Positions 1 through 64,000 of a stretch of 64,000 nucleotides of DNA are shown piece after piece. This DNA comes from Cloacibacillus evryensis DSM 19522. GTDB taxonomy: Bacteria > Synergistota > Synergistia > Synergistales > Synergistaceae. Numbering within the stretch: position 1 is the stretch's first letter; each line of letters opens with the position of its first letter. Position numbers and translations under genes: made by a program. A model generated the notes under the pieces. The model saw only the letters and a list, made by a program, of their open reading frames with translations. It ran no database searches and was not told the DNA's origin. The stretch covers positions 2,471,283-2,535,282 of the forward strand of contig NZ_KK073872.1 in assembly GCF_000585335.1 (NCBI RefSeq). The letters are read 5' to 3'.

Positions 1-344
1 TCCGGCGCCAGCGCGCGGCAGACGGCGCGGTCGTCAATATGTGGGGGCAGCGGGCGCAGGATGAGCACTCCGTGGACGCTCCCATCGTCGTTTATCGAAC
101 GCACCAGCCCGACGACCTCCTCCTGAGTGACATCCGCAGCGAAGTGGTATTTACGCACGCCGACGCCGGCGGCTTCGCAGCATTTAGCGGCGCCGCGCTC
201 GTAGGCGATATCATCGCCGTTTTCCCCCACTCTGATTATCGCGAGCGTCGGCGCGGCGCCCAGGGCGCGCAGTTCGTCGCATCTGTTTTTCAGGTGAAGG
301 TTCAAGGAATCTACAACGGGCTTTCCTTTAAGGATCTCTGTCAT
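1..344 (-). CDS. folD: FolD, methylenetetrahydrofolate dehydrogenase/cyclohydrolase, N-terminal part (runs off window)
   Basis: The first 114 codons are visible; the 3' end lies beyond base 1. The protein begins MTEILKGKPVVDSLN and carries the FolD N-terminal hallmarks: a VGE(N)-type loop near residue 40, a YERGAAK stretch near 50, and the SVHGVLILRPLPPHID segment near 90-105 that matches the family signature (VHGILVQLPLP in classical FolD). The enzyme interconverts methylene-, methenyl- and formyl-tetrahydrofolate in the cytoplasm. The classical catalytic lysine (YVxxK) appears to be alanine here, with a lysine two residues later; variants of this type occur in some anaerobes. The start is the ATG at 342-344; the ribosome-binding site is weak. 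Confidence 0.9.
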   Translation of the reverse strand, partial: MTEILKGKPVVDSLNLHLKNRCDELRALGAAPTLAIIRVGENGDDIAYERGAAKCCEAAGVGVRKYHFAADVTQEEVVGLVRSINDDGSVHGVLILRPLPPHIDDRAVCRALAP

Positions 345-434
345 CTATCTTTTACCATCTTTCATTAAGATAAAACCATAATATGCGCTATATTTTAGCA
401 TATCGCCGCCCGCGCGCCGTCGGACCGGCGGCCT

Positions 435-2060
435 CTAATTTTCTCCAAACAGCGCCGTATCCACGCTCGCGCTGAAGTGTTCCCTGTCAAGGACGTCGTA
501 GATGTTGCAGCGGTCGAGCGTCTGCATCACCTTCGGATGGACGCCGCAGATGAGCACGCTGGTCCCGGCGAGGAGGCGTTCCCTTATTATATCTATGAGA
601 GTGGTGGCGCCGACGAAATCTATCAGCGGAACGCCGCGCAGCGATATTATCACCTTGTCGCACTTCGGCAGATCGCGGAAGCTCCTGACGAGCTTGTCGT
701 CGTTGGAAAAGAAGACGACTCCGGTTACGTAGGCGATGTAGGCCTCGCCGTGCATCGCCTCGACGTCGTCGTCGCGCCCGCGCAGCTTGCTGTTGAGTAT
801 CTTCGAGAAGTATATGTTGAGCTCCGCCGCTTTAAGGATAAAGACAAGCATCGCGAACTCTATCCCGATCACGATCGCCACCGTAAGGTCGAATACCACC
901 GTACAGACCATCGTGATGAGGAATTGCAGCATCGCGCTCTTGAAGCCGCTGGAGAATATCTTCTTTATCGCGTGCCACTCGTTCATGCGCCAGGCCGTCA
1001 TCATCAGCACCCCGGCGAGCGCGGAGAGCGGCAGCGCCGACATCACGGGACTGAGGAAGAACATCGAGGCAAGCAGTCCGACCCCGTGGAATATGCCGGT
1101 GAGCCTCGTCTGGCAGCCGGATTTTATCGCGACGCTCGTGCGCGCGATCGCCGCCGTCGCGGGAACGCCGCCTAGAAGCGGGATCAGCATGTTGCCGATC
1201 CCCTGCGATATCAGCTCCTGGTTGGCGTCGAACCTGCCGCCCGTCATCTGCTGGCCGCTCGCGCCGCAGAGCAGGCTCTCGATCATGCCGAGCGCTGCGA
1301 TCGTGATCGCCGGCGACAGCATCGAGGGAAGACGGAAAAAATCTATCCCCGAAAGCGAAAGGCGCGCCTCGGAGACGAGCGAGCGCGGGATATCGCCCAC
1401 GGTGGCGACGTCAAAGCCGCATAAAAGGCTGAGGAGCGTCGCGATCGCGATCGCGGCAAGCGAGGATGGCACCTTCTCCGCAAGGCGCTTCGGCCATGCG
1501 GCCATGATGACGATGACCGCCAAGGCGACGAAGAGCGCGGCGCAGTTTATGTCGAAGCCAAGCGAATGATAGGAGATGAGACGCTCCAGCGCCGTCTCTC
1601 CCCTCGATACCGTGCCGAACATGTTGTCTATCTGTCCCAGAGCGATTATCACCGCGATCCCCGAGGTGAAGCCCGTGATCACCGGAGCCGGGATCAGGAA
1701 GATGAACTTTCCCAGTTTGAAAATACCAAGCAGCAAGAGAATGACGCCGGCCATAAAGCTGACGGTAAAGAGGCCGTCGATGCCGTAGCGCGCGACGACG
1801 ATGGCCAGCACCGCCGACATCGCTCCGGTCGGACCCGATATCTGGAAGGAGGCTCCCGAGAAGAGGCTCATCACTATCCCGCCGATGATCGCCGTAATGA
1901 GCCCCGCGGCGGCGTCGGCGCCGCTGCCCACGCCGAAGGCGAGCGCCAGCGGCAGCGCGACGGCGGCGACCGTCATCCCCGCGCTGAAGTCCTTAGCCAG
2001 TCTGTCGGCGTTGTAGCCGCGGAATTCACTTCTAAGTATCCTGACGTAATTCTCAAACAT
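435..2060 (-). CDS. SulP family anion permease with C-terminal STAS domain
   Basis: A 541-residue membrane protein. The N-terminal part has the SulP core: AKDFSAGMTVAAVALPLALAF is the first conserved helix, followed by QISGPTGAMSAV and about 10-11 hydrophobic segments to residue ~420. The last ~110 residues form a STAS domain with the LRGVPLIDFVGATTL loop. Such proteins exchange or symport sulfate, bicarbonate or dicarboxylates across the inner membrane; the substrate cannot be read from sequence. I chose ATG 2060 because a GGGGGAG ribosome-binding site lies 10 bases upstream, whereas a longer reading has none. A good promoter lies upstream. No sulfate-assimilation genes are nearby, so bicarbonate or another anion is as likely as sulfate. 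Confidence 0.88.
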   Translation of the reverse strand: MFENYVRILRSEFRGYNADRLAKDFSAGMTVAAVALPLALAFGVGSGADAAAGLITAIIGGIVMSLFSGASFQISGPTGAMSAVLAIVVARYGIDGLFTVSFMAGVILLLLGIFKLGKFIFLIPAPVITGFTSGIAVIIALGQIDNMFGTVSRGETALERLISYHSLGFDINCAALFVALAVIVIMAAWPKRLAEKVPSSLAAIAIATLLSLLCGFDVATVGDIPRSLVSEARLSLSGIDFFRLPSMLSPAITIAALGMIESLLCGASGQQMTGGRFDANQELISQGIGNMLIPLLGGVPATAAIARTSVAIKSGCQTRLTGIFHGVGLLASMFFLSPVMSALPLSALAGVLMMTAWRMNEWHAIKKIFSSGFKSAMLQFLITMVCTVVFDLTVAIVIGIEFAMLVFILKAAELNIYFSKILNSKLRGRDDDVEAMHGEAYIAYVTGVVFFSNDDKLVRSFRDLPKCDKVIISLRGVPLIDFVGATTLIDIIRERLLAGTSVLICGVHPKVMQTLDRCNIYDVLDREHFSASVDTALFGEN

Positions 2061-2108
2061 GAAAGCAGTCTCCCCCGTAAAAGCCGTGATCATAAAACAC
2101 GTCCGTCT

Positions 2109-2137
2109 ATAATACGAAAAAATATTTATTTTATCAA
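2109..2137 (-). promoter_or_regulatory. Sigma-70-type promoter for the SulP gene
   Basis: On the minus strand TTGATA (2132-2137) and TATTAT (2109-2114) are separated by 17 bases, about 50 bases before the SulP start. The surrounding DNA is strongly AT-rich. Confidence 0.55.
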
Positions 2138-2269
2138 CATTTAATGAATTAAAGAAAAAAAGAACAATAACCGGAGTCACTTCGATAAAAAGTAGTTAAG
2201 TTCCACATTCACTACCGTTGACTGCAAGGAGTATAATTTACTTAATGATTAAGCGCAGGAGGTTCTTCT

Positions 2270-3556
2270 ATGGCACACAACCACACACATGGGTCGCCCT
2301 ATTCCCGCCTCGCGGAGAGGCTCAACAGGTTTCCGCAGGGCGCGCCCGAATCAAAGTTGCTCTTTGATATATTGAAGATTTTGATGACAGAGAAAGAGGC
2401 GGGGCTGATGGCCCAGCTTCCGATAAAACCCTTCAGCGCTCGTCAGGCGGCGGAGATTTGGAATCTTTCGGACTGTGAGGCGCAGAAGGTCCTCGACGAG
2501 TTGGCCCGCCGCGCCATCCTCGTCGACATAGAGCAGGGCGGGAAACAGATTTACGCCGTACCGCCGCCGATGGCCGGCTTTTTTGAATTTTCGCTGATGC
2601 GCGTGCGCGAGGATATCGACCAAAAGACGCTCAGCGAGCTTTTCCATCAGTACATCACCGTTGAGGAGGACTTCATGCGCGACCTCGTCCGCGGCGGCGA
2701 TATCCAGATGGGGCGCATCTTCCCGCAGGAGCCGCAGATACCGGACGAATACGCGCTGCACGTCCTTGATTACGAGCGCGCGACGAACGTCATCGACACC
2801 GCCTCGGACATCGGCGTCAGCATGTGCTACTGCCGTCACAAGGCGCTGCACGCCGGCACCGTCTGCGACGCGCCGATGGATATCTGCATGACCTTCAACA
2901 CGACGGCGGCGACGCTCATCAAGCACGGCCACGCGCGCCGGGTGGAGGCCGCGGAGTGCCGCGACCTGCTCGCGCAGGCCTACGACCACAACCTCGTACA
3001 GTTCGGCGAGAACGTCAGGCGGCGCGTCAACTTTATCTGCAACTGCTGCTCCTGCTGCTGCGAGGCGCTGCTCGCGATAAAGCGCTTCGGAGTCGCGCAG
3101 ACGATCTGTTCCAACTTCATCTCCGCGATCGAAACGGAAAAATGCGTCGGCTGCGGCAAGTGCCGGAAGATCTGCCCCGTCGACGCGATCGGGATGACGG
3201 AGGAAAATGGCGTGAAAAAAGCGCGCGTCGTTCCCGAGCGCTGCATCGGCTGCGGCGTCTGCATCAAGCATTGCCCGACTAAGGCGCTTCAGCTGGAGCC
3301 GCGCCCCAACAGGATGATAACGCCGCTCGATACGACACACAGAATCGTCGCGATGGCGACGGAGCGCGGCAAACTGCAGGAGCTGATCTTCGACAACAAG
3401 GTCCTCTTCAGCCACCGGCTGCTCGGCGGCGTGCTCGGCGCTATCCTCAAGCTGCCCGGCCTCCAGCGCTCCTTCGCGCAGGCCCAGCTCAAGTCGAGAT
3501 ATCTCGAAACGATGATATCACGGGCCGCGGGAGGCGGGACACGGAAAGAGGGATAG
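2270..3556 (+). CDS. Cysteine-rich 4Fe-4S dicluster protein with N-terminal winged-helix-like region
   Basis: A 428-residue cytoplasmic protein of unassigned function. Residues ~30-100 resemble a winged-helix fold (ARQAAEIWNLSDCEAQKVLDELARR). A middle region has cysteines at about 186, 188, 199 and 206, then a very dense cluster (CNCCSCCC, about 257-264). Two classical ferredoxin motifs follow: CVGCGKCRKICP (292-302) and CIGCGVCIKHCP (325-335), predicting two [4Fe-4S] clusters. The remaining ten cysteines could bind a further cluster or metal. The start ATG follows a strong AGGAGG site. It is a single-gene unit ending in a terminator. Electron transfer or a redox sensor/maturation role are all possible; I do not recognise a specific gene. 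Confidence 0.85.
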   Translation: MAHNHTHGSPYSRLAERLNRFPQGAPESKLLFDILKILMTEKEAGLMAQLPIKPFSARQAAEIWNLSDCEAQKVLDELARRAILVDIEQGGKQIYAVPPPMAGFFEFSLMRVREDIDQKTLSELFHQYITVEEDFMRDLVRGGDIQMGRIFPQEPQIPDEYALHVLDYERATNVIDTASDIGVSMCYCRHKALHAGTVCDAPMDICMTFNTTAATLIKHGHARRVEAAECRDLLAQAYDHNLVQFGENVRRRVNFICNCCSCCCEALLAIKRFGVAQTICSNFISAIETEKCVGCGKCRKICPVDAIGMTEENGVKKARVVPERCIGCGVCIKHCPTKALQLEPRPNRMITPLDTTHRIVAMATERGKLQELIFDNKVLFSHRLLGGVLGAILKLPGLQRSFAQAQLKSRYLETMISRAAGGGTRKEG

Positions 3557-3563
3557 GCAGCCG

Positions 3564-3595
3564 GAGCCGCGCGTGCGCATCGCGCGGCTCTTTTC
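3564..3595 (+). terminator. Rho-independent terminator after the Fe-S protein gene
   Basis: A perfect 10-bp stem GAGCCGCGCG / CGCGCGGCTC with a 7-base loop, followed by TTTTCCC. Confidence 0.85.
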
Positions 3596-3667
3596 CCAAT
3601 ATCCAGCGTATTTCGCGGCGACACAAAGGCGGCGGCCGAATTAAAATCACGCTTCGTATAGAATTCA

Positions 3668-3687
3668 ACTTTATATCAAGTATAATG
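3668..3687. promoter_or_regulatory. Probable MerR operator overlapping the merR-type gene promoter
   Basis: The 20-base stretch here matches, at about 17 positions, the reverse complement of the near-palindrome at 4560-4580 in front of the next gene (shared core TTATATCAA-TATAA). A TATAAT hexamer at 3681-3686 lies inside it. The arrangement suggests that the MerR protein encoded 22 bases downstream binds its own promoter. Confidence 0.6.
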
Positions 3688-3708
3688 TTGTTTGCGAGGT
3701 GACGGTCC

Positions 3709-4542
3709 ATGGATTTTCAGCGGCTTACGATAGGACAGATGGCAAAGCTCAACCATATCTCGGAGCAGACCCTGCGGCTTTACGCGCGCGAGGGGCTGCT
3801 GACGCCGCATACGGTCGACGGCAGGAGCGGCTACCGTTATTACCACATCATGCAGTCGGCGCGGCTCGACATGATCCAGTACATGAAGTCATACGGAATG
3901 ACGCTCAAAGAGGTCAAGGAATATCTCGACCGCAGCGACGCGAAGGGGATACTGGAGATGCTCGCGAAGCAAAGCGGGGCCATCGACGGGCAGATACGGG
4001 CGCTGGAGCGCAGCAAGCGGGCGATCGCGCGCACCATGGAAAACTACCGGCGTTACGAAGCTCTGCCCAAAGACGACCTTATTTTTATCGAATATATCCC
4101 CGAGCGGCGCATCTACTGTTACCCCTCGCAAAGAAATTTTTTCGAGACGGACAGCGCCGGCTATGAATTTATGCTGCGCGAGCTGAAAGAGGACCTGATC
4201 GCAAGCGACCTGCCGATAACCTATTTCTGCAATGTCGGCACGGTCATGCGGCGCGGGCGGCTGTTGTCGGGCAATTTCTACGCCAACGAGGTGTTCCTCT
4301 TCGTGGACGAGGAGATAGGCGAAAGGTGCGAGCTGCTGCCGGGCGGCCTTTACTGCTGCCTATGTTCGGACGACTGCCTCGACGAGACAGGGAACGCGCG
4401 CCGCCTGCTCGCGGAGATAAAGGAACGCGGCTTCCGGCTCAACGGCGATTACATCTGCGAAGTGATCCTCGATTTTCCCGTTTTTGACACGGAAAGCCGC
4501 AAAATGTTTTATAAGCTCCAGATACCGATCCAGGTGAAATAA
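3709..4542 (+). CDS. MerR family transcriptional regulator
   Basis: A 277-residue regulator. Residues ~6-75 are a MerR winged helix-turn-helix: LTIGQMAKLNHISEQTLRLY, then EGLLTP and GYRYY, the classic wing sequence. A coiled-coil dimerisation helix follows (~80-120). The C-terminal 150 residues resemble an effector-binding domain of the GyrI/BmrR type (IYCYPSQRNFFETDSAGYEF), suggesting a small organic ligand; no metal-binding cysteine pattern is evident. MerR proteins twist promoters with over-long spacers; exactly such a promoter (19-bp spacer) lies just downstream before the dehydrogenase gene, which is therefore its probable target. Confidence 0.9.
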   Translation: MDFQRLTIGQMAKLNHISEQTLRLYAREGLLTPHTVDGRSGYRYYHIMQSARLDMIQYMKSYGMTLKEVKEYLDRSDAKGILEMLAKQSGAIDGQIRALERSKRAIARTMENYRRYEALPKDDLIFIEYIPERRIYCYPSQRNFFETDSAGYEFMLRELKEDLIASDLPITYFCNVGTVMRRGRLLSGNFYANEVFLFVDEEIGERCELLPGGLYCCLCSDDCLDETGNARRLLAEIKERGFRLNGDYICEVILDFPVFDTESRKMFYKLQIPIQVK

Positions 4543-4556
4543 TACGCGATTAGGGC

Positions 4557-4587
4557 TTGACTTTATAGTTGATATAAACTCTATTAT
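4557..4587 (+). promoter_or_regulatory. MerR-type promoter with 19-bp spacer and internal palindromic operator
   Basis: TTGACT (4557-4562) and TATTAT (4582-4587) are separated by 19 bases, the over-long spacing characteristic of MerR-activated promoters. Within it, bases 4560-4580 form a near-perfect inverted repeat with 8-base arms (one mismatch). A similar half-site arrangement lies in front of the regulator gene. Confidence 0.8.
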
Positions 4588-4631
4588 GTAAATACTGAGA
4601 ACAAATATTTTTTCGACGGAGGTAATTATCA

Positions 4632-5714
4632 ATGGATCGTAAAGTCAGAGTTGCGCAATATGGATGCGGCAAAATGAGCAAGTACCTTATGCGTTACGTG
4701 ATCGAAAAGGGCGGCGAACTTGCGGCGGCCTTTGATATGAATCCCGCCGTAATCGGCAGGGACGTCTGTGAGATCATCGGCGGCGCTCCCGTCGGCGTAA
4801 AGATATCCCCCGCCTCGGAGGCGGAGGCGGTATTAAAGGCGGTGAAGCCGGACGTCTGCATCATCGCCACGCGCAGTACGATGGCCGAGCTGAAAGAGGC
4901 CTTCACGGCCTGCGCAAAGAACGGCGTCAACGCCATAACGACATGCGAGGAGGCCCTTTATCCCTGGAACTCGTCGCCGGATATCACAAAGGAACTTGAC
5001 GAACTGGCGAAGGCCCATGGCTGCACGCTCTGCGGCAGCGGCTATCCCGACCTCTATTGGGGCACGATGGTCACCAACCTCGCCGGATCTTCGGCAAAGA
5101 TAACAAAGATACACGGCTCCAGCAGCTACAATGTGGAGGACTACGGCATCGCGCTCGCGAAGGGTCACGGCGCGGGGCTGACGATCGCGGAGTTTGAGAG
5201 GGAGATCGGCAACTACAACAGCCTCTCGTCGGACAAGATAAAGGCGCTCGTGGAAAAGGGCGGCTACATCCCCTCCTACATGTGGAACCAGAACGGCTGG
5301 CTCTGTGAAAAGCTCGGACTCACGATCACCTCGCAGACACAGAGGTGCGTGCCCTGCACCTATAAAGAAGATCTGCACTCGCAGACGCTCGGCATGACGA
5401 TAAAGGCCGGGGACGCCACGGGGATGTCGGCGATCGTGACGACGGAGACGGCGGAGGGAGTCACGCTGGAGACCGAGTGCGTCGGCAAGGTCTACGCCCC
5501 CGGCGAGTTCGACCGGAACGAGTGGACGCTCTGCGGAGAACCGGAGACCACGGTGATCGTCAACCGCCCCGCGACGGTGGAGCTGACCTGCGCGACGATC
5601 GTCAACCGCCTGCCGCAGCTGATAGACGCCAGGCCGGGGTATGTAACGACGAACAACCTGCCTGACAACGCCTATATGGTGAAACCGATAAATTTCTACG
5701 TCAAGAGCAAATAA
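4632..5714 (+). CDS. DapB-like NAD(P)-dependent dehydrogenase, possibly 2,4-diaminopentanoate dehydrogenase type
   Basis: A 360-residue protein with an N-terminal Rossmann fold: VRVAQYGCGKMSKYLMRYV carries the glycine-rich dinucleotide loop, and the domain resembles the N-terminal domain of dihydrodipicolinate reductase. It is too long for DapB (about 270) but fits the amino-acid dehydrogenases related to 2,4-diaminopentanoate dehydrogenase of ornithine fermentation. None of the other ornithine-pathway genes (oraSE, ortAB) is in the window, so the substrate is uncertain. The gene is preceded by a MerR-type promoter and a GGAGG ribosome-binding site, which suggests induction by an amino-acid-like effector. 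It is probably monocistronic and ends at a bidirectional terminator. Confidence 0.65.
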   Translation: MDRKVRVAQYGCGKMSKYLMRYVIEKGGELAAAFDMNPAVIGRDVCEIIGGAPVGVKISPASEAEAVLKAVKPDVCIIATRSTMAELKEAFTACAKNGVNAITTCEEALYPWNSSPDITKELDELAKAHGCTLCGSGYPDLYWGTMVTNLAGSSAKITKIHGSSSYNVEDYGIALAKGHGAGLTIAEFEREIGNYNSLSSDKIKALVEKGGYIPSYMWNQNGWLCEKLGLTITSQTQRCVPCTYKEDLHSQTLGMTIKAGDATGMSAIVTTETAEGVTLETECVGKVYAPGEFDRNEWTLCGEPETTVIVNRPATVELTCATIVNRLPQLIDARPGYVTTNNLPDNAYMVKPINFYVKSK

Positions 5715-5735
5715 GCAAAAGGGAACGGCATTGCG

Positions 5736-5771
5736 AAAGACGGGCAGAGGCGCAGGCCCCGGCCCGTCTTT
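5736..5771. terminator. Bidirectional terminator between convergent genes
   Basis: A 10-bp stem AAAGACGGGC / GCCCGTCTTT with a 16-base GC-rich loop, placed between the convergent dehydrogenase and glutamate symporter genes. Confidence 0.6.
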
Positions 5772-5778
5772 CACTCTT

Positions 5779-6999
5779 TTAGGCGAAAAGCTTTACCAGC
5801 ACATTTATCACTACGACATTGACGATGTCGATGAAAAAGGCTCCGACCGCCGCCACCGCGAAAAAGGCGTCCGGGGCCATTCCGTACTTCGCGCAGACCG
5901 CCTCCATATTCGCGATCGCGTTAGGAGTCGCGCCAAGGCCGAAACCGGCATGTCCCGCCGTGATGACGGCCGCCTGATAGTCGCCTCCGGTAAGGCGGAA
6001 AGTCACATAAAAGGCAAAGAGTATCATCAGGACGACCTGAACGGCAAGGATGGATATCAGAGGGGCGGCCAGGCCGGCCAGCGCCGTCAGGTCGACGGAC
6101 ATCAGCGCGAAGGCGAGAAAAAAGGAGAGGCAGGCGCCGCTGATGTGTTTCACTATGCGCGGATTGACGCGAAACAGCCGCGCGTGGTCACCCGCGTTGC
6201 GTATCGCCATCCCCGCGACCAGGGCGATAGCGTACGCCGGCAAAAGTATGCCGCGCGCGCCGAGCCATTCGCTGAACCACATCCCCAGCCCGACGGCGAA
6301 TGTTATCTGGAAGACGGCCATCAGGATCGAATGGGTGTTTATCTCCTCGCCGGTATCCCCGAAGCTGAAGACGTCGGGTATCATCTCTTTGCGGTAATTC
6401 TCGCCGATGTTTGCCTCATTAGCGAGAGAGCGCCCCTTGATGAGCCGTTCGGCGATCGGTCCGCCGAGCAGCGACCCGGCAAGCACGCCGAAGGTGGCGC
6501 AGGCGATCGCCGCCGCCTGAGCTCCCTGAAGGCCGAGCACCTTTTCAAATTCGTCGGCAAAGACGAGCCCGGTCCCGTGTCCGCCCGTCATCGTAGCGGA
6601 GCCTGCCAGCACCGAGAGCAGCGGATCGAGCCCCGAAAGTTTACCGATCATTATTGCCGCGGCGTTCTGCAGCACCAGCAAAAGACAGGCCGCCAGCAGC
6701 AGCCGGAAGGCCGCCCGGCCGCCCCTCCTGAGCAGAGCGACGCTCGCGCCGAGCCCTATAGTGGTAAAAAAGGCGATCATAAACGGTTCCATGAGAGTAA
6801 GGTCGAATTCAAAGCCGACCCTGGAGGCGGCAAGCAGCCGGAGCAGCGCGAATAACAGACCGCCGGCGACCGCGGGCGGGATGTTGTAGCGTATAAGGAA
6901 CTTCACGCGGCGGCAGAGGGTGACGCCAAGCCAGTAAAGGATCGCGGCAAAGGCCATAGTCTGAATAAAGTCCATCTTCACCACAAAAATATCAGACAT
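5779..6999 (-). CDS. gltS: Sodium/glutamate symporter, GltS family (copy 1)
   Basis: A 406-residue inner-membrane protein with about 10-12 transmembrane segments. The GltS signatures are present: GSATMTGGHGTG in the middle re-entrant region and GFGLGATPNAIANM near the C-terminus. These are the two inverted glycine-rich hairpins that form the transport path. It imports glutamate (possibly D/L or related acidic amino acids) with Na+. It is the last gene of an operon and lies just after a paralogous copy; the two share most motif positions, so they look like an old tandem duplication. A strong AGGGAGGG ribosome-binding site precedes the ATG. Confidence 0.92.
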   Translation of the reverse strand: MSDIFVVKMDFIQTMAFAAILYWLGVTLCRRVKFLIRYNIPPAVAGGLLFALLRLLAASRVGFEFDLTLMEPFMIAFFTTIGLGASVALLRRGGRAAFRLLLAACLLLVLQNAAAIMIGKLSGLDPLLSVLAGSATMTGGHGTGLVFADEFEKVLGLQGAQAAAIACATFGVLAGSLLGGPIAERLIKGRSLANEANIGENYRKEMIPDVFSFGDTGEEINTHSILMAVFQITFAVGLGMWFSEWLGARGILLPAYAIALVAGMAIRNAGDHARLFRVNPRIVKHISGACLSFFLAFALMSVDLTALAGLAAPLISILAVQVVLMILFAFYVTFRLTGGDYQAAVITAGHAGFGLGATPNAIANMEAVCAKYGMAPDAFFAVAAVGAFFIDIVNVVVINVLVKLFA

Positions 7000-7012
7000 C
7001 TCTTATCCCTCC

Positions 7013-8218
7013 CTAAAGAAACGCCACAAAGCTCTGTATGACGACGGCGTTCACGATATCGATGAAGAACGCCCCGACGATGGAGACGACAAAGAAGGCG
7101 CGCGGCGCGGCGCCGTAGTTGCTTGTGATCGCGTCCATATTGGCGATGGCGTTAGGCGTGGCACCGAGGCCAAAACCGCAGTGTCCCCCGGCGATCACCG
7201 CCGCCGTGTAATCGCGGCGCATTACGTTGAAGGTTATAAAATAGGCGTAGAATCCCATCAACAGAGTCTCTCCAAGCAGGATCAGCGACATCGGCCCGGC
7301 AAGGTCGGCCAGCTGCCAGAGTTTGAGCGACATCAGGGAGAGCGCGAGGAAGAGCGAAAGGGCGACGGCGCCGATGGTGTCGGCAAGCCGCAGGTGGACC
7401 TTGTACAGCCCGCTGACGTCGCTCAGGTTGCGGATAAAGATGCCGACGAAGAGCGCGCACAGATACGTGGGAAGCTGTATGCCGATCTTGACCAGTTCCT
7501 CGTAGATGAAAGCGCCGGCGCTCATCGCGATCGTGATCTGCATCAGCGTCGTCATCAGCACGGAGGCTGAAACCGGGCCGTCAGAGGCGGCGTCGAGACT
7601 CTCATCGACCGTCTCATAGGTCATTTCATCAGGGTTAAGATGCGATTTTGCCAGGTGATTGCGTTCTATGATGCGGCGCGCCACCGGGCCCCCGAGGATG
7701 GAACCCATTACGAGGCCGAATGTGGCGGCGGCCATCGCAAGCTCCATGCCGCCCGCGAGGCCGTATTGTTTCTCAAAAAGGTTGGCGTAGACCGCGCCGG
7801 TGCCATGGCCCCCGGACATCGTGATGGAACCGGCCAGCATACCGAGCAGCGGATGTATCCCCGTCGCGTAGGAAAGAGCCACGGCCAGCACGTCCTGCAG
7901 GATCACCAGGACAGAGGCGATCATAAGAAAGATAAAAACCTGCGGCCCGCCCTGCTTCAGCATTTTGAAGCTCGCGGCAAGCCCTATGCTCGTGAAGAAG
8001 GTTATCATCAGCGGATCTTTGACGAGCATGTCGAAATTGAAAGAGAAACTGTCTTTGAGCGCCCAGCTCGCCAGCGCGAAGATCACGCCGCCGATCACCG
8101 GCGCCGGTATATTATACTTGCTCAGAAAGGATATCCTCTTTCTGAGAAACATACCCAGCCAGAGAATGGCGGTGGCGAAAGCCACGGTCTCGACGAGATT
8201 GAAGCGGAGTTCTGTCAT
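7013..8218 (-). CDS. gltS: Sodium/glutamate symporter, GltS family (copy 2)
   Basis: A 401-residue paralogue of the neighbouring symporter with the same signatures (GSITMSGGHGTGAVYA and GHCGFGLGATPNAIANM) and the same length. Sequence between the motifs has diverged considerably, so the two copies may differ in substrate (for example D- versus L-glutamate) or affinity. The start ATG overlaps the stop codon of the upstream ROK kinase gene (ATGA), indicating translational coupling. Expected location: inner membrane. Confidence 0.92.
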   Translation of the reverse strand: MTELRFNLVETVAFATAILWLGMFLRKRISFLSKYNIPAPVIGGVIFALASWALKDSFSFNFDMLVKDPLMITFFTSIGLAASFKMLKQGGPQVFIFLMIASVLVILQDVLAVALSYATGIHPLLGMLAGSITMSGGHGTGAVYANLFEKQYGLAGGMELAMAAATFGLVMGSILGGPVARRIIERNHLAKSHLNPDEMTYETVDESLDAASDGPVSASVLMTTLMQITIAMSAGAFIYEELVKIGIQLPTYLCALFVGIFIRNLSDVSGLYKVHLRLADTIGAVALSLFLALSLMSLKLWQLADLAGPMSLILLGETLLMGFYAYFITFNVMRRDYTAAVIAGGHCGFGLGATPNAIANMDAITSNYGAAPRAFFVVSIVGAFFIDIVNAVVIQSFVAFL

Positions 8219-9138
8219 CTCTTACACATCTCCTGTCCCAGAGAGGCGGCGCCGATCACCGCGGCTTCGCCTCCCAATTCTGAATTTTTTAAAATGAAAA
8301 CAGGCCGGAAGGGCCGGGGAAGGTATTTTTCGATCCTCTCCCGCAGCTCGTCGGCGAGCCCGGCGGCCAGGCTCATGCCGCCGCTGAGAATGACCGCCTC
8401 CGGGTCCAGCGTCACCGCGAGCGAGGCGATTCCGCGCGCCAGCGCCTCAAGCGCGGGGGCAAGGAGGTCCGCCGCGTTTTTGTCCGTACGGCGGCGTTCC
8501 CATATTTCACGAAAGACGGGCGGCAGCCCCAGAAGCCCGGCGCGCCGCTCCAGCCAGTCGGCGGAGGCGGATTCCTCAAGATGTCCCCTGCCGCCGCAGC
8601 CGCAGCCGCTGAGCGCCGGGTCGCCGCTGACCGCCATATGTCCGCATTCCGCCGCCATTCCATGCGCCCCGGACAGCAGCCTGCCGTTTGTCACGATGCC
8701 GGCTCCGATACCGGTACCCAGGGTGAGCACCACATAATCGCTCATTCCGCGCGCCGCGCCCGCGGCCCCCTCTCCGAGCGCCGCGCAGTTCGCGTCGTTC
8801 TCCAGACGGATCACGGCCTTGACGCCGAGTTCCCTGAGGTCAGCCGATATCGTTTCTCCCAGATATACTCCGTCGCAGCCGGAAAAGTTTGTGAGGCGGA
8901 GTATCCGCCGCCGTTCCTTGTCTGCAAAGCCGGGGATGCCTATTCCGACCGAACATTCCACGCCTGGGGCGGTCCACGGCAATATCAGCTCCTCGAGGGC
9001 GCGGGTAACGCTCAAGAGATCCCTTTTTTCCGGAGTGGGGACGGTCCGCGCGGAAATTATCCGCGGCCGTTCATTGGAAAAATCGACCGGGCCCGCCGAT
9101 ATCGTATGTCCTCCGAGGTCGATCCCTATTCTTTTCAT
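8215..9138 (-). CDS. ROK family sugar kinase
   Basis: A 307-residue kinase. The N-terminus MKRIGIDLGGHTISAG is the phosphate-binding loop of the ROK/ASKHA fold; LTLGTGIGAGIV is the second phosphate motif. GHMAV with CGCGGRGHLEE is the ROK zinc-binding signature (HxxxxxxxxC-x-C-G-x-x-GC(x)E type). ROK kinases phosphorylate glucose, N-acetylmannosamine, N-acetylglucosamine and related sugars. Placement between a D-aminopeptidase and glutamate symporters suggests an amino sugar derived from peptidoglycan, which is inference. ATG 9138 was chosen because it forms a TGATG junction with the upstream gene; a longer reading of ten codons is less plausible. Confidence 0.87.
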   Translation of the reverse strand: MKRIGIDLGGHTISAGPVDFSNERPRIISARTVPTPEKRDLLSVTRALEELILPWTAPGVECSVGIGIPGFADKERRRILRLTNFSGCDGVYLGETISADLRELGVKAVIRLENDANCAALGEGAAGAARGMSDYVVLTLGTGIGAGIVTNGRLLSGAHGMAAECGHMAVSGDPALSGCGCGGRGHLEESASADWLERRAGLLGLPPVFREIWERRRTDKNAADLLAPALEALARGIASLAVTLDPEAVILSGGMSLAAGLADELRERIEKYLPRPFRPVFILKNSELGGEAAVIGAASLGQEMCKR

Positions 9139-9974
9139 CAATAAGAAGAAAGCGTCGCCGCCGCGCACTCCATCAGAGAGTAAAGGAAACGGCGCAGCTC
9201 AAGCGCATCCTCCGTCTCAAAGCGCAGCGTGCGCGCCGCGGTTCTGACCGCCCCGGGCACCAGCGAGGCGGCGTCGGTCTGCAGGGTGTTCATCAGCGTC
9301 ACTTCGAGCAGGTATGGCGCGGCGGGGGTGAAGGGAGCAAACTCTCCTTTTTTCAGCCGTTCCACCGCTCTCTTCACTCCTGAACGTATCAGTTCGGCGC
9401 TGCTCTCGGGCGTAAGACACAGCGCGGCGGCGCGTCCCAGCCCCTCTTTGACGGAACAGGTCTCAAGCTGCCGGCCGAGCAGGCTTCCGGCCTCCAGGCA
9501 GAGCGCGTCGTCGCCGCTGACCATGATGACGGGCACGCCAAGAGCGCCGCAGAGCAGCGCGTTGACGCCTGTCTCTCCCATCTTCCGGCCGTTTATAGCC
9601 AGTCCGTATATTGTGTGCTGGTCAAAGGTATGGTCGAGCACCGCTTTCTCGGTACCGGCCATCGCGTGATATCCCAAAAATATCGCGGCGTCGCAGCCTC
9701 TCGCGCCCTCGACCATGCCGAGCAGCTTCGGCGCGCCCGTTATCAGCCGTACCTCGCCGCCGAATCCCGCGATATCCAGATTCGTCATCGTGCAGTGAGA
9801 ATCATTGACGACCACGCACTCGGCCCCGGAATCAATGGCGGCCTTTACGGCGGCGGCGACGTCGGCGGCCTGCATGGCCCTGCCAAAGGCATACTGCGGC
9901 TTTGTACAGTCGACCTGCGCGGCGCTCACAACTCCCGTCGAGCCCTCCATATCCGAACTTATGTAAATTTTCAT
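9138..9974 (-). CDS. dppA: D-aminopeptidase, M55 family (DppA type)
   Basis: A 278-residue cytoplasmic zinc peptidase. The start MKIYISSDMEGSTGV carries the Asp-x-Glu zinc ligands of family M55. Other expected ligands and active-site residues are visible: a histidine in NDSHCTMTN (about 60), one in GYHAMAG (about 104), the DHTFD segment (about 115) and MGETGVNA (about 133). The best-studied member, Bacillus DppA, releases D-Ala from D-Ala-D-Ala-type peptides. The gene overlaps the upstream flavin oxidoreductase (ATGA) and the downstream ROK kinase (TGATG), so the three are probably translated together. Confidence 0.93.
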   Translation of the reverse strand: MKIYISSDMEGSTGVVSAAQVDCTKPQYAFGRAMQAADVAAAVKAAIDSGAECVVVNDSHCTMTNLDIAGFGGEVRLITGAPKLLGMVEGARGCDAAIFLGYHAMAGTEKAVLDHTFDQHTIYGLAINGRKMGETGVNALLCGALGVPVIMVSGDDALCLEAGSLLGRQLETCSVKEGLGRAAALCLTPESSAELIRSGVKRAVERLKKGEFAPFTPAAPYLLEVTLMNTLQTDAASLVPGAVRTAARTLRFETEDALELRRFLYSLMECAAATLSSY

Positions 9975-10990
9975 AGATCAGCCCTCCATTTATCAAGGAA
10001 ACCGGCGTCGGATAAAAGCGGCCTACCAACTCCGATGAGATCGCAGCATCCGTCCGCGAGCAGGCGCTCGGCGTTTCCGATGCCGCGGACCCCGCCGGTG
10101 CATTCCACAGGGACCTTTACGCCGACGGCCTCACGAATTGCCGCGGCGTAGGGGGAGAAGTAAGCTCCGTCGGTACGGTCGGCGCCGTAACCGCAAAGGT
10201 TGCCGGAGACGCTCAGCAGGTCCGCGCCGAGCGCGGCGAGTTCGCGGGCGACGGCCCCGGCATCCGCCACTGTAAGGCCGCGCGGTTTTTCGTCCGGCAT
10301 CGTGTCGGCGGCCCCGAGGCGCACTGACAGGAGCGCGTCCGGCAGAGTGTGCCGCACGGCGTCGGTGATCTCGTAGAGAAAGCGCGCGCGCCGGTATCCC
10401 GTGCCGCCATAAGCGTCGTCGCGCAGATTTGTCAGCGGGCTCAGGAACTGTCCGGCCAGATAACCGTGCGCGGCGTGTATCATGACGCCGTCATAGCCGC
10501 CGAGGCGCACCATACGTTCGGCGGAGGCGGCAAAATCCTCGACGATCTTTTTTATCTCCGGCAGAGAGAGTTTCTCTGGCTCTCGCCGGAGCTTATCCCA
10601 AACCTTGCCCACCTTCACGCCCGACGGCGACAGGCAGCGAAAACCTTCCATTTCAAAAACTCCGGCGCTTGAAATGTTCGCGCCTCCGTGGCTTATCTGG
10701 GCGACGGCGGTTTTGCCGCCCTCCCTTATCAGCGCCGCGATCTTCGCGTGCGCGGCGGCCGCTCTGTCGCTGTCGGCCAGGAACTGCTCGGGCCTTACGC
10801 GCCCGGAGGGATTCACCGCGCAGTGTTCGACGTTGACAAGCGCGACGCCGGAGGCGGCGATCTTTCCGTAGACCTCAAACGACCGTTCCGTGGGGAGCCC
10901 GAGTCCGTCACCCGAGGAGGAGGCCAAAGGAGCCGCGCAAAGGCGGTTGCGCAGCCGGACGCCGCGCAGTTCAAAAGCGTCAAAGAGCAT
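9971..10990 (-). CDS. NADH:flavin oxidoreductase, Old Yellow Enzyme family
   Basis: A 339-residue single-domain FMN TIM barrel. Features: LRNRLCAAPLAS (phosphate/FMN region), QISHGGANIS, HAAHGYLAGQFLSP (the typical AHGYLLxQFLSP active-site segment), LSVRLGA, and a C-terminal phosphate-binding loop ending LADGCCDLIGVGRPLLSD. It lacks the C-terminal Fe-S and FAD domains of 2,4-dienoyl-CoA reductase, so it is the short OYE type, reducing enoyl or enone substrates with NAD(P)H. First gene of the operon with the D-aminopeptidase, kinase and symporters; a ribosome-binding site GAGGTG precedes the ATG. Confidence 0.88.
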   Translation of the reverse strand: MLFDAFELRGVRLRNRLCAAPLASSSGDGLGLPTERSFEVYGKIAASGVALVNVEHCAVNPSGRVRPEQFLADSDRAAAAHAKIAALIREGGKTAVAQISHGGANISSAGVFEMEGFRCLSPSGVKVGKVWDKLRREPEKLSLPEIKKIVEDFAASAERMVRLGGYDGVMIHAAHGYLAGQFLSPLTNLRDDAYGGTGYRRARFLYEITDAVRHTLPDALLSVRLGAADTMPDEKPRGLTVADAGAVARELAALGADLLSVSGNLCGYGADRTDGAYFSPYAAAIREAVGVKVPVECTGGVRGIGNAERLLADGCCDLIGVGRPLLSDAGFLDKWRADL

Positions 10991-11014
10991 CAGTCGTCAC
11001 CTCTTTAGTGGTTT

Positions 11015-11048
11015 AAAAAGCGTTGAGGCCGCCGCGTCCGCGGCGGCC
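11015..11048 (-). terminator. Terminator after ychF
   Basis: On the minus strand a 10-bp stem GGCCGCCGCG / CGCGGCGGCC closed by two bases, followed after a few bases by a run of five T. Confidence 0.7.
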
Positions 11049-11054
11049 TGCGTG

Positions 11055-12149
11055 TTAAACGTTGAAGCGTATCTCGATCATATCTCCGTCTTTTACGATA
11101 TATTCCTTTCCCTCAAGGCGGAGCACCCCGGCCTTGCGGCAATCGTCGAAGGAGTGCCCGTATTTCATATAATCGTCATAGGCCACGACCTGCGCGCGGA
11201 TAAAACCGCGGGCGAGGTCCGAATGTATCGTTCCCGCCGCGTCCACCGCCGTCTCGCCTTTGTGCAGGGTCCAGGCGCGCACTTCGTCGGGGCCGGAGGT
11301 GAAGAAGCTGATAAGGCCGAGTACGCGGTAAGCCTCCTCTATGAGGCGTTCGCGTCCCGGCTCGGAGATATTGAGCCCCTCGGTGAACTCCGCCGCCTCT
11401 TCGGGAGAAAGGTCCATAATATCCATCTCCAGGCTGCCGTAAAGCGTGCAGAGCTTCGCGCCGTGCTCTTCGGCCCGTTTTTTGAGTTCGTCCCACTTTG
11501 GGATACGGGATTCCTCGCTCTGGCTCTCGTCAAGGTTAAGCAGGATTATCTGCGGTTTCGACGTTACGAAGGAGAATCCGCGAAGCTGCCGCCATTCCTC
11601 CGGTTTCAGCTCGATGCTCGAAAGCGGCCGTTCCTCCATCAGGCAGTCATAGCATTTTTCGAGCAGCGCCTTTTCCTTGTCTTCGTCCGGCGTCAGCTTT
11701 TTCTTCGCGCGGAGTTTGCCGAGACGGTTCTCAATTACGGCGAGGTCGCGAAAAATCAGCTCGTTGTCAAGAATATCCCAGTCCCGCACGGGATCGACCG
11801 AGCCTTCGGGATGCTCCACCGCCGGGTTGCCGAAACAGCGGATCACTTGAATGAGGGCGTCCGCGTCGGCGACGAAAGAGAGAAAGGCGTTGCCCAGCCC
11901 CTCGCCCTTCCCCGCGCCGCGCGACAGTCCGGCCAGGTCGACAAATTCCACCTGCGCCGGGGTCTCTTTGCGAGGCGAGTTGATCTTCACAAGCTCGTCA
12001 AAGCGCCTGTCGGGAACGGAGACGACGGCCTTATTGGGGTCTGTTTTCCCTCCCGCGTAAGGCTTCACCTCCGCGCCGGCTCTCGTTATCACATTAAATA
12101 CTGTAGATTTTCCGCTCAGAGGCAATCCAACGATTCCGCAATGCAGCAT
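11055..12149 (-). CDS. ychF: YchF/Ola1-type ribosome-associated GTPase/ATPase
   Basis: A 364-residue P-loop protein of the Obg-related YchF family. The P-loop is GLPLSGKST at residues 8-16 (GLPNVGKS in most members), the switch II region is DLAGLSRGAGKGEGLGNAFL, and the base-recognition motif is NLDE instead of NKxD, which explains why the family prefers ATP. A helical coiled-coil insert is followed by a C-terminal TGS domain with the conserved ending GKEYIVKDGDMIEIRFNV. YchF associates with ribosomes and is linked to stress and translation control. Monocistronic and terminated. Confidence 0.95.
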   Translation of the reverse strand: MLHCGIVGLPLSGKSTVFNVITRAGAEVKPYAGGKTDPNKAVVSVPDRRFDELVKINSPRKETPAQVEFVDLAGLSRGAGKGEGLGNAFLSFVADADALIQVIRCFGNPAVEHPEGSVDPVRDWDILDNELIFRDLAVIENRLGKLRAKKKLTPDEDKEKALLEKCYDCLMEERPLSSIELKPEEWRQLRGFSFVTSKPQIILLNLDESQSEESRIPKWDELKKRAEEHGAKLCTLYGSLEMDIMDLSPEEAAEFTEGLNISEPGRERLIEEAYRVLGLISFFTSGPDEVRAWTLHKGETAVDAAGTIHSDLARGFIRAQVVAYDDYMKYGHSFDDCRKAGVLRLEGKEYIVKDGDMIEIRFNV

Positions 12150-12425
12150 CTATATCAACTCCATGTTTTTTATATATCTAAGGAAGAGTTTACTATAATT
12201 GAGAGACAGGGGCAATTGACTTAGGTAATTTTTCAAAACGGATATCTCAACGATGATCAAAAAAATGATAAACTGCGATTTATCCCGTCATGCCGGGTTT
12301 GACCAAGCATCAGGCGGTTTAGGTTTTGCTTCACAAGCGAAAAACAAAAACTTAAAGCCCCCGGCCCCGGGGGCAGGCCCGTGGCGGCGGTGGATTGGCG
12401 ACGGCGCGCAAAAACAGAAAAAATC
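12150..12425. other. 276-base gap: possible decayed repeat and terminator
   Basis: No convincing gene. Bases 12285-12315 contain a cgtcatgccgggtttgacc-type stretch like dispersed repeats of many genomes. Bases ~12318-12356 can fold on themselves (GGTTTTGCTTC against GCGAAAAACAAAAAC). A terminator lies at 12336-12374. A 65-codon open frame across it is probably repeat-derived. Confidence 0.4.
12336..12374 (-). terminator. Terminator after the BMP-family gene
   Basis: Minus-strand stem GCCCC / GGGGC with extra GC pairing (12357-12374), followed by TTTAAGTTTTTGTTTTT. Confidence 0.6.
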
Positions 12426-13451
12426 CTATTTGACTGACATTCCCTGGTAATTCGTCTCTTTTATCTTGATGAGCCCGGATGACACCTTCTCCTCCAGCTC
12501 GTCGATACGCTTGCGGATGTCAATGGGGACGTTCCGCTTCGTCTCGCGGGTCCACGTCGAAATGTCTATGCAGTCCTCCTTCAGTCCAAGGGAGAAACGA
12601 TCCCTTGGAAGCTTATTCTGCACGAAATTCTCTATTACCTTATAGATCACATGGCCGCTGCGCTTGACGACGCTGGTCAGCACCATTTCCGGATATTCGC
12701 TCTCAAGCTCCGTATCGACGCCGATCGTCCAGTATCCGCCCTCTTTGGCGCGCTCTATCGCGCCGATGCCGGCGGCGCCGTTGACACAGAATATTATATC
12801 CGCGCCGGCGTTCTTCAGCTTCATCGCCGCCGCGGCCGCCTTCGCGCGGTCAAAGAAATCGTTCGTATACTCGCACAGCACCTCGATACCAGGATCGACG
12901 TACCAGGCCCCGGCGATATAGCCTCGTTTGAAGCGTTCTACGGGAGGAGTTTTATCTCCCAGGATGATGCCGATTTTTTTACCGTCATTGATGCGCTCAA
13001 GGTCAACTCTCGTCGTGATCATCGCGGCCAAAGCGCCGGCAAGAAACCCGCCCTCCTCCTCACGGAAAGCGATCTCAGTTATACCGTCTATATTGTTGGT
13101 GTCAAAGGTGAGGAACGAACATGAGGGATATTCCCTCCGCACCTCCGGCAGGTATTTGATATAGGCGACCGAGGTGATGATGACCAGGTCGGACGAAGCG
13201 GCGGCCTCTTTGAGCAGCGGCAGCAGCTTATTTTTATCGTCGAGCGCGTTATAATATCGCGTGGATATCTTTTTATTCCCGAAACGCACCTGGGCGTTTC
13301 TCATACCCTCAAGACAGAGCCAGTTAAATCCGGAGGCGGAGGCGGTGTCGGCCCCCTCCAGCATCAGCGCTATCCGCTTCGGAGCGGCGAACGCGGAGCA
13401 TTCCATCAGCACCATCAAAATAAGCGCCGCCGGCAGAATAAATTTTTTCAT
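12426..13451 (-). CDS. BMP/PnrA-family substrate-binding protein (orphan)
   Basis: A 341-residue periplasmic binding protein with a signal peptide (MKKFILPAALILMVLMECSA, cleavage likely after SAFA). The mature part has the BMP/Med family features: SDLVIITSVAYIKYLPEV, REEEGGFLAGALAA, and ADIIFCVNGAAGIGAIERAKE with GVDTELES near the ligand pocket. Relatives bind purine nucleosides or riboflavin and normally sit beside an ABC ATPase and two permeases; none is present here. The LMEC sequence is a poor lipobox, so signal peptidase I is more likely. ATG 13451 is preferred over an upstream ATG that lies on top of the AAAGGA ribosome-binding site. Confidence 0.82.
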   Translation of the reverse strand: MKKFILPAALILMVLMECSAFAAPKRIALMLEGADTASASGFNWLCLEGMRNAQVRFGNKKISTRYYNALDDKNKLLPLLKEAAASSDLVIITSVAYIKYLPEVRREYPSCSFLTFDTNNIDGITEIAFREEEGGFLAGALAAMITTRVDLERINDGKKIGIILGDKTPPVERFKRGYIAGAWYVDPGIEVLCEYTNDFFDRAKAAAAAMKLKNAGADIIFCVNGAAGIGAIERAKEGGYWTIGVDTELESEYPEMVLTSVVKRSGHVIYKVIENFVQNKLPRDRFSLGLKEDCIDISTWTRETKRNVPIDIRKRIDELEEKVSSGLIKIKETNYQGMSVK

Positions 13452-13636
13452 TAACCAGCACATCCTTTCGTTAAACCAAAAGAATATCTTTTTTATAAAT
13501 TATCGCTATAATTATACCTTAGAAGAGGGGCGGCGGGGAACCGGCATCTTGCCTCGCTGCTTGACAATTTTAGAGCGGTTGCGTTAGCATTTACTAATTA
13601 AACAAAGTTGACATACTCTTGGAGTTGAGCGTATAG

Positions 13637-13891
13637 ATGAATCTTGTAAGCATGAAGAGCGGGGAGCGGGCCGTCATAAAAACGCTGCCTGAGGGAGAGG
13701 CTGCCCAGCGCCTGGAGGCGCTTGGGCTGCGAAGCGGCAAGGAGATAGAAAAGATATCGTGCATGCCCTTCGGAGGGCCGGTGACGGTGATGCTCGAGGG
13801 ACGACATTTTGCGGTGTCTCACAGCATCGCCGAACATATTGAGATCGAGAGCGCCGGTTCGCGGCAGATCAGGGGCGAGCGGGAAAAATAG
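13637..13891 (+). CDS. feoA: FeoA, ferrous iron transport accessory protein
   Basis: An 84-residue SH3-like protein. RLEALGLRSGKEIEKIS and GGPVTVMLEGRHFAVS match the FeoA core (LxxLGLxxGxxIxxI, GPxxVxxxGxxxAL). FeoA stimulates Fe(II) uptake by FeoB. Its stop codon directly touches the feoB start (TAGATG). The ribosome-binding site is weak (GGAG 12 bases upstream). Confidence 0.9.
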   Translation: MNLVSMKSGERAVIKTLPEGEAAQRLEALGLRSGKEIEKISCMPFGGPVTVMLEGRHFAVSHSIAEHIEIESAGSRQIRGEREK

Positions 13892-15739
13892 ATGAGCTGC
13901 AAAGACTGTAAATTATGCCTTGAAAAAAATGATCAGAAAAAAGACGGCGCGCGCCGCCCAGCGTCCGCTTTGGAGGACGTGAAGGATAACCATAACGACC
14001 GGGCCTGCGACTGCCGCAAACGAATACGCATCCTCCTGATGGGGAATCCCAACGTCGGGAAGAGCGTATTTTTTTCGCGCCTCACCGGCGTACACGCGCT
14101 CTCTTCAAACTACCCCGGCACTACCGTCGGCTTTACGCAGGGGCTCATAAAACACGGGGACATCTGCGGGGACCTGATCGACGTTCCCGGCGCTTACACG
14201 CTGGACCCGACGAACGAGGCCGAGGAGATCGCGCGCCGGATCATCGGCGAGGGGGCCGACAAGGTCATACTCGTCATCGACGCGACGGCGCTCGAACGGA
14301 ACCTCGTGATGGCGCTCCAGGTGCTGGCCTATCATATACCGACCGTCGCGGCGCTGAACATGACCGACGAGGCGCGCCACAAAGGCATTCTACTCGACGT
14401 GAAAAAACTCGAAGACGAGCTCGGCGTCCCCATATACCAGACGGTGGCGACGACCGGCAGCGGCATCAGCGCCCTGGTCGAGGGGCTTGAAAAGGCTCGC
14501 GTCAGCCCCATAGAACCGATGACGAAAGAAGAGCGCTGGCAAAAGATCGGGGAGATCATCGCCGGCGTCCAGACGGTGACGCACCGCCACCATACTCTGC
14601 TAGACCGGATCGAGGACATATCGGCCCGCCCCGTGATCGGCGGACTGATGGGTTTTCTTGTGCTCGCGCTGAGCTTCACGCTTATCCGTTTTGTCGGCGA
14701 GGGGCTCATAAGCTACATTTTCGACCCGATCTTTGAAAATTTTTGGCTGCCGCTTCTTGAGAAGCTGAGCGGCCTCTTCGGCGACGGCTACCTGCGCGCG
14801 CTGCTGATCGGGAAACTTTTCGACGGCTCCATAGACCTCGAGCAAAGCATGGGAGTGCTCTCTACCGGCTTCTACGTAGAATTCGGCATGGTGCTGCCTT
14901 ATATCATCGCCTTTTACGCCGTGCTCTCGTTCCTTGAGGATTTCGGCTACCTGCCGCGCCTCGCCGTCGTCTTTGACGCGCTGCTCCACCGTTTCGGCAT
15001 CCACGGCTACGCCATCATCCCCACGCTGCTCGGCTTCGGCTGCAACGTGCCGGGGATATTGGCGACGCGCGTCCTGGAATCGAAGCGGGAGCGTTTCATC
15101 GCGGCGACGCTGATATCCGTCGGCGTTCCCTGTGTTTCAATACAGGCGATGCTGGCCTCTACACTCGGAGGTTTCGGCATGAGATACGTCGGCGCTGTGT
15201 ACCTTATATTATTCATAGTCTGGCTCATACTGGGCCGCCTCATGCATCTGACGCTCTCCGGCTACAGCCCCGAGCTGATCGTGGAGATACCGCCGTACCG
15301 CCTGCCCTCGCCCAAAGCATGGATGAGCAAATTATGGTTCCGCATCAAAGACTTCTTTCTTGAGGCGACGCCGCTCGTGCTCGGAGGCATCCTGTTAGTC
15401 AATATATTAGACACCGTCGGCCTGCTGGAATGGATCGGGGATGCGCTCGCTCCCTTCTTCCAAACGGTGCTGGGGCTGCCGCCCGCGACCGCAGTGCCGG
15501 TGGTAATGGGACTTTTCCGCAAGGATATCGCGATGGGGCTGCTCATACCGCTTGAGCTCACGGCCCAGCAGATGCTCGTCGCGGTCATCGTCCTCTCCAT
15601 GACCTTTCCCTGCATCGCGACATTCGTCGTCATGTGGAAAGAGCTCGGCGTGAGGCGCATGCTCCAGAGCAGCGCGATCATGCTCTCCGCGGCGCTGATA
15701 ACGGGCGCGGCGCTGAACCTCATATTGAACGCGCTGTAA
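13892..15739 (+). CDS. feoB: FeoB, ferrous iron transporter with GTPase domain and cysteine-rich N-terminal extension
   Basis: A 615-residue inner-membrane protein. The G domain has G1 GNPNVGKS (about 52-59), the switch region SNYPGTTV, G3 DVPGAY and G4 NMTD (usually NKxD or NMxD in FeoB). Two Gate domains follow with the conserved cysteines in GFGCNVPGI and GVPCVSIQAML, plus FPCIATFVVM near the C-terminus; about 8-10 membrane helices. Unusually, a ~45-residue extension precedes the G domain with CKDCKLC and CDC cysteine motifs, a possible Fe or Fe-S site. At 615 residues the remainder is slightly shorter than typical FeoB (650-770). Operon: feoA-feoB, followed 16 bases later by an M23 peptidase gene. 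Confidence 0.95.
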   Translation: MSCKDCKLCLEKNDQKKDGARRPASALEDVKDNHNDRACDCRKRIRILLMGNPNVGKSVFFSRLTGVHALSSNYPGTTVGFTQGLIKHGDICGDLIDVPGAYTLDPTNEAEEIARRIIGEGADKVILVIDATALERNLVMALQVLAYHIPTVAALNMTDEARHKGILLDVKKLEDELGVPIYQTVATTGSGISALVEGLEKARVSPIEPMTKEERWQKIGEIIAGVQTVTHRHHTLLDRIEDISARPVIGGLMGFLVLALSFTLIRFVGEGLISYIFDPIFENFWLPLLEKLSGLFGDGYLRALLIGKLFDGSIDLEQSMGVLSTGFYVEFGMVLPYIIAFYAVLSFLEDFGYLPRLAVVFDALLHRFGIHGYAIIPTLLGFGCNVPGILATRVLESKRERFIAATLISVGVPCVSIQAMLASTLGGFGMRYVGAVYLILFIVWLILGRLMHLTLSGYSPELIVEIPPYRLPSPKAWMSKLWFRIKDFFLEATPLVLGGILLVNILDTVGLLEWIGDALAPFFQTVLGLPPATAVPVVMGLFRKDIAMGLLIPLELTAQQMLVAVIVLSMTFPCIATFVVMWKELGVRRMLQSSAIMLSAALITGAALNLILNAL

Positions 15740-15755
15740 GGGGCGGGGCCGGGAT

Positions 15756-16634
15756 ATGTTTCGCCGCCTGCGCGTCCGTTCCGCAATGATCCTCTGCGGT
15801 CTTTTAATGACGGCGGCCGCCCCTGCCGGAGCCGACGTGACGCTCGGCGCGCCGGCCCTGGCCGAGATCGGCCAGCCCTTCGTCGTAACGGTGGAGGTCA
15901 CTGGCGAAGAGATATCCGACCTGCGCCTGTCGTGGCAGGGACACGAATCCCTGCTCTCGCCCGAAGAGACCGAAGGCGGACAAAGATATTCCGTCCTGAC
16001 CGGTACGGACCTGAAAAACGCCAAGCCCGGGCCAAATCCGCTCACCGTCTCATTCAGCGCCGGCGGAAAAAGAGAAAAGATCGAACACCTGATAAAGCTG
16101 TCTCCGCGTAAATACCCCGTGGAAAAACTGACCGTCGCCCCATCGAAAGTCACGCCGCCGAAAGAGCTCTCGGAGCGTATAGCGCGCGAGGCAAAACTCG
16201 GACGCGCCGCGATGCAGAGCAACAGCGCGGGAGGCGCGCCCAAGCTGCCGCTCGTGCGCCCAGTTCCAGGCGGCTTCAGCTCCGTCTACGGCAAGAGCCG
16301 CTACTTTAACGGTGAATTCCGCGGCCGCCACGGCGGCGTCGACATGCGCGCAAAAGAGGGAACGCCGGTCAAGGCGGCGGCCGACGGTATCGTCGTCCTT
16401 GCGGGTAACAACTTCTGGTTCGCCGGCAACTGCGTCTACCTCGACCACGGCGCGGGGCTAGTCACCTTCTACGGCCACATGTCAAAAGTAAATGTCAAAA
16501 AAGGAGACCGGATAAAGGCCGGAGACATCCTCGGCCTCTCCGGCCGGACGGGACGCGTCACCGGCCCCCACCTCCACTTCAGCGCCGCCTGGCGCGGAGA
16601 GTTCTTCGACCCGGCGGGATTGATGGAAGATTAG
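15756..16634 (+). CDS. M23 family (LytM-type) metallopeptidase
   Basis: A 292-residue exported protein with an N-terminal signal peptide (hydrophobic residues ~9-25, cleavage near AGA/DV). The C-terminal domain has the M23 zinc motifs: RHGGVDM (H-x-x-x-D, about 190), YGHMSKV and GPHLHFSA, with the catalytic H-x-H. It should cleave peptidoglycan cross-links in the periplasm or act as an envelope regulator. The N-terminal ~130 residues look like a beta-rich domain of unknown role. Starts 16 bases after feoB, so probably co-transcribed. Confidence 0.9.
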   Translation: MFRRLRVRSAMILCGLLMTAAAPAGADVTLGAPALAEIGQPFVVTVEVTGEEISDLRLSWQGHESLLSPEETEGGQRYSVLTGTDLKNAKPGPNPLTVSFSAGGKREKIEHLIKLSPRKYPVEKLTVAPSKVTPPKELSERIAREAKLGRAAMQSNSAGGAPKLPLVRPVPGGFSSVYGKSRYFNGEFRGRHGGVDMRAKEGTPVKAAADGIVVLAGNNFWFAGNCVYLDHGAGLVTFYGHMSKVNVKKGDRIKAGDILGLSGRTGRVTGPHLHFSAAWRGEFFDPAGLMED

Positions 16635-16643
16635 GTCAAAATG

Positions 16644-17747
16644 CTATAGATTGCGGCAAGTTTCAAAGATCATCTTCCATAACTTTTCTTCGTCGACGGA
16701 AAGCACGATGCGGGCCGTTTGAGCTCCCTTCGGAGCGCCCCCTTTAAAGGCCAGCGTCTGCCCGTAGGAAAGTGAATAGCTGTCGTTTACGTCGATCGGC
16801 AGACTCGTCTCTTCTGTGATTATCGTGGGATCGATGATGATCGCGGAGACGATCGTGTCCCATATATAGGTGACATAATCCGGGTCCGCCTTGAATTTCT
16901 CATGGCGGAAATTACGGCGCAGCATCTCTCTGAATATAGGGTTTTTTATATTTTTTTCAGTCTCGGCGTAGCGTTTGGCGGAGAGCTTTACCTTTTCGCA
17001 GACATCGAGCGGAACGATTATCTGCTCCCTGAAAGGGCTTCGAAAGGCGATCTTTGCCGCTTCGGGGTCGAACCAACAGTTAAATTCCGCGGCGGGCGTA
17101 ACATTGCCCTCCTGAAAAAAGGCTCCTCCCATATAAACAATGCGCTTGATCAAAGGTATTATCTCCGGGGCCCTGCGCACCGCCTCGGCGATATTGCCGC
17201 AGGGGCCGATAGCGGCGACCGTCACCTTGCCGGGATATTTTTTAACCTGTTCGATGATGAAATCGACGGCGTGCTGTTCGATCGGGGCAAACTTCGGTTC
17301 CGCTTTATAAGTGCCGCGGTAGACGGCGCGCCACGATTCGGGCCTGGCATATCCGCCCGCGCCCTGCCAGTCGTCGCGGCCGAAGCCGAAGAGTTCACGC
17401 TCTTTTTTCATATTGCCGAGACGCCCCTCTCTCAGCGGGGCGTTTTTACCCATCGCCACCGGCACGGAAGCGGCATGGCCGGCGCCTTCCAGCTGCCGCA
17501 GCGCATAGGCTGTCCCCTCTTCCACCCACGTGTTGCCGGCCACAACAGTTACACCCAACAGCTCGATTTCCGGCGAGGCCGCAAGCATCAGCATCGCGAT
17601 GCCGTCATCGTATAGCTCCACCATGTCCGTATCGAGGATGACAAGCTCTTTCTCTTTAGGACAGCTCTCCGCGCACGCAGGAAAAGATAACAGTAAAACC
17701 GCCAGCGCAAGTAAAAAAATACGGCACAAATCACCGCCGACAAACAT
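16644..17747 (-). CDS. Exported inosine-uridine preferring nucleoside hydrolase family protein
   Basis: A 367-residue protein with a signal peptide (about 26 residues, FLLALAVLLLSFPACAES). The nucleoside hydrolase calcium/active-site loop is seen as ILDTDMVELYDDGIAML; the usual DTDxGxDD has its central Gly-Asp replaced, although the first DTD and the final DD are kept. VTVVAGNTWVEEG, GPCGNIAEAV and the VYMGGAFFQEGNVTPAAEFN segment are also typical. It hydrolyses ribonucleosides to base and ribose; export suggests periplasmic scavenging. ATG 17747 was chosen because a GGGGGAG site lies 8 bases upstream; a GTG three codons earlier overlaps that site. Convergent with the M23 gene. Confidence 0.85.
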   Translation of the reverse strand: MFVGGDLCRIFLLALAVLLLSFPACAESCPKEKELVILDTDMVELYDDGIAMLMLAASPEIELLGVTVVAGNTWVEEGTAYALRQLEGAGHAASVPVAMGKNAPLREGRLGNMKKERELFGFGRDDWQGAGGYARPESWRAVYRGTYKAEPKFAPIEQHAVDFIIEQVKKYPGKVTVAAIGPCGNIAEAVRRAPEIIPLIKRIVYMGGAFFQEGNVTPAAEFNCWFDPEAAKIAFRSPFREQIIVPLDVCEKVKLSAKRYAETEKNIKNPIFREMLRRNFRHEKFKADPDYVTYIWDTIVSAIIIDPTIITEETSLPIDVNDSYSLSYGQTLAFKGGAPKGAQTARIVLSVDEEKLWKMIFETCRNL

Positions 17748-17925
17748 TCGCAGCACTCCCCCGCCTCTCTATTTTGGCGGTATTATACACCAACAGGCAC
17801 GAATAGAGATTGCTCAAAGGCGATCAACGCAAACAGCCGTACTGCCCAAAGTCCGTTGCCGCATCGGTGGTATTTGATATTTTCCCTTCGCTGAAAACTC
17901 AATACTTTATGAGTTTCAGCCTCTC

Positions 17926-19395
17926 TCATATCACATAATGCGCCCCGACGGATTCTTTTCTTGCCAGCGCGGCCTTTGCCACCGCTTCGGCGCTGGCGAG
18001 GAGTCCGGGCATTTCCAGGGCCAGGAGGCGTTCATGCGGGGTTTCCGCCTTCAGTTTTTCTTTTTTCAGCGACTCTATATATAGGAGGAAATCTTCTATT
18101 TCCGCCGCGCGGCGGATGGGGCCGATCGCCTGCCAGGCTTTTTCCCGGAGCTCTTCGCGAATTTCAGAGACGGGGCGTCCGTCCGTGGATACGGTCTCTA
18201 TTTCGTCTCTCGCGGTAAGTCCTTGCCAGGCCTCGCGCGGGTGTCCGGCCGCGGCGCGGCCCGCCCGCAGGCCGAAGGTCACTATGTGCGCGAGCGCGTT
18301 TCCGCCCATACGGTTCGCACCGTCGATGCCGCCGGTCACTTCGCCGCAGGCGTAGAGGCCGTCAACGGCGGTCTCGCCGCAGGTCCCGATCTCGACGCCG
18401 CCGCAGAAGTAGTGTTCCAGCGGCGCTATGCGCAACGGCTCTTTGCGTCCCCGGAAAAATTCCCGCGGCAGCGTGAGCGCGTAGATAAACCCGGGGTCGT
18501 CCCACAGTTCCGCGGGGGTCTCCTCTATATGGGCGTAGGCCCCGCCCTCGCGGTCTTTTTGCGCAAGCAGCAGCGACAGCCTGTCGCGGGCGTAGTAGTT
18601 GCATTCTTTGCCGTCTTTTACGCCCCATTCTCTGTAGGCCTCCGGCAGAAATTCCCGCCCTTCGGAGTCGGTAACGCGGATGAAGTCTCCCAGCGTGGTG
18701 TCGGCCATCCACATCGGAAAGTTTTCCTGCGCCCAGCCGACGGGATAGAACTGGACGAATTCCATGTCGCGCAGTTTGAGCCCGGCGGCAAGCGCGAGCG
18801 CATAGCCGTCGCCGGTCATGCGTTCGGGATTGTCGGTGTGGCTGTAGAGGCGCCCCGCTCCGCCGGAGGCGAGGATGACCGCGTCGGCGTGAAGCGCGGA
18901 GCTTTTCCCGCCGCGCCAGTCGGTCACGGAGACGCCGCAGGCGCGTCCTCCGCGGATAAATATTTCGCGCGCGGCGGACCATTCGACAAATTTAACGCCG
19001 CTGTCTTTGGCTATCCGCACGAGCTGCTCCACCAGGCCGCTGCCGCCCATGAGTCCGTTTTTCGCGGCGGCGCGGGCGCTCGCGCGTCCTTTGCTGAATT
19101 TCAGCGTCACTCCCCAGGAGGCGAGTTCCTCAAGCGCGGGGCCGCTCTCTTCGGTGAGCGTCTTGAGCAGCACACGGTCATTGAGTCCGTAACCCGTCTT
19201 TAAGAGTTTTTCGTACTGCTCCCGCGGCGAAACTCCGCCGCAGGCCAGAGAAAAAAGTCCGGCAGAGTAGGCCGTGCAGGAGGCGACGGCCGCCTCCGTC
19301 TTTGATATTACCGTAACGCCGGCGCCGGCCCCGCGCGCGGCGATCGCCGCGGTGAGCCCGGCTCCGCCGCTGCCGACGATCACAACATCAGCCAT
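17926..19395 (-). CDS. FAD-dependent fumarate reductase/succinate dehydrogenase-type flavoprotein
   Basis: A 489-residue flavoprotein. ADVVIVGSGGAGLTAAIAAR is the FAD-binding dinucleotide fold at the N-terminus; ILASGGAGRLY, NPERMTGDGYALALAAGL, MEFVQFYPVGW, LEHYFCGGVEIG and ACGEVTGGIDGANRMGGNAL follow the FrdA/SdhA/NadB order. No Fe-S or membrane-anchor subunit is adjacent, so it may be a soluble reductase (fumarate, or another enoate) or an L-aspartate-oxidase relative. The ATG at 19395 has a GGGAGGAG site 7 bases upstream; a TTG two codons earlier is too close to it. Confidence 0.82.
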   Translation of the reverse strand: MADVVIVGSGGAGLTAAIAARGAGAGVTVISKTEAAVASCTAYSAGLFSLACGGVSPREQYEKLLKTGYGLNDRVLLKTLTEESGPALEELASWGVTLKFSKGRASARAAAKNGLMGGSGLVEQLVRIAKDSGVKFVEWSAAREIFIRGGRACGVSVTDWRGGKSSALHADAVILASGGAGRLYSHTDNPERMTGDGYALALAAGLKLRDMEFVQFYPVGWAQENFPMWMADTTLGDFIRVTDSEGREFLPEAYREWGVKDGKECNYYARDRLSLLLAQKDREGGAYAHIEETPAELWDDPGFIYALTLPREFFRGRKEPLRIAPLEHYFCGGVEIGTCGETAVDGLYACGEVTGGIDGANRMGGNALAHIVTFGLRAGRAAAGHPREAWQGLTARDEIETVSTDGRPVSEIREELREKAWQAIGPIRRAAEIEDFLLYIESLKKEKLKAETPHERLLALEMPGLLASAEAVAKAALARKESVGAHYVI

Positions 19396-19466
19396 CTTCA
19401 ATCTCCTCCCTGGCTGTCCCCGTCCCGCGCCGTATATTTCCGCGCGGCGGACATTTACTTACGGAG

Positions 19467-20471
19467 CTAACCGGCGGACGCCTCTGATGCGAGCATCTTT
19501 TCGTAAAGAGCCTCCGTGCGCGACTGTATCCTTTCCATAGAGACGCCGAGCCGCTGCGCATACCAGACCGCGCCTCCCGCGCCGACGCCCTCTTTTATAA
19601 ATCCTTTCTCGTAGTCGGCAAGGCCGATGAAGCGCGAGCCGGTAAAGTCTAGCGGAGCCGCGTACCAGCGCACGCCGATCTTGGCGGCGTATTCTTCCAG
19701 GCAGCTCGTCGGGTCTTTGTGTACATATTTCGTCGTCGCCACAAGGAGGTCCTTCGTACAGCCCATGTCGCGCAGCAGCGCCGCGACGGCCATCATCTGC
19801 GTGCCGCCGGCGAGCGTTACCCCCACGTCATCCGGAAGCGCTGCGGCATAGGCGGCGACGGCCACCTGCATGGGGTCGCCGAGCTCCGCGGCTGCCCGGA
19901 GGCCCAGTCCTTTAAGTCCGCCGGCTTCGATGCCCAGGCGTTTTGCCGTGTCGCGCCAGATCTGTTCTTTTAAAGGAAGCGGGTTCTCCGGTCCCGCCGA
20001 AGAGACGGTGCCGGCGTGCCCGAGGGCGCGCAGTACCAGCAACGCCGTCGTCGTGCCGCCGGGAACGGATTCCGCGAGCACGACCTGCTTCACTTTCTTA
20101 TCAAGGGCTCCGGCGAGCGCCGCCGATCTTCGGGCGATCTCTTCGTAATGCGGCACCGCCGTTTCGACGCGCATGTCGCGCCCCGTCTCCTCGCAGATTG
20201 TCTCATGAGGCGAGGCCGGGGCTATCGAGGTCCCGACCCTCACGGTGGCGGCGTCAAAGCCGGCCTCGAGCAGGGAGGCGCGGGTGATGAGCGCCGGCGA
20301 TGGATGGCCGAACGGATCGAAGGGCAAAGAGGCCGCGACCCTTGGCCGGTCATAGAAAAGCATGTCCGCGTCGGCCGGCGCGGTATAGGGCAGTGCGTCA
20401 AGATTGGCTCCGGCGGCGGAGAGCCCTGGAACTTTTGACAGCGCCGTCTCGCTGATAAACAACAGAAACAT
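19467..20471 (-). CDS. Archaeal/cyanobacterial-type CobT-like phosphoribosyltransferase (UPF0284/TIGR00303 family)
   Basis: A 334-residue soluble protein matching the family of nicotinate-mononucleotide-dependent phosphoribosyltransferases found in archaea and cyanobacteria. Visible landmarks: VVLAESVPGGTTTALLVLRALG, the GTxxSS-like HAGTVSSAGPENP, and LAGGTQMMAVAALL, a nucleotide-binding-like glycine loop. It would activate the lower-ligand base of cobamides. Only one such gene is seen and no other cobalamin synthesis gene surrounds it, which fits salvage or remodelling of imported corrinoids, consistent with the riboswitch-controlled receptor at ~60 kb. It lies 71 bases upstream of the flavoprotein gene on the same strand. 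Confidence 0.8.
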   Translation of the reverse strand: MFLLFISETALSKVPGLSAAGANLDALPYTAPADADMLFYDRPRVAASLPFDPFGHPSPALITRASLLEAGFDAATVRVGTSIAPASPHETICEETGRDMRVETAVPHYEEIARRSAALAGALDKKVKQVVLAESVPGGTTTALLVLRALGHAGTVSSAGPENPLPLKEQIWRDTAKRLGIEAGGLKGLGLRAAAELGDPMQVAVAAYAAALPDDVGVTLAGGTQMMAVAALLRDMGCTKDLLVATTKYVHKDPTSCLEEYAAKIGVRWYAAPLDFTGSRFIGLADYEKGFIKEGVGAGGAVWYAQRLGVSMERIQSRTEALYEKMLASEASAG

Positions 20472-20607
20472 TACTTAATTTTCCCCCTGTACGTAGCTTC
20501 GTTTAAGCGTTAAAATGCACTATAGACTGTCCCCACGCTGAGTGAGGGTTATCTTTTTGTGCGGTGTCAATCGTTTTATGGCCTTTATAGCCATGATTGA
20601 TAGATTA

Positions 20608-20613
20608 TATAAT
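20608..20613 (+). promoter_or_regulatory. Likely -10 hexamer of the V-ATPase operon
   Basis: TATAAT about 50 bases before the first ATPase gene. The best upstream partner is a weak TTTATA (20584-20589, 18-base spacing). Confidence 0.35.
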
Positions 20614-20664
20614 AGATAAGGGATTTGTGCTTCACCGTTATCTATTGTTTGAGGGGGAAATTTC

Positions 20665-21282
20665 GTGGCTTCAAAACTTGCACCAACACGAGGAAACCTT
20701 GTCAGACTCACGAGGGACATGGCGATGGCCCAGTCGGGTCACGATCTTCTCGACCAGAAGCGTCAGGTGCTGATGATGGAGCTGGTACACTACATAGACT
20801 CGGCGAAAAAACTTCAGGAGGACGTCTCCAAGATATTCAAGGAGGCATACGAGGCGCTCCAAAAGGCCAACATATCTCTCGGCATTGACACCGTCGAGGA
20901 TATCTCGGAGTCTGTCCCGGTCACGTCCAATATTACGGTAAGGCTGCGTTCGGTGATGGGCGTCGAGATCCCCGACGTCGACCCGTTAAGCGCGGAGACC
21001 ATACCAAGTTATTCCTTCCACGGCTCGTCGGGGGCGATGGACGCGGCCTACGCCAAGTTTCGCCGCGTGATGGCGCTGGTGGCGCAGCTTGCGGAGATCG
21101 AAACGAGCGTTTACCGCCTGGCGGTACAGATACGAAAGACCCACAGACGAGTCAACGCGCTTGAGAAGGTAGTCATCCCTCAGGACAAAGCTGAGATCAG
21201 CTTTATCAGCGACGTACTTGAGGAGGGAGAGCGCGAGGACTTCACCAGAATGAAGCTCGCGCAGAAGAAGATAAAGGAATAG
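20665..21282 (+). CDS. atpD: V/A-type ATPase subunit D (central stalk)
   Basis: A 205-residue coiled-coil subunit that forms the rotor axle with F inside the A3B3 head. The N-terminus has the family sequence LAPTRGNLVRLTRDMAMAQS and the long helices carry LLDQKRQVLMMEL; the C-terminal RRVNALEKVVIP segment is conserved. The start is GTG, 8 bases after a GAGGGGGA site. It is the first gene of the operon; in most bacterial and archaeal V/A-ATPase operons D is near the end. Confidence 0.95.
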   Translation: MASKLAPTRGNLVRLTRDMAMAQSGHDLLDQKRQVLMMELVHYIDSAKKLQEDVSKIFKEAYEALQKANISLGIDTVEDISESVPVTSNITVRLRSVMGVEIPDVDPLSAETIPSYSFHGSSGAMDAAYAKFRRVMALVAQLAEIETSVYRLAVQIRKTHRRVNALEKVVIPQDKAEISFISDVLEEGEREDFTRMKLAQKKIKE

Positions 21283-21334
21283 TGGGACTCAGCGGCTCCA
21301 CAACGCTTTCATAAATCAGGGAGGGAATTTTGCA

Positions 21335-21676
21335 ATGAGTACTCTGCACGAAGTTCTGGCAGTTCTGTTGGGAGCGGAATCGGAGGCGAAGAGGATCGTC
21401 GACGATTCAAAGAACGAGGCCGAATCTTTGCTTCGCACCGCGCAGGATAAATTTGCCGCGGAGCGCACAAACCAGATGGCTTCCGCCAGGGAGCAGGCAA
21501 AGGGCATTATGGAGACCGCGCTCAACTCCGCGAAGACCGAGGCGGCCCAGATCGCCGGCCTTGGCAAAGAAGAGCGGACGCGTATGCAGAAGCGTTTTGA
21601 AGAAAACGTGGACGCTGTGATCGATTCCATCGTCTCTGAGACCGCCGAGAGCTTCATTTCAAAGAAGAGAGGCTGA
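21335..21676 (+). CDS. V/A-type ATPase subunit H/G (peripheral stalk)
   Basis: A 113-residue, almost wholly alpha-helical and strongly charged protein (AESEAKRIVDDSKNEAESLL, heptad-rich from ~15 to 95), typical of the G/H stator subunit (AhaH type) that pairs with subunit E. The gene position between D and C supports this. Sequence conservation in this family is low, so the call rests on length, composition and context. Confidence 0.8.
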   Translation: MSTLHEVLAVLLGAESEAKRIVDDSKNEAESLLRTAQDKFAAERTNQMASAREQAKGIMETALNSAKTEAAQIAGLGKEERTRMQKRFEENVDAVIDSIVSETAESFISKKRG

Positions 21677-21681
21677 ATTTA

Positions 21682-22779
21682 GTGTCATCTTCACACGGCT
21701 CCGCGACCGCGCTTGGGGTAAAGGCGCACGTCCTCTACAGCCAGCTTCTGAAGGCTGAGGAGTATTGGGCGTTGTTGGGCCTCAATTCCACCGCGGAGAT
21801 CGCCGCCTTTCTGAAGCAGACGACGGGCTATAAAGATCAGTTGGAGACATTGCTTCCGGCGAAGGTACACCGTATCGACCTTGAGAACGCGGTCCGTTCC
21901 TCCATACTTGCGGAGGCGGACTCTTTTCTCTTCTATCTGCTCGGCGTATGGCGGAAGTTTTTTCTCGACTGGCTTAGCTGGTATGAGTCGGAACAGCTGA
22001 AGAGCATCTTCCGCTGGATACACTCAAAGAGGCTGGACCGCGACATGATGCGCCAGCATCTCTTCCGCGTTCCCGGGTCAAAGCTGCCCTACGAGGCGCT
22101 TCTGAACTGCCGGGACTATAAAGAGGTGCTGGAGACGCTGTGCGATACAAAGTATTACAAGGTGCTGCGGGAGCCGGTGCGGCGCCTGATAAACGGTGAA
22201 AGCTCACTCTTCTCCCTTGAGCTGGCGATAGACAATATGGTAGAGATGGATCTTTACAACGACATCAAAAAGCTCCCGGCGGACGAGCGGAAGGTGCTCG
22301 AACCGCTCTTCGGCTCGCGTGTGGATCTGCTGAACCTCTATCATTTCCACCGCTGCATGTGGTATTACAACATGACCATCGAAGAGACGATAAGCCGCAT
22401 GCTTCCGGTCAAATATAAGGTAAAGGCTCATCACCTGCGCGAGATGGCGAAGGGGCCGAGCTGGGAGGAGCGCATCGCGCTGATGGAAGAATACTTCCCC
22501 ACCTACGGGAAAATATTCCGTGAGGCTCTTGCAGAGGACGACAAGGAGCTCGCCCTTGAGATGTCCATAAAGAGGTACAACTACCTGAAGGCCCTTTCGA
22601 TATTGAGAAACGGCGTGCCCGGCTTCCACACCGCGATCGCCTACTTCATGCTGAAGGACCACGAGGTTACAGATATAATACGAATGATAGAGGACGTGCG
22701 CTACGATTATGACCGCCGTTCCGCGGCCCAGTACCTTATCAGGCCGATAATCAATGGGGGTGAACCCGCATGGCAGTAA
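21682..22779 (+). CDS. V/A-type ATPase subunit C (AC39/V0D type)
   Basis: A 365-residue mostly helical protein of the three-fold-symmetric C/AC39 family, which sits as a socket between the D/F shaft and the membrane ring. It starts with GTG (5 bases after the previous stop). Landmarks: LRDPxx-like YEALLNCRDYKEVLETL, LYNDIKKLPADERKVLEPL and the DLLNLYHFHRCMWYYN segment, equivalent to the conserved NLxxIxRxxxYY. Its last ten bases overlap the start of subunit I. Confidence 0.92.
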   Translation: MSSSHGSATALGVKAHVLYSQLLKAEEYWALLGLNSTAEIAAFLKQTTGYKDQLETLLPAKVHRIDLENAVRSSILAEADSFLFYLLGVWRKFFLDWLSWYESEQLKSIFRWIHSKRLDRDMMRQHLFRVPGSKLPYEALLNCRDYKEVLETLCDTKYYKVLREPVRRLINGESSLFSLELAIDNMVEMDLYNDIKKLPADERKVLEPLFGSRVDLLNLYHFHRCMWYYNMTIEETISRMLPVKYKVKAHHLREMAKGPSWEERIALMEEYFPTYGKIFREALAEDDKELALEMSIKRYNYLKALSILRNGVPGFHTAIAYFMLKDHEVTDIIRMIEDVRYDYDRRSAAQYLIRPIINGGEPAWQ

Positions 22780-24740
22780 TGAAAATGGTCGCTCTGACCA
22801 TGATCGGACCGCAGTCCGAAATGGAGCCGGTCGCCCGTCAGATGGTTCTGACTGGCGGTTTCCAGCCTCTGCCGCTTGATATTCTCATCAACGACAGGTC
22901 GCTGCGCTCCAAGCTTACGACCGAGACCGAGAACCCGTACGATGAGCTTGTAGCTAAGATCTCAACGATATGGAAGGTCGCGGGAGAGCCCGTACCCGAC
23001 CCGCAGCCGGTCACCATCACAAAGGATTTCACGCTGACGCGCGCGCGTATGCTCGTGGATCAGACCTCCAAAAGGCTTCAGGTCTGGGAGCAGCGCCGCC
23101 GCGTACTCATCGAGGAAGAGGAGCTGCTCTGCGCGACAAAGCTCTTCGTCGAGGCGCTTTCGGGAACGGAATTCGGCCCGAAGGAGCTCGCCGCGGGGCG
23201 TTTTGCGAAGACCTTCTTCGGCTACCTCTCGAACGAAAACTTCCAGAGGCTGACGGAGAGCGGCGAAGAATCACCGATCGCGATCAACGAACTCACCGTC
23301 TCAAACGGCAACACCTGGGCGCTGATAATCACCGTACCGGGATACGAAGAATCAACGAAGAAACTGCTGGAAGCGGTCTACTTCAAAGAATTCTCTCTTA
23401 AAGACATCGCCGGACAGCTCGACGGGGACGACCCTCTCTCCCTGGTAGAAAAACGCATCGCAAACCATCAGCGGGCGATCCGCGGCCTCGCGAAGGCGGC
23501 CAAGGATATGCTGCGCGAACACAGGGCGGATTACGAACTGCTCTTCTCACAGCTCTATACGATGCAGAGGGTCTATGACGTCTGCAAGGGACGCGGCGAA
23601 GTGAGCGGCATGTTCGTCCTCTCCGGATGGATACCGGCGGACACCTACGCGGAGATCCGCAAGACGATCGCGGAAGAGGCGCCGATGACGACGCTGATGG
23701 TCGAGGAGACACAGGATATCTCCTACACGGGGATACGCATCCCGACAAAGCTCAAGAACAACGCGCTTTTCCGTTCCTTCCAGGATATCGTCGCGATGTA
23801 CAGCCTCCCCTCGTACGGAGAGATAGACCCGTCGCCATTCGTCGCCATCTCCTTCATCCTCTTCTTCGGATTCATGTTCGGAGACATCGGACACGGCCTG
23901 ATGATATTCCTCGGGTCGATACTGCTCGTGAAGCGCGGCATCATGCGCCGCTCGCTCGGGCAGGTCATGAAGATGGCCTCAGTATCGTCCATGTTCTTCG
24001 GACTGATGTACGGAAGCATCTTCGGCATCGAAGGCATCATACCGGAAATATGGCTCAACCCGATGCACGACGTCAACAAGCTGCTCGCGGTCTCGATCGG
24101 CCTCGGCGTTTTCATGATAAGCCTCGGGCTGATACTGAACATGATAAAACAGTACAGGGCGAAAGATTTCGGCCGGCTGCTCTTCGACGGGCAGGGGCTG
24201 GCGGGGCTCGCGCTCTACTGGACGCTCTGCGCCCTGGGCATGATATACATCACCGGCTCGCCGATAACGGAACTGACGGCTGACCTCATGTGGGGCGGCA
24301 TCGGCGTACTCATCGGCGTGATGATCTTCCGCGACATCCTCGCGCGCTACCTGCTGCGTCAGAAGGGCGCGGGGGAATCTCCCGTGCTGAACCTTTTTGA
24401 AATAATGCACAACCTGATGTCCTTCGTCTCCAATACGGCGTCGTTCGTACGACTGGCAGCCTTCGCCCTGAACCACGTGGGGCTCTCGCTCGCGGTGATC
24501 ATGCTCTCCGAGATGGTCCGCGCTCTGCCCGGAGGCATCGTGATGAAAGGGATAATTTTGATCATCGGCAACGTGGTCATAGTTTGCCTTGAGGGTTTGA
24601 TAGTATTTATCCAGACGCTGCGTCTAGAATACTACGAATTCTTCGGGAAATTCTACAAGGGAGGAGGCAACGCCTTCAAACCTGTTGGCTGGAAAAAAGA
24701 GGGAGGCAAATACTCCAGGGCCAACGCGGAGGACCTGTAA
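22770..24740 (+). CDS. V/A-type ATPase subunit I (membrane stator, a-subunit)
   Basis: A 656-residue protein. The N-terminal ~340 residues are cytoplasmic, forming the stator arm that binds E/G and C. The C-terminal half has about 7-8 membrane helices. The essential arginine of the ion path is in FVRLAAFALNHVGLSLAV (about residue 560), and FGFMFGDIGHGLMIF is the conserved first membrane motif. Together with the K ring it forms the ion channel. Translational coupling to C is suggested by the overlap. Confidence 0.95.
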   Translation: MAVMKMVALTMIGPQSEMEPVARQMVLTGGFQPLPLDILINDRSLRSKLTTETENPYDELVAKISTIWKVAGEPVPDPQPVTITKDFTLTRARMLVDQTSKRLQVWEQRRRVLIEEEELLCATKLFVEALSGTEFGPKELAAGRFAKTFFGYLSNENFQRLTESGEESPIAINELTVSNGNTWALIITVPGYEESTKKLLEAVYFKEFSLKDIAGQLDGDDPLSLVEKRIANHQRAIRGLAKAAKDMLREHRADYELLFSQLYTMQRVYDVCKGRGEVSGMFVLSGWIPADTYAEIRKTIAEEAPMTTLMVEETQDISYTGIRIPTKLKNNALFRSFQDIVAMYSLPSYGEIDPSPFVAISFILFFGFMFGDIGHGLMIFLGSILLVKRGIMRRSLGQVMKMASVSSMFFGLMYGSIFGIEGIIPEIWLNPMHDVNKLLAVSIGLGVFMISLGLILNMIKQYRAKDFGRLLFDGQGLAGLALYWTLCALGMIYITGSPITELTADLMWGGIGVLIGVMIFRDILARYLLRQKGAGESPVLNLFEIMHNLMSFVSNTASFVRLAAFALNHVGLSLAVIMLSEMVRALPGGIVMKGIILIIGNVVIVCLEGLIVFIQTLRLEYYEFFGKFYKGGGNAFKPVGWKKEGGKYSRANAEDL

Positions 24741-24835
24741 ATAAAAAAACGTCATTTGTGACACCATAGAAGTTATTTGATTACAAAATCAGGATTTAAC
24801 AATTTTAAAGAGCATAAGAAAAGGAGAGATTTTTC
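24741..24835 (+). promoter_or_regulatory. AT-rich intercistronic leader before the ring subunit gene
   Basis: The 95-base gap is very AT-rich and unstructured compared with other gaps of this operon and ends in a strong AAGGAGAG site. Ring subunits are needed in many copies, and AU-rich leaders enhance their translation in other ATP synthase operons; the role here is inference. Confidence 0.35.
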
Positions 24836-25261
24836 ATGTTTGGATTGATATTGAGCTGCGGTACGGTGGTAACTCTGATGACAGCCGGATATATACTCCA
24901 GCGTAAGGGATTCCGCGGCGGCAGGAAAATCTATGCGACCGTACTGGGGCTCTCGGCGCTTCTAGTCTTCACGGGAGCGGTGCTTGCCCTCTTCTCGGGC
25001 ACGTCGTTCGCCGCGGAGGGCGCGGCGGCGGCTAAAGAGGTATCGGTCGGAGCCGGACTCGGCTTCATCGCGGCGGCGTGCGCCACGGGCATCGCCTGCC
25101 TCGGCGCGGGACTTGCCGTCGCCAACGTCGGCGCCGCGGCCCTCGGACTCGTCGGTGAAAAGCCGGAAATGCTTGGAACGACGCTCATCTACCTCGGACT
25201 TGCGGAAGGTATCGCCATCTACGGCGTCATCATTTCACTGCTTATAATCCAGCGGCTGTAG
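24836..25261 (+). CDS. V/A-type ATPase subunit K (ring proteolipid) with extra N-terminal helices
   Basis: A 141-residue hydrophobic protein with four predicted helices. The last two form the canonical c-hairpin: TGIACLGAGLAVANVGAAALG and LIYLGLAEGIAIYGVIISLL, where the Glu in LAEGIAIYG is the ion-binding carboxylate. The segment before it (LLVFTGAVLALFSGTSFAAEG) looks like the cleavable signal-like helix of Thermus-type K subunits, but here a further helix precedes that one (LILSCGTVVTLMTAGYIL). Only one carboxylate is present, so this is not the fused double-hairpin type. I see no Gln/Ser pattern that would decide between Na+ and H+. Confidence 0.9.
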   Translation: MFGLILSCGTVVTLMTAGYILQRKGFRGGRKIYATVLGLSALLVFTGAVLALFSGTSFAAEGAAAAKEVSVGAGLGFIAAACATGIACLGAGLAVANVGAAALGLVGEKPEMLGTTLIYLGLAEGIAIYGVIISLLIIQRL

Positions 25262-25277
25262 GCGGACATAAACGTCC

Positions 25278-25586
25278 ATGAAGGCCTACCTTGTGAGCGA
25301 CAATCATGACTCCCTTGTGGGGATGCGTCTGGCCGGAATCGAAGGGACGCTCGTTCACACTCCCGATGAAACATACGCAGCTATCGAAGCCGCGCTGAAG
25401 ATGCGCAACCTCGCTATACTCGCCATCACGGAAAAAGCGGCCGAGATGGCGGAGGAGATCATTCAGCAGCTGCGTGAACGCGGAGACCTGCCGCTTGTAG
25501 TCGAGATACCCGACAGATTCGGCACCAAAAGGGGACCTGATTTTCTGACGAGATACGTCCAGGAAGCTATCGGGGTAAAGATGTGA
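25278..25586 (+). CDS. V/A-type ATPase subunit F
   Basis: A 102-residue small alpha/beta protein of the central rotor. The order of conserved elements is YLVSDNHDSLVGMRLAGIEG, LAILAITEKAAE and LPLVVEIPDRFG, matching bacterial/archaeal subunit F (G-D-x-x-T-xxGFRLAG, I-I-Lx-T, P-x-IxxIP). It caps subunit D at the head-ring junction. Starts 16 bases after K. Confidence 0.92.
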   Translation: MKAYLVSDNHDSLVGMRLAGIEGTLVHTPDETYAAIEAALKMRNLAILAITEKAAEMAEEIIQQLRERGDLPLVVEIPDRFGTKRGPDFLTRYVQEAIGVKM

Positions 25587-25691
25587 CGGGACTGGCGGAC
25601 GGGGCCATCCCCCGGCTGCCGGCTTTCGCCGTTACCTCCGAAGCGGCCATGCTTCGAGCAGAACTAGGACTAAATTAAGAGGTGAAACGTG

Positions 25692-26306
25692 ATGAAGGAA
25701 GTATCAAACGAAAAGATAAGCAATCTTAGAGATATAATATTGGACCGCGCCGACAACGAGAAAAAGGTCAACATGGCGCAGGGCCGCCGCGAGGCGGACG
25801 ATTGGCTCACGCACGAGACAGAAAAGCTCCAGCGCGAGACGAACCTCATCCTCCAGGACGCGCGCAAGCGCGCGGAGGACATCCGCCGCCGCCAGATACT
25901 CTCCGCTGAACGTGAAAAATCAACGGAGACATTACGTCTGCAAAACCGGATACTTTCGGACTCTATGGGACGCCTTCAGGACAAGCTGGTACACCTCAGA
26001 GAGCGCGCGGACTATTCTGACATCCTGACGGGGATGTGTATTGACGCGGTCGAATCGCTCGGCACCAAGACACCGCTCAAACTGAGGCTTTCGGCGGTAG
26101 ATCTGGCCCTAGCCGACGAAGTGATCGCGAAGACGCTCGCCTTCAACCATGAACTCACCCTTACGTTCGACCCCGATCCGGCTCCCATACTGGGCGGCTG
26201 CTGGGTGGCCACGGCGGACGGGCACAGACAGGTGAACATGGACTGGCAGAGCATTACCCAAGAGATGGCGGATTCTCTGGCGGAACGCCTCCTGCCTCTG
26301 CTGTAG
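25692..26306 (+). CDS. V/A-type ATPase subunit E (peripheral stalk)
   Basis: A 204-residue stator protein: a long N-terminal charged helix (residues ~1-100, rich in E, R, K and Q) followed by a small globular domain. Its position just before A and B and its helical register with H support subunit E. The ATG at 25692 lies 7 bases after GAGGTG; a GTG one codon earlier is also possible. A 100-base gap separates it from F. Confidence 0.82.
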   Translation: MKEVSNEKISNLRDIILDRADNEKKVNMAQGRREADDWLTHETEKLQRETNLILQDARKRAEDIRRRQILSAEREKSTETLRLQNRILSDSMGRLQDKLVHLRERADYSDILTGMCIDAVESLGTKTPLKLRLSAVDLALADEVIAKTLAFNHELTLTFDPDPAPILGGCWVATADGHRQVNMDWQSITQEMADSLAERLLPLL

Positions 26307-26331
26307 CCGCAGCGGCCTGTTCGCGCGCAGC

Positions 26332-26439
26332 GCGAACACTAAGAACTACCGTAGGCCGCAAGGCTGCGAATGCTTCTGTCGTAGCCGCGAACACTTGGAA
26401 CTACCGTAGGCCGCAAGGCTGCGGATGCTTTTGACGTAG
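26332..26439 (+). repeat. Two tandem 53-bp direct repeats between subunit E and A genes
   Basis: Unit 1 is 26332-26384 and unit 2 is 26387-26439, about 48 of 53 bases identical. Each contains a perfect small hairpin (CCGCA-AGGC-TGCGG in unit 2). The second unit ends just before the ribosome-binding site of the subunit A gene. Confidence 0.85.
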
Positions 26440-26451
26440 GAGGAATAGCCT

Positions 26452-28257
26452 TTGGAACTTAAAAATAATTCGCAAAATCTCCATCAGGGAACCGTCGAAT
26501 TCGTCAACGGCCCCGTCATAAAGGCGAACGGCATGCGCGACTTCGGAATGCGGGAGGTCGTGAAGGTCGGTCCTCACAAGCTGATGGGAGAAATAATAAA
26601 GATGGACGGCGACAACGCCACCATCCAGGTCTACGAAGACACCGACGGCCTGCGCATCTACGAGGATGTGACCGGCACCGGCGAACCTCTCTCGATCGAG
26701 CTCGGCCCCGGACTGATAGGCAGCTTTTTCGACGGCATCGGACGCCCGCTGGACTCGCTCCTTGAAAAAGAGGGCATGTACATTTCGCCGGGGACCTCGG
26801 TAAACATGATAGACCGCGAGCGCCTCTGGAACGTGACTCCGGTAGCCAAGGTCGGAGACCTCGTCTCCGGCGGCATGGTACTGGCGACCATCCAGGAGAC
26901 GCCGCTGCTGGTACATAAGGTAATGACGCCCCCCAACTTTGAGGGCGAGATCACTTGGATAATCCCCTCCGGAAAGCACCACGCCAACAGCGACGTCGCA
27001 AGGGTGAAGGACGCCTTCGGACGCGAGGTCTCCATTCCGATGATCCAGCGCTGGCCGGTGCGCACGCCGCGCCCCTACCGTGAAAGGCTCCTGCCGAACG
27101 AGCCCTTCGTCACGGGACAGCGCGTCATAGACGGCCTCTTTCCGCTCGCGAAGGGCGGCACCGCCTGCATCCCCGGAGGATTCGGCACCGGAAAGACAGT
27201 CACCCAGCACCAGCTCGCCAAATGGGGCGACGCGCAGGTCGTCATCTACATCGGCTGCGGAGAGCGCGGCAATGAGATGACCGACGTCCTCGAGCAGTTC
27301 CCCGTGCTGGAAGACCCGCGCTCCGGCCGCCCGCTGATGGAGCGCACGATCTTGATCGCGAACACCTCCAACATGCCGGTCGCGGCGCGCGAAGCTTCCA
27401 TATATACCGGCATCACGATCGCGGAATACTTCCGCGACATGGGCTACGACGTGGCGATCATGGCCGACTCGACCTCACGCTGGGCGGAGGCCCTGCGCGA
27501 ACTGTCGGGACGACTTGAAGAGATCCCCGCGGAAGAGGGCTTCCCGGCCTACCTGCCGAGCCGCCTCGCGGAATTCTATGAACGCGCGGGACGCGTCGTC
27601 ACCATCGGCGGCGAAAACGGAAGCGTCAGCGTCATCGGCGCCGTCTCCCCTCCGGGAGGAGACTTCACGGAGCCTGTAACGCGCCACACCAAGCGCTTCA
27701 TCCGCTGCTTCTGGGGACTCGACAAGAACCTCGCGAACGCCCGCCACTACCCCGCCATCTCCTGGACGGACTCCTACAGCGAGTACGCCGCGGAGGTCGA
27801 CGGCTGGTTCTGCACCAACGTCGACGCGCGCTGGGGCGAACTTCGTGAAGAGGTGCGCAACATCCTCGCGGAAGACAACAAGATACAGCAGGTCATAAAA
27901 CTTGTCGGAGAGGACGTTCTTCCAGACGACCAGAGGCTCATCGCCTTTACGGCCTTTCTGATAAAGAACGGCTACCTTCAGCAGAACTCCTTCGGCTCCG
28001 ACTCATACTCGCCGCCGATGAAGGGCTTTGAGATACTCTCCGTCATCCTCGAATTTCACCACAAGGCGATGGAGCTTGTCCATAAGGACATCCCCATCTC
28101 TCTGATAAAGGACGACGAGTCTATCGACTCGATAACCCACCTGAGAGAACTCGCGGCGGAGGACAAAGAGGGCTTCGACCAGCTTCGCAAACGCATAGAC
28201 GCGCACCTTGAACGCGTCGCCGCGGAACGCACAAGAAAATTAAGGGGTGGTGAATAG
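26452..28257 (+). CDS. atpA: V/A-type ATPase catalytic subunit A
   Basis: A 601-residue catalytic subunit. The P-loop is [13 protein letters not shown] (about 240), preceded by the A-subunit-specific non-homologous insert. [17 protein letters not shown] and [23 protein letters not shown] are diagnostic of subunit A, the latter with the Walker B region. The start codon appears to be TTG, 7 bases after a strong AGGAGGA site; no ATG fits. A three-base gap separates it from B. Confidence 0.97.
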
Positions 28258-28259
28258 GC

Positions 28260-29639
28260 ATGGCGCAGCCCGAATACATAGGCGTAAAAGATATAGAGGG
28301 GCCCTTTATACTCGTTGAGAACGTAAGCGGCGTCGGTTACGGAGAACTTGTCGACATCCGCGACGGCAAAGGAGTGCGCCGCCACGGCCAGGTCAAATCG
28401 CTCAGTGAAAAGGCGACGCTCGTCCAGGTCTTCACGGGAACGGAAGAGCTCGTGCCGAACACGACGAAGGTACGCTTCCTCGGTAAACCGCTCGAAGTGC
28501 ACCTCTCAAGATACATGCTCGGCCGTACCTTCAACGGACTCGGCGAGCCGCGCGACGGCTGCGGCGAGATCTACGGAGGCAAGCGCGTGAACATCAACGG
28601 ACTGCCGCTGAACCCGATGGCGCGCCAGTACCCGCGCGACTTCATCCACACGGGGATCTCGGCCATCGACACGCTGACGACGCTGATCCGCGGCCAGAAG
28701 CTGCCGATATTCTCCGGCAACGGACTGCCGCACAACCAGCTCGCCGTCCAGATAGCGACGCAGGCGAAGGTCGTGGGCTCCGAAGAATTTGCCGTCGTCT
28801 TCGCGGGGATAGGCGTCAAGCACGACGACGCGGCCTATTTCACGCAGGAACTATCGACGCGCGGCCACTCCAACAACATCGTCACCTTCCTCAACCTGGC
28901 TGACGACCCCGTCATCGAGCGTATCGCCACGCCGAGAATGGCGCTCTCGACCGCGGAATACCTCGCCTACGAGCTTGGCATGCACGTCCTCGTGATCATG
29001 ACGGACATGACGAGCTACTGCGAGGCGCTGCGCGAACTCGGCGTCGCCGCGGGAGAAGTGCCCAGCCGCAAAGGATACCCCGCCTACCTCTACAGCGACC
29101 TGGCCTCGCTCTACGAGCGCGCCGGCGTCGTGCGCGAGCGAGAGGGCAGCGTGACGCAGATACCGATCCTTACGATGCCCAACGACGACATCACACACCC
29201 GATCCCCGACCTTACCGGCTTCATCACCGAAGGTCAGATCGTCCTTTCGCGTGACCTCGACGCGAAAAACATCTACCCGCCGATAGACGTCCTCACAAGC
29301 CTTTCGCGCCTGATGAAGGACGGCATCGGCAAAGGGTACACGCGCGAGGACCATCCGAGCGTAGCGAGCCAGCTCTTCGCCTCCTACAGCAGGGTGCAGG
29401 AGGTACGTTCGCTCGCGGGAGTCGTCGGAGAGGACGAACTTTCAAAGACCGACAAAGCCTTCCTCGCCTTCGGACGCGTCTTTGAGGACCGATTCCTCAA
29501 ACAGGGGAAAGAGGAAGACCGCGAGATCGGCTACTCGCTCGATATGGCATGGGACATCCTCGGAGAGCTGCCGGCGGGAGAGCTGACGCGCGTCAGCCTC
29601 GCCGACATCAAAGAGCACATAAAGAAGAAAGAGCAGTAG
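28260..29639 (+). CDS. atpB: V/A-type ATPase regulatory subunit B
   Basis: A 459-residue nucleotide-binding but non-catalytic subunit. Signature motifs: QKLPIFSGNGLPHNQLAVQI (the degenerate P-loop typical of B, without GxxGxGKT), VVFAGIGVKHDDAAYF, MTDMTSYCEALRELG, GYPAYLYSDLASLYERAG and ITQIPILTMPNDDITHPIPD-like. It is the last gene of the nine-gene operon, which is followed by a strong terminator. Confidence 0.97.
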   Translation: MAQPEYIGVKDIEGPFILVENVSGVGYGELVDIRDGKGVRRHGQVKSLSEKATLVQVFTGTEELVPNTTKVRFLGKPLEVHLSRYMLGRTFNGLGEPRDGCGEIYGGKRVNINGLPLNPMARQYPRDFIHTGISAIDTLTTLIRGQKLPIFSGNGLPHNQLAVQIATQAKVVGSEEFAVVFAGIGVKHDDAAYFTQELSTRGHSNNIVTFLNLADDPVIERIATPRMALSTAEYLAYELGMHVLVIMTDMTSYCEALRELGVAAGEVPSRKGYPAYLYSDLASLYERAGVVREREGSVTQIPILTMPNDDITHPIPDLTGFITEGQIVLSRDLDAKNIYPPIDVLTSLSRLMKDGIGKGYTREDHPSVASQLFASYSRVQEVRSLAGVVGEDELSKTDKAFLAFGRVFEDRFLKQGKEEDREIGYSLDMAWDILGELPAGELTRVSLADIKEHIKKKEQ

Positions 29640-29666
29640 CGCAATACTGAGCGACACGACCAACCG

Positions 29667-29695
29667 CCCGCTGCTGATCGGCAGCGGGCTTTTAT
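29667..29695 (+). terminator. Terminator of the V-ATPase operon
   Basis: Perfect 8-bp stem CCCGCTGC / GCAGCGGG with a 6-base loop, followed by CTTTTAT. Confidence 0.85.
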
Positions 29696-29731
29696 ATATC
29701 AGAATCTATGTCAGCTTCCTATGATTATATG

Positions 29732-29758
29732 TTGACAACGTTCGTTTTATGATATAAT
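29732..29758 (+). promoter_or_regulatory. Promoter of the homoserine dehydrogenase gene
   Basis: TTGACA (29732-29737) and TATAAT (29753-29758) with 15 bases between, slightly short but both hexamers are perfect; ~40 bases before the start. Confidence 0.55.
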
Positions 29759-29800
29759 TCTGAAATTATATTCACAATTTATGATTATGGAGGGAACGCA

Positions 29801-30817
29801 ATGATAAATAATATCGCACTGGCGGGCTGCGGCAATGTCGGGACCGCGCTGCTTGAGATACTGCACGAGAAAAAGGCCGAGCTGAAGGAAAGGTATGGCT
29901 TTGAATATCAGGTGGTCCTCGTCAGCGATCTGATGAAGGGCATCGTGATGGACCCCAACGGCCTCGATCTGGGAAAGCTCCTTGACGAGATCCACGGCAA
30001 ACGCAGCTTTGGGGCGCTGGCGCAGGCGGCGGGCCATTTTGAAGAGCTGCTCGACCGATCGGGAGCCACCGTCCTCGCCGAGTGTACGCCGACCAATCTC
30101 AAGACGGGAGAACCGGGGCTTGCGCACCTCAAGGCGGCGCTGTCGCGCGGCATCAATGTCACGACTACGAACAAGGGACCGATCGCCGTGGCCTTCGACG
30201 AATTGTGCCGGCTCGAGAAGGACTGCGGCGCGAAGCTCTGCTATGAGGGCGTGGTCATGAGCGGTACGCCGCTCATCGACATGATGAAGAACGGCATCGC
30301 GGGCTGCACCGTCCTCGGCCTTGAGGGGATACTCAACGGCACGACGAACTTTATCCTCACGAAGATGGGAGAGGGTTCCACCTACGCCGACGCGCTCGCC
30401 GAGGCGACGGCGCTCGGATATGCCGAGGCGGACCCCTCCGGCGACGTCGAGGGCTGGGACGCGGCGGTAAAGGTAGTCATACTCGCGAAGATCCTCTTCG
30501 GCAAGGACGTCGCCGTGAAGGACGTCACGCGCATCGGTATCACCCAGGTGACGCCGCAGCAGATCGCCGAGGCACGGCGCAGCGGCTTCACGATAAAGCT
30601 CGTCGCCGGCATCCGCTTTGACAGCTTCGGCATGCACCCCTACGTGATGCCCAAGGAGATCGCTTTAACGCATCCTCTGGCCGCGATCGGCGGCGCGACA
30701 AACGCCATCACCGTAAATACCGACAACCTGGGAGAGATCACCCTGGTCGGTCCCGGGGCGGGACGCCGTGAAACCGGACAGGCGCTCCTCTCTGATATGA
30801 TAAGGATGAGCAGGTAA
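29801..30817 (+). CDS. hom: Homoserine dehydrogenase, short form without ACT domain
   Basis: A 338-residue NAD(P)-dependent enzyme reducing aspartate semialdehyde to homoserine. The Rossmann loop is ALAGCGNVGTALLEIL; TTNKGPIA, YEGVVMSGTPLI, LEGILNGTTNFIL and the active-site stretch GYAEADPSGDVEGWDAAVK are all present. The usual C-terminal ACT regulatory domain (~80-100 residues) is absent, so threonine feedback through it is not expected. Its product feeds threonine, methionine and thus isoleucine synthesis. Monocistronic with its own promoter and a bidirectional terminator. Confidence 0.88.
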   Translation: MINNIALAGCGNVGTALLEILHEKKAELKERYGFEYQVVLVSDLMKGIVMDPNGLDLGKLLDEIHGKRSFGALAQAAGHFEELLDRSGATVLAECTPTNLKTGEPGLAHLKAALSRGINVTTTNKGPIAVAFDELCRLEKDCGAKLCYEGVVMSGTPLIDMMKNGIAGCTVLGLEGILNGTTNFILTKMGEGSTYADALAEATALGYAEADPSGDVEGWDAAVKVVILAKILFGKDVAVKDVTRIGITQVTPQQIAEARRSGFTIKLVAGIRFDSFGMHPYVMPKEIALTHPLAAIGGATNAITVNTDNLGEITLVGPGAGRRETGQALLSDMIRMSR

Positions 30818-30855
30818 AAAACGGAGCGGGCCGCAGAGGCCCGCTCCATTTTTTG
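30816..30855. terminator. Bidirectional terminator
   Basis: 10-bp stem GGAGCGGGCC / GGCCCGCTCC with A-run on the left and T-run on the right, between convergent genes. Confidence 0.9.
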
Positions 30856-30873
30856 TATGATCGGATTATAAAT

Positions 30874-32253
30874 TCAGCGTTTCAGCTCTCCGCTTTTCAG
30901 CTTGCTGTCAAAATCATTGACGAGGAAGCGCAGCTCCTTCGTCAGCAGCAGCAGCCCGATGAGGTTCGGGATCGCCATCAGCCCGTTGAGAGTGTCGGAG
31001 AGATCCCAGAGGTTCGCGAGAAAGTCGCTGCCGCCCCACGCGCCAAATACGATCAGCACCATCCAGAATATTTTGAACGGCTTTATCATCGCGCTGCTCT
31101 TCGTGATATAGACGAGTGCCGTCTCCGCGTACCAGTACCAGCCGAGTATCGTTGAAAGCGCGAACAGCGCGAGCGCCACCGAAAGGATCATGATGCCGCT
31201 GGGGCCGAGCACCGCGCTGAAGGCGGCAAGCGATAGCTGTGCGCCCGTCAGCTCCGGCTGCCCCGTCAGCACTCCCGTCGCGAGGATCGTGAGGGCGGTG
31301 AGGTTGCAGATGATTATCGTATCCATAAAGACTTCAAACAGCCCGTAAAGCCCCTGGCGTACGGGGTGGTCGGTGCGGGCGGCGCAGTGCACCATCGGCG
31401 CGGAGCCGAGTCCCGCCTCGTTGGAAAATACGCCGCGGGAGATGCCGCGCGTGATGGCGATCTTGACTGACCAGCCGGCCAGCGCCCCCGGCAGAGCCAT
31501 CGGGTCGAAGAAAGCGCCGCGGAAGGCGTTAGCTATCGCCCCAGGGACCGCATCAAAGTGAGCGGACACTACGGCAAGCGCTCCAAGTATATAGAACACC
31601 GCCATGAAGGGAACGAGGTAGACCGTGACGGTGGCGATCCTCGTAAGGCCGCCCCAGATAACGAGCCCGACGATCGCCGCGATCACGACGCCGGTGACCA
31701 GATGCGAGACGCCGAATCCCATCGATATGCCCTCGGCGGTCGAGTTGGACTGCACCATGTTGCCGATGCCGAAGGAGGCGAGGATCGTGAAGACCGCGAA
31801 GATCATCGCGAGCCACTTCATGCCCAGCGCCTTTTCAAGGATGTACATCGTGCCGCCGCGATAGCTTCCCGCTCCGTCTTCCTCACGGTAACGGACGGCG
31901 AGCGTAACTTCGCTGAACTTAGTCGTCATGCCGAAGATGGCGGAGAACATCATCCAGACGAGGGCGCCGGGGCCGCCGAGGTGGAGGGCGGTCGCCACGC
32001 CGGCGATGTTTCCGGTGCCGACCGTAGCCGCCAGTGCCGTCGCCATCGCGGCAAACGAGGAGATCGTCCCCGCCCCCTCATTTTTCTTTCTGATATTCCC
32101 AAGTACCTCGCGGAACATCAGGGCAAAGTAGCGCAGCTGCGGGAAACGCAGGACGATCGTGAGCCAGATACCCGTGCCGACCAGCAGCGCGAGCATCCAC
32201 GGCCCCCACACGATGCCGTTTACGAAACTGTTGAGCTTCCCAAACCATTCCAC
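30874..32253 (-). CDS. AGCS family alanine/glycine:Na+ symporter (copy 1)
   Basis: A 459-residue transporter with about 11 membrane helices. AGCS signatures: ALAATVGTGNIAGVATALHLGGPGA (helix 3 region, shown in part as VGTGNIAGVATAL), FSNEAGLGSAPMVHCAA and GWYWYAE. It takes up alanine or glycine with Na+ (sometimes H+). The start is probably GTG at 32253, since GGAGGGG lies 7 bases upstream; an ATG six codons earlier would place that site inside the gene. Shares family with the gene at 34.5 kb but is clearly diverged. Confidence 0.92.
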   Translation of the reverse strand: MEWFGKLNSFVNGIVWGPWMLALLVGTGIWLTIVLRFPQLRYFALMFREVLGNIRKKNEGAGTISSFAAMATALAATVGTGNIAGVATALHLGGPGALVWMMFSAIFGMTTKFSEVTLAVRYREEDGAGSYRGGTMYILEKALGMKWLAMIFAVFTILASFGIGNMVQSNSTAEGISMGFGVSHLVTGVVIAAIVGLVIWGGLTRIATVTVYLVPFMAVFYILGALAVVSAHFDAVPGAIANAFRGAFFDPMALPGALAGWSVKIAITRGISRGVFSNEAGLGSAPMVHCAARTDHPVRQGLYGLFEVFMDTIIICNLTALTILATGVLTGQPELTGAQLSLAAFSAVLGPSGIMILSVALALFALSTILGWYWYAETALVYITKSSAMIKPFKIFWMVLIVFGAWGGSDFLANLWDLSDTLNGLMAIPNLIGLLLLTKELRFLVNDFDSKLKSGELKR

Positions 32254-32415
32254 AATACTACCCCTCCACATCTGTTTTTATTTAGATGCGGAAAGAGCAG
32301 CATTAAATTACTGCCATGTAAAGCAAATCAAAGGGTCGCTTATAGATAATTTTTAACATAATCGACCATCTCACTTATTTTTATTTTGAAATGTCGTAAA
32401 TAATCATTATCAGCC

Positions 32416-34308
32416 CTATTTTTTTCTGTAAAGATAGACGGCCATAGGCAGCGTGATCAGGCTGACAAACGCCCAACCGCCGGCGGCGGTGCATCCTGAG
32501 GATGACGACCGCTCTGACGGGGTGTCCTGACCGTCGGGCGGGACGGGGGAGACATCGGGCGAAACGACCGGCGGAATGTCGGGCCAGACGGGCGGAACGT
32601 CGGGAGAGGCCGCGGCGTCGTTCACGACGGCCAGGGCCGAGAGCGGCGCCGTTTTCGCGCCGCTTTTGTCAACGCCGCCGTCCAGGCTGCTCCTGTAGCC
32701 GGCAATCTGCGCCGTCAGCAGCGCCTCCCCCTTCGCCGCCCCCGCCGCAGTGACCGCGCGGCCGTCCACGGTTACGGATAGGCAGGCCGGGGGCTCGGCG
32801 CTTGCGGAAACGATGGAATAAAACTCGCCCCCGTCGGCGGGAGTGCCGGGATAGGTCTTCAGATCGACCGGCAGCGTCCGTGCCTCCCCGACGGCGAGAG
32901 TAAGATATGATGCGGAAAACGACGGTATCACGGTCGTCACAAATCCGGCAAGCCGAGCGCCGCTTAAGGGAACGCAGTCCCTCGCGGAGAGCGTGCCGTA
33001 GGCCACCGCGTCGCAGCCGCTCGGATAAACGGAGTCGGAGACGTCGGCGTTGGAAAGTTTGTTGCCGACCAGGCCGCCGGCGAAGGCCTTTCCTCCGGCG
33101 TCGACCGCGCCGCTGTTTGCCGAGTTCGTGAGCAGGCTCTTGCCCATCTCGCCGATAAGACCGCCGACCCGGGCCGCCGTTTGCCCCCCGCCCGATACCG
33201 CGGCGCTGTTGGAACAATTGGAAAAGACGTTTTCCACCGAGTTCGGGCCGGAATTGCACCATCCGGCGATACCGCCGGCGTAGGCATAGTTCGGAGTCCC
33301 CGCGGCGCCCACGGCTCCCATGTTTGCGCAGTTCACCGCCGAGGCGCCGTTATACGCCTTGCCGATGATCCCTCCCGATATTATCAGGCCGCCGCTCTGC
33401 CCCGTCCCTCCCACGCTTCCGAAGTTCAGGGCGTTCTGGATGGAGGTGCCGTAGGTGAAACCCATGACGCCGCCCCCGACGTTTGAGGAATATATGCTCC
33501 CCTTGTTTGCAGCGTCGTAGAGCACCCCGCCTTCGCCGACACCGGCAACGCCGCCGGCGATGTTCTGCACGAGGCCGACATCGCTGACCGAGACCGCCCC
33601 CTCGTTGCGGGACGACAGCACATAGCCTTTGACGCGCCCCGCAAGCCCTCCGGCGATGCTGTAGGTGGAGGTGCTCGCGCTGTTTACGGCGCCGTAATTG
33701 ACGCAGCTGACGGCATAGCCCTCAAGGTGGGCTACGACGCCGCCGGCGATCGCGTGGTCCTCATCGCCAAAGTATCCTCCGCCCCCCTTTCCGGAAACGG
33801 AGACGGAGGCGAAGTTTTTACAATTAAAGATGACCGTCTCCGGCCCGGCGTAAGCGACGATGCCGCCGGAGAGAAGGTTGCTCCGCTGTCTGGTATTCGT
33901 CACCGTCCCCTCGACGGTAAGGTTGGCTATTTGGGCGTGCGCCCCGGAGAGGATAAGGAACAGCGCCGCGCCGGAATATTCCACCGTTCCGACGGGCACG
34001 GCGGACGACTGCGGCGCGGCGACCTTCAGTCCTCTGACCGTATGGCCGGCGCCGTTGAACTTGCCGCCGAACGGCGCTGACGCCGTCCCGATGGGGACCC
34101 AATCGGCATCTTTCAGGTCGATGTCGGCGGTAAGGCGGACGGTTACGCCGCTGTAGTCATCGCCGGCATTTACGCTGTCGCGGAAGGCCGCCAACTGTCC
34201 GGCGCTGCCGATCTCGGTCACCGTGGCGCTTTCCGCGCCGGCGGGGCAGGCGGCCGCCGCCAGAAACAAAATAACCGCTATATATATTGTTTTGGATAAT
34301 CTCTTCAT
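32416..34308 (-). CDS. GLUG-repeat surface protein with Synergist-type C-terminal sorting signal
   Basis: A 630-residue exported protein. A signal peptide occupies about residues 1-25 (IAVILFLAAAACPAGAES). The body consists of a beta-helix-like array of about nine imperfect repeats with the core GG(I/V)(A/V/I)G: for example AGGVVAHLEGY, AGGLAGRVKGY, AGGVAGVGEGG, SGGIIGKAYNG, AGGIAGWCNSG, VGGLIGEMGKS and AGGLVGNKLSN. A proline-rich stretch (PPVWPDIPPVVSPDVSPVP) leads to the C-terminus SSSGCTAAGGWAFVSLITLP followed by a basic tail (YRKK). That SGC + hydrophobic helix + basic tail arrangement matches the Synergist-CTERM sorting domain. Probable envelope-anchored adhesin-like protein. Confidence 0.85.
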   Translation of the reverse strand: MKRLSKTIYIAVILFLAAAACPAGAESATVTEIGSAGQLAAFRDSVNAGDDYSGVTVRLTADIDLKDADWVPIGTASAPFGGKFNGAGHTVRGLKVAAPQSSAVPVGTVEYSGAALFLILSGAHAQIANLTVEGTVTNTRQRSNLLSGGIVAYAGPETVIFNCKNFASVSVSGKGGGGYFGDEDHAIAGGVVAHLEGYAVSCVNYGAVNSASTSTYSIAGGLAGRVKGYVLSSRNEGAVSVSDVGLVQNIAGGVAGVGEGGVLYDAANKGSIYSSNVGGGVMGFTYGTSIQNALNFGSVGGTGQSGGLIISGGIIGKAYNGASAVNCANMGAVGAAGTPNYAYAGGIAGWCNSGPNSVENVFSNCSNSAAVSGGGQTAARVGGLIGEMGKSLLTNSANSGAVDAGGKAFAGGLVGNKLSNADVSDSVYPSGCDAVAYGTLSARDCVPLSGARLAGFVTTVIPSFSASYLTLAVGEARTLPVDLKTYPGTPADGGEFYSIVSASAEPPACLSVTVDGRAVTAAGAAKGEALLTAQIAGYRSSLDGGVDKSGAKTAPLSALAVVNDAAASPDVPPVWPDIPPVVSPDVSPVPPDGQDTPSERSSSSGCTAAGGWAFVSLITLPMAVYLYRKK

Positions 34309-34445
34309 GACACACCTCTTCGTAAAATATTTCTCACAAAAAGGATAGTCTCTAAGCGCGGCGGCGGACAGCGGGAAACCCGCCCCGCGCCGCTACGCAT
34401 AACGGCCTGGATCACAAGTTTGCCCTTTGTATCGTCACTCCGCCA

Positions 34446-34481
34446 GGAAAAAGAAAAAAGCGCCGTCGCAGGGACGGCGCT
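34446..34481 (-). terminator. Terminator of AGCS copy 2
   Basis: Minus-strand stem AGCGCCGTC / GACGGCGCT with a 5-base loop followed by TTTTTTCTTTTT. Confidence 0.9.
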
Positions 34482-34507
34482 CTCTCTTAAACTAAAGGCT
34501 CGATCGG

Positions 34508-35875
34508 TTATTTCGTGTTCGCCTTAAGGCGTCCCTGGTCGTCGAAATGGTTGAGAGCCTCGCTCACGACCTTGCTCAGGCCGATAAGGGCGATAAGGTT
34601 CGGGAAGACCATGATGCCGTTGAAGAAGTCGGCAAGCTCCCAGACGAGGTCAAGCTTAAGCGTGGCTCCGAGCACGACGAAGGCCATGACCACTATGCGG
34701 TATGGAGTAAGTCCCTTGTTGCCGAAGAGGAACTTGACGTTCTGCTCGCCGAAGAAGTACCAGCCGACGATCGTCGAGAAGGCGAAGAAGAACATGCATA
34801 TCGCGACGAACGGGAGGCCGAAGGAGCCGAGCCCCGTCGAGAAGGCGCTCTGCGTAAGCGCGATGCCGCTCGTCTTGCCGTCGATGGCGCCCGTGACAAA
34901 GATTACGAAAGCCGTCATGTTAAGGACGAGGAAGGTGTCGACGAAGACTCCCATGATGGCGACGAAGCCCTGCTCGGCAGGGTCCTTCACCTTGGCGACG
35001 GCGTGGGCGTGCGGAGTGGAGCCCATGCCGGCCTCATTTGAGAAGAGGCCGCGCGCGACGCCGTAGCGGATCGCTTCCTTCATCGTTGCGCCGATAAGGC
35101 CGCCTGTCGCCGCAGCGGGATTAAAGGCGCCCTCAAAGACCATGCCGAAGGCCGGGATGATGTGCGAGGCATGGGTCACAAGGATGTACAGGCCGCCGAG
35201 GAGATAACCGGCCGCCATGATCGGGACGATCTTTTCCGTGATAGAGGCGATACGGCCCATTCCTCCGAAGAAGACGAAGCCGCCGATCGCCGCGACGATG
35301 ACGCCGATAAGGAGGCGGTTCACGCCGAAAGCATTGTTGAAGGCATCGGCGATCGAATTCGACTGCACCATATTACCGATAAAACCGAGAGCCATGATGA
35401 TGGCCACCGAGAAGAATACCGCAAGGCCGTTGCTCTTGAGGCCGCGTGAAATGTAATAAGCCGGTCCGCCGACGACGCCGCCGTCAGGCATCTTTTCCTT
35501 ATAGACCTGGGCGAGCACCGCTTCCGCGAAGATCGTCGCCATTCCGAAAAAGGCCGCGATCCACATCCAGAAGATGGCGCCGGGGCCGCCCATCGCGATC
35601 GCCGTCGCCGCGCCGGCGAGGTTTCCCGTGCCGACCTGAGCCGCTATCGCCGTCGCGAGCGCCTGGAAGGAGCTCATGCCGTCCTTGCCCGCGCGCTCAC
35701 CAAAAATCGTCAGCTGCCCGAAGGTGTACTTAAAAGCCATCGCGAACTTGCGTATTTGGACAAAATTCAGCCGCAGGGTAAAGTAGAGCCCGGTACCGCA
35801 GAGAAGCGGGATGAGACAATAAAGCCCCCAAATAAAACTGTTGGCCTTTGACACCAGTGCTGTTAACTGATCCAT
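34508..35875 (-). CDS. AGCS family alanine/glycine:Na+ symporter (copy 2)
   Basis: A 455-residue relative of the transporter at 30.9 kb, with QVGTGNLAGAATAIAMGGPG, FSNEAGMGSTPHAHAVA and GWYFFGEQN. Both copies keep the residues that line the substrate and Na+ sites in this family, so both should be active; differing loops suggest different substrate preference or regulation. ATG with an AGGAGAGG site. Monocistronic, with its own terminator. Confidence 0.92.
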   Translation of the reverse strand: MDQLTALVSKANSFIWGLYCLIPLLCGTGLYFTLRLNFVQIRKFAMAFKYTFGQLTIFGERAGKDGMSSFQALATAIAAQVGTGNLAGAATAIAMGGPGAIFWMWIAAFFGMATIFAEAVLAQVYKEKMPDGGVVGGPAYYISRGLKSNGLAVFFSVAIIMALGFIGNMVQSNSIADAFNNAFGVNRLLIGVIVAAIGGFVFFGGMGRIASITEKIVPIMAAGYLLGGLYILVTHASHIIPAFGMVFEGAFNPAAATGGLIGATMKEAIRYGVARGLFSNEAGMGSTPHAHAVAKVKDPAEQGFVAIMGVFVDTFLVLNMTAFVIFVTGAIDGKTSGIALTQSAFSTGLGSFGLPFVAICMFFFAFSTIVGWYFFGEQNVKFLFGNKGLTPYRIVVMAFVVLGATLKLDLVWELADFFNGIMVFPNLIALIGLSKVVSEALNHFDDQGRLKANTK

Positions 35876-36363
35876 AGAAAAATCCTCTCCTGTTCTTCAG
35901 ATAATTAAGACAAACTATACTGTTGCTTAAACATTATGGCGCTCATCGGGCTATCCACAGATATATATTAAATCGCGAAACGCTCGATATCTGGATTATA
36001 GTATCGAAAGGGAAAATTGTAAATTATTATCTGTCTTTAAAAGACATTTTATCATTTTCTTGTTATATCAAACAAAGAATCAATCAATAACTGCCGTCCG
36101 CGGCCCCGCTTTTGTTTTTACGTACAAAAAAACGCGGTCCGGAAGCTTTAAGCCCCCGGACCGCTGCAGGTTAAAATGGTGAGAATCTACAAAAACACTA
36201 ATTAATACACTTTGTCGTATAAAACCTGACGCATCGTCCGCTGATTAGATGTGCCAGCCGCTAAACAGGCAGTCCCTGAGCGGGGCGGAGGCGTATTCGT
36301 ATACGTTGGAGCCACGGTCGGGGGCTGCCTGTGACGCGGATGGTGCATATAATCAGTGGTTCC
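35876..36363. other. 488-base intergenic region
   Basis: Contains the AT-rich promoter region of AGCS copy 2 (35876-36100), a minus-strand terminator (36124-36164) and copy A of the modular palindromic element (36189-36364). No coding potential seen. Confidence 0.7.
36124..36164 (-). terminator. Terminator of the permease-glyoxalase unit
   Basis: Minus-strand stem GCGGTCCGG / CCGGACCGC followed by GTTTTTTTG. It lies beyond element copy A, so the element would be transcribed in the 3' untranslated region. Confidence 0.85.
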
Positions 36364-36364
36364 C
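36189..36364 (-). repeat. Modular palindromic intergenic element, copy A (~175 bp)
   Basis: Shares near-identical blocks with copy B at 38771-39059. From right to left: terminal GGGAACCACTGATTA (reverse strand, 36364 inward), a long stem ACAGGCAG / CTGCCTGT (36266-36332), an internal hairpin CGTAT-TCGT-ATACG, and a left end with two diverged terminus-like copies. Its last base is the G of the TAG stop of the glyoxalase-like gene. Confidence 0.85.
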
Positions 36365-36726
36365 TACCTCCCAGGTATTATCTCTATCCAGTATCCGTCG
36401 GGATCTTCGATAAAATAGATCCCCATATCGCTGTTTTCGTAGCAGATGCAGCCCATCTCCTCATGGAGTTTATGCGCCGCCTCAAAATCCGACACATGCA
36501 TCGCGAGGTGAAACTCCGCCTCGCCGAGGCCGTATGGCTCCTTACGGTCAAAGAGATATGTCAGCTCCAACTCGAAAGAGGTGACTCCGTCGCCAAGGTA
36601 AACGAGCGTGAAGTTCTCGCTCTCCTTGCGGTGCGCCTCCTTAAGGCCGAGCGCCTTTTCATAGAAGGCCAGGCTCCGTTCAAGGTCGAGAACGTTAAAG
36701 TTAAAGTGATTGAATGTGAATTTCAT
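36364..36726 (-). CDS. VOC/glyoxalase family protein
   Basis: A 120-residue single-domain vicinal-oxygen-chelate protein: FNHFNFNVLDLERSLAFYEK, then FTLVYLGDG, AEFHLAMHVSDFEAAH and YFIEDPDGYWIEIIP. The metal ligands expected for lactoylglutathione lyases are present (His in FNHFN, Glu in FELEL, His in EFHLA, Glu in WIEI). It could be lactoylglutathione lyase-like or another metal-dependent lyase/isomerase. It follows the permease by 12 bases and its stop codon coincides with the end of the palindromic element. Confidence 0.8.
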   Translation of the reverse strand: MKFTFNHFNFNVLDLERSLAFYEKALGLKEAHRKESENFTLVYLGDGVTSFELELTYLFDRKEPYGLGEAEFHLAMHVSDFEAAHKLHEEMGCICYENSDMGIYFIEDPDGYWIEIIPGR

Positions 36727-36738
36727 AGCGCGTATCCC

Positions 36739-38043
36739 CTACAGCAGCGCCCTGTTGAGGATAAAAAGCACCGCGAGCACGTAGAGCAGCCAGTTGACCT
36801 CTTTGCCGCGCCCCATGAGCAGCTTCAGCGCGACATAGGAGACGATGCCAAACTCGATGCCAGCCGCGATGCTGTAGGCAAAGGGCATCATGAAGAAGGC
36901 GATGATCGCCGGGAAGAATTCGGTCCAGTCGCTGAAATCCATATCCTTGAAGCCCATCATCATGTAGCCGCCCACCATTATCAGCGCCGGCGCGGTGGCG
37001 CAAGCGGGGACGATCGAGATCAGCGGGCTGAAGAAGGTCGCAAGCAGGAACAATATGCCGACGGTGAGCGCCGTCAGGCCGGTGCGGCCGCCCTGCTCGA
37101 CGCCGCTGGCGCTCTCCACGAAGGTCGTGACCGTCGAGGTGCCCAGCACCGCGCCCGCCGTCGTGCCGATCGCGTCCGACATCAGCGCCTGGCTCGCCTT
37201 CGGCAGGCGACCGTCCTTGTCAAGCATATCGGCGCGGCTGGCGACGCCGACGAGGGTGCCGACCGTGTCAAAGAAATCAACAAAAAAGAAGGTCAGGACG
37301 ATGACCCAGAAGGTGGGCTGCGCGATCATCGAGAAATCCATCTTCATGAATATCGGCGAGAGCGACGGCGGCATCGATACGATGCCAGCAGGCATCTTCG
37401 TGATGCCGAGGGGAATGCCGGCGAGCGTCACGGCGACTATGCCGATGAGGATGCCGCCCGTCACCCGGCGGGTCTCAAGCGTGACCATGAGCAACAGCCC
37501 CGCGAGGGCCAGCAGGCCGCCGGCGTTGCTGCGGAGCGGCGAAAGGCCGACGAGGACCGCGGGATTGGCAACGACCAGCCCCGCGCTCTGGAGGCCGATA
37601 AAGGTGATGAAGATGCCGATGCCGGCGGATACGCCGATCTTCAGCGTCTTCGGGATCGAGTTGACGACCTCTTCGCGCACCTTCGTGCAGGTCAGCAGGA
37701 TAAAGATGACGCCTTCGATAAAGATCGCCGCGAGAGCCACCTGCCAGGGGATCTTCATCCCCAGCACGACGGTGAAGGCAAAAAAGGCGTTAAGCCCCAT
37801 GCCGGGAGCCAGAGCGAAAGGATAGTTGGCGAGGAACGCCATCAGGAAAGTCGCCAGCGAAGCGCCCAGACAGGTCGCCACCAGCAGCGATCCGAAAGGC
37901 ATGCCGGTCGTGGAGAGTATCCCGGGGTTTACAAAAATGATATAAGCCATAGTCATAAATGTCGTGATACCCGCGAGAATCTCTGTACGTACGTCCGTTC
38001 CGTGCTCGGAGAGCTTAAATTGTTTCTCAAACCAAGCGTTCAT
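36739..38043 (-). CDS. AzgA/PbuG-type guanine-hypoxanthine permease
   Basis: A 434-residue membrane protein of the NCS2/AzgA group with about 13-14 helices. Signatures: GITTFMTMAYIIFVNPGIL at the N-terminus, FALAPGMGLNAFFAFTV, and the substrate-region sequences FFFVDFFDTVGTLVGVA and TSTVTTFVESASGVEQGGRTG. Members import hypoxanthine, guanine or adenine with H+. A GGAGG site precedes the ATG. Purine salvage would fit with the exported nucleoside hydrolase and 5'-nucleotidase elsewhere in the window. Confidence 0.92.
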   Translation of the reverse strand: MNAWFEKQFKLSEHGTDVRTEILAGITTFMTMAYIIFVNPGILSTTGMPFGSLLVATCLGASLATFLMAFLANYPFALAPGMGLNAFFAFTVVLGMKIPWQVALAAIFIEGVIFILLTCTKVREEVVNSIPKTLKIGVSAGIGIFITFIGLQSAGLVVANPAVLVGLSPLRSNAGGLLALAGLLLMVTLETRRVTGGILIGIVAVTLAGIPLGITKMPAGIVSMPPSLSPIFMKMDFSMIAQPTFWVIVLTFFFVDFFDTVGTLVGVASRADMLDKDGRLPKASQALMSDAIGTTAGAVLGTSTVTTFVESASGVEQGGRTGLTALTVGILFLLATFFSPLISIVPACATAPALIMVGGYMMMGFKDMDFSDWTEFFPAIIAFFMMPFAYSIAAGIEFGIVSYVALKLLMGRGKEVNWLLYVLAVLFILNRALL

Positions 38044-38115
38044 AAAGTTTCCTCCTTATAAAGTTGTATTAAAAGGAAAAGGGGGAATACCGACGCTCCC
38101 CGCTTTCCAGATAAC

Positions 38116-38229
38116 CTAATAGCCGATGAAAGACCAGACGGCGCATACGACCGCGAAGACCGCCGCGACCGCAATGCATACAGTCTTAAATATATCTCTC
38201 TCCGCCCGTTTTTCCCTTTTCTTGTCCAA
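38116..38229 (-). CDS. Putative 37-residue single-span membrane peptide
   Basis: A short frame starting with TTG (6 bases after GAGGTG) and ending in TAG. The product has a basic, charged N-terminus (KKREKRAERD) followed by one hydrophobic helix of ~18 residues (VCIAVAAVFAVVCAVWSFIGY region). It lies between marR and the purine permease on the same strand, 72 bases before the permease start. Small single-span accessory proteins are known beside several transporters, but no homologue is recognised; coding status rests on the ribosome-binding site and composition. Confidence 0.5.
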   Translation of the reverse strand: MDKKREKRAERDIFKTVCIAVAAVFAVVCAVWSFIGY

Positions 38230-38270
38230 CGTAAACACCTCTTTGAATATTATAAGATATTTTCCATATT

Positions 38271-38741
38271 TTAACCGTCGGACGATCCATTTTCTTCCGT
38301 ATTACTGCTAACAGTCTCCTCCAGCCGCGAACAGAAACTCCTGACTTCGGCCAGCGTCCGTGCCAGCTTTCGCGGCGGGACCGGCGCCAGGGCCTCCATC
38401 ATCCAGCCGTAGAGCTCATTCACCAGCACGTCGGCCGTCTCCCGGCCGAACGCGGTAAACTTGATGACCTTGCGGCGGCGGTCGGTCGGGTGCGCCAAGC
38501 GTTCTATTATGCCCCGTTTCTCAAGGCTGTCAAGCGTCGAGGTCATCGTCTGCCGCGGCACGCCGAGATAGTCGGCGATGACAGAGGGCTCCATGCCTTC
38601 GGGGCGGAGGTGAAGCTCCTCCATCAGAGACATCGCGTTCGTGGAAAAACCGCGGCTCTCGGCCCAATATGAATAAACCTGATCATAGCGCCGCATCAGG
38701 TCGGAGACTTCAAGTATAGTCCTAAGATTTTCTTCCTTCAT
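38271..38741 (-). CDS. MarR family transcriptional regulator
   Basis: A 156-residue winged-helix regulator. The DNA-binding part is PSVIADYLGVPRQTMTSTLDSLEKRGIIERL followed by the wing HPTDRRRKVIKFTAFG (pieces shown). The N- and C-terminal helices form the dimerisation region. Targets may be the adjacent small membrane peptide and permease downstream, or the MATE pump upstream; none of these is proven. The ribosome-binding site is weak. Confidence 0.9.
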   Translation of the reverse strand: MKEENLRTILEVSDLMRRYDQVYSYWAESRGFSTNAMSLMEELHLRPEGMEPSVIADYLGVPRQTMTSTLDSLEKRGIIERLAHPTDRRRKVIKFTAFGRETADVLVNELYGWMMEALAPVPPRKLARTLAEVRSFCSRLEETVSSNTEENGSSDG

Positions 38742-38770
38742 CTTCTCGTCCCGTCCTTATAAAAGACCTA

Positions 38771-39059
38771 TAGAAACACTGATTAATTCACTTTGTCATA
38801 TAAAACCTGACACATCGTCCGCTGATTAAATGTGCCAGCCGCTAAACAGGCAGTCCCTGAGCGGGGCGGACGGCCAGAGAGCCAAATCAACGATTTTCTG
38901 ATTTGTGCGAGTTGGCTGGTAGTCCCATCAGGCGTATATTAATACGTTGGAGCCACGGTCGGGGGCTGCCTGTGACGCGTAGCTGAGATAGGGAATCTGT
39001 GATTCCCGTCATCGAAGCTAGTAGTTACATCAGATGGTGCATTTAATCAGCGGCTCCCC
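38771..39059 (-). repeat. Modular palindromic intergenic element, copy B (~289 bp, with two extra modules)
   Basis: Same backbone as copy A but with two inserted modules: 38871-38930 (60 bp) and 38980-39032 (53 bp). Each module is a nested hairpin (AGCCAA/TTGGCT with AAATCA/TGATTT; TAGCT/AGCTA with GGGAATC/GATTCCC) and ends in a similar tail (TAGTCCCATCAG versus TAGTTACATCAG). The backbone hairpin stem CGTAT/ATACG is kept although its loop changed from TCGT to ATTA. The right terminus supplies the last codons and stop of the MATE gene. Confidence 0.85.
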
Positions 39060-40405
39060 ATGATACTGCCGCCGGAAAGCGGAATCCGCCTCGCGTTCCC
39101 CCGTCTCCACATTATAACGAAAATCATGGCGAGCGTCATATTCGTGAAGAACATCGCCAGCCAGACGCCGTCAAGCGAAAAGAGGAGCGGCAGCGTCCAG
39201 AGAAAGAGCGGCTGCAAGATAAACGGGTCGCCGTAGGTCAGCATGGAGGCCATGTCGCTCCGGCCGACCGCCTGATAATATGACGCCCCCACCTTCGCGA
39301 GCCCAAGAAAGGGAAAAACGGGCACGGAAAGCAGCAGCCCGCGCGCCGCGACCTCCGCGGCCTCCCCGTGCATCGAGAAAAAGGCCGGCACGAGCCTGTT
39401 GCTGAAAAATACCAGCAGCGAGCAGGCGGCCCCGACAGAGACAGCCGTGGTAAAACCGAGCCGCGCCGTGAGCCGGCGGCGCGCGCCGAGGCTGGCGCCG
39501 TGGTAATAGCTGATCAGAGGCTGGATGCCCTCGGCTATCCCCTCCTCCAGCATCACTCCCACAGGGACGATGTAGCCGACCACCGCGTAAGCGGCGACGC
39601 CAATATCTCCGCCGTAGGCAAGAGACTGCCAATTGTAGAGGATCATCGTGACGGCCGTCGCGATCTGCACGCCAAAGGGAGAGGCCCCCATCACGAAGAT
39701 CCGGCGGACAAGAGGACGCCAGGGGCGCACCAAACGCGCGCGCAGCCGGACCTTCGACATTCCCAGCAGGAAATGGGCGGAGAGCAGGACGGCCGATACC
39801 GTCTGCGACGCCGCCGTGGCCCAGGCCGCGCCAGCTATCCCGAAGGGAAAGACAATGACCCACAGCCAGTCGAGCACGATATTGGTGCCGAAGGCCGCGA
39901 TCATGATAAACATCGCTTTGCGCGGAAAACCGTCGTTCCGCACCGCGCCGAGCATCGCCATCGTGACGACCTGCGCCGGGGAGGATATTATCAGTATCCA
40001 CGCGTAAAGGCGCGCCATCCCGGCGATCTCGGGCGAGACGTCGTAAAAGGTCAGCAGATATTCCGCCAGCGGCGTCAGCAGAAGGCTCGACAGCGCCGAG
40101 GCCGCGACCATCAGAAAGACCATCGCGCCAAGTATGCGCTGCGCAAGCGCCTCCCTCCGGCGTCCCATGCTGATGGCGATGAGGGCCCCGCCGCCGACGC
40201 CGATACCGGCGCCGATCGCCGTCACAATGACTGAGAAGGGAAACGCGAGCCCGATCGCCGCGAGGCCGTCCTGCCCCACCCCCCAGCCGACGAAGTATCC
40301 GTCCACGATCGTGTATATGCCGCTCAAGAGCTGCGAACTCAGCGCCGGCAGCACAAACATAAAAAAGAGCTTCGTCAGCTCTCTGTAATTTCTAGTATGG
40401 AACAT
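39047..40405 (-). CDS. MATE family efflux transporter (1)
   Basis: A 452-residue, 12-helix multidrug/toxin or metabolite exporter. The N-terminus has the family's first helix (FFMFVLPALSSQLLSGIYTIVDGYFVG), with a similar pattern repeated in the second half. The start at 40405 has GGAGGT 8-9 bases upstream; a longer reading has no support. The C-terminal codons and TGA stop lie within the right end of palindromic element copy B, so the natural C-terminus may have been altered. Divergent from two other MATE genes across a recombinase remnant. Confidence 0.9.
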   Translation of the reverse strand: MFHTRNYRELTKLFFMFVLPALSSQLLSGIYTIVDGYFVGWGVGQDGLAAIGLAFPFSVIVTAIGAGIGVGGGALIAISMGRRREALAQRILGAMVFLMVAASALSSLLLTPLAEYLLTFYDVSPEIAGMARLYAWILIISSPAQVVTMAMLGAVRNDGFPRKAMFIMIAAFGTNIVLDWLWVIVFPFGIAGAAWATAASQTVSAVLLSAHFLLGMSKVRLRARLVRPWRPLVRRIFVMGASPFGVQIATAVTMILYNWQSLAYGGDIGVAAYAVVGYIVPVGVMLEEGIAEGIQPLISYYHGASLGARRRLTARLGFTTAVSVGAACSLLVFFSNRLVPAFFSMHGEAAEVAARGLLLSVPVFPFLGLAKVGASYYQAVGRSDMASMLTYGDPFILQPLFLWTLPLLFSLDGVWLAMFFTNMTLAMIFVIMWRRGNARRIPLSGGSIMGSR

Positions 40406-40476
40406 AGTTAAGACCTCCGATTTTCCCGCGCCCCCGGCAGACGCGCCGCCGCGCAAGCTTTTGCGCAAAATATACT

Positions 40477-40677
40477 ATGCATTCATATAATACGATTACG
40501 GATTATATTATAACGGATTTTATTTTACAGTCAAGGCCGGCCTACAGAAAGCTCATGAAAAAGATAAGGCCCGACGACACACCGGCGATTAAAGGCATCG
40601 ACCGGCTGGGCAGGAACTATGATGAGATCCTTGAACAGTGGCGCTTTATTACCAAAAACGGTGACCGGCACGGATAG
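40477..40677 (+). pseudogene. Remnant of a serine site-specific recombinase (resolvase N-terminal domain)
   Basis: Only a middle piece of the catalytic domain is left: YRKLMKKIRPDDTPAIKGID and RLGRNYDEILEQWRFITK, matching the conserved KLLKKLKPGDxLxIKSIDRLGRNYxEI region of resolvases from conjugative transposons. The N-terminal catalytic serine and the DNA-binding part are missing; the frame stops just after this. It lies between divergently oriented MATE genes and marks a former mobile element. Confidence 0.75.
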
Positions 40678-40844
40678 GCCACAGGTACACGGAACGGAAC
40701 TTGGAGATCAAGGAAAGATTCCCGATGTTGTGAATTTGGGGATTTAGTGGTATTTTCTATAACTACTATATTGAAAACCGCCGGTCCGGCCTTTATTTAC
40801 CTGAGAGCCTCGCCGCAAGCGGAAACAGGGAGGTTCTGTCAATC

Positions 40845-42224
40845 ATGAAGCTGTTCGTCGCGCCAAGCAAAAATTCAGCGGAGCATCATGCGCGCATGAC
40901 GGAGGCTCCGGTCGGGCCGCTCATTATTTCGCTCGCCATTCCGACGATAATCAGCATGTTGGTCACGACGCTTTACAACACCGCAGACACATATTTTGTC
41001 TCCCAGCTCGGCACCAGCGCGAGCGGCGCGGTCGGAGTCGTCTTTTCGCTGATGGCGATCTTCCAGGCGATCGGCTTCACCCTCGGCATGGGTTCCGGCA
41101 GCATGATCGCGCGCGTGCTCGGCGCGGGAGACAGTAAAACGGCGAGCGTCTACGGCTCGACCTCTTTTTTCGGCGCGATCATTATGGGGGTGCTCCTCTG
41201 CGCGGGCGGGCTGATCTTTATCGACGGCCTGATGCGGCTGCTCGGTTCTACTCCGACGATACTGCCCTACGCGCGAAGCTACGCAAGCTGGATACTGCTC
41301 GGCGCGCCGGTGATGTGCGCCTCTTTCGTAATGAACAATATCCTTCGTTCGGAGGGTCACGCCGCCTTCGCGATGTGCGGCCTTGTGACCGGAGGGCTGC
41401 TGAATATCGCGCTGGACCCCATTTTTATTTTCACCTTCGGACTGGGTATCTCGGGAGCGGCGCTTGCGACGCTGCTCAGCCAGTGCGTCAGCTTCTCGAT
41501 CATGATCTCCTTCTGCCTGCGCGGCAAGAGCCTGGTGAGGCTCCATTTGAAGAATCTCTCGCACAGGCCGCGGATCTATTTTGACATCCTCCGGCTCGGC
41601 TGTCCGTCGCTTTCACGCCAAGGGCTGGCCAGTATCTCCACAGCCGCGCTGAACGTGAGCGCCGCCGCCTACGGAGACCCCGCCGTCGCCGCGATGTCCA
41701 TCGTCGGCAGGATATTCATTTTCATCCTCTCGGTGATGATCGGCCTCGGCCAGGGATTTTCGCCCGTCGTGGGCTATAATTACGGCTCCCGGCGCTACGG
41801 GCGCGTGCGCAAAGCTTTCTGGTTCACCGTCAAGGCCGGCATGGTGCTGATGGCTTTCATGACGCTCGCGGGATGGATATTCGCGCCGGAGATAATCGCC
41901 CTTTTCCGCAGGGAGGATGCCGTCGTCATCGCGATCGGCACGCGCGCGATGCGTTTTCAGTGTTCCGTGCTGCTCCTGCAGCCGCTATTCGTCACGACGA
42001 ACATGATGCTCCAGGCCTCCGGCTTCGCATGGCGCGCGACGTTCCTCGCCTGCACGCGGCAGGGCATCTATTTCATCCCGCTCATCATATTGCTGCCGGG
42101 GATCTTCGGACTTACCGGCGTGGAAATGACGCAGACCGTCTCCGATATTTTCAGCTTCACGACGAGCCTGCCCTTCCTCTATTATTTCATTAGGATGTTA
42201 AAAGAAAAAGAAAGGTTTCAATAA
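40845..42224 (+). CDS. MATE family efflux transporter (2)
   Basis: A 459-residue MATE protein, closest in style to NorM/DinF-like Na+ or H+ antiporters: LIISLAIPTIISMLVTTLYN with TADTYFVSQLGTSASGAVGV as the first repeat, and the second half-repeat beginning LRLGCPSLSRQGLASIS. ATG with GGGAGG upstream. It is followed 6-12 bases later by a third MATE gene, so the two are probably co-transcribed; adjacent pairs could even form heteromers, which is speculation. Confidence 0.92.
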   Translation: MKLFVAPSKNSAEHHARMTEAPVGPLIISLAIPTIISMLVTTLYNTADTYFVSQLGTSASGAVGVVFSLMAIFQAIGFTLGMGSGSMIARVLGAGDSKTASVYGSTSFFGAIIMGVLLCAGGLIFIDGLMRLLGSTPTILPYARSYASWILLGAPVMCASFVMNNILRSEGHAAFAMCGLVTGGLLNIALDPIFIFTFGLGISGAALATLLSQCVSFSIMISFCLRGKSLVRLHLKNLSHRPRIYFDILRLGCPSLSRQGLASISTAALNVSAAAYGDPAVAAMSIVGRIFIFILSVMIGLGQGFSPVVGYNYGSRRYGRVRKAFWFTVKAGMVLMAFMTLAGWIFAPEIIALFRREDAVVIAIGTRAMRFQCSVLLLQPLFVTTNMMLQASGFAWRATFLACTRQGIYFIPLIILLPGIFGLTGVEMTQTVSDIFSFTTSLPFLYYFIRMLKEKERFQ

Positions 42225-42236
42225 GGGGCAATGACA

Positions 42237-43610
42237 ATGAAAATCAAAAAACTATTTTCCGGAATATTCACCTCCGGCGCGCAGACGCTGACCGAGGGCA
42301 GCATCCCTTTGCTGCTGACGCGCTTCGCGATCCCGTATATGGCGGCGAACCTGCTGCAGGCGCTCTACGGCGCGGCCGACATGATAATCGTCGGACAGTT
42401 CACCGACGCCGCGGGACTCTCCGCGGTCTCGATCGGCAGCCAGTTCATCTTCATGATAAACAGCATCGTCATCGGCCTCTCCATGGGAGGCACGATAATG
42501 ATTGGACGCTTTTTCGGCGCGGGAGAGGAGCATGAGATCGAGGATACCATCGGCACGATGCTCTCGCTCTTCGTCGTCCTCAGCGTCGTCATCACGGCGC
42601 TGCTGCTCGCGCTGACCGACCCGATAGTTGATCTGCTCGGGACGCCGGCCGAGGCTGTCGAACAGACGAGAGGCTATATCTTCATCAACGCCGCGGGGAT
42701 CGCTACGATGTTCGCCTACAACGCCCTCGCCGCCATTTTTCGCGGCTTCGGGGATTCCACTTCGCCGCTTATCTTTGTCGGCATCGCCTGTGTCGCTAAT
42801 GTCATCGGCGATCTCGTGCTCGTCGGCCTGTTCGGCTGGGGGGCCCCCGGGGCCGCTTTCGCCACCATATGCGCGCAGGGGCTGTCGGCGTTCCTCGCCG
42901 TCATCTACGCGCGCCGCGCAAATTACCGTTTCGATTTTCGGCTCAGGAGCCTGAGGATAAAGTGGCATAAGCTGGCGCACCTGCTTCGTATCGGACTGCC
43001 GATGGCGGTCCAGTTTTCACTGACCGGCATCTCCTTCATCTTCATCATGGCTACGGTCAGCAAGATGGGCGGCGTCGCGGCCTCCGCGGCGATCGGCATC
43101 ACAAGCAAGCTCAACGGCTTCACCATGCTGCCGCCGATGTCCTTTTCGGCGGCGATCGCCGCGATGGTCGCGCAGAATATGGGGGCCGGAAAGCCAAAAC
43201 GCGCGCGCTCGACGATGTATTCCGGCCTTTCGATATCGCTCGGTTTCGGCGCGGCCACCTTTATCGGGCTCTTTTTCTTTCCGCAGAGCGTGATCAGGAT
43301 ATTCACTCCGGACCGGGAGCTGATAGAGGCGACGGCGCTCTATCTCAAATCGTTCAGCGCCGACTGCATCCTCGTCTGCTTCGTCTTCTGCCTCAACGGC
43401 TTCTTCAACGGCTGCGGCAAAACGGCCTTTACGATGGCGAACAACATATTCTCCGCATTCGCCGTGCGAGTCCCCGCCACCTGGATACTGAGCGGCATCG
43501 AGGGAGCGAGCCTCTTCTCCGTCGGACTCGCGGCGCCGCTCGCCTCGCTGCAGACGATCGTTTTCAGCCTCTGGTATTTGAAAAGCGGCCGCTGGAAAAG
43601 AGGCAGGTAG
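42237..43610 (+). CDS. MATE family efflux transporter (3)
   Basis: A 457-residue MATE protein: IPLLLTRFAIPYMAANLLQA, LYGAADMIIVGQFTDAAGLS, MINSIVIGLSMGGTIMIGRF, and the second repeat starting HLLRIGLPMAVQFSL. The ATG at 42237 has AAGGGG at good spacing; the ATG two codons earlier is too close to that site. Downstream partner of MATE (2). Confidence 0.92.
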   Translation: MKIKKLFSGIFTSGAQTLTEGSIPLLLTRFAIPYMAANLLQALYGAADMIIVGQFTDAAGLSAVSIGSQFIFMINSIVIGLSMGGTIMIGRFFGAGEEHEIEDTIGTMLSLFVVLSVVITALLLALTDPIVDLLGTPAEAVEQTRGYIFINAAGIATMFAYNALAAIFRGFGDSTSPLIFVGIACVANVIGDLVLVGLFGWGAPGAAFATICAQGLSAFLAVIYARRANYRFDFRLRSLRIKWHKLAHLLRIGLPMAVQFSLTGISFIFIMATVSKMGGVAASAAIGITSKLNGFTMLPPMSFSAAIAAMVAQNMGAGKPKRARSTMYSGLSISLGFGAATFIGLFFFPQSVIRIFTPDRELIEATALYLKSFSADCILVCFVFCLNGFFNGCGKTAFTMANNIFSAFAVRVPATWILSGIEGASLFSVGLAAPLASLQTIVFSLWYLKSGRWKRGR

Positions 43611-43659
43611 GCCTGCCGCCCAGCTATTTCAAAGGCGCGGACGCGGGCCGGCTTCTCAT

Positions 43660-43708
43660 GGGACAAAAAAGGCGGAGGATGCCTTCGACAAGGCTTTCCT
43701 CCGCCTTT
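43660..43708 (-). terminator. Terminator of the EIIC-like gene
   Basis: 12-bp stem AAAGGCGGAGGA / TCCTCCGCCTTT; on the minus strand it is followed by TTTTTTGTCC. Also lies at the end of the MATE pair. Confidence 0.8.
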
Positions 43709-43744
43709 CGGCGTGTATCCGCGGATGTCTGTCACCAAAGCGGG

Positions 43745-44773
43745 TTAAAGGTCGAGCTTCATGTCTCCCTCTTTTATCAGCCCGGTCCGGCGCATCACCT
43801 CGGCGATGAGAAGCGTCGTCACCGCCGGCAGCAGGAAGTGCATGAGGCCTATCTGCATCAGGACCGCGGGGGAGCTCCCCATGGCGTCGATCGCGCCGAA
43901 CTGTCCGACGAGGCCGCTCGTTCCCATCCCCGCGCCGGAGGGCACGTTGGTCATGCCGAAGACGAGCGTCGATATGGGACCGAGGATGAAACTTGCGAGG
44001 GTCGGCGGCGCCCAGATCATCGGATGGCGCACGATGTTCGGCATCTGCAGCATCGAGGTGCCGAGCCCCTGCGAAAGGAGGCCGGAGAGGCCGTTTTCAC
44101 GAAACGACATCACCGCGAAACCGACCATCTGCGTCGAACAACCGACAGCGGCCGCTCCCGCCGCGAGCCCGGAGAGGTTCAGCGCGACGGCGATCGCCGC
44201 GCTCGATATCGGCAGCGTCAGGATCATGCCCATGATCGTGGATACGGCGGCGCCCATCGGGCCGGGCTGAAGCTCGGTCGCGCGCATGATCAGCACGCCG
44301 AGCGCCGTCATCATCGCGCTGACGGGGGGGCCGATCAGCTTGGCCGCCGCCATACCGGTGATTATCGTAACGGCGGGCGTGGCGATTATGTCGATCACTG
44401 TCTCCTTCGAGATCATCTTGCCGCACTCGGTTCCAATGATCGCCGCTACGAACGCCCCCACCGGGCCGCCCCAGGTGTTGCCGGCGAAACCAACGGCGGC
44501 GCAGGAGAACACTACCATCTGCGGCGCTTTGAGCGCCTGGGCGATGGCTACGGCGATCGCCGGCCCCACCATCTGTCCGGCAAGCGTGCCAAATTCCACC
44601 AATATCGGGATTCCGCATTTTGAGCCGATCGTCTTCAATATGAGACCAGTGATAAGAGAGGCGAAGAGGCCGATGCCCATTGCGCCGAGAGCCTCAACAA
44701 AGTAACGCGAGAAGGAAAATTTCACATTTTTGCGTTCAAGAAATGCCGCGAAGGAACCTTTTTCCGATGCCAA
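43745..44773 (-). CDS. PTS EIIC-like membrane protein (PTS_EIIC_2 type), orphan
   Basis: A 342-residue hydrophobic protein with ~9-10 helices. It resembles the second EIIC family (GxxxGG-rich helices: AAVGFAGNTWGGPVGAF, KLIGPPVSAMMTALG, ELQPGPMGAAVSTIMGM, NVPSGAGMGTSGLVGQFG). No IIA, IIB, EI or HPr genes are nearby, and the family includes proteins without a phosphotransfer domain, so PTS function is doubtful; it may be a transporter or regulator of unknown ligand. The start is TTG 44773 with GGGGCG 7 bases upstream; an excellent promoter precedes it. Confidence 0.7.
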   Translation of the reverse strand: MASEKGSFAAFLERKNVKFSFSRYFVEALGAMGIGLFASLITGLILKTIGSKCGIPILVEFGTLAGQMVGPAIAVAIAQALKAPQMVVFSCAAVGFAGNTWGGPVGAFVAAIIGTECGKMISKETVIDIIATPAVTIITGMAAAKLIGPPVSAMMTALGVLIMRATELQPGPMGAAVSTIMGMILTLPISSAAIAVALNLSGLAAGAAAVGCSTQMVGFAVMSFRENGLSGLLSQGLGTSMLQMPNIVRHPMIWAPPTLASFILGPISTLVFGMTNVPSGAGMGTSGLVGQFGAIDAMGSSPAVLMQIGLMHFLLPAVTTLLIAEVMRRTGLIKEGDMKLDL

Positions 44774-44811
44774 TGCAAACGCCCCATTTATAGAAAAATA
44801 TTTTGCGTGAC

Positions 44812-44840
44812 ATTGTAGTTTGTTTACATAAAACTGTCAA
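44812..44840 (-). promoter_or_regulatory. Promoter of the EIIC-like gene
   Basis: Minus strand TTGACA (44835-44840), 17-base spacer, TACAAT (44812-44817). Confidence 0.75.
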
Positions 44841-44962
44841 ACATGAGAAAAATATATCAAGCTCCGCAAATTTTTTTCAAAATCTTTTTAAATATCACGT
44901 TTTTCCTCATAAACAGACGTGCCGGTCACACACTCCGCCTTTGCGGCATAGCCAAACGCAGA

Positions 44963-44991
44963 TTGACATCGTAAAAAAAGAACCTCATACT
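44963..44991 (+). promoter_or_regulatory. Promoter of the DapA-family gene
   Basis: TTGACA (44963-44968), 17-base spacer, CATACT (44986-44991), about 55 bases before the chosen start. Divergent with the EIIC-like promoter. Confidence 0.6.
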
Positions 44992-45046
44992 AAGCCCGGT
45001 GCCGCGCGGCGCCGTAATCACGACCCACAAAGAGGAGATGCTTACC

Positions 45047-45958
45047 TTGGGAGAAAAGATTCGCGGAGTATTCGCGCCCGTACCGACCCCCTTCAAAGAC
45101 GACGGCGCTCTGGACGGGAACGGATGGGAGAAGAACATCACGCTGTGGAGCGCTTCGCCGCTCGACGGCATCGTCATCGCCGGCTCAAACGGCGAGATAC
45201 CATTTCTTTCTCTCGAAGAGAGAGAGTTTCTGACAAGAACGGCAAAAGAGGGTTCCGCGGGGCGGCTGCACATAATGGCCGGCGCGCACTTTCCTTCGAC
45301 GGATGAGACGATAAAGGCCGCCGGGAGGCTCGCCGCCGCGGGGGCCGACAGCATCCTGCTGCTTCCGCCGCATTACTACAAGGGAAAAGACGAGGCATTG
45401 GTGAAATACTTTACCGATGTCGCGGATGAATCTCCGGTACCGCTCTTCCTATACAACATGCCGGCCAACACCGGCGTCGACATCAACATTGAGGTGATAT
45501 GCGCCGCCGCGCGCCACCCGAATATACGCGGAATAAAAGACACTTCCGGGGATATGACCAAACTAGGCTACACCGTGCTCCGTACTCCCGACGGTTTCTC
45601 GACTTTCGGCGGTACGGGAAACTGGTTCCTGGCGGCGCTCTCAATGGGAGCTTGCGGCGGCACGATGGCCGTCTCGATCCTATTCCCGCGCTCCTGTCAA
45701 ATGCTTTACGAGGCTTTCAATGACGGGAGGATCTCTGAAGCCGCCGCGCTTCAAAAGAGACTGCTGCCCGTCAGCGACGCCATCACGCGCCGCTTCGGCA
45801 TCCCCGGCCTGAAACGCGCGCTGGAGGCTTACGGAATGACGGGAGGCTCATGCCGCAAGCCGCTGCTGCCGATATCCGAGGCCGACGCCGGCGAACTGCT
45901 CAAGGTAATAAGAGACTCCGGCCTCGACGAATATGAGACCTGGCGAAATAACCGCTAA
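45047..45958 (+). CDS. DapA/NanA family lyase (dihydrodipicolinate synthase-like)
   Basis: A 303-residue class I aldolase TIM barrel. The Schiff-base lysine is in IRGIKDTSGD; the catalytic tyrosine in LFLYNMPANTG; the pyruvate carboxylate loop is GSNGE rather than GTTGE. These fit the wide DapA/N-acetylneuraminate lyase/KDG aldolase family rather than the true DapA. Isolated from lysine genes, so a sugar-acid or hydroxy-oxo-acid aldolase is as likely. TTG 45047 is preferred: AGAGGAG lies 9 bases upstream, whereas an upstream in-frame ATG abuts that site. Ends at a terminator. Confidence 0.82.
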   Translation: MGEKIRGVFAPVPTPFKDDGALDGNGWEKNITLWSASPLDGIVIAGSNGEIPFLSLEEREFLTRTAKEGSAGRLHIMAGAHFPSTDETIKAAGRLAAAGADSILLLPPHYYKGKDEALVKYFTDVADESPVPLFLYNMPANTGVDINIEVICAAARHPNIRGIKDTSGDMTKLGYTVLRTPDGFSTFGGTGNWFLAALSMGACGGTMAVSILFPRSCQMLYEAFNDGRISEAAALQKRLLPVSDAITRRFGIPGLKRALEAYGMTGGSCRKPLLPISEADAGELLKVIRDSGLDEYETWRNNR

Positions 45959-45969
45959 AAAGGATCTTC

Positions 45970-45999
45970 AGGGGCCCGTCACGCCGGCGGGTCCCTTTA
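45970..45999 (+). terminator. Terminator of the DapA-family gene
   Basis: Stem AGGG-G-CCCG / CGGG-T-CCCT followed by TTTAAAG. Confidence 0.6.
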
Positions 46000-46040
46000 A
46001 AGAGTTTGACGCGTCCGCCCCGCGGCGACGAACACCGCTG

Positions 46041-46068
46041 TTGACTTTTCTAAACTATCGTCTATAAT
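46041..46068 (+). promoter_or_regulatory. Promoter of the DEAD-box helicase gene
   Basis: TTGACT (46041-46046), 16-base spacer, TATAAT (46063-46068), 318 bases before the start codon. Confidence 0.75.
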
Positions 46069-46074
46069 ACATAG

Positions 46075-46385
46075 GTTGCGCGGCATGGGTCCGCGCTTCG
46101 CATAAATTCTTTACACCGCGTACGATGTAACTGAGGAGTATTTTTCTTACCGCCTGGCCGGATTGCGCGTCACAAGAATTTTGTGCATGGATGCAACGGG
46201 GCAGATACCGATATTTAGTCGGTCTATTGTTTAAACTGCGTAAAGATATTTACCTGACAGACGCATGCCTTTCAAAAGAGCTGGCTGTATCGTAAATACA
46301 GCGGCAAGCTCGTTTGCCGGCAGGCGCCGATATATAGCTGAACGCGATTTTCAACGCCCCCAATATATTTAGGAGGTAGTCTATA
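46075..46385 (+). promoter_or_regulatory. Long structured 5' leader of the DEAD-box helicase
   Basis: About 310 bases between the predicted start of transcription and the ATG without a convincing gene. Clear hairpins: ACCGA/TCGGT (46207-46223), GCTGTAT/ATACAGC (46284-46302) and CGGCAA/TTGCCG (46302-46319), with the ribosome-binding site AGGAGG at the end. Long leaders of this sort control cold-shock helicases in other bacteria. Confidence 0.6.
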
Positions 46386-48182
46386 ATGACACAGGAAATT
46401 CAGGAAAAATTTTCAGATTTTGATCTGAACCCCGCGCTGATCAAAGCGATCGAGCGCAAGGGATTTGAACATCCGATGCCCGTCCAGACGGCGGTGCTTG
46501 AGGATGAAACTATCATGGACAACGACGTCATCGTCCAGGCGAAGACCGGTTCGGGCAAGACGCTCGCCTTTGCCCTGCCGCTTTTGAACCAGATCAACGC
46601 CAGAGAGAGGATGCCGCAAATCATAGTCCTTTCGCCGACCCGCGAACTCGCCCAGCAGACGGCCCGGGAGTTCGCATGGCTCGGAGCCGATCTCGGGGTG
46701 CGCGTCGCGACGCTTGTCGGCGGCCTTGATATGGAGCGCCAGATACGCGCGCTGCGCGACGGCGCTTCCGTGGTCGTCGGCACGCCCGGGCGTATTCTCG
46801 ACCATCTGCGTCGCGGCACGCTGAAAACGGAAGACATAAAGAGCGTCGTCCTCGACGAGGGCGACCATATGCTCGATATGGGCTTCCACGATGAGATGGA
46901 AGCGATACTCAAAGCGATGGACCACGTGGAACGCACCTGGCTCTTCTCCGCCACGATGCCGCCCGAGGTCCTTTCGCTCACAAAGCAGTACCTGAACGCG
47001 CCGAAAAAGATCTCGCTCGTATCCGACGTAACTTCGCACAGCGAGATCACGCAGAAGGCCTATATAATCCCCTCGCGCAGACGTTTTGAGGGACTCACCA
47101 ACGTGCTGATATGGGAAAATCCCAGCAAGTCGCTGATCTTCTGCGGTACCCGCGCGGAGACGCAGGATATCGCGGACAAGCTCTGCGACATCGGCTTCCG
47201 CGCCACCGCGATACACGGCGACATGAGCCAGCGCGAGCGCAACAACGCCCTTTCGGCGCTGCGCGGCGGACGCGTCTCCATCCTTGTCGCGACGGACGTC
47301 GCGGCGCGCGGTCTGGATATCGACGCGGTGAGCCACGTCCTCCAGTACGGCCTGCCGCAGAACCTTGAGGCGTTCGTCCACCGCAGCGGACGCACGGGAC
47401 GCGCGGGACATGAGGGCAGCAACCTCATCCTCCTTACGGCGCGTGAGGCGCGCCAGTTCAAAGGGATGATCATGCATTCGGGATCTAAACTCAAGCTTGA
47501 ATGGATACCAGCGCCGGACGCCGAAGAGATCGAAGGGCAGGCGCGCGTCCGTTTCGAGAATAACATTCTCGAACACGCGCTCGAATCAAATGAATTCGAG
47601 TCATGGGCGCAGGAACTGCTCAAACGCGAGGAGGCTCCGGTACTGGTCTCAGGGCTGCTCGCCAAGGCATACGGGGACCAGCCGTCGGGTTATTCGATAC
47701 GCGAGGACGTCCAACATGAAATGGACCGCGAGAAGGGCCGCCGCGACTCAAGCTCAGGGGCGGCACGCGGAGAGAGGACGCAGGGGCAGCACAAAGACCG
47801 TTTCCAGCGCCCGGACATGACAGGCGGCGTAGCCGTGCAGCTCGCGCAGGGGCGCGACGACGGCTGGGAGGTCGGTCCGCTGCTTGGCGCGCTTTGCCGC
47901 AACATCGGCATCGGCCGCGAGGATGTGGGAAACATCAAACTCCGTGATTCAAGCGCGACGGTGGAACTTTCTCCCCGCGGCGCGGCGCTCCTCGAGGCGC
48001 GCAAGGACCGTCTTGAGAGAGACGGCCTCACCGTCAGCTCCGTAAAACCGGCGACGGGCGGAGAACGCCGCGGCTCTTTCCGCTCGGATTCCAAACCTCC
48101 GCGCCGCGACGGCGGGTTCCGCAGGGACCGTGACCGTGATAGAGACGGCGAGCGCGCGGGAAGAAGGCGCTTCACAAAGTAA
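46386..48182 (+). CDS. DEAD-box RNA helicase (CsdA/DbpA-like) with C-terminal RNA-binding domain
   Basis: A 598-residue helicase. Q motif FDLNPALIKAIERKGFEHPMPVQ (in part), motif I AKTGSGKT, Ia PTRELAQQ, Ib TPGRILDHL, motif II DEGD (instead of DEAD), III SAT, and VI HRSGRTGRAG. After the two RecA domains a RNA-binding domain of the DbpA/CsdA type occupies about 480-555 (NIGIGREDVGNIKLRDSSATVEL), then a basic Arg/Gly/Asp-rich tail. It likely remodels rRNA or mRNA structure, for example during ribosome assembly in the cold. Own promoter with long leader; followed by a terminator. Confidence 0.93.
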   Translation: MTQEIQEKFSDFDLNPALIKAIERKGFEHPMPVQTAVLEDETIMDNDVIVQAKTGSGKTLAFALPLLNQINARERMPQIIVLSPTRELAQQTAREFAWLGADLGVRVATLVGGLDMERQIRALRDGASVVVGTPGRILDHLRRGTLKTEDIKSVVLDEGDHMLDMGFHDEMEAILKAMDHVERTWLFSATMPPEVLSLTKQYLNAPKKISLVSDVTSHSEITQKAYIIPSRRRFEGLTNVLIWENPSKSLIFCGTRAETQDIADKLCDIGFRATAIHGDMSQRERNNALSALRGGRVSILVATDVAARGLDIDAVSHVLQYGLPQNLEAFVHRSGRTGRAGHEGSNLILLTAREARQFKGMIMHSGSKLKLEWIPAPDAEEIEGQARVRFENNILEHALESNEFESWAQELLKREEAPVLVSGLLAKAYGDQPSGYSIREDVQHEMDREKGRRDSSSGAARGERTQGQHKDRFQRPDMTGGVAVQLAQGRDDGWEVGPLLGALCRNIGIGREDVGNIKLRDSSATVELSPRGAALLEARKDRLERDGLTVSSVKPATGGERRGSFRSDSKPPRRDGGFRRDRDRDRDGERAGRRRFTK

Positions 48183-48226
48183 GGCCGGTTATGTAACACC
48201 GCTGACAGATGTAATGTAATATTGTG

Positions 48227-48258
48227 AGCGCCCCGCTGTGAACGGCGGGGCGCTTTTC
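48227..48258 (+). terminator. Terminator of the helicase gene
   Basis: 10-bp stem AGCGCCCCGC / GCGGGGCGCT followed by TTTCGCG. Confidence 0.85.
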
Positions 48259-48320
48259 GCGTTATGCCCAGGGCAAACGCGTCAAGAAAGGTCAGGTAAA
48301 TGGTAAACCGGGGTTTATCT

Positions 48321-48540
48321 AAGGCCTTTGGCTCCCTCTCCGAGGGGGCTCCGGCGAAGCCGGTGGAGGAGGGTTGACTTTGGGTTTTGCTTCTTGTTTC
48401 TGCTCTTTGCCTTATCTTCTTCCGCGAAAGAGGCGAAAGAAGATAAGATCAAGAGCAATACAAAACCCAAGGTCAAAACTCCTCCAGTCTCGGCGGAAAA
48501 ACACCGCCGAGCCAGCCCCCTCGGAGAGGGGGCCTTTAAG
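48321..48540. repeat. Large (~220 bp) imperfect palindromic element
   Basis: Nested inverted repeats centred near 48430. Outer arms CCCTCTCCGAGGGGGCT (left) match their complement at 48513-48532; each arm has a side hairpin (CCGGC-GAA-GCCGG left; CTCGGCGG/CCGCCGAG right). Next, TGGAGGAG and GACTTTGGGTTTT match ACTCCTCCA and AAAACCCAAGGTC. The core CTTATCTTCTT / AAAGAAGATAAG closes the structure. As RNA it would form one long branched hairpin. Confidence 0.85.
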
Positions 48541-48764
48541 AGCAAACACTAAAAATCGCTGAATATCGACAAATTGTTTTTTGCGAGCGCCCGCTAAATC
48601 GCTGTTTATCTTCCCCCGGAATCGTTTATAAACGCCAATTCACCCTCTGTTGCCCTGTTGATGTGTTTGCCCTGGCGTTATGCCCTTTTAAACTGCATAC
48701 TTGAAGATTCCTTTCCAACTGCTATCATCATACTACAATATATGATATGTGAGGAGGCGCGGAA

Positions 48765-49325
48765 ATGGACTTTATAAAACTGGCAAAAGAGCGTTATTCG
48801 GTGAGAAAATTTGCCGGCCGGAAGGTCGAAAAGGAAAAGATCGCACAGATACTCGAGGCTGGCCGGCTCGCCCCCACCGCCGCAAATTACCAGCCGCAGA
48901 GAATACTGGTCATCGAGAGCGGCGAAAGCCTGGCAAAACTGAAAGGCTGCACGCCCTACCACTTCAACGCGCCGCTCGCCCTGCTCGTCTGTTATGACAG
49001 GACGGCGAGCTGGAAGCGTCCTTACGACGGATATGACATGGGAGCGGTCGACGCCGCGATCGTCGCCGCGCAGATGATGCTGGAGGCGACGGCGCTGGGC
49101 CTCGGCACCACTTGGGTCGGCCATTTCGATCCGGCCGCGGTGAGAGAGGCATTCGAGCTGCCGGAGTATTTGGAGCCTGTGGCGCTCCTGCCGACAGGGT
49201 ATCCTCACGAAAACGCGAGGCCGAGCCGCCTGCACGACGACCGTCTCGACCTCGAGGACACTGTCTTTTACAACGCTTTCGCGGGGCTCGAAGCGGGGCG
49301 AAAGGGCGCGGGCGCGCACGATTAG
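48765..49325 (+). CDS. Nitroreductase family FMN protein
   Basis: A 186-residue flavoprotein of the nitroreductase fold: LAKERYSVRKFAGRKV (FMN phosphate-binding arginines), LAPTAANYQPQRILVI, and GLGTTWVGHFD. It reduces nitro compounds, quinones or flavins with NAD(P)H. Good GAGGAGG site. A flavodoxin-like gene begins 21 bases downstream, so the two are likely co-transcribed and may share a redox role. Confidence 0.9.
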   Translation: MDFIKLAKERYSVRKFAGRKVEKEKIAQILEAGRLAPTAANYQPQRILVIESGESLAKLKGCTPYHFNAPLALLVCYDRTASWKRPYDGYDMGAVDAAIVAAQMMLEATALGLGTTWVGHFDPAAVREAFELPEYLEPVALLPTGYPHENARPSRLHDDRLDLEDTVFYNAFAGLEAGRKGAGAHD

Positions 49326-49346
49326 CTCGCGGAGGAAGAAAATAAT

Positions 49347-50018
49347 ATGAAGATATATATTCTGGACGGAGGTCCGCGAAAAAACCGGAACACCTCCGCC
49401 ATGTGCGAAAGTTTCGCCAAAGGGGCCGCCGGCGCGGGAGCGGAGACGGAGACCATCCGCCTCTTCGACTACAGCTATACCGGCTGCCGCAGCTGCTTCG
49501 CCTGCAAAGTGCGGGGAGGAAGCTCGTTCGGCCGCTGCGGCTGGCGCGACGGGATATCCGAACTGCTGGAGGCCGCCGCAAACGCGGACGGCGTGGTATT
49601 CGCGTCGCCCGTCTATCTGGGAACGATCACGCCGCAGCTTCACGCGTTCGTCGAGAGACTGGTCTTCCCCTTCATAGTCTACGACAAAAATTACAGCGTC
49701 ATTGCTCCGAAAAGGTTTGAAACCGCCGTAATCTATACGATGAACGTCAAGGAGCGGATGTTCGCGGACGAATATATCGGCGCGGAGAACGGCGGCCCGC
49801 TGGGGTTCTTCGAGCGTTATGTGACGCGCGTCTTTACGAAGCCCGAACGCGTCTGCGCCTTCAACACCTATCAGTTCGACGATTACGGCAAATATGTCGC
49901 CGATGGCTGGGACGAGCGGGAAAAGGCGGAATGGAGGGCGCGAGAGCTCCCGCGGGAGCTGCAAAACGCCTTTGACGCCGGCGCCCGCATGGCGGAAAAG
50001 ATAAAGAAAAACCTGTAA
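49347..50018 (+). CDS. Flavodoxin-fold NAD(P)H-dependent FMN reductase
   Basis: A 223-residue protein of the WrbA/NADPH-dependent FMN reductase group. The FMN phosphate loop is LDGGPRKNRNTSAM; FDYSYTGCRSCFACK carries a C-x-x-C-x-x-C cluster found in a subfamily of such reductases (iron-sulfur flavoprotein-like), and ADGVVFASPVYLGTITPQL is the flavin loop. With three cysteines it may bind an Fe-S cluster or metal. GGAGGAA site present. Ends at a bidirectional terminator. Confidence 0.85.
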   Translation: MKIYILDGGPRKNRNTSAMCESFAKGAAGAGAETETIRLFDYSYTGCRSCFACKVRGGSSFGRCGWRDGISELLEAAANADGVVFASPVYLGTITPQLHAFVERLVFPFIVYDKNYSVIAPKRFETAVIYTMNVKERMFADEYIGAENGGPLGFFERYVTRVFTKPERVCAFNTYQFDDYGKYVADGWDEREKAEWRARELPRELQNAFDAGARMAEKIKKNL

Positions 50019-50050
50019 AAAAAGCCGCCGGCTTGCCGGCGGCTTTTTTA
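50017..50050. terminator. Bidirectional terminator
   Basis: 9-bp stem GCCGCCGGC / GCCGGCGGC with A-run before and T-run after, between convergent genes. Confidence 0.92.
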
Positions 50051-50064
50051 CATTTTATTCGGAG

Positions 50065-50520
50065 CTATCCCTCTATCGCGATGAGGTTGTTTTTAGCCGG
50101 GAGCTTTTTCGGCTCCTCTTTCGGGAGCGAGACGGTCAGGATGCCGTCTTCAAATTTCGCTTTCACATCCTCCGGCTTAGCGTTCTCGCCGACATAGAAG
50201 GTCCTCGAACAGCTGCCGGAGAAACGTTCCCGGCGGATGAACTTACCGTCCTCCGGCTTCTCCTCCCTTTCGTAGCTGCGGTCCGCGCTAATCGTCAGAT
50301 AACCGTCGCGGAGCTCGGCCCTGATATCTTCCTTCTTGAATCCCGGCAGGTCGATGTCAAGGATGTAGTTGCCATCCTTCTCTTTGACGTCGGTCTTCAT
50401 CAGGTTCTTTTCGCGCTTGCCATATACGCCGCCGCCCAGCGCCGGCATCCTGCTCCCGAAGGGGAACTCATCCATCAGCTCGTCAAATAGACTTTCTCCG
50501 AAAAATTTTGGCATCATCAT
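50065..50520 (-). CDS. Hsp20/alpha-crystallin small heat-shock protein
   Basis: A 151-residue small heat-shock protein. The alpha-crystallin core spans about 45-140: YILDIDLPGFKKEDIRAEL, LTISADRSYEREE, ERFSGSCSRTFYVGENA (beta-5 region), and the C-terminal GILTVSLPKEE followed by an I-x-I-like tail (NLIAIEG). It is an ATP-independent holdase. Start at the first of three ATG codons, 8 bases after AAGGAGGA. A CIRCE-like operator overlaps its promoter, suggesting HrcA repression. Confidence 0.95.
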   Translation of the reverse strand: MMMPKFFGESLFDELMDEFPFGSRMPALGGGVYGKREKNLMKTDVKEKDGNYILDIDLPGFKKEDIRAELRDGYLTISADRSYEREEKPEDGKFIRRERFSGSCSRTFYVGENAKPEDVKAKFEDGILTVSLPKEEPKKLPAKNNLIAIEG

Positions 50521-50612
50521 TGTGCATTCCTCCTTAAAATTTACTTAATGCGATACCACGGCGAAGCTTCCGCCGCTTCGAAGAGCATCTTATGTTCTTC
50601 ATTTCAAGAAGA

Positions 50613-50640
50613 ATTATAGCATCCTTGTTAGCAGAGTCAA
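50613..50640 (-). promoter_or_regulatory. Promoter of the Hsp20 gene
   Basis: Minus strand TTGACT (50635-50640), 16-base spacer, TATAAT (50613-50618). Confidence 0.8.
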
Positions 50641-50654
50641 TAGGCGAGTGCTAA
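50628..50654. promoter_or_regulatory. CIRCE-like HrcA operator
   Basis: The right half GAGTGCTAA (50646-50654) is a perfect CIRCE half-site; nine bases away, the left half TTAGCAGAG (50628-50636) matches TTAGCACTC at six of nine. It overlaps the -35 hexamer of the Hsp20 promoter. Confidence 0.75.
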
Positions 50655-50868
50655 TTTTTGACTAAATTTGATGAAATTTATTATCAGCCGCTTTTATAAC
50701 CATATATCATAATATCGGTTTTGTTTTTATGATATCATACAGATTGATTTATTATATTTTATATTCTATTTTTATATATTGATTTATAAAAAGCGCGCGC
50801 GGATTTTTCCCCGCGCGGCTAAGGCAAAATGTATAATAGCTGGTGAGACGGGAGAAGGGGGTTGCGCC

Positions 50869-51183
50869 TTGGATTCTTTTTTTGACCGGGTCTACCGGCT
50901 GGTAAAAAAAATACCGCGCGGCAAGGTCGCCTCTTACGGCCAGATTGCCATGATGCTGGACAGCCCGCGCGCGGCGAGACAGGTCGGCTGGGCGATGCGC
51001 CGCTCTCCGAAGGGTTTGCCGTGGCAGCGCGTCGTCATGGCTGACGGCTCCATCGCCGGCGGCGTCGATCCCGAGGCCTGCCGGGCGATACTCCGCGCCG
51101 AGGGCGTCGCCTTCCTGCCGGACGGCCGCGTCGATATGCGGACCTGCCGCTGGAACGGCAGGAAGCGCCCCGCAAGCGATTGA
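50869..51183 (+). CDS. Alkyltransferase-like (ATL) DNA-base-flipping protein
   Basis: A 104-residue protein equal to the DNA-binding domain of O6-methylguanine-DNA methyltransferase: VYRLVKKIPRGKVASYGQIA, then the RAARQVGWAMRRSPKG recognition helix. The active-site PCHR motif reads PWQR: the acceptor cysteine is tryptophan, as in ATL proteins, which bind alkylated guanines and hand them to nucleotide excision repair rather than removing the alkyl group. The start is TTG 50869, 7 bases after GAAGGGGG; upstream in-frame ATG lacks a site and would add 30 unlikely residues. Confidence 0.9.
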   Translation: MDSFFDRVYRLVKKIPRGKVASYGQIAMMLDSPRAARQVGWAMRRSPKGLPWQRVVMADGSIAGGVDPEACRAILRAEGVAFLPDGRVDMRTCRWNGRKRPASD

Positions 51184-51376
51184 GCCGGGTACAGACGTAT
51201 CAAGGCTTTTGATCAAAACATTGGGCGACCGGCTTTCATGCGTTTGCCCTGCCGCATTGCCGCTTTCATATTGAATAACTCCCTGAATTTATTTATAATT
51301 CTTAAAGATGATATAGAGACGGCAAAAGAAAATCTCTTCACCGGATATCTGCCAGGAAAGGAATAGGGCGCTGATA

Positions 51377-52537
51377 ATGACGCGCCGCAAAACCGCAATG
51401 AAAAAACATGATCGGGTATACGCCTCCGTCGACTTGGGGGCCATCGCGGACAATTTTAAAAATATCGGCTGCAATCTGACGGAGGGCACAAAGATGATCG
51501 CCATCGTCAAAGCCGACGCCTACGGACACGGGGCGGTGCCGGTATCACGGGCTATCGAGCATGAGGAGCGCCTGTGGGGCTTCGCCGTCTCCACAACGGA
51601 GGAGGCGGAAGAGCTGCTGGACGGCGGAATCGCCAAGCCTGTGCTGATATTGGGACACGCCTTCCCCGAAGATTACGAAACTCTCGTGGAGAGGAACATT
51701 CGCCCGACGGTGTCCAGCCTCGCGGCGGCGGCGGCGCTGTCACACACGGCGGCGCTGGCGGGACGCCTTCTGCCGGTGCATCTGGCGATCGACACAGGGA
51801 TGTCGCGTATCGGCCTCCGCGGCCCGCGGGAGAGCCTTGCGGAGATCAAAGCGATAAGCGGGCTGCCAAACCTGCGGCTCGAAGGGATATTCACACACTT
51901 CGCGCGCGCCGACGAAGAGGAGCTTGAGCCGACCGTCAGGCAGCTCGAACTCTTTCACTCCTTTCTGCGCCTCGTTGAGGAGGCTGGGATCAAAATACCG
52001 ATGCGCCACTGCAACAACAGCGCGGGGGCACTGTGGAACCGCCAGGGCGATATGGAGGCCGTGCGCCCCGGCATCGCCCTTTACGGCATCTACCCATCGG
52101 ACGAGACGCTGAATCCCGGAGTGGCGCTGAGGCCGGCGATGGAGATAAAAAGCCACCTCTCCCACGTAAAGGATGTGGAGGCCGGCGTTTCTGTCAGCTA
52201 CGGCGGCACATACGTCACCACGCGGGAGAATACCCGCATCGCCACAGTTCCCGTCGGTTACGCCGACGGTTATCCGCGCAGCCTGTCCAACAGCGGCAGC
52301 GTGTTGATCCGCGGCCGCCGGGCAAAGATCGTCGGGCGTATCTGCATGGACCAGTTTATGGTCGACGTTACGGAGATTCCCGGCGTCAGCCAGGGCGACG
52401 AGGTGACGCTGCTGGGAAGGGACGGCGGCGAATATATCCCCGTCGAGGAACTTTCGGCGCTTTCGGGCAGATTTCCCTACGAATTTTTATGCTGTGTAGG
52501 CAAACGCGTCCCCAGAGTTTACCAAGGCTCAAACTAA
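51377..52537 (+). CDS. alr: Alanine racemase
   Basis: A 386-residue PLP enzyme converting L- and D-alanine for cell-wall synthesis. The PLP lysine is in IVKADAYGHG (about residue 45); IDTGMSRIGL, the THFARADE loop, and the second catalytic tyrosine region VSYGGTYVT are present, as is GRICMDQFMVDVT. The C-terminal beta domain is complete. The exact start is uncertain (ATG 51377 or the ATG seven codons later); the ribosome-binding region is weak. Ends at a terminator. Confidence 0.95.
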   Translation: MTRRKTAMKKHDRVYASVDLGAIADNFKNIGCNLTEGTKMIAIVKADAYGHGAVPVSRAIEHEERLWGFAVSTTEEAEELLDGGIAKPVLILGHAFPEDYETLVERNIRPTVSSLAAAAALSHTAALAGRLLPVHLAIDTGMSRIGLRGPRESLAEIKAISGLPNLRLEGIFTHFARADEEELEPTVRQLELFHSFLRLVEEAGIKIPMRHCNNSAGALWNRQGDMEAVRPGIALYGIYPSDETLNPGVALRPAMEIKSHLSHVKDVEAGVSVSYGGTYVTTRENTRIATVPVGYADGYPRSLSNSGSVLIRGRRAKIVGRICMDQFMVDVTEIPGVSQGDEVTLLGRDGGEYIPVEELSALSGRFPYEFLCCVGKRVPRVYQGSN

Positions 52538-52549
52538 ACATAACGTTTT

Positions 52550-52592
52550 AAAACAGGAACGGCCCCTTTTTCAGGCGGCCGGTTCCTGTTTT
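52550..52592 (+). terminator. Terminator of alr
   Basis: Long stem AAAACAGGAAC-GGCC / GGCC-GGTTCCTGTTTT around a 12-base loop. Confidence 0.85.
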
Positions 52593-52783
52593 AGACTTTG
52601 CCATTCTCATTTCTCCGTTTCGGCTGATAAAAGCGGATTTGATTTTCCCATATCACGCAAATCAATACTTTATTATGTTAAAATTCTTTTATCCTTAACT
52701 ACTATAGGCAATCAGTAGCCATTACTTTTATATTACGTGGTAAAACATCGTTTTCAACCCATCAAGTTATTTATTTAAAAGGT

Positions 52784-52812
52784 TTGACATAAAGATAAAT
52801 GAGTGTTATCAT
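52784..52812 (+). promoter_or_regulatory. Promoter of the attenuated 2-oxoacid oxidoreductase operon
   Basis: TTGACA (52784-52789), 17-base spacer, TATCAT (52807-52812). Predicted transcription start ~52819, ~24 bases before the leader ATG. Confidence 0.85.
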
Positions 52813-52842
52813 TCCCGCATTCTGTAAGAGGGAGGAAACGTT

Positions 52843-52920
52843 ATGTTAAGAAAGACCAGCAATCAGAACATAATAATTATAATTATTAACGCGGCTCCTC
52901 CTCGCAGGATCGGCGTCTAG
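52843..52920 (+). CDS. Leader peptide with six consecutive isoleucine codons
   Basis: A 25-codon frame, ATG to TAG, preceded by a very good GGGAGGA ribosome-binding site 6 bases upstream. Codons 10-15 (52870-52887) are ATA ATA ATT ATA ATT ATT, all isoleucine; a seventh Ile occurs near the end. Peptide begins MLRKTSNQN and ends RRIGV. It sits between a strong promoter and a terminator, immediately followed by the competing helices of an attenuator. This is the standard layout of amino-acid attenuation, here reading isoleucyl-tRNA supply. Confidence 0.85.
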   Translation: MLRKTSNQNIIIIIINAAPPRRIGV

Positions 52921-52977
52921 CGCCGTTTGTCAAGCGAGTAAAGGGGCCCTTTCGATTGAGAAAGGGTCCTTTTTTTA
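52893..52977 (+). promoter_or_regulatory. Transcription attenuator (isoleucine-responsive, predicted)
   Basis: Two mutually exclusive folds. Antiterminator: GGCUCC and CUCGC (within 52893-52905) pair with GGGGCC and GCGAG (within 52934-52948). Terminator: 52940-52953 pairs with 52960-52973. They share 52942-52948. A small hairpin CGGCG/CGCCG (52911-52925) wraps the leader stop codon. A ribosome stalled at the first Ile codons leaves the antiterminator strand free; one that reaches the stop codon covers it. Confidence 0.8.
52940..52977 (+). terminator. Attenuator terminator
   Basis: 14-bp stem (two G-U pairs) with a 6-base loop, directly followed by a seven-base T-run. Confidence 0.9.
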
Positions 52978-53025
52978 TTCTCTAATTTAAGAATAAAGGG
53001 TTTATATCTCAAGGAGGAATTTTAA

Positions 53026-53598
53026 ATGCAGAAGACAGTAGAGGTAAGATGGCACGGACGCGGCGGACAGGGCGCAAAGAGCGCCTCGGCGATACTCGCG
53101 GAGGTACTTTTTGAAGAGGGCAAACACGTTCAGGCATTTCCGGAATACGGCGCGGAGCGTCAGGGCGCGCCGATCAGAGCCTATAACCGCGTTTCCGATT
53201 CTCCGATACGCCGCCGCTGCGGAGTGCAGAACCCCAATATCGTGGTCGTCGTAGATCCGACGATGGTGGAAAGCGCCAATCCCACCGAGGGGTCCACGGA
53301 AGACGCCGTCTACCTCGTCAACAGCGCAGAGGACGCGAAGGTCCTCCGCGGCCGCCTCGGAGTGACCTCCAAGGCCCGCGTGCTCGTCGTCGACGCGACA
53401 AAGATAACGCTCGAAGAGCTGGGACAGAACCGCCCCAACGCGCCGCTGCTCGGCGCTCTTTCGCACGTATTCACCGACGTTCCCGTCGAGTCGTTCGTAA
53501 ACCACTTTACAAGCAAGATGACGAAGCTGCCCAAACCGGTGCTTGAGGCAAACCGCCGCGCCATCCTCCGCGGCCGCACGGAGGCGGTGTTCGCATGA
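53026..53598 (+). CDS. 2-oxoacid:ferredoxin oxidoreductase, gamma subunit
   Basis: A 190-residue subunit: VEVRWHGRGGQGAKSASAIL at the N-terminus, FPEYGAERQGAPIRAYNRVS (the invariant PEYGxERxGxP motif) and a C-terminal helix region. It belongs to four-subunit pyruvate/2-ketoisovalerate-type enzymes that convert a 2-oxoacid, CoA and oxidised ferredoxin to acyl-CoA, CO2 and reduced ferredoxin, or the reverse. GGAGG site; first structural gene after the attenuator; overlaps delta (ATGA). Confidence 0.93.
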   Translation: MQKTVEVRWHGRGGQGAKSASAILAEVLFEEGKHVQAFPEYGAERQGAPIRAYNRVSDSPIRRRCGVQNPNIVVVVDPTMVESANPTEGSTEDAVYLVNSAEDAKVLRGRLGVTSKARVLVVDATKITLEELGQNRPNAPLLGALSHVFTDVPVESFVNHFTSKMTKLPKPVLEANRRAILRGRTEAVFA

Positions 53599-53939
53599 GC
53601 AAACCGCAATGCTGGCAGGAGGTCCCGCTTGGCACCGTAGCCTTCGGCGCCTCCGCCTTAAAGGTGCAGACGGGACTCTGGCGCTCGACGCGCCCCGTCA
53701 TAGACACCGCGAAATGCGTATCCTGTCTCAAGTGCTGGATACAGTGTCCCGACGACTCGGTAGAGCTTAACGCCGACAACATGGTCTGCGGGATAAACCT
53801 CTTCTTCTGCAAGGGCTGCGGCCTTTGCGAAAAACTCTGCCCCACCAAGGCGATCACGATGCACTCCGAGGCATCTTTCGCCGGCGAGGACGCCCAGTCG
53901 GGAGAAAACCCGGGAGAGGTCGGCGCCCATGTTAAGTAA
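53595..53939 (+). CDS. 2-oxoacid:ferredoxin oxidoreductase, delta (ferredoxin) subunit
   Basis: A 114-residue ferredoxin-type subunit with two [4Fe-4S] motifs: CVSCLKCWIQCP (about 42-52) and CKGCGLCEKLCP (about 70-80). It carries electrons between the thiamine centre on beta and external ferredoxin. Overlaps both neighbours, so expression is coupled. Confidence 0.93.
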   Translation: MSKPQCWQEVPLGTVAFGASALKVQTGLWRSTRPVIDTAKCVSCLKCWIQCPDDSVELNADNMVCGINLFFCKGCGLCEKLCPTKAITMHSEASFAGEDAQSGENPGEVGAHVK

Positions 53940-55125
53940 ACAAAAGGTCATGACCTCCGGCAACCTCGCTTTCGCCGAGGCGATGCGGCAGATAAATCCT
54001 GACGTCGTAGCGGCGTATCCGATAACGCCCTCCACCGAGATCCCCATGCGTTTCGCCGATTTCGTCGCCAACGGCAAGGTCGATTCCGAATATGTCGCCG
54101 TCGAAAGCGAACACTCCGCCATCTCGGCCTGCGTGGGAGCTTCCGTCTCCGGCGGGCGCGTGATGACGGCCTCTTCGGCAAACGGCGTGGCGCTGATGCA
54201 TGAGATATTCCCCATCGCCGCCGCCTTCCGCGCGCCGATCGTCTTCGGACTGGTGAACCGCTCGCTCGGCGCGCCCGTCAACATCCACTGCGACCATTCT
54301 GACAGCATGCCGGAGCGCGACTCCGGCTGGATACAGATATACTGCGAGGACGCGCAGGAGGTCTACGACAGCGTGCTGCTCGCGACGCGCCTCGCGGAGG
54401 ACCCGCGAGTGCTTACGCCCGTATTCGTCTGCCAGGACGGCTTCATCACGAGCCACTGCTACGAACCCGTGGAGCTGCTCGCCGACGAGACGGTGAAAAA
54501 ATTCGTGGGAGAACGGACGGCGGCCTATCCGCTGCTCGACACGGACAACCCCGTCTCCTACGGCTCCTTCACAATGTCGGAATATTATTTTGAGATCAAG
54601 CGCAATCAGATGGAGGGGATGAACAACGTCCTTCCCGTCTACCGGGAACTCTCCGCGGAGCTGGAAAAAGAGACCGGGCGCAGCTACGCGCCGATCGAGA
54701 GCTACCGCGCGGAGGACGCCGACTACCTGATCGTCATCATGTCCTCGGCGGCCGGCGTCGTCAAAGACGTCGTCGACGAGCTCCGCGATGAGGGCGTCAA
54801 AGCCGGGGCGCTGCGAGTCCGCTTCTTCCGCCCCTTCCCCGCGGAAGAACTTCTCACGCTCGCGCAAGGCAAAAGGGGCGTCGCGGTGCTCGACCGCAGC
54901 GCGAGCATCGGCGGCACCGCCCCGCTCGCGGCGGAGGTAAAATCCGTGCTCTATAATCTCGAAAAACGCGTTCCCGTGCAGGAATATATCTTCGGCCTCG
55001 GCGGACGCGATTTCTACGCCCAGGACGCGAGGTTGGTATTTGAAAAAATGGCAAACGACGATTACAGCGCGCGGGCGCGCTTCATAGGACTTCTTGAACG
55101 GGGTGACGAAGATGAGCGCGCTTAA
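53929..55125 (+). CDS. 2-oxoacid:ferredoxin oxidoreductase, alpha subunit
   Basis: A 398-residue pyrimidine-binding subunit: GNLAFAEAMRQINPDVVAAYPITPSTEI, then VESEHSAISACVGASVSGGR, TASSANGVALMHEIF, and PVNIHCDHSDSMPERDSGWI; C-terminal region VRFFRPFPAEEL with LDRSASIGG. Order gamma-delta-alpha-beta is that of POR/VOR enzymes. Sequence alone does not separate pyruvate from branched-chain specificity. Confidence 0.93.
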   Translation: MLSKQKVMTSGNLAFAEAMRQINPDVVAAYPITPSTEIPMRFADFVANGKVDSEYVAVESEHSAISACVGASVSGGRVMTASSANGVALMHEIFPIAAAFRAPIVFGLVNRSLGAPVNIHCDHSDSMPERDSGWIQIYCEDAQEVYDSVLLATRLAEDPRVLTPVFVCQDGFITSHCYEPVELLADETVKKFVGERTAAYPLLDTDNPVSYGSFTMSEYYFEIKRNQMEGMNNVLPVYRELSAELEKETGRSYAPIESYRAEDADYLIVIMSSAAGVVKDVVDELRDEGVKAGALRVRFFRPFPAEELLTLAQGKRGVAVLDRSASIGGTAPLAAEVKSVLYNLEKRVPVQEYIFGLGGRDFYAQDARLVFEKMANDDYSARARFIGLLERGDEDERA

Positions 55126-56044
55126 CATAAAAGAACTGACAAAAAAGGCCAGCCCGCTCACGCAGGGGCACCGGATGTGCCCGGGCTGCGGCGCGCCCAC
55201 GGCGGTACGTCAGGCGCTGATGGGCGTCAACGATCCGGTGGTCGTCGTCAGCGCGACCGGCTGCATGGAGGTCTCGACGACCGTCTATCCCTACAGCTCC
55301 TGGCGTATGCCCTTCATGCACATCGCCTTTGAGAACGCCGGCGCCGGCATCTCCGGCGTCGAGGCGGCCTACAAAGTGCTCCGCAAAAGGGGCAAAATCG
55401 ATAAAAATATAAAGTTCGTCGCCTTCGGCGGCGACGGCGGCACCTACGACATCGGCCTCCAGTCGTTATCAGGAGCTCTGGAGCGCGGCCATGATTTCAC
55501 ATATATCTGCTACAACAACCAGGGCTACATGAACACCGGCGCGCAGCGCTCGAGCGCGACGCCGCAGAGCGCGAACGCGACCACCTCGCCGGCCGGCAGC
55601 GCCGCGCCCGGCAAGCTCCAGCGCGCGAAGGACCTTACGGAGATAGTCGCCGCCCACAACATCCCCTATGTCGCCCAGACCTCGCTGCACAACCCGCTGG
55701 ACCTCGTCGCCAAGGTGAAGCGCGCCGTAGAAACAGAGGGGCCGGCCTTTGTCAACGTACTGGTGCCCTGCCCACTCTTCTGGAAGATAGATCCGGCCAA
55801 TCAGGCGGACATCTGCCGGATGGCCGTCGACAGCAAGTTCTGGCCGGTCTACGAGGTGATAAACGGCGAATACGTCCTCTCATACGAGCCTAAAGAAGCG
55901 CGTCCGATAGAGGATTTCCTTCGCGCGCAGGGGCGCTACGCCCACCTCTTCAAAAAGGGCGCGGAGCGCTTCGACCTCGTGGAAGAGGCCCAGCGCGACG
56001 CCGACGAGAGCTGGTCGAAACTGCTCAAAAAGTGCGGCAGATAA
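55112..56044 (+). CDS. 2-oxoacid:ferredoxin oxidoreductase, beta (thiamine-diphosphate) subunit
   Basis: A 310-residue TPP-binding subunit. GHRMCPGCGAPTAVRQAL has the cysteine pair of the cluster near TPP; FGGDGGTYDIGLQSLSGAL with YICYNNQGYMNTGAQRS is the TPP/Mg motif (GDG...NN). TSLHNPLDLVAKVKRAVE follows. I chose ATG 55112 with GGGGTG 6 bases upstream; it overlaps alpha by 14 bases. Operon ends ~30 bases later at a GC hairpin. Confidence 0.93.
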   Translation: MSALNIKELTKKASPLTQGHRMCPGCGAPTAVRQALMGVNDPVVVVSATGCMEVSTTVYPYSSWRMPFMHIAFENAGAGISGVEAAYKVLRKRGKIDKNIKFVAFGGDGGTYDIGLQSLSGALERGHDFTYICYNNQGYMNTGAQRSSATPQSANATTSPAGSAAPGKLQRAKDLTEIVAAHNIPYVAQTSLHNPLDLVAKVKRAVETEGPAFVNVLVPCPLFWKIDPANQADICRMAVDSKFWPVYEVINGEYVLSYEPKEARPIEDFLRAQGRYAHLFKKGAERFDLVEEAQRDADESWSKLLKKCGR

Positions 56045-56067
56045 AATTTTTACGATAACGGCAAATG

Positions 56068-56098
56068 TCCGGCGGGGAGCAAAAACCCGCCGGATTTA
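56068..56098 (+). terminator. Probable terminator after the oxidoreductase operon
   Basis: 9-bp stem TCCGGCGGG / CCCGCCGGA, with only a short T-run (TTTATG). Confidence 0.5.
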
Positions 56099-56258
56099 TG
56101 CCGGGAACGCAGCCCTCGCGGCAAAATGAGAATTTTCTCAAAATTAAGAATAGCGCACTATAACCCCCAACTTTTTTTCATAATTTTACCTATACAAAAG
56201 CAGGTATTTTGCCTTATATTTAGATATAAGAAAAGACAAAAAATGGGGGGTGCTTTTC

Positions 56259-56648
56259 ATGCAGGAAAAATTATGGGTCGTCATTCAGCAGGACTGCAAC
56301 GGGATAGCCTCTGTCCTCGCCTTCGACTTCGAGGCTGACGCGCAGAACTTCGCCCAGGAAATGACGGCGGCCGGAAAAGGGACCAACACGGTCGTCCAGA
56401 CAACGGTAAACAGACGCCGCGAAGCGGAGGCGGCCATCGCGCACGTCGACCTGCCGGAATTCAACACGGAATGTATCGAATGCATAATCGACATGTCCGG
56501 CGTCCCCGAAGACAAACAGGACGCCGCGGCGAAATATTTAGAGGAACATCGCTGCGAACTGCAGAAGGACGCGCAGAAGATGGTCGACAAATACATCAAG
56601 AAGGCGATCACGGATTTCTTTGCCGAAGACCGGATAATTCTGGGATAA
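56259..56648 (+). CDS. Conserved-looking small hypothetical protein
   Basis: A 129-residue acidic cytoplasmic protein with no signal peptide or membrane helix. A cysteine pair/trio (CNG near the N-terminus; CIECII near 75) and an amphipathic C-terminal helix (DAQKMVDKYIKKAITDFFAE) are visible. ATG 56259 has a GGGGGG site 8 bases upstream. Monocistronic with its own terminator. I do not recognise the family. Confidence 0.75.
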   Translation: MQEKLWVVIQQDCNGIASVLAFDFEADAQNFAQEMTAAGKGTNTVVQTTVNRRREAEAAIAHVDLPEFNTECIECIIDMSGVPEDKQDAAAKYLEEHRCELQKDAQKMVDKYIKKAITDFFAEDRIILG

Positions 56649-56670
56649 ACCAGACAAGTGAGCGATAAAG

Positions 56671-56707
56671 GGCTCCGCGCCGGGCATATGGGCGCGGCCT
56701 TTTTTTG
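56671..56707 (+). terminator. Terminator after the hypothetical gene
   Basis: GC stem GGC-CGCGCC / GGCGCGGCC with a short loop, followed by seven T. Confidence 0.9.
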
Positions 56708-56754
56708 ATATACTTTTCGCAATAGGATCTTCACCACCAACCGGAGGGATATTT

Positions 56755-57915
56755 ATGCCATTGTCTGAGAGGTTTGAAACAGAGCTTATCGAATTTACGC
56801 GGCAGCTTGTCCGTTTGCAGAGCTATTCCGACCATGAGGGCGCCGTCGCGGAGGCTGTCGTCGCCAGGATGCGCGAACTGGGATACGACGAGGCCTTCAT
56901 AGACTCGACCGGCAACGCCGTCGGATTCATCGGCGGCGGGGATAAGATCGTACACTTCGATTCCCACATGGACACCGTCGAAGCGGGCGACGCCGGCGAC
57001 TGGACGCTGCCGCCCTTTGCCGCGGAGATCAGGGACGGCAGGCTTTACGGGCGCGGTTCGGTGGACATGAAGTCCGGGCTCGCCGCCTCGATCTACGGCG
57101 CGGCCCTCGCGCGGGAGCGCGGTTATGCGAATGATAAAAAAATCTGCGTCAGCGGCTCCGTCTGCGAGGAATACTGCGACGGCAAGAATCTCAAAATGAT
57201 GTATAGAGAGCTCACGCTGCGCCCCGATTTCGTCGTCATCTGCGAGCCTTCGGACAACGTGATCACGCTGGGCCATAAGGGCAAGGCGCAGATGCGGATA
57301 AAGACGCACGGCCTCTCGGCGCACGGCTCTGCGCCGGAAAAGGGGATCAACGCGGTCTATGAGATGGCGGAGATCATCTGCCGCGTCGAGGCGCTCAATA
57401 AAAAGCTGACCGCCGGAGGCGACCCGCACGGGACGATCGTACTCTCCGACATCAGCTGCGTCAGCGCTTCTCTCAACGCCGTGCCCAGCGAAGCGGAAAT
57501 ATACCTCGACCGCCGCCTCGTGCTCGGCGAGACGGAGCAAAAGGTGCGCGCCGAGATGGAAGAGCTGATCGCCGGCAAACGCGCGACGTGGGAGACCGGC
57601 ACGCTGCGCCGCACAAGCTGGCGAGGCGCGGCACTGGTATACGAACCTCTGCACATGGCCTGGAAGCTGGATGAAAGATCGCCGCTCTTCTCCGCGGCGA
57701 ACGCGGCCTATGAAGAGGCTTTCGGCAGAGCGCCGGAGAGATATGACTTCTGGGACTTCGGGACCAACGCCGTCACCCCCGTAAGCATGGGGATCGACAC
57801 GATCGGTTTCGGCCCCGGCGAATATAAGCTGGCCCACATGCTCGACGAAAACTGCGAAATCGAAAAGATAAAGGACGCGGCAAGATTCTACGCGGAGCTT
57901 ATCGGCAAACTGTAA
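56755..57915 (+). CDS. M20 family metallohydrolase (YgeY-like peptidase/deacylase)
   Basis: A 386-residue zinc hydrolase. Metal ligands fall in VHFDSHMDTV (HxD), GRGSVDMKSG (Asp bridging), CVSGSVCEEYCDG (general base Glu), CEPS and the C-terminal MGIDTIGFGPG...HMLDE histidine. The dimerisation lid spans ~180-290. It resembles the YgeY group (putative selenium-metabolism hydrolase/DapE-ArgE relatives) that act on N-acyl or carbamoyl amino acids or dipeptides. A GGAGGG site precedes the ATG. A tiny Fe-S protein gene follows in the same direction. Confidence 0.88.
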   Translation: MPLSERFETELIEFTRQLVRLQSYSDHEGAVAEAVVARMRELGYDEAFIDSTGNAVGFIGGGDKIVHFDSHMDTVEAGDAGDWTLPPFAAEIRDGRLYGRGSVDMKSGLAASIYGAALARERGYANDKKICVSGSVCEEYCDGKNLKMMYRELTLRPDFVVICEPSDNVITLGHKGKAQMRIKTHGLSAHGSAPEKGINAVYEMAEIICRVEALNKKLTAGGDPHGTIVLSDISCVSASLNAVPSEAEIYLDRRLVLGETEQKVRAEMEELIAGKRATWETGTLRRTSWRGAALVYEPLHMAWKLDERSPLFSAANAAYEEAFGRAPERYDFWDFGTNAVTPVSMGIDTIGFGPGEYKLAHMLDENCEIEKIKDAARFYAELIGKL

Positions 57916-57930
57916 AAAACGGGGGAAACC

Positions 57931-58098
57931 ATGGATAATGCCGCCAATGAGATCATCTGCCACTGCTTTCAGTTCACCAGGGGCGATATTGAGAACGACT
58001 ATATAAAAAACGGCCGGTCGGTCATCATGGAAAGGATCAACGCGGAGCTAGAACGCGGCGCATGCCGATGCCGCGATAAGAATCCCCGCAAGACCTGA
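57931..58098 (+). CDS. BFD-like [2Fe-2S]-binding small protein
   Basis: A 55-residue protein, too short for routine gene calls. IICHCFQFTRGDIENDYI matches the N-terminal C-x-C-F motif of bacterioferritin-associated-ferredoxin-like [2Fe-2S] domains, and CRCRDKNP near the C-terminus gives the second cysteine pair (usual form C-x-C-E-x-K-N-P). Four cysteines suffice for one [2Fe-2S] cluster, although the usual C-terminal tail (GRCCLGD) is missing. It starts 16 bases after the M20 gene with a GGGGGA site. Such domains partner with amino-acid or proline dehydrogenases; the partner here is unknown. Confidence 0.85.
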   Translation: MDNAANEIICHCFQFTRGDIENDYIKNGRSVIMERINAELERGACRCRDKNPRKT

Positions 58099-58154
58099 TG
58101 TCTCGGAGATGTTCGCCGGGTCGTGGACAGTATCGCAAAAAATAGATAAGAAAC

Positions 58155-58200
58155 AGTCCGAAGAGCTCTCCGCAAGGCGCACTTCGGACTGTTCTTATTT
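58155..58200. terminator. Bidirectional terminator between convergent genes
   Basis: 9-bp stem AGTCCGAAG / CTTCGGACT with an 18-base loop, followed by GTTCTTATTTT. Confidence 0.75.
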
Positions 58201-58611
58201 TCTCGCGGCAATAAGTTTATGAAGCTCGTCCATCACGCATTCGACGATCCTGCCTACCGAAAGGTCCGGCACGCCGGCGATGATGTTGTTGCAGCAGTTG
58301 ACGGGTACGAGTATCCGCTTCGCCTCGCTGCGGGCGACGGCGGCCGCCATCACGGGGGTGATCTCGCCAAGCAGCGAGTCGGCGATCACGATCGCGACGG
58401 GGCCGATGATGACGTCCGCGTCCCGACAGCAGACAACTACGGAGTTTTCCCCCGTCGCGGCCCTGTCGGCCCCCGCTTTGAGCATCGCCGCCGCCGCGAT
58501 GCTGTTGGTCCCCACCGCGGTGATCGAGATATCCGGCATCTTCGCCCGCACCGACTGTACGATCTGCCGTCCTATCCCGCCGCCCTGTCCGTCTATCACG
58601 AGTATGTTCAT
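58195..58611 (-). CDS. DUF3842 family protein
   Basis: A 138-residue protein with an N-terminal nucleotide-binding-like loop: MNILVIDGQGGGIGRQIVQS, and later VIIGPVAIVIADSLLGEITP and RILVPVNCCNNIIAGV. These match the DUF3842 family of Firmicutes and Synergistota, whose biochemical role is unknown; the GGGxG loop suggests a dinucleotide- or nucleotide-binding Rossmann half-fold. The ATG has a GGAGG site; longer readings are not supported. Confidence 0.85.
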   Translation of the reverse strand: MNILVIDGQGGGIGRQIVQSVRAKMPDISITAVGTNSIAAAAMLKAGADRAATGENSVVVCCRDADVIIGPVAIVIADSLLGEITPVMAAAVARSEAKRILVPVNCCNNIIAGVPDLSVGRIVECVMDELHKLIAARK

Positions 58612-58679
58612 CGATTGCCTCCATGTTTTCTCTGTATGTCGTTTGCGGTAAGTATACAACCTAACGCGGCGCGCGAAAA

Positions 58680-58720
58680 CACGAAAAGAGAGAGCCCCGG
58701 GCGCGCGGGCCGGGGCTCTC
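58680..58720 (-). terminator. Terminator of the TonB-dependent receptor gene
   Basis: Perfect 11-bp stem GAGAGCCCCGG / CCGGGGCTCTC; on the minus strand followed by TTTTCGTGTTTTCG. Confidence 0.9.
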
Positions 58721-58762
58721 AAGCAGAAAGAAAATTTTGTCGTCCAAGAGGACTCGATGCGT

Positions 58763-60667
58763 TTAGAATTCGTAGGTCGCGGAGAGGATGAAACGGCGCT
58801 CAGGATTGATGTAGCCGCTGTTGTTCAGATAGAATTCCTTGTCAAAGAGGTTGACGCAGGCCAGACGAAGGGTCGTTCTGTCCACCTTCCAGGCGACGGA
58901 GGCGTTGACGATGAATATATCTCCGTCGTCATACGTCGAGGCCGTTTTTGAGAGCTGCCTGTCTCCGTAGTAGTGCGCGGAAAGCTCGGCGCTCCATGGG
59001 TCTTTTTTGAAATTCAAAATCCCGGAGATGTCCCAGCGCGGCATATTCGAGCGTACCCAGTCGGAACCGCCTGTTTTTTCCTCGGCGTGAAGGTAGGAAA
59101 TTCCCTGGGTATATGACCAGTTTTCGTGGAAGTTCCACTTATACCGTCCTTCCGCGCCCCAGGCGCGGTATTCGTCTACGTTGATGTATTGCGTATAACT
59201 GTCGTTCATATTGATTTTGTCCGTCATATCCATGTAGAATACGTTGAAGCTCCACGGATTCTTCGCCGTATCGTCCTTGACGCCGATATCGTACGTCCAG
59301 CCCTTTTCCGGTTTGAGGTTAGGGTTGGGAAGCCAGTATCCATACGCGTCCGCGTAAAACATCTGATAGAAGCTTGGCATCGAAAAATAGCGCCCGGCCG
59401 TCGCGTAATAGAGAACACCGTTTTTGTTCGCCCAATTCAGGGAAAAGCGCGGCATCAGCTCGTGCGCGTCTTCTCCGTCTTCCACATTCCAATATTCATA
59501 GCGAAGGCCGATGTCAAAGGCCGCCTCTCCGATGGGAATGGAGGTCTCTATGTAAGGCGCGTATTCGGTTCTCGTATTTTCATACGGAAGGTTGTCCCCC
59601 CACGGGTTGCCGCTGTTGGAATACTCCGCCTTTTCCCTGCGGAAATCCATACCGAAAATAAACGGCAGCGTTCCGATCTCCTGCCTGCGGTTATAGGTGG
59701 CACCGAACGTATCGCCCTCGTAATTAGTCACGCCGGAGCTGTCGGAGACCTCTCTTTCAGTCTTATGGTAGTACAGGCGGCCGGTATTGGCCCCGTCTGC
59801 GTAATTAAGGGCAAAGCGCCTGTATTTATTTTCCTGACGGTTTTCGGAGGTCCCTCCGCCGTAAAAGACATCCGTGTAATCCCATACGGATTTAAAATCT
59901 CCGACCTCTCCGAGGAACGACCACGGTCCCTTTGTAAAGCCGAAAGAATAGTCGTTTCCTTTATAATCTTTTGCTTTGTCGTATAATCCGGTGGAAGGGT
60001 CGGCCAGCCGTATCTTTGTCTCGCCCTCCTGCGTTCTAGTGTACCCCGCAAAGACCCTGAAATCATTGCTGAGCACCACGGTCCCGCGGATATTTCCCCG
60101 GAACCATTCTCTGTTTCCTCCCGACAACGTTATACTGCCGCCGGACTTGTCGGAGGATCTGCGGGTAATGACATTGATGACGCCGCCCGCCGCGTTTGAG
60201 CCATAGATGGCGGAACCGGCTCCCTTAACCACTTCGATCCGCTCAACGTCCGTCAGCGCGATGCTGCGCAGATCAAATGGCGAACCAAGGTCCGCTCCCA
60301 CGCCGTAATCGGCCCCCATATAGGGAATGCCGTCGACCAGCAGCAGCACTTCGGAATTTAAGCCTCTGACCGTTACGCCCTTCGACTGCGCCATCGAGGC
60401 GTTGTTCAGCAGCGTATTGATCCCCGGCACTCTCGCCAGTACGTCCTGCACGTCGCGCGCGCCGCTGGCGTCGATCTCCCCGCGCGTGATGACATAGGTC
60501 TGCGCCGGGACGTCGGCTATTGAATCGGCGAGACGCGATCCAGTAACCTCTACCGCCGCCACATCCGCCACATCGGCGCTCTTTGTTTCCCCTGCCGCAA
60601 ACGACGGCGCCGCGAACATTGACAAGAATAAGAGAGCCCCCGCTGTCTTCTTCCACAGATGATACAT
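58763..60667 (-). CDS. btuB: TonB-dependent outer-membrane receptor, BtuB-like (cobalamin/corrinoid)
   Basis: A 634-residue outer-membrane protein. Signal peptide of about 24 residues (ALLFLSMFAAPSFA). AAVEVTGSR near residue 40 lies at the TonB-box/plug start; the plug domain includes VRGLNSEVLLLVDGIPYMGA, VERIEVVKGAGSAIYGSNAA and GGVINVITRR. The rest is a 22-strand barrel ending in the aromatic C-terminal strand ...FILSATYEF. The gene is directly downstream of a cobalamin riboswitch, which identifies the likely ligand as vitamin B12 or related corrinoids. Start ATG 60667 with AAGGAG 8 bases upstream. No btuCDF genes are adjacent. Confidence 0.95.
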   Translation of the reverse strand: MYHLWKKTAGALLFLSMFAAPSFAAGETKSADVADVAAVEVTGSRLADSIADVPAQTYVITRGEIDASGARDVQDVLARVPGINTLLNNASMAQSKGVTVRGLNSEVLLLVDGIPYMGADYGVGADLGSPFDLRSIALTDVERIEVVKGAGSAIYGSNAAGGVINVITRRSSDKSGGSITLSGGNREWFRGNIRGTVVLSNDFRVFAGYTRTQEGETKIRLADPSTGLYDKAKDYKGNDYSFGFTKGPWSFLGEVGDFKSVWDYTDVFYGGGTSENRQENKYRRFALNYADGANTGRLYYHKTEREVSDSSGVTNYEGDTFGATYNRRQEIGTLPFIFGMDFRREKAEYSNSGNPWGDNLPYENTRTEYAPYIETSIPIGEAAFDIGLRYEYWNVEDGEDAHELMPRFSLNWANKNGVLYYATAGRYFSMPSFYQMFYADAYGYWLPNPNLKPEKGWTYDIGVKDDTAKNPWSFNVFYMDMTDKINMNDSYTQYINVDEYRAWGAEGRYKWNFHENWSYTQGISYLHAEEKTGGSDWVRSNMPRWDISGILNFKKDPWSAELSAHYYGDRQLSKTASTYDDGDIFIVNASVAWKVDRTTLRLACVNLFDKEFYLNNSGYINPERRFILSATYEF

Positions 60668-60699
60668 AAAAACACTCCTTCTGTTAATTATTTGTATAT

Positions 60700-60736
60700 A
60701 AACAAAAAGCAGAGACCCCGAAGACGGAGCCCCTGC
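60700..60736 (-). terminator. Riboswitch expression-platform terminator
   Basis: Minus-strand hairpin GCAGGGGCTCCG / CGGGGTCTCTGC followed by TTTTTGTTT, between the riboswitch and the receptor start. Cobalamin binding would favour this terminator. Confidence 0.8.
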
Positions 60737-60785
60737 CATATACGCAAAGCAGACGCTGCACCTCGCCCTCGCGATCTACAACTCA

Positions 60786-60930
60786 TACGGATACGGCAGA
60801 TGTTCTGACTCCTGATCATCCTACGGCGCGCCTTCCCGCCTTCGGCAGTGGCATGGTGCGCTTTCGTCCCAGTTACAGCAGCGGGGCTGTTCCGGATTTC
60901 CACCGGATTCCCTGTCTGTACTCCGTTACA
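60786..60930 (-). ncRNA. Cobalamin riboswitch (B12 element)
   Basis: The conserved blocks are readable on the minus strand in order: ACAGGGAATCCGGTGGAAATCC-like start, CAGCCCCGCTGCTGTAAC, GCCACTG, GGGAAGGC, and the B12-box-like AGTCAGAACATCTGCC at the 3' end (60793-60808). It precedes the BtuB-like gene and is followed by a terminator, so it should repress the receptor when cobalamin is abundant. Confidence 0.95.
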
Positions 60931-61153
60931 TTATTTTGTTATTTTACACTATGACAGGCGGTTTTGTCAGCAACATATCTTCATAGTTTTTATCTCGCCG
61001 CGGCGGGGAGCGGCTGTTTCAGCCTCATGATACAATGATAACAAGATAGAAAATCCCGGCGGAACGGCCGCCGGTTGTTGAGAACAGACTTCGAACGACG
61101 ACAGGAACGCCCGCCGGACTGGCGGCTCTTCGCGGTGTGGAGGGATGAGGCTG

Positions 61154-61426
61154 ATGGAGAACGATTTGAGAAAAATTCCCGGCATCGGCAAGAACATGGA
61201 GCAACACCTGCTGGATATCGGGATAAACTGCGTCAAAGATCTGGTGGGAAAAGATCCCGAAGTCCTCTTTGAGCGAGACTGCATCCTCAAAGGGCTCGCG
61301 GACGACCGCTGCGTATTATATGTCTTCCGGCTGGCGGTCTACTACGCGGAGAATGAGGCGCGCGAGCAGGAAAAGCTTAAGTGGTGGTATTGGAAGGATA
61401 AGGAGTATCACCCCCAAAAGGGCTGA
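61154..61426 (+). CDS. Helix-hairpin-helix protein (Cdd1/pathogenicity-locus family)
   Basis: A 90-residue protein with an N-terminal helix-hairpin-helix: LRKIPGIGKNMEQHLLDIGI, VKDLVGKDPEVLF. The C-terminal part is rich in Trp/Tyr/Lys (LKWWYWKDKEYHP). It matches the small HhH family annotated as pathogenicity locus/Cdd1, thought to bind nucleic acid; no biochemical function is firmly known. ATG 61154 is 9 bases after GGAGGG; an upstream ATG overlaps that site. Confidence 0.75.
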   Translation: MENDLRKIPGIGKNMEQHLLDIGINCVKDLVGKDPEVLFERDCILKGLADDRCVLYVFRLAVYYAENEAREQEKLKWWYWKDKEYHPQKG

Positions 61427-61476
61427 GCGGCTTTTAACATTCCGCGTGCGCCGCGCACGGCCAGCGCGCGGTTGGC

Positions 61477-61558
61477 TTACAGCTCTTTCTTAAAATATAT
61501 CATGTCTTTAAGCAGTACGCCGTCGTCGATGATCGGCAGGCGCTGAAGCCACGGTCCG
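61477..61558 (-). pseudogene. C-terminal remnant of a GNAT-family acetyltransferase
   Basis: A minus-strand frame of about 26 codons ends with LPIIDDGVLLKDMIYFKKEL and a TAA stop, which matches the usual end of GNAT acetyltransferases of gut anaerobes (xLPxxDGxxxKDMVYFKKEL). The upstream part is missing: the frame begins at the edge of palindromic element copy C, so the rest was apparently deleted there. Confidence 0.6.
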
Positions 61559-61608
61559 GGGAACCACTGATTATACGCACCAGATAGTGCATATAATCAG
61601 CGGTTCCC
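61559..61608 (-). repeat. Modular palindromic element, copy C (minimal, 50 bp)
   Basis: Only the two termini remain, facing each other: left arm GGGAACCACTGATTA... and right arm (read on minus) GGGAACCGCTGATTA..., 20 of 22 matching. The loop is six bases. The outermost base on the right is the G of the TAG stop of the metallophosphoesterase gene, as in copy A. Confidence 0.85.
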
Positions 61609-62750
61609 TAACTTTCTTCCCCGCGAAGCCGCATCACCGTTATCTCTGCGGGTACGCCGATACGGAGCAGGAAGCCGTTCCAGATCCCCGTGCCGGGCGA
61701 TACGTAGAGTTTCATCTTTCCCACATCATACCAGCCGCTGACGAAGCCGCCGTTGAATCTTTTGACGACGGCGGCGAGCCCGGGGACCATGCCGCCGTGC
61801 GTGTGCCCCGAGAGCTGAAGGTCGGCTCCCGCCGCGGCGTTCCTTCGCGCCGCGCCCGGCTGGTGGTCGAGGATTATTTTGGGAACGTTTTCAGGAATGC
61901 CGGAAAGCGCCTTCTCCGCGTCCGGCGCCTCGGCGTCCGCGAAGCGCAGCGCCGCCAGATCGGCGACGCCGGCGACCGCGATATTTTTACCGCCGCGCCC
62001 GATCATCGCATGTTCGTTGAGGAGTATCTTTATGCCGAGAGTCTCCTCGATATACGCCTTCCACTCCCCCGCGTTGAAGTAGTACTCATGGTTCCCCAGC
62101 ACACCGTAGATGCCGCGGGGCGCGGAAAGCCCGGAGAGCGGCGCGATATCGGCGCTCCTGTCGCGCACCACGCCGTCGATAAAATCGCCGGCTATGAGGA
62201 CCGCGTCGGGCGAAAGCGCGTTGACGCGTTTCACGAGCTCCGCCGCGTAATCGGCGCGGCGTGAGGCGCTTATGTGTATGTCGCTGAGCAGCGCTATTTT
62301 AAAGCCGCGAAGCTCCGGCGGCAGCCCCGGCAGCGAGACCTCCGTCTCGTTGACGCGCGGCAGCCGCTGAGCCTCATATGTCCCGTAGACCGAAACGGAA
62401 ACGGCTATCACGGCCAATATAAGAGCCGCCCCCGCAGAGGCCGGCAGACGCGGCGCAGCAGGCAGGAATATCCTTGCCAGAGCGAGGACTATCATCAGAA
62501 TATCTTTCAGCAGCGTGAATACAAAGAGCAGAAAGAGCGCCCCAAAGGCGGCCCCGTAAAGTTCGATGAGCCACCGGGGAAGCTCGGGAGAGAAGAAGCT
62601 GCCTCCGACGCTGACGAAGAACTGCTGCTTGAGCGAGGCGGCGCAGAGGACGGCGAATAGGGCCGCCTTAGCCGTAAGTCCGAGCGGAAGCGGCAGAATG
62701 AGCCTGAGCCATACATATATAAAGAGCGAAAGCGGTATCCACCTAAACAT
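61608..62750 (-). CDS. Membrane-anchored metallophosphoesterase (YkuE/YaeI-like)
   Basis: A 380-residue protein with about four N-terminal membrane helices (to ~125) and a C-terminal calcineurin-like phosphoesterase domain: ALLSDIHISA (DxH), LIAGDFIDG (GDxxD), GVLGNHEYY (GNHE), ILDHQPG and LSGHTHGG (GHxH). This pattern is that of UDP-diacylglucosamine-type/YkuE phosphoesterases at the membrane. Its stop codon coincides with the outer base of element copy C. Confidence 0.93.
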   Translation of the reverse strand: MFRWIPLSLFIYVWLRLILPLPLGLTAKAALFAVLCAASLKQQFFVSVGGSFFSPELPRWLIELYGAAFGALFLLFVFTLLKDILMIVLALARIFLPAAPRLPASAGAALILAVIAVSVSVYGTYEAQRLPRVNETEVSLPGLPPELRGFKIALLSDIHISASRRADYAAELVKRVNALSPDAVLIAGDFIDGVVRDRSADIAPLSGLSAPRGIYGVLGNHEYYFNAGEWKAYIEETLGIKILLNEHAMIGRGGKNIAVAGVADLAALRFADAEAPDAEKALSGIPENVPKIILDHQPGAARRNAAAGADLQLSGHTHGGMVPGLAAVVKRFNGGFVSGWYDVGKMKLYVSPGTGIWNGFLLRIGVPAEITVMRLRGEES

Positions 62751-62988
62751 GAGGGCTAGTATATCGGTTAGAGTTTACTCTAGTCAACAGGCCGCCCGCA
62801 GGCTTCACGGCAAACGCCTCAAATTTTTCGACAGAGGCTTTGGACGCCCGGCGGCGGCAGGCGGGACGAACGATGACGAATGTCCGCCGGTTCGCCGCGC
62901 TTGTAAGCGCGGCGCTGTTTGCTTAAAATAGAGAAAGGGCGCGGCGGTTTTCTTCGTTCCCTTAAGATGGTTTTATGGAGGAGATATG

Positions 62989-64000
62989 ATGAATTATAAA
63001 CAGTTGAAGAGGTCTTTGCTCGCCCTGCTGCTTTTGTTTGCCGCGGCGCTGCCTTCGCCGGCGGCGGAAAAGAGTTTTCATATCCTCATGATCAACGACC
63101 CTCACAGCTATATCCTGCCCTACTATGAGGCGGATAAGGCCGGGCTTCCGGCTGGGGCGGTCAAGGTCGGTCCGGTCGGAGGGCTGTCACGCGCGCTGCA
63201 ATTGACGGCCAACGAGAGGAAAAATATCGAGACGGCATCACAAAGCCCGATCTTCCTTTTCGAGGGCGGCGATATCATGCTCGGGAAGAAGGGCAGCCTC
63301 CAGAACGGGCACGCCGAATACGGCTCTTTAGCGGCGCTCGGCTTTGACGCGGGGGTGCTCGGCAATCACGACTTCGACGGCGGCGTTTCGGTACTTGCAA
63401 GGCTGGGGCCAACGCTCAAGTTCCCCGTGCTAGCCTCCAATATCACCTTCAAGGACGCCGTAATTGACAGCTTTTATCCCAAGACGAAAATAATCAAGAA
63501 GGGTGATGTGAGCGTGGGCGTATTTGGCCTCGTAACGCCCGGCCTGAAAGCGCTAATCTCCGATCCCGACGGCTTTGATATAGAAAGGGATATCGTCAAA
63601 AAGGCCGGTGAATGCGTGCGGGACCTCCGCGCGCAGGGCGTGGACGCCGTCGTCGCGCTGAACCACATCGGCCTCGACCTTGACAAAAAACTCGCGGCCG
63701 CGGTACCGGGAATAGACGTGATAGTCGGGGGACATTCGCACGACGCCGTCAAGGAGCCGCTGTTCATAAAAAACCCGCAGGGTTCGCGGACGCTCATCGG
63801 CCAGGCCGGCCTCAACGGGAGTTACGCCGGCAGATTTGACGTCACCGTGGACGACGGCGCTCTCGTCGCCGAAAAGTCGTCATGGAAGCTGATGACGGTA
63901 CAGCCCGGCACCACGGCGGAAAAAGAGAGTGAGGCTCTCGGGCTCGCCGCCAGGGAAATACTCGCGGCCACGCTTGACATCGCAGACCCCGCGGTCTTCT
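62989..64000 (+). CDS. Periplasmic 5'-nucleotidase/UDP-sugar hydrolase family protein, N-terminal part (runs off window)
   Basis: At least 337 residues; the 3' end is outside the window. Signal peptide residues 1-25 (SLLALLLLFAAALPSPAA). The metallophosphatase domain shows NDPHSY (usually NDxHG), EGGDIMLG, GVLGNHDFDGG, ALNHIGLDLD and VGGHSHD, the dimetal ligands of the UshA/5'-nucleotidase family. It should dephosphorylate nucleotides in the periplasm, feeding nucleoside hydrolase and purine permease. ATG 62989 is 5 bases after GGAGGAG; an ATG one codon earlier is also possible. Confidence 0.9.
   Translation, partial: MNYKQLKRSLLALLLLFAAALPSPAAEKSFHILMINDPHSYILPYYEADKAGLPAGAVKVGPVGGLSRALQLTANERKNIETASQSPIFLFEGGDIMLGKKGSLQNGHAEYGSLAALGFDAGVLGNHDFDGGVSVLARLGPTLKFPVLASNITFKDAVIDSFYPKTKIIKKGDVSVGVFGLVTPGLKALISDPDGFDIERDIVKKAGECVRDLRAQGVDAVVALNHIGLDLDKKLAAAVPGIDVIVGGHSHDAVKEPLFIKNPQGSRTLIGQAGLNGSYAGRFDVTVDDGALVAEKSSWKLMTVQPGTTAEKESEALGLAAREILAATLDIADPAVF

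Follow-up and report, generated by a model that had tools for sequence, protein, structure and literature searches.

Why should genes for an Old Yellow Enzyme (OYE) flavoprotein, an M55 D-aminopeptidase (DppA), a ROK-family sugar kinase and two sodium/glutamate symporters (GltS1 and GltS2) be packed into one tightly overlapping array in Cloacibacillus evryensis DSM 19522? This Synergistaceae bacterium is an amino-acid-fermenting, gut-type organism, and its genome (3.49 Mb, 99.98% complete) is a single contig. The array belongs to a 64,000-nucleotide stretch (contig NZ_KK073872.1, positions 2,471,283 to 2,535,282), hereafter the window, within which all unprefixed positions below are counted. 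The locus was compared with 121 related genomes by profile searches and neighbourhood analysis.

Gene order and probable extent of the operon

The five open reading frames delineated in the initial annotation are intact and located on the minus strand (Table 1), and both the assigned gene identities and the tight coupling proved correct, each family match scoring well above the curated Pfam cut-off. The spacing previously described, with four of the five genes overlapping and the fifth 13 bases away, was recovered by reading the sequence as well as by computation: the OYE gene and dppA share 4 nt (ATGA), dppA and rok share 1 nt (TGATG), rok and gltS2 share 4 nt (ATGA), and gltS2 is separated from gltS1 by a 13-bp gap. 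A sixth gene that had been missed, ychF, is located 64 bp upstream of the OYE gene on the same strand. YchF is a universally conserved translation/stress ATPase. For ychF and all five downstream genes, dN/dS against the congeneric genome G001 is in the range of 0.04-0.14, indicating purifying selection; thus, these are real genes rather than chance reading frames.

In the loci included in the YchF tree, ychF is followed by OYE, dppA and/or rok genes on the same strand, and in several related genera the gap between ychF and the next gene shrinks to 10-16 bp. Given these short gaps and the same-strand recurrence, the unit is best described as ychF-OYE-dppA-rok-gltS2-gltS1, so that the operon very probably starts one gene earlier than previously indicated. 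Spacing, strand and conservation suggest that one transcript spans all six genes and that their translation is coupled. The gap between ychF and the OYE gene contains a hairpin (-27.6 kcal/mol), and a similar one (-32.0 kcal/mol) is present in G001; no strong hairpin was found in the 10-16 bp ychF gaps of other genera. The T-run is located six bases away from the hairpin, which accordingly is not a canonical terminator and might be a processing or partial-attenuation element.

Table 1. Genes and features of the putative ychF-led operon (window positions; scores in bits)
Feature	Position	Strand	Evidence
ychF, redox-regulated ATPase, putative operon gene 1	11055..12149	-	TIGR00092 352, cut-off 279
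Stem-loop between ychF and OYE	11026..11049	-	10-bp perfect GC-rich stem, 4-nt loop
OYE, single-domain FMN ene-reductase, 339 aa	9971..10990	-	PF00724 145.9, cut-off 27
dppA, M55 dinuclear-zinc aminopeptidase, 278 aa	9138..9974	-	PF04951 301.7, cut-off 25
rok, ROK-family sugar kinase, 307 aa from its own ATG	8215..9138	-	PF00480 178, cut-off 22.9
gltS2, Na+/glutamate symporter, 401 aa	7013..8218	-	TIGR00210 428.5, cut-off 310.75
gltS1, Na+/glutamate symporter, more divergent copy, 406 aa	5779..6999	-	TIGR00210 351.1, cut-off 310.75

Upstream of ychF (12426-15739), the window encodes a Bmp/PnrA-type substrate-binding protein, along with a divergent small gene and FeoB; the order FeoB, Bmp, ychF is found again in several Synergistaceae. 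At the other end (3709-5714), a gene for a MerR-type regulator precedes a divergent 2,4-diaminopentanoate-dehydrogenase-like gene (125 bits, against an equivalog cut-off of 400) that converges on the end of the operon. Between ychF and the OYE gene, family f7 has an additional gene, for a mannose-1-phosphate guanylyltransferase/mannose-6-phosphate isomerase (L074:8667-10277 and relatives).

Conservation across Synergistales

The initial annotation would have been undermined by a gene order that was not conserved even in close relatives. The order is kept: the congener G001 has the full five-gene block, and OYE-dppA-rok is seen again in other families. The core ychF-OYE-dppA-rok is widespread, with representatives in several families of Synergistales, and is complete in G000, G001, G011, G006, genera g8 and g3, and family f7, with OYE or dppA repeatedly missing elsewhere. 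Variants include dppA-rok without OYE (g20, g21, g14, g9 and g15), OYE-dppA without an adjoining rok (G061, G070, G057, G074 and G081), and OYE-rok without dppA (f10, G022 and G066), where the 4-nt overlap is often the same. Many Synergistaceae have ychF-rok alone (G002, G010, G012, G013, G016, G018, G035, G036, G040, G049, G050 and G051). In all, 33 genomes encode an OYE of the cassette type (at least 250 bits), and in 23 of them dppA directly adjoins the OYE gene; across the phylum, the OYE clade (at least 400 bits) is represented in 34 of 188 genomes. In a cross-phylum scan of contigs with the OYE profile, L104, from Synergistaceae, is the only one among the matches listed (80 loci) with dppA or a cassette-like rok as a neighbour of the OYE gene.

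The gltS pair is located behind rok in only 5 of the 121 genomes (G000, G001, G020, G021 and G004) and has been added locally, downstream of rok. In G004, the arrangement is ychF-rok-gltS2-gltS1, without dppA and OYE; together with the persistence of ychF-rok alone, this shows that the units are gained and lost independently of one another. The YchF tree has blocks containing OYE, dppA and rok on both of its deep sides; its composition letters miss some weaker or cut genes (e.g., rok in L082 and L085, present in the neighbourhood analysis). This distribution suggests that ychF-OYE-dppA-rok was the ancestral state in this part of the order and that losses occurred repeatedly. In genus g8, a D-2-hydroxyacid dehydrogenase gene overlaps rok.

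Predicted properties of the encoded proteins

The ROK kinase contains the characteristic zinc motif (GH at 166-167, followed by C179, C181, H186 and E188) of its family, published as GHx9-11CxCGx2G(C/H)xE (PMC2742894). The zinc set consists of H167, C179, C181 and H186, and the replacement of the last cysteine by histidine, considered as a potential novelty, falls within this published C/H pattern (PMC2742894). The sugar-binding residues N114, D115, E164, H167 and E188 are kept as well. In both fold and profile comparisons, glucokinases (PDB entries 3vgk and 3vov) are nearest, followed by NanK and NagK, and the score with the glucokinase profile TIGR00744 is 140 against a cut-off of 260. The DxGxT motif is replaced by DLGGH (9103-9120, residues 7-12, minus strand). 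The histidine is present in all 57 distinct orthologues from Synergistales but in none of 14 ROK paralogues from the same phylum, which have threonine or other residues at this site; E. coli NanK and NagK have threonine. This signature, DxGGH where DxGGT is expected, places the window protein in a Synergistales subfamily; it could signal altered chemistry and offers a clean natural test of the function of the threonine.

The ROK protein is nearly universal in the order, with a match in 102 of the 121 genomes and about 80 matches above 250 bits. Its gene has different neighbours in other taxonomic families, encoding asparaginase, phosphatidylserine synthase or acyl-ACP thioesterase; such settings speak against a dedicated link with DppA. 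In the complete host genome, no Glk-type glucokinase (PF02685) was found above the cut-off, and ROK has just one further match, a partial one (28 bits).

The M55 protein matches B. subtilis DppA (1hi9, E=1.7e-40) and keeps the six metal/catalytic residues (DEHHHE) that define the family (D8, E10, H60, H104, H115 and E133 in B. subtilis numbering) as D8, E10, H60, H103, H115 and E134, so that D-aminopeptidase activity is plausible. Its score with the Bacillus-type DppA equivalog NF058634 is 197.4 bits against a cut-off of 430; the protein belongs to the family, but its functional equivalence to Bacillus DppA is unproven. Other dppA copies of the order are mostly located in classical dipeptide ABC-transporter (dpp) operons (e.g., L092-L096 and L100-L102); the window dppA, 43-48% identical to these copies, is more divergent. 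In genus g3 (G003, G023 and G032), the DppA encoded between OYE and rok (L085:7769-8557, L086:4645-5424 and L087:6775-7572) lacks five of the six metal/catalytic residues, and the G023-G032 comparison yields dN/dS of 0.13 for DppA, 0.10 for OYE and 0.14 for ROK. This constraint suggests that the apparently dead enzyme keeps a non-catalytic role, a testable case of a metallopeptidase retained for such a function; it is no evidence on the window DppA, which looks intact. A separate variant, G009 DppA (L069:5649-6485), has glycine and cysteine at the metal positions D8 and E10, and the copy from the congeneric G027 is intact.

The OYE model (pLDDT 90.7) has its best PDB matches in 5nux, 7o0t and 1z41 (TM 0.88-0.89), the nearest structures being T. 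scotoductus ER, C. aggregans OYE and YqjM. In addition to the profile match and the fold, superfamily membership is indicated by H172 and H175, which are invariant in the alignment, and Y177, which is nearly invariant. Class III (YqjM-type) enzymes such as YqjM, XenA and TsER carry a redox-active cysteine near the N-terminus (Cys25/26). The window protein has A23 at this position, two residues past the invariant P21, and the alanine is nearly invariant in 26 sequences; thus, the protein does not qualify for this class. It scores below the cut-off of every NCBIfam OYE equivalog. A TMADH-type amine or D-amino-acid dehydrogenase was also considered and is not favoured, given that the ene-reductase His/His/Tyr set is kept and the 339-aa protein has no Fe-S domain.

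The two symporters score 353 and 414 bits with PF03616 (cut-off 26), both exceed the GltS equivalog cut-off, and they are 42% (GltS1) and 45% (GltS2) identical to E. coli GltS. The latter is reported to prefer L-glutamate (PMC12344293), and an E. coli D-glutamate auxotroph is reported to have gltS altered in codons 163 and 355 (PMC12502697). Both window copies have alanine at the positions equivalent to 163 and 355, as in wild-type E. coli. The D-glutamate part of the proposal that the paralogues import D- and L-glutamate is not supported: neither copy has the changes expected of a D-glutamate-adapted GltS, no feature identifies either as a transporter of D-glutamate, and specialisation of one of them for this substrate was rejected for lack of a supporting residue change.

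Functional interpretation

We consider it somewhat better than an even bet (probability about 0.55) that the locus is a ychF-led housekeeping operon of Synergistales that combines glutamate uptake, peptide hydrolysis and hexose phosphorylation and does not constitute one linear pathway. The symporters would carry out Na+-coupled import of glutamate, with L-glutamate preferred, and DppA would convert short peptides, probably including those containing D-amino acids, to free amino acids for fermentation. The ROK protein, in a host that has no other recognisable glucokinase, is predicted to supply anabolism with hexose-6-phosphate by phosphorylating a neutral hexose of the glucose/mannose type, and OYE would use NAD(P)H to reduce an alpha,beta-unsaturated carbonyl. 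The common denominator might be growth and nutrient state, to which YchF would be linked, rather than a shared substrate; we infer both the substrates and this logic. These predictions are compatible with the 4-, 1- and 4-nt overlaps combined with purifying selection on every gene, with the direct abutment of OYE and rok, again by 4 nt, where dppA is missing, and with the recurrence of OYE-dppA pairs and of OYE-dppA-rok blocks deep in the YchF tree. The modular behaviour of ychF-rok and of the G004 arrangement points in the same direction, as do the wide distribution of ROK, its unrelated neighbours elsewhere and the lack of a Glk-type enzyme. On the other side, OYE and dppA stay adjacent across families with a persistence that suggests a tie closer than shared regulation, co-transcription is a prediction for a genus with a strong hairpin after ychF, and the hexose specificity of ROK is putative, given that DxGGH could mean altered chemistry. 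If this housekeeping assignment is true, the locus cautions against inferring a pathway from tight overlap, the block being ychF-anchored and modular.

The same OYE-dppA adjacency also fits a module for catabolism of D-amino acids or D-peptides, in which DppA would free D-amino acids and OYE would be a downstream redox partner, with relatives adding a YheO/DauR-type regulator and an enzyme of the ornithine cyclodeaminase (OCD) family. Genes for an OCD/mu-crystallin homologue and a YheO-type PAS/HTH regulator indeed follow the block in six relatives (L065:1139-2879, L070, L071, L072, L067 and L091), a combination that recalls the dau D-arginine locus of P. aeruginosa. We regard such a module as unlikely: the His/His/Tyr set of OYE is that of ene-reductases, not amine dehydrogenases, no OCD or YheO genes adjoin the operon in the window, and rok and gltS are unaccounted for.

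The function originally proposed for the cluster, salvage of peptidoglycan-derived amino sugars and D-amino acids, fares worse and is rejected as the main explanation. Under this scheme, DppA would cut D-Ala-D-Ala-type peptides, ROK would phosphorylate GlcNAc or MurNAc, and the GltS pair would import D- and L-glutamate. The intact zinc ligands of DppA, the sugar-binding residues of ROK and the D-2-hydroxyacid dehydrogenase gene of genus g8 are in its favour. However, searches of the complete genome gave no match for NagB (PF01182) and none above the cut-off for NagA (partial matches of up to 26 against 225.65 bits); MurQ has none above the cut-off in this genome or in 60 relatives, with partial matches far below. 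The host genome thus does not recognisably encode the MurQ, NagA and NagB set for GlcNAc/MurNAc salvage, and the product of an amino-sugar kinase would have no recognisable catabolic route to enter; a lone neutral-hexose kinase serving anabolism is a reasonable alternative. Furthermore, ROK is closer to glucokinases and often has unrelated neighbours, the diagnostic GltS residues are like those of wild-type E. coli, gltS is found behind rok in G004 without dppA and OYE, and the scheme leaves OYE unaccounted for, which makes it quite improbable. In short, the gene identities, the coupling, the conserved order and a plausibly active DppA survive from the initial interpretation, and the salvage function does not.

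The block is real and conserved and is built from known gene families, and the literature searched yielded no description of it: no paper linking OYE, a D-aminopeptidase and a ROK kinase was identified, and a paper on the CodY regulon of Synergistetes contains none of the gene names searched. A bolder proposal, to which we assign a similarly low likelihood as to salvage, is that OYE, DppA and the DxGGH ROK form an ancient, undescribed Synergistales module that would act in sequence or as a complex on a modified peptide or glycoconjugate, with ROK using histidine instead of threonine at the phosphate site and a second, non-catalytic role of DppA surviving as the g3 pseudoenzyme. Least probable is a physical OYE-DppA(-ROK) complex in which DppA could act as scaffold, hence the retention of dead DppA in g3: the g3 protein evolves under constraint close to that of OYE and ROK, and DppA of B. 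subtilis forms a self-compartmentalising oligomer (Remaut et al. 2001, as cited in PMC7017815), but OYE and DppA are each found in operons without the other.

Comparison with known systems

The B. subtilis dpp operon shares with the window an M55 enzyme with all zinc ligands, but here dppA is coupled to OYE, rok and ychF, and there is no ABC transporter. The OYE protein resembles YqjM and Thermus scotoductus ER in being a single FMN TIM barrel with 32-34% identity and the catalytic His/His/Tyr, but differs from them by alanine in place of the usual N-terminal redox cysteine and by EHHA and GNLCGY motifs that are invariant or nearly so. The glucokinases of S. griseus (3vgk) and T. thermophilus (3vov) are the best fold and profile matches of the ROK protein, which has the same sugar- and zinc-binding residues but an invariant histidine for the threonine of DxGxT. 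Finally, the symporters retain A163 and A355 of E. coli GltS at 42-45% identity, but in the window they form a tandem, non-identical pair that appears to be translationally linked to rok.

Follow-up and report, generated by a model that had tools for sequence, protein, structure and literature searches.

The nested palindrome and the unit that carries it

Between the helicase and nitroreductase genes of Cloacibacillus evryensis DSM 19522 there is a large nested palindrome, found at about 48330-48534 of the window, by which we mean the whole 64,000-nucleotide stretch analysed here (positions 2471283-2535282 of a genome of 3.49 Mb in one contig). A repeat finder resolved the palindrome into three nested pairs of arms of 21, 26 and 25 nt: an outer pair (48330-48350/48514-48534, 21 nt, 95% complementarity), a middle pair (48364-48389/48461-48486, 26 nt, 88%) and an inner pair (48401-48425/48433-48457, 25 nt, 84%). 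Folded as single-stranded DNA, the region 48300-48560 reached -81.8 kcal/mol compared with -38.4 +/- 3.9 for 200 shuffled versions (z = -11.0), none of which folded as well, and the nested palindrome with outer arms and an inner stem described in an earlier note on this DNA is therefore real. Within the 64-kb window, the arm sequence CCCTCTCCGAGGGGGCT occurs just at the two arm sites of the palindrome, even when 3 mismatches are allowed.

A close-up view of the left arm shows a first hairpin (hereafter hp1), GGCTCCCTC-TCC-GAGGGGGCT, at 48330-48350 of the plus strand, which belongs to the constant part of the family, followed at 48351-48363 (plus strand) by a variable hairpin (hp2) of the form CCGGC-GAA-GCCGG with a GNA triloop. 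Then come the left half of the long middle stem (TGGAGGAGGGTTGACTTTGGGTTTTG, 48364-48389, plus strand), an inner stem-loop with an TTATCTTCTT stem (48401-48457) and the right half of the middle stem (48461-48486, minus strand), whereas the right arm is read on the minus strand, with its hp2 (CTCGGCGG...CCGCCGAG) at 48489-48511 and its hp1 at 48514-48534. The palindrome is flanked by two 14-bp boxes of the type TAAA(Y)NNNN(R)TTTA, TAAACCGGGGTTTA at 48304-48317 on the left and TAAATCGCTGTTTA at 48595-48608 on the right, and the same boxes bound other composites in the host genome. One more box, TAAACTGCGATTTA, similar to those found at the borders of repeat modules in other parts of the genome, is present at 12269-12282 of the window.

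The earlier note had placed the element at 48321-48540, which stands for the inner part only: the whole unit, with its transposon ends and a target duplication, extends over 406 bp (48269-48674) and, as judged from these ends and this duplication, corresponds to an ISAs1-type non-autonomous, MITE-like composite. Its left and right terminal inverted repeats, of 17 bp each, are CAGGGCAAACGCGTCAA (48269-48285, plus strand) and CAGGGCAAACACATCAA (48658-48674, minus strand), both contained in a repeat finder pair at 48268-48285/48658-48675 (CAGGGCAAACRCRTCAA), and directly outside them the 10-bp target-site duplication GCGTTATGCC occurs as a perfect pair (10/10 identical) at 48259-48268 and 48675-48684. 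No ORF of at least 80 aa overlaps the palindrome or lies inside 48269-48674.

The host also carries a full-length insertion sequence with nearly identical ends. The ISAs1-type end is found 20 times in the genome with at most one mismatch, and four pairs of ends, 1297, 1297, 1295 and 1240 bp apart (a mismatch in 1 of the 8 ends), enclose full-length insertion sequences with 10-bp target duplications, three of them perfect and the fourth with one mismatch. One of these copies encodes an intact transposase of 375 aa, which scored 420 bits with the NCBIfam model transpos_ISAs1 against a cut-off of 70. Each end of the window unit matches those of the full-length IS at 16 of 17 positions, and its left end agrees with the right end of the IS at 23 of the first 25 bases. 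As a side observation, another full-length copy of the ISAs1 family (991710-993004 of the genome), whose ends and duplication are intact, has no ORF of at least 150 aa and adjoins a palindrome-bearing composite. In the window itself, a lone ISAs1-type end with one mismatch (51235-51251, minus strand) is found just downstream of a gene end, its partner being absent from the 320 bases read.

A second palindrome-bearing composite of this kind, at 412256-412767 of the genome, is bounded by ends of the same type, one of which carries a mismatch, and by the duplication CAATTTTCAT. The right flank of this composite meets a single similar stretch (8/10 bases) in G134, a congeneric genome in which the left flank is unalignable. 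At the site equivalent to that of the window, the same congener, the one congeneric genome compared, lacks the 406-bp element, although it does not offer a clean empty site, since an HxlR-like gene (recognised by eye) is present there instead; moreover, an arm occurs in G134 upstream of the helicase gene, where the window has none. With IS-like ends, a 10-bp duplication, no transposase of its own and an autonomous partner in the same genome, the 406-bp unit would qualify as a MITE on sequence grounds. It would have inserted between the helicase and nitroreductase genes leaving the 10-bp target duplication, and the most likely agent is a transposase of the ISAs1 family that recognised the 17-bp ends in trans. 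As each of these ends departs from those of the IS at one of its 17 positions, and the two interiors have nothing in common, cross-mobilisation by that very transposase can only be presumed.

The palindrome itself is far more frequent than such units. A BLAST comparison of 48318-48546 with the genome gave 61 matches, self and inverted ones included, which collapse to 29 places once neighbours less than 3 kb apart are merged, and an ISAs1-type end with at most one mismatch is found near 5 of the 29 places, whereas the other 24 have none within 2.5 kb. Two more places (at 361 kb and 3396 kb) show apparent decayed ends of this type, as seen by eye. The ISAs1 route therefore accounts for a minority of the copies, and since copies without these ends exist, the palindrome has to be regarded as a separate cargo and not as the interior of the element. 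This cargo (about 48318-48546) may be described as an inverted doublet of REP-like monomers, each made of a constant hairpin followed by a variable one that is mostly kept paired. Altogether, we consider it probable that the window holds an ISAs1-type element carrying a REP-like doublet, which in this host spread partly as a passenger and partly through a further process that does not involve a RAYT transposase.

The repeated monomer and its guests

A regular expression for the arm detected 36 uninterrupted arms, 19 of which were selected for alignment. All the aligned arms show a constant hp1 (GSCTCCCTC-NNN-GAGGGRGST or GSCCCCCTC...), then hp2 and finally a GGAGGAG-type tail. Among 122 non-redundant monomers, taken from the loci collected up to then, hp2 was present as 81 distinct sequences, and 108 of the 122 can form a stem of 4 bp or more when G-T is counted as a pair, whereas shuffled hp2 did so in 15-50% of cases, depending on the source. 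When only the 48 distinct hp2 whose triloop is closed by 4 or more perfect base pairs are considered, the loop is GNA in 38 of them (37 closed by a C-G pair) and the complementary TNC in 2. Such a diversity of sequences with retained pairing and loop indicates that the stem changes freely, whereas the pairing and the loop on one strand are mostly kept. In DNA, loops of the C(GNA)G type have exceptional stability, such mini-hairpins being the subject of published work, and a reading of the GNA loop in terms of DNA and not RNA, based on this known chemistry, suggests that one strand of the arm folds as DNA; the monomer would then act as folded single-stranded DNA.

Genome-wide, the arm core CTCCCTCNNNGAGGGRGST gave 37 matches (21 forward and 16 reverse) and the control with the reversed pattern none. 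With 29 places and 37 arm cores, the element is clearly multi-copy in its own genome, and the non-autonomous repeat that the earlier note thought possible is supported. The strict core pattern found 34 of the 37 arms in the DNA examined, distributed in 24 loci, 14 of them with one strict arm and 10 with two. In all 10 loci with two strict arms these follow the same inverted order, even in two cases where other material lies between them, namely further arms at the 91-92 kb locus and an intron at the 450-452 kb locus. None of the 34 strict arms falls within an ORF of at least 150 aa, and those ORFs of 100-143 aa that contain 17 of the 34 were taken as spurious. Other arrangements also occur, such as direct-repeat monomers at the 92220 locus and an inside-out order in genome G103.

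The outer flanks vary between copies of the palindrome, in which 14-bp boxes (TAAAYNNNNRTTTA) separate modules, and in some copies other modules are inserted in hp1. At three loci of the host genome (L012, L003 and L010, at 893 kb, 437 kb and 3396 kb, respectively) we noted two further hairpin modules of about 50-60 nt within hp1, which share GTGCGANTCG and have relatives with divergent stems in G134 (L093) and G163 (L102).

The arms also receive larger guests. Eight paired copies of an IS3-like element bounded by CGGGACTCTGTTCA were recognised, and inspection of all 16 ends located them within hp1 (16/16). The 14-nt end pattern gave 45 matches with at most 2 mismatches (6 for the control), of which the 8 pairs use 16, including all 13 exact ones, whereas the remaining 29 may include remnants. 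A clean short duplication (GGA, 3 bp) was seen in 1 of the 8 copies and in most of them the two flanks derive from different arms, as if copies had recombined afterwards. In the case of a group II intron, 4 of the 5 copies counted by their 5' end start directly after hp2, while the fifth (L278, at 1291768 of the genome) directly follows the 3' end of another intron. Three intron 3' ends that adjoin an arm continue with TTGACYTTGGG. The intron RNA, analysed in one copy, corresponds to Rfam group-II-D1D4-3 above the gathering score. Two ORFs in one copy of the IS3-like element matched the IS3-family transposase model, and two frames in one copy of the intron matched a reverse transcriptase/maturase model, in both cases below the NCBIfam cut-off, as expected of broken or split frames. 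The arm thus serves as a fixed landing pad for both the IS3-like element and the group II intron.

Comparison with the congener was extended to other loci through 21 flank pieces from 11 of them (24 had been prepared and 3 were left out), and 7 regions were compared. At the 893 locus (893590-894090 of the host against L236) the outer modules are common to both congeners and the cassettes between them differ; at the 1946 and 3396 loci the element is absent in the congener; and at the 2626 locus, 1 of the 7 compared sites, the arm sequence is present in the congener too. The 2755 and 991 loci were compared by BLAST blocks only. No exact empty site was detected among the 7 regions, and the 412 locus showed a similar single target on the right flank only. 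A search for target duplications around 101 monomers (loci L091 upward, including a few from the host genome), with re-paired flanks as control, revealed no consistent length. Repeats of at least 7 bp flank 5 of the 101 monomers when about 1.4 were expected, the longest one having 14 bp (L164), and the 7-bp repeat of L161 shares its offset. By eye, the 14-bp direct repeat around the monomer of L164, a viral contig (near 4171-4217), takes in the ribosome-binding region of the gene that follows.

Distribution beyond the host and candidate mechanisms of spread

Within the phylum of the host, Synergistota, which would be distinct from that of the Selenomonas and Clostridia carriers, 7 of 185 genomes contain the arm core: the host itself (G000, 37 matches), G134 (22), G163 (8), G103 (3), G156 (2), G147 (1) and G160 (1). 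The reversed control gave 4 matches in three other genomes, and single matches in this search are consequently near noise. In the class of the Clostridiales assembly G189, a genome chosen as a carrier and itself included in the count, 12 of 291 genomes contain the core, each of them with between 1 and 35 matches, and the control gave none; as one site can be matched on both strands, the two matches of G242 are to be read as one place. An exact 21-mer, GGCTCCCTCTCCGAGGGGGCT, was detected in 6 stretches from assemblies titled Selenomonas, Veillonellaceae, Clostridia and Clostridiales, two of which (L121 and L123) are the same DNA. The occurrence in distant bacteria advanced by the earlier note is thus borne out. 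Such a patchy and multi-copy distribution would fit horizontal movement. A search of a plasmid collection with the palindrome gave no match.

The monomer pattern also matched 32 stretches of viral contigs, some of them sharing a contig. In the 27 of these 32 stretches that were inspected, the monomers are mostly single, with inverted pairs in L146. The viral contigs L146 and L157 hold up to 11 monomers per stretch, some of them about 159 bp apart, a spacing that possibly reflects a repeated coding unit. Monomers were found in frame within two kinds of viral proteins: a portal-like protein, recognised by eye, in 2 of the 12 loci where the region could be recognised (out of 24), and a short protein, recognised in 6 of 37 loci, with a monomer in L150 and L171 and another palindrome at that place in L200. 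The in-frame positions are 1746-1789 in L147, 616-659 in L145, 10695-10738 in L150 and 123-166 in L171, to which L200 is to be added. A broader count, with 30 of 51 viral monomers in stop-to-stop frames of at least 200 codons, was set aside, since in GC-rich DNA open frames of this kind frequently arise without being genes. The palindrome would seem to have different carriers, an ISAs1-type element here and viral contigs elsewhere.

A more far-reaching proposal, which we advance only as a tentative one, is that the monomer of 45-75 nt is a REP-like unit orphan of any transposase, acting as folded single-stranded DNA and crossing phyla on phages and mobile elements. Its hp2 would be continually rewritten with the pairing and the GNA loop kept, for example by templated hairpin repair, and the arm would be a shared landing pad.

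In our opinion, it is rather unlikely that some other, unseen DNA transposon has the arms as its terminal inverted repeats and the doublet of about 200 bp as its ordinary MITE. Such a transposon would agree with the uniform inverted orientation of the 10 loci with two strict arms, with the different outer flanks of the copies and with the slight excess of flanking repeats among the 101 monomers. Terminal repeats, however, would hardly occur as the mostly single monomers of the viral stretches, as direct repeats (92220) or inside-out (G103); moreover, those long gaps between arms that were read contain only the IS3-like element or the intron, and the target duplications lack a consistent length.

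An ISAs1-type element carrying a REP-like doublet remains our preferred reading, and three other explanations appear highly improbable. RAYT transposases offer the best account of REP repeats, and the arms could be REPs or REPINs mobilised in single-stranded form by a Y1 tyrosine transposase recognising a GTAG-tagged hairpin. The family certainly resembles REPs in being a short multi-copy palindrome, extragenic in its own genome, with inverted doublets and strand-asymmetric loops. Y1_Tnp was searched for in the host genome and 31 others, in two sets, the second one comprising 9 of the 11 other carriers of the class (without G413 and G423) and 13 non-carriers, and some match was obtained in 6 of 9 carriers of the first set (5 over the cut-off) and in 6 of 9 of the second. 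The host genome, however, gave no Y1_Tnp match, and neither did the carriers G163, G156, G186, G240, G293 and G396, even though G240 and G293 have 27 and 28 arm core matches, respectively; 7 of the 13 non-carriers do have the enzyme, and none of 8 Y1 loci showed an arm in the 2.6-3.4 kb around. Furthermore, a GTAG tag within 8 nt on the 5' side was found in 0 of 122 monomers (CGTC in 12), and on the 3' side, where 25 nt were considered, GTAG occurs in 3 and CGTC in 11 of 122. With neither a general GTAG or CGTC tag nor a RAYT in the genome, the palindrome is filed as REP-like and not as a REP. The link with a REP-type (RAYT) transposase suggested by the earlier note did not hold up, and the idea that a RAYT drives this family in this host is largely refuted.

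Equally improbable is that the palindrome is a mere interior of the ISAs1-type element with no history of its own: in the window it lies wholly within the ISAs1-type ends, but those 24 of 29 places without them, and the arms of distant bacteria and viral contigs, tell against it. A strong inverted repeat that lies just where the helicase gene has its downstream side could also evoke a conserved RNA element or a terminator of the neighbouring genes, a very doubtful view given that a separate short inverted repeat (48227-48254) already precedes the palindrome, that none of the 11 Rfam matches up to E = 5 in 46000-50000 reached the gathering score, that a congener has no palindrome at this place and that in every arm a single strand has the GNA triloop, yet arms occur in both orientations. 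Those Rfam matches, mostly to microRNA families, were judged to be due to chance (best E of 1.6e-05, with 34.7 bits against 108).

Relationship with known palindromic repeats

No paper on this palindrome family was found, although the literature was covered in part and this is weak evidence of novelty. REP, BIME and REPIN repeats are multi-copy extragenic palindromes forming mosaics and inverted doublets, which are targeted by dedicated ISs (PMC1525189, PMC2817692, PMC3116915), and REPs usually exceed 100 copies (PMC2817692). A group II intron is tabulated with REPs too, in 2 of 9 (PMC1525189), and REP sequences are tabulated for three Bacillota species (PMC12306157). In the accessible part of PMC3733652, the phyla listed with GTAG and CGTC repeats omit Bacillota and Synergistota, and both CGTC repeats without a dedicated transposase and REPs inside genes are described. 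Repeats that lack a transposase and REPs within genes are thus already known, and those two features are not new as such. The AT-rich palindromes of PMC9318921, from what is accessible of that work, are unrelated to the present ones.

Repeats without a RAYT, such as the CGTC group, are an acknowledged gap in the field (PMC3733652). The family presented here is comparable to them and occurs in the phylum of the host as well as in Clostridia, Selenomonas and viral contigs, several of its carriers being devoid of a Y1 enzyme, which renders the spread of REPs without transposase testable. In addition, the preferences of the IS3-like element and the group II intron would provide two independent probes of folded single-stranded DNA in the cell.

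When compared with known systems, the 406-bp unit shares with ISAs1-family ISs and their MITEs the CAGGG... ends, near-identical to those of the full-length IS of the host, and the 10-bp duplication, but its interior is a nested palindromic composite and not a deleted IS. Palindromic elements of Rickettsia can insert in frame in genes, a behaviour that may be paralleled here by the palindromes in frame in two viral protein families, whereas the window family has no general CGTC tag (12/122) and is extragenic in the window. A CGTC end is described for the Rickettsia elements (PMC3733652). REP-targeting elements of the IS3 family such as IS1397 are known (PMC1525189). As for IS1397, ISKpn1 and ISPsy8, the likeness is that the 8 paired copies of the IS3-like element all sit in the palindrome; in this case, however, the IS and the host are others, and insertion is aimed at the loop of another kind of palindrome. 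Finally, the family resembles REP, BIME and REPIN repeats as a set of multi-copy extragenic palindromes, with mosaics and inverted doublets, that are targets of insertions, and it differs from them in having neither the GTAG tag nor a host RAYT, in occurring in tens and not hundreds of copies, and in a monomer made of two hairpins, the second of which is hypervariable.
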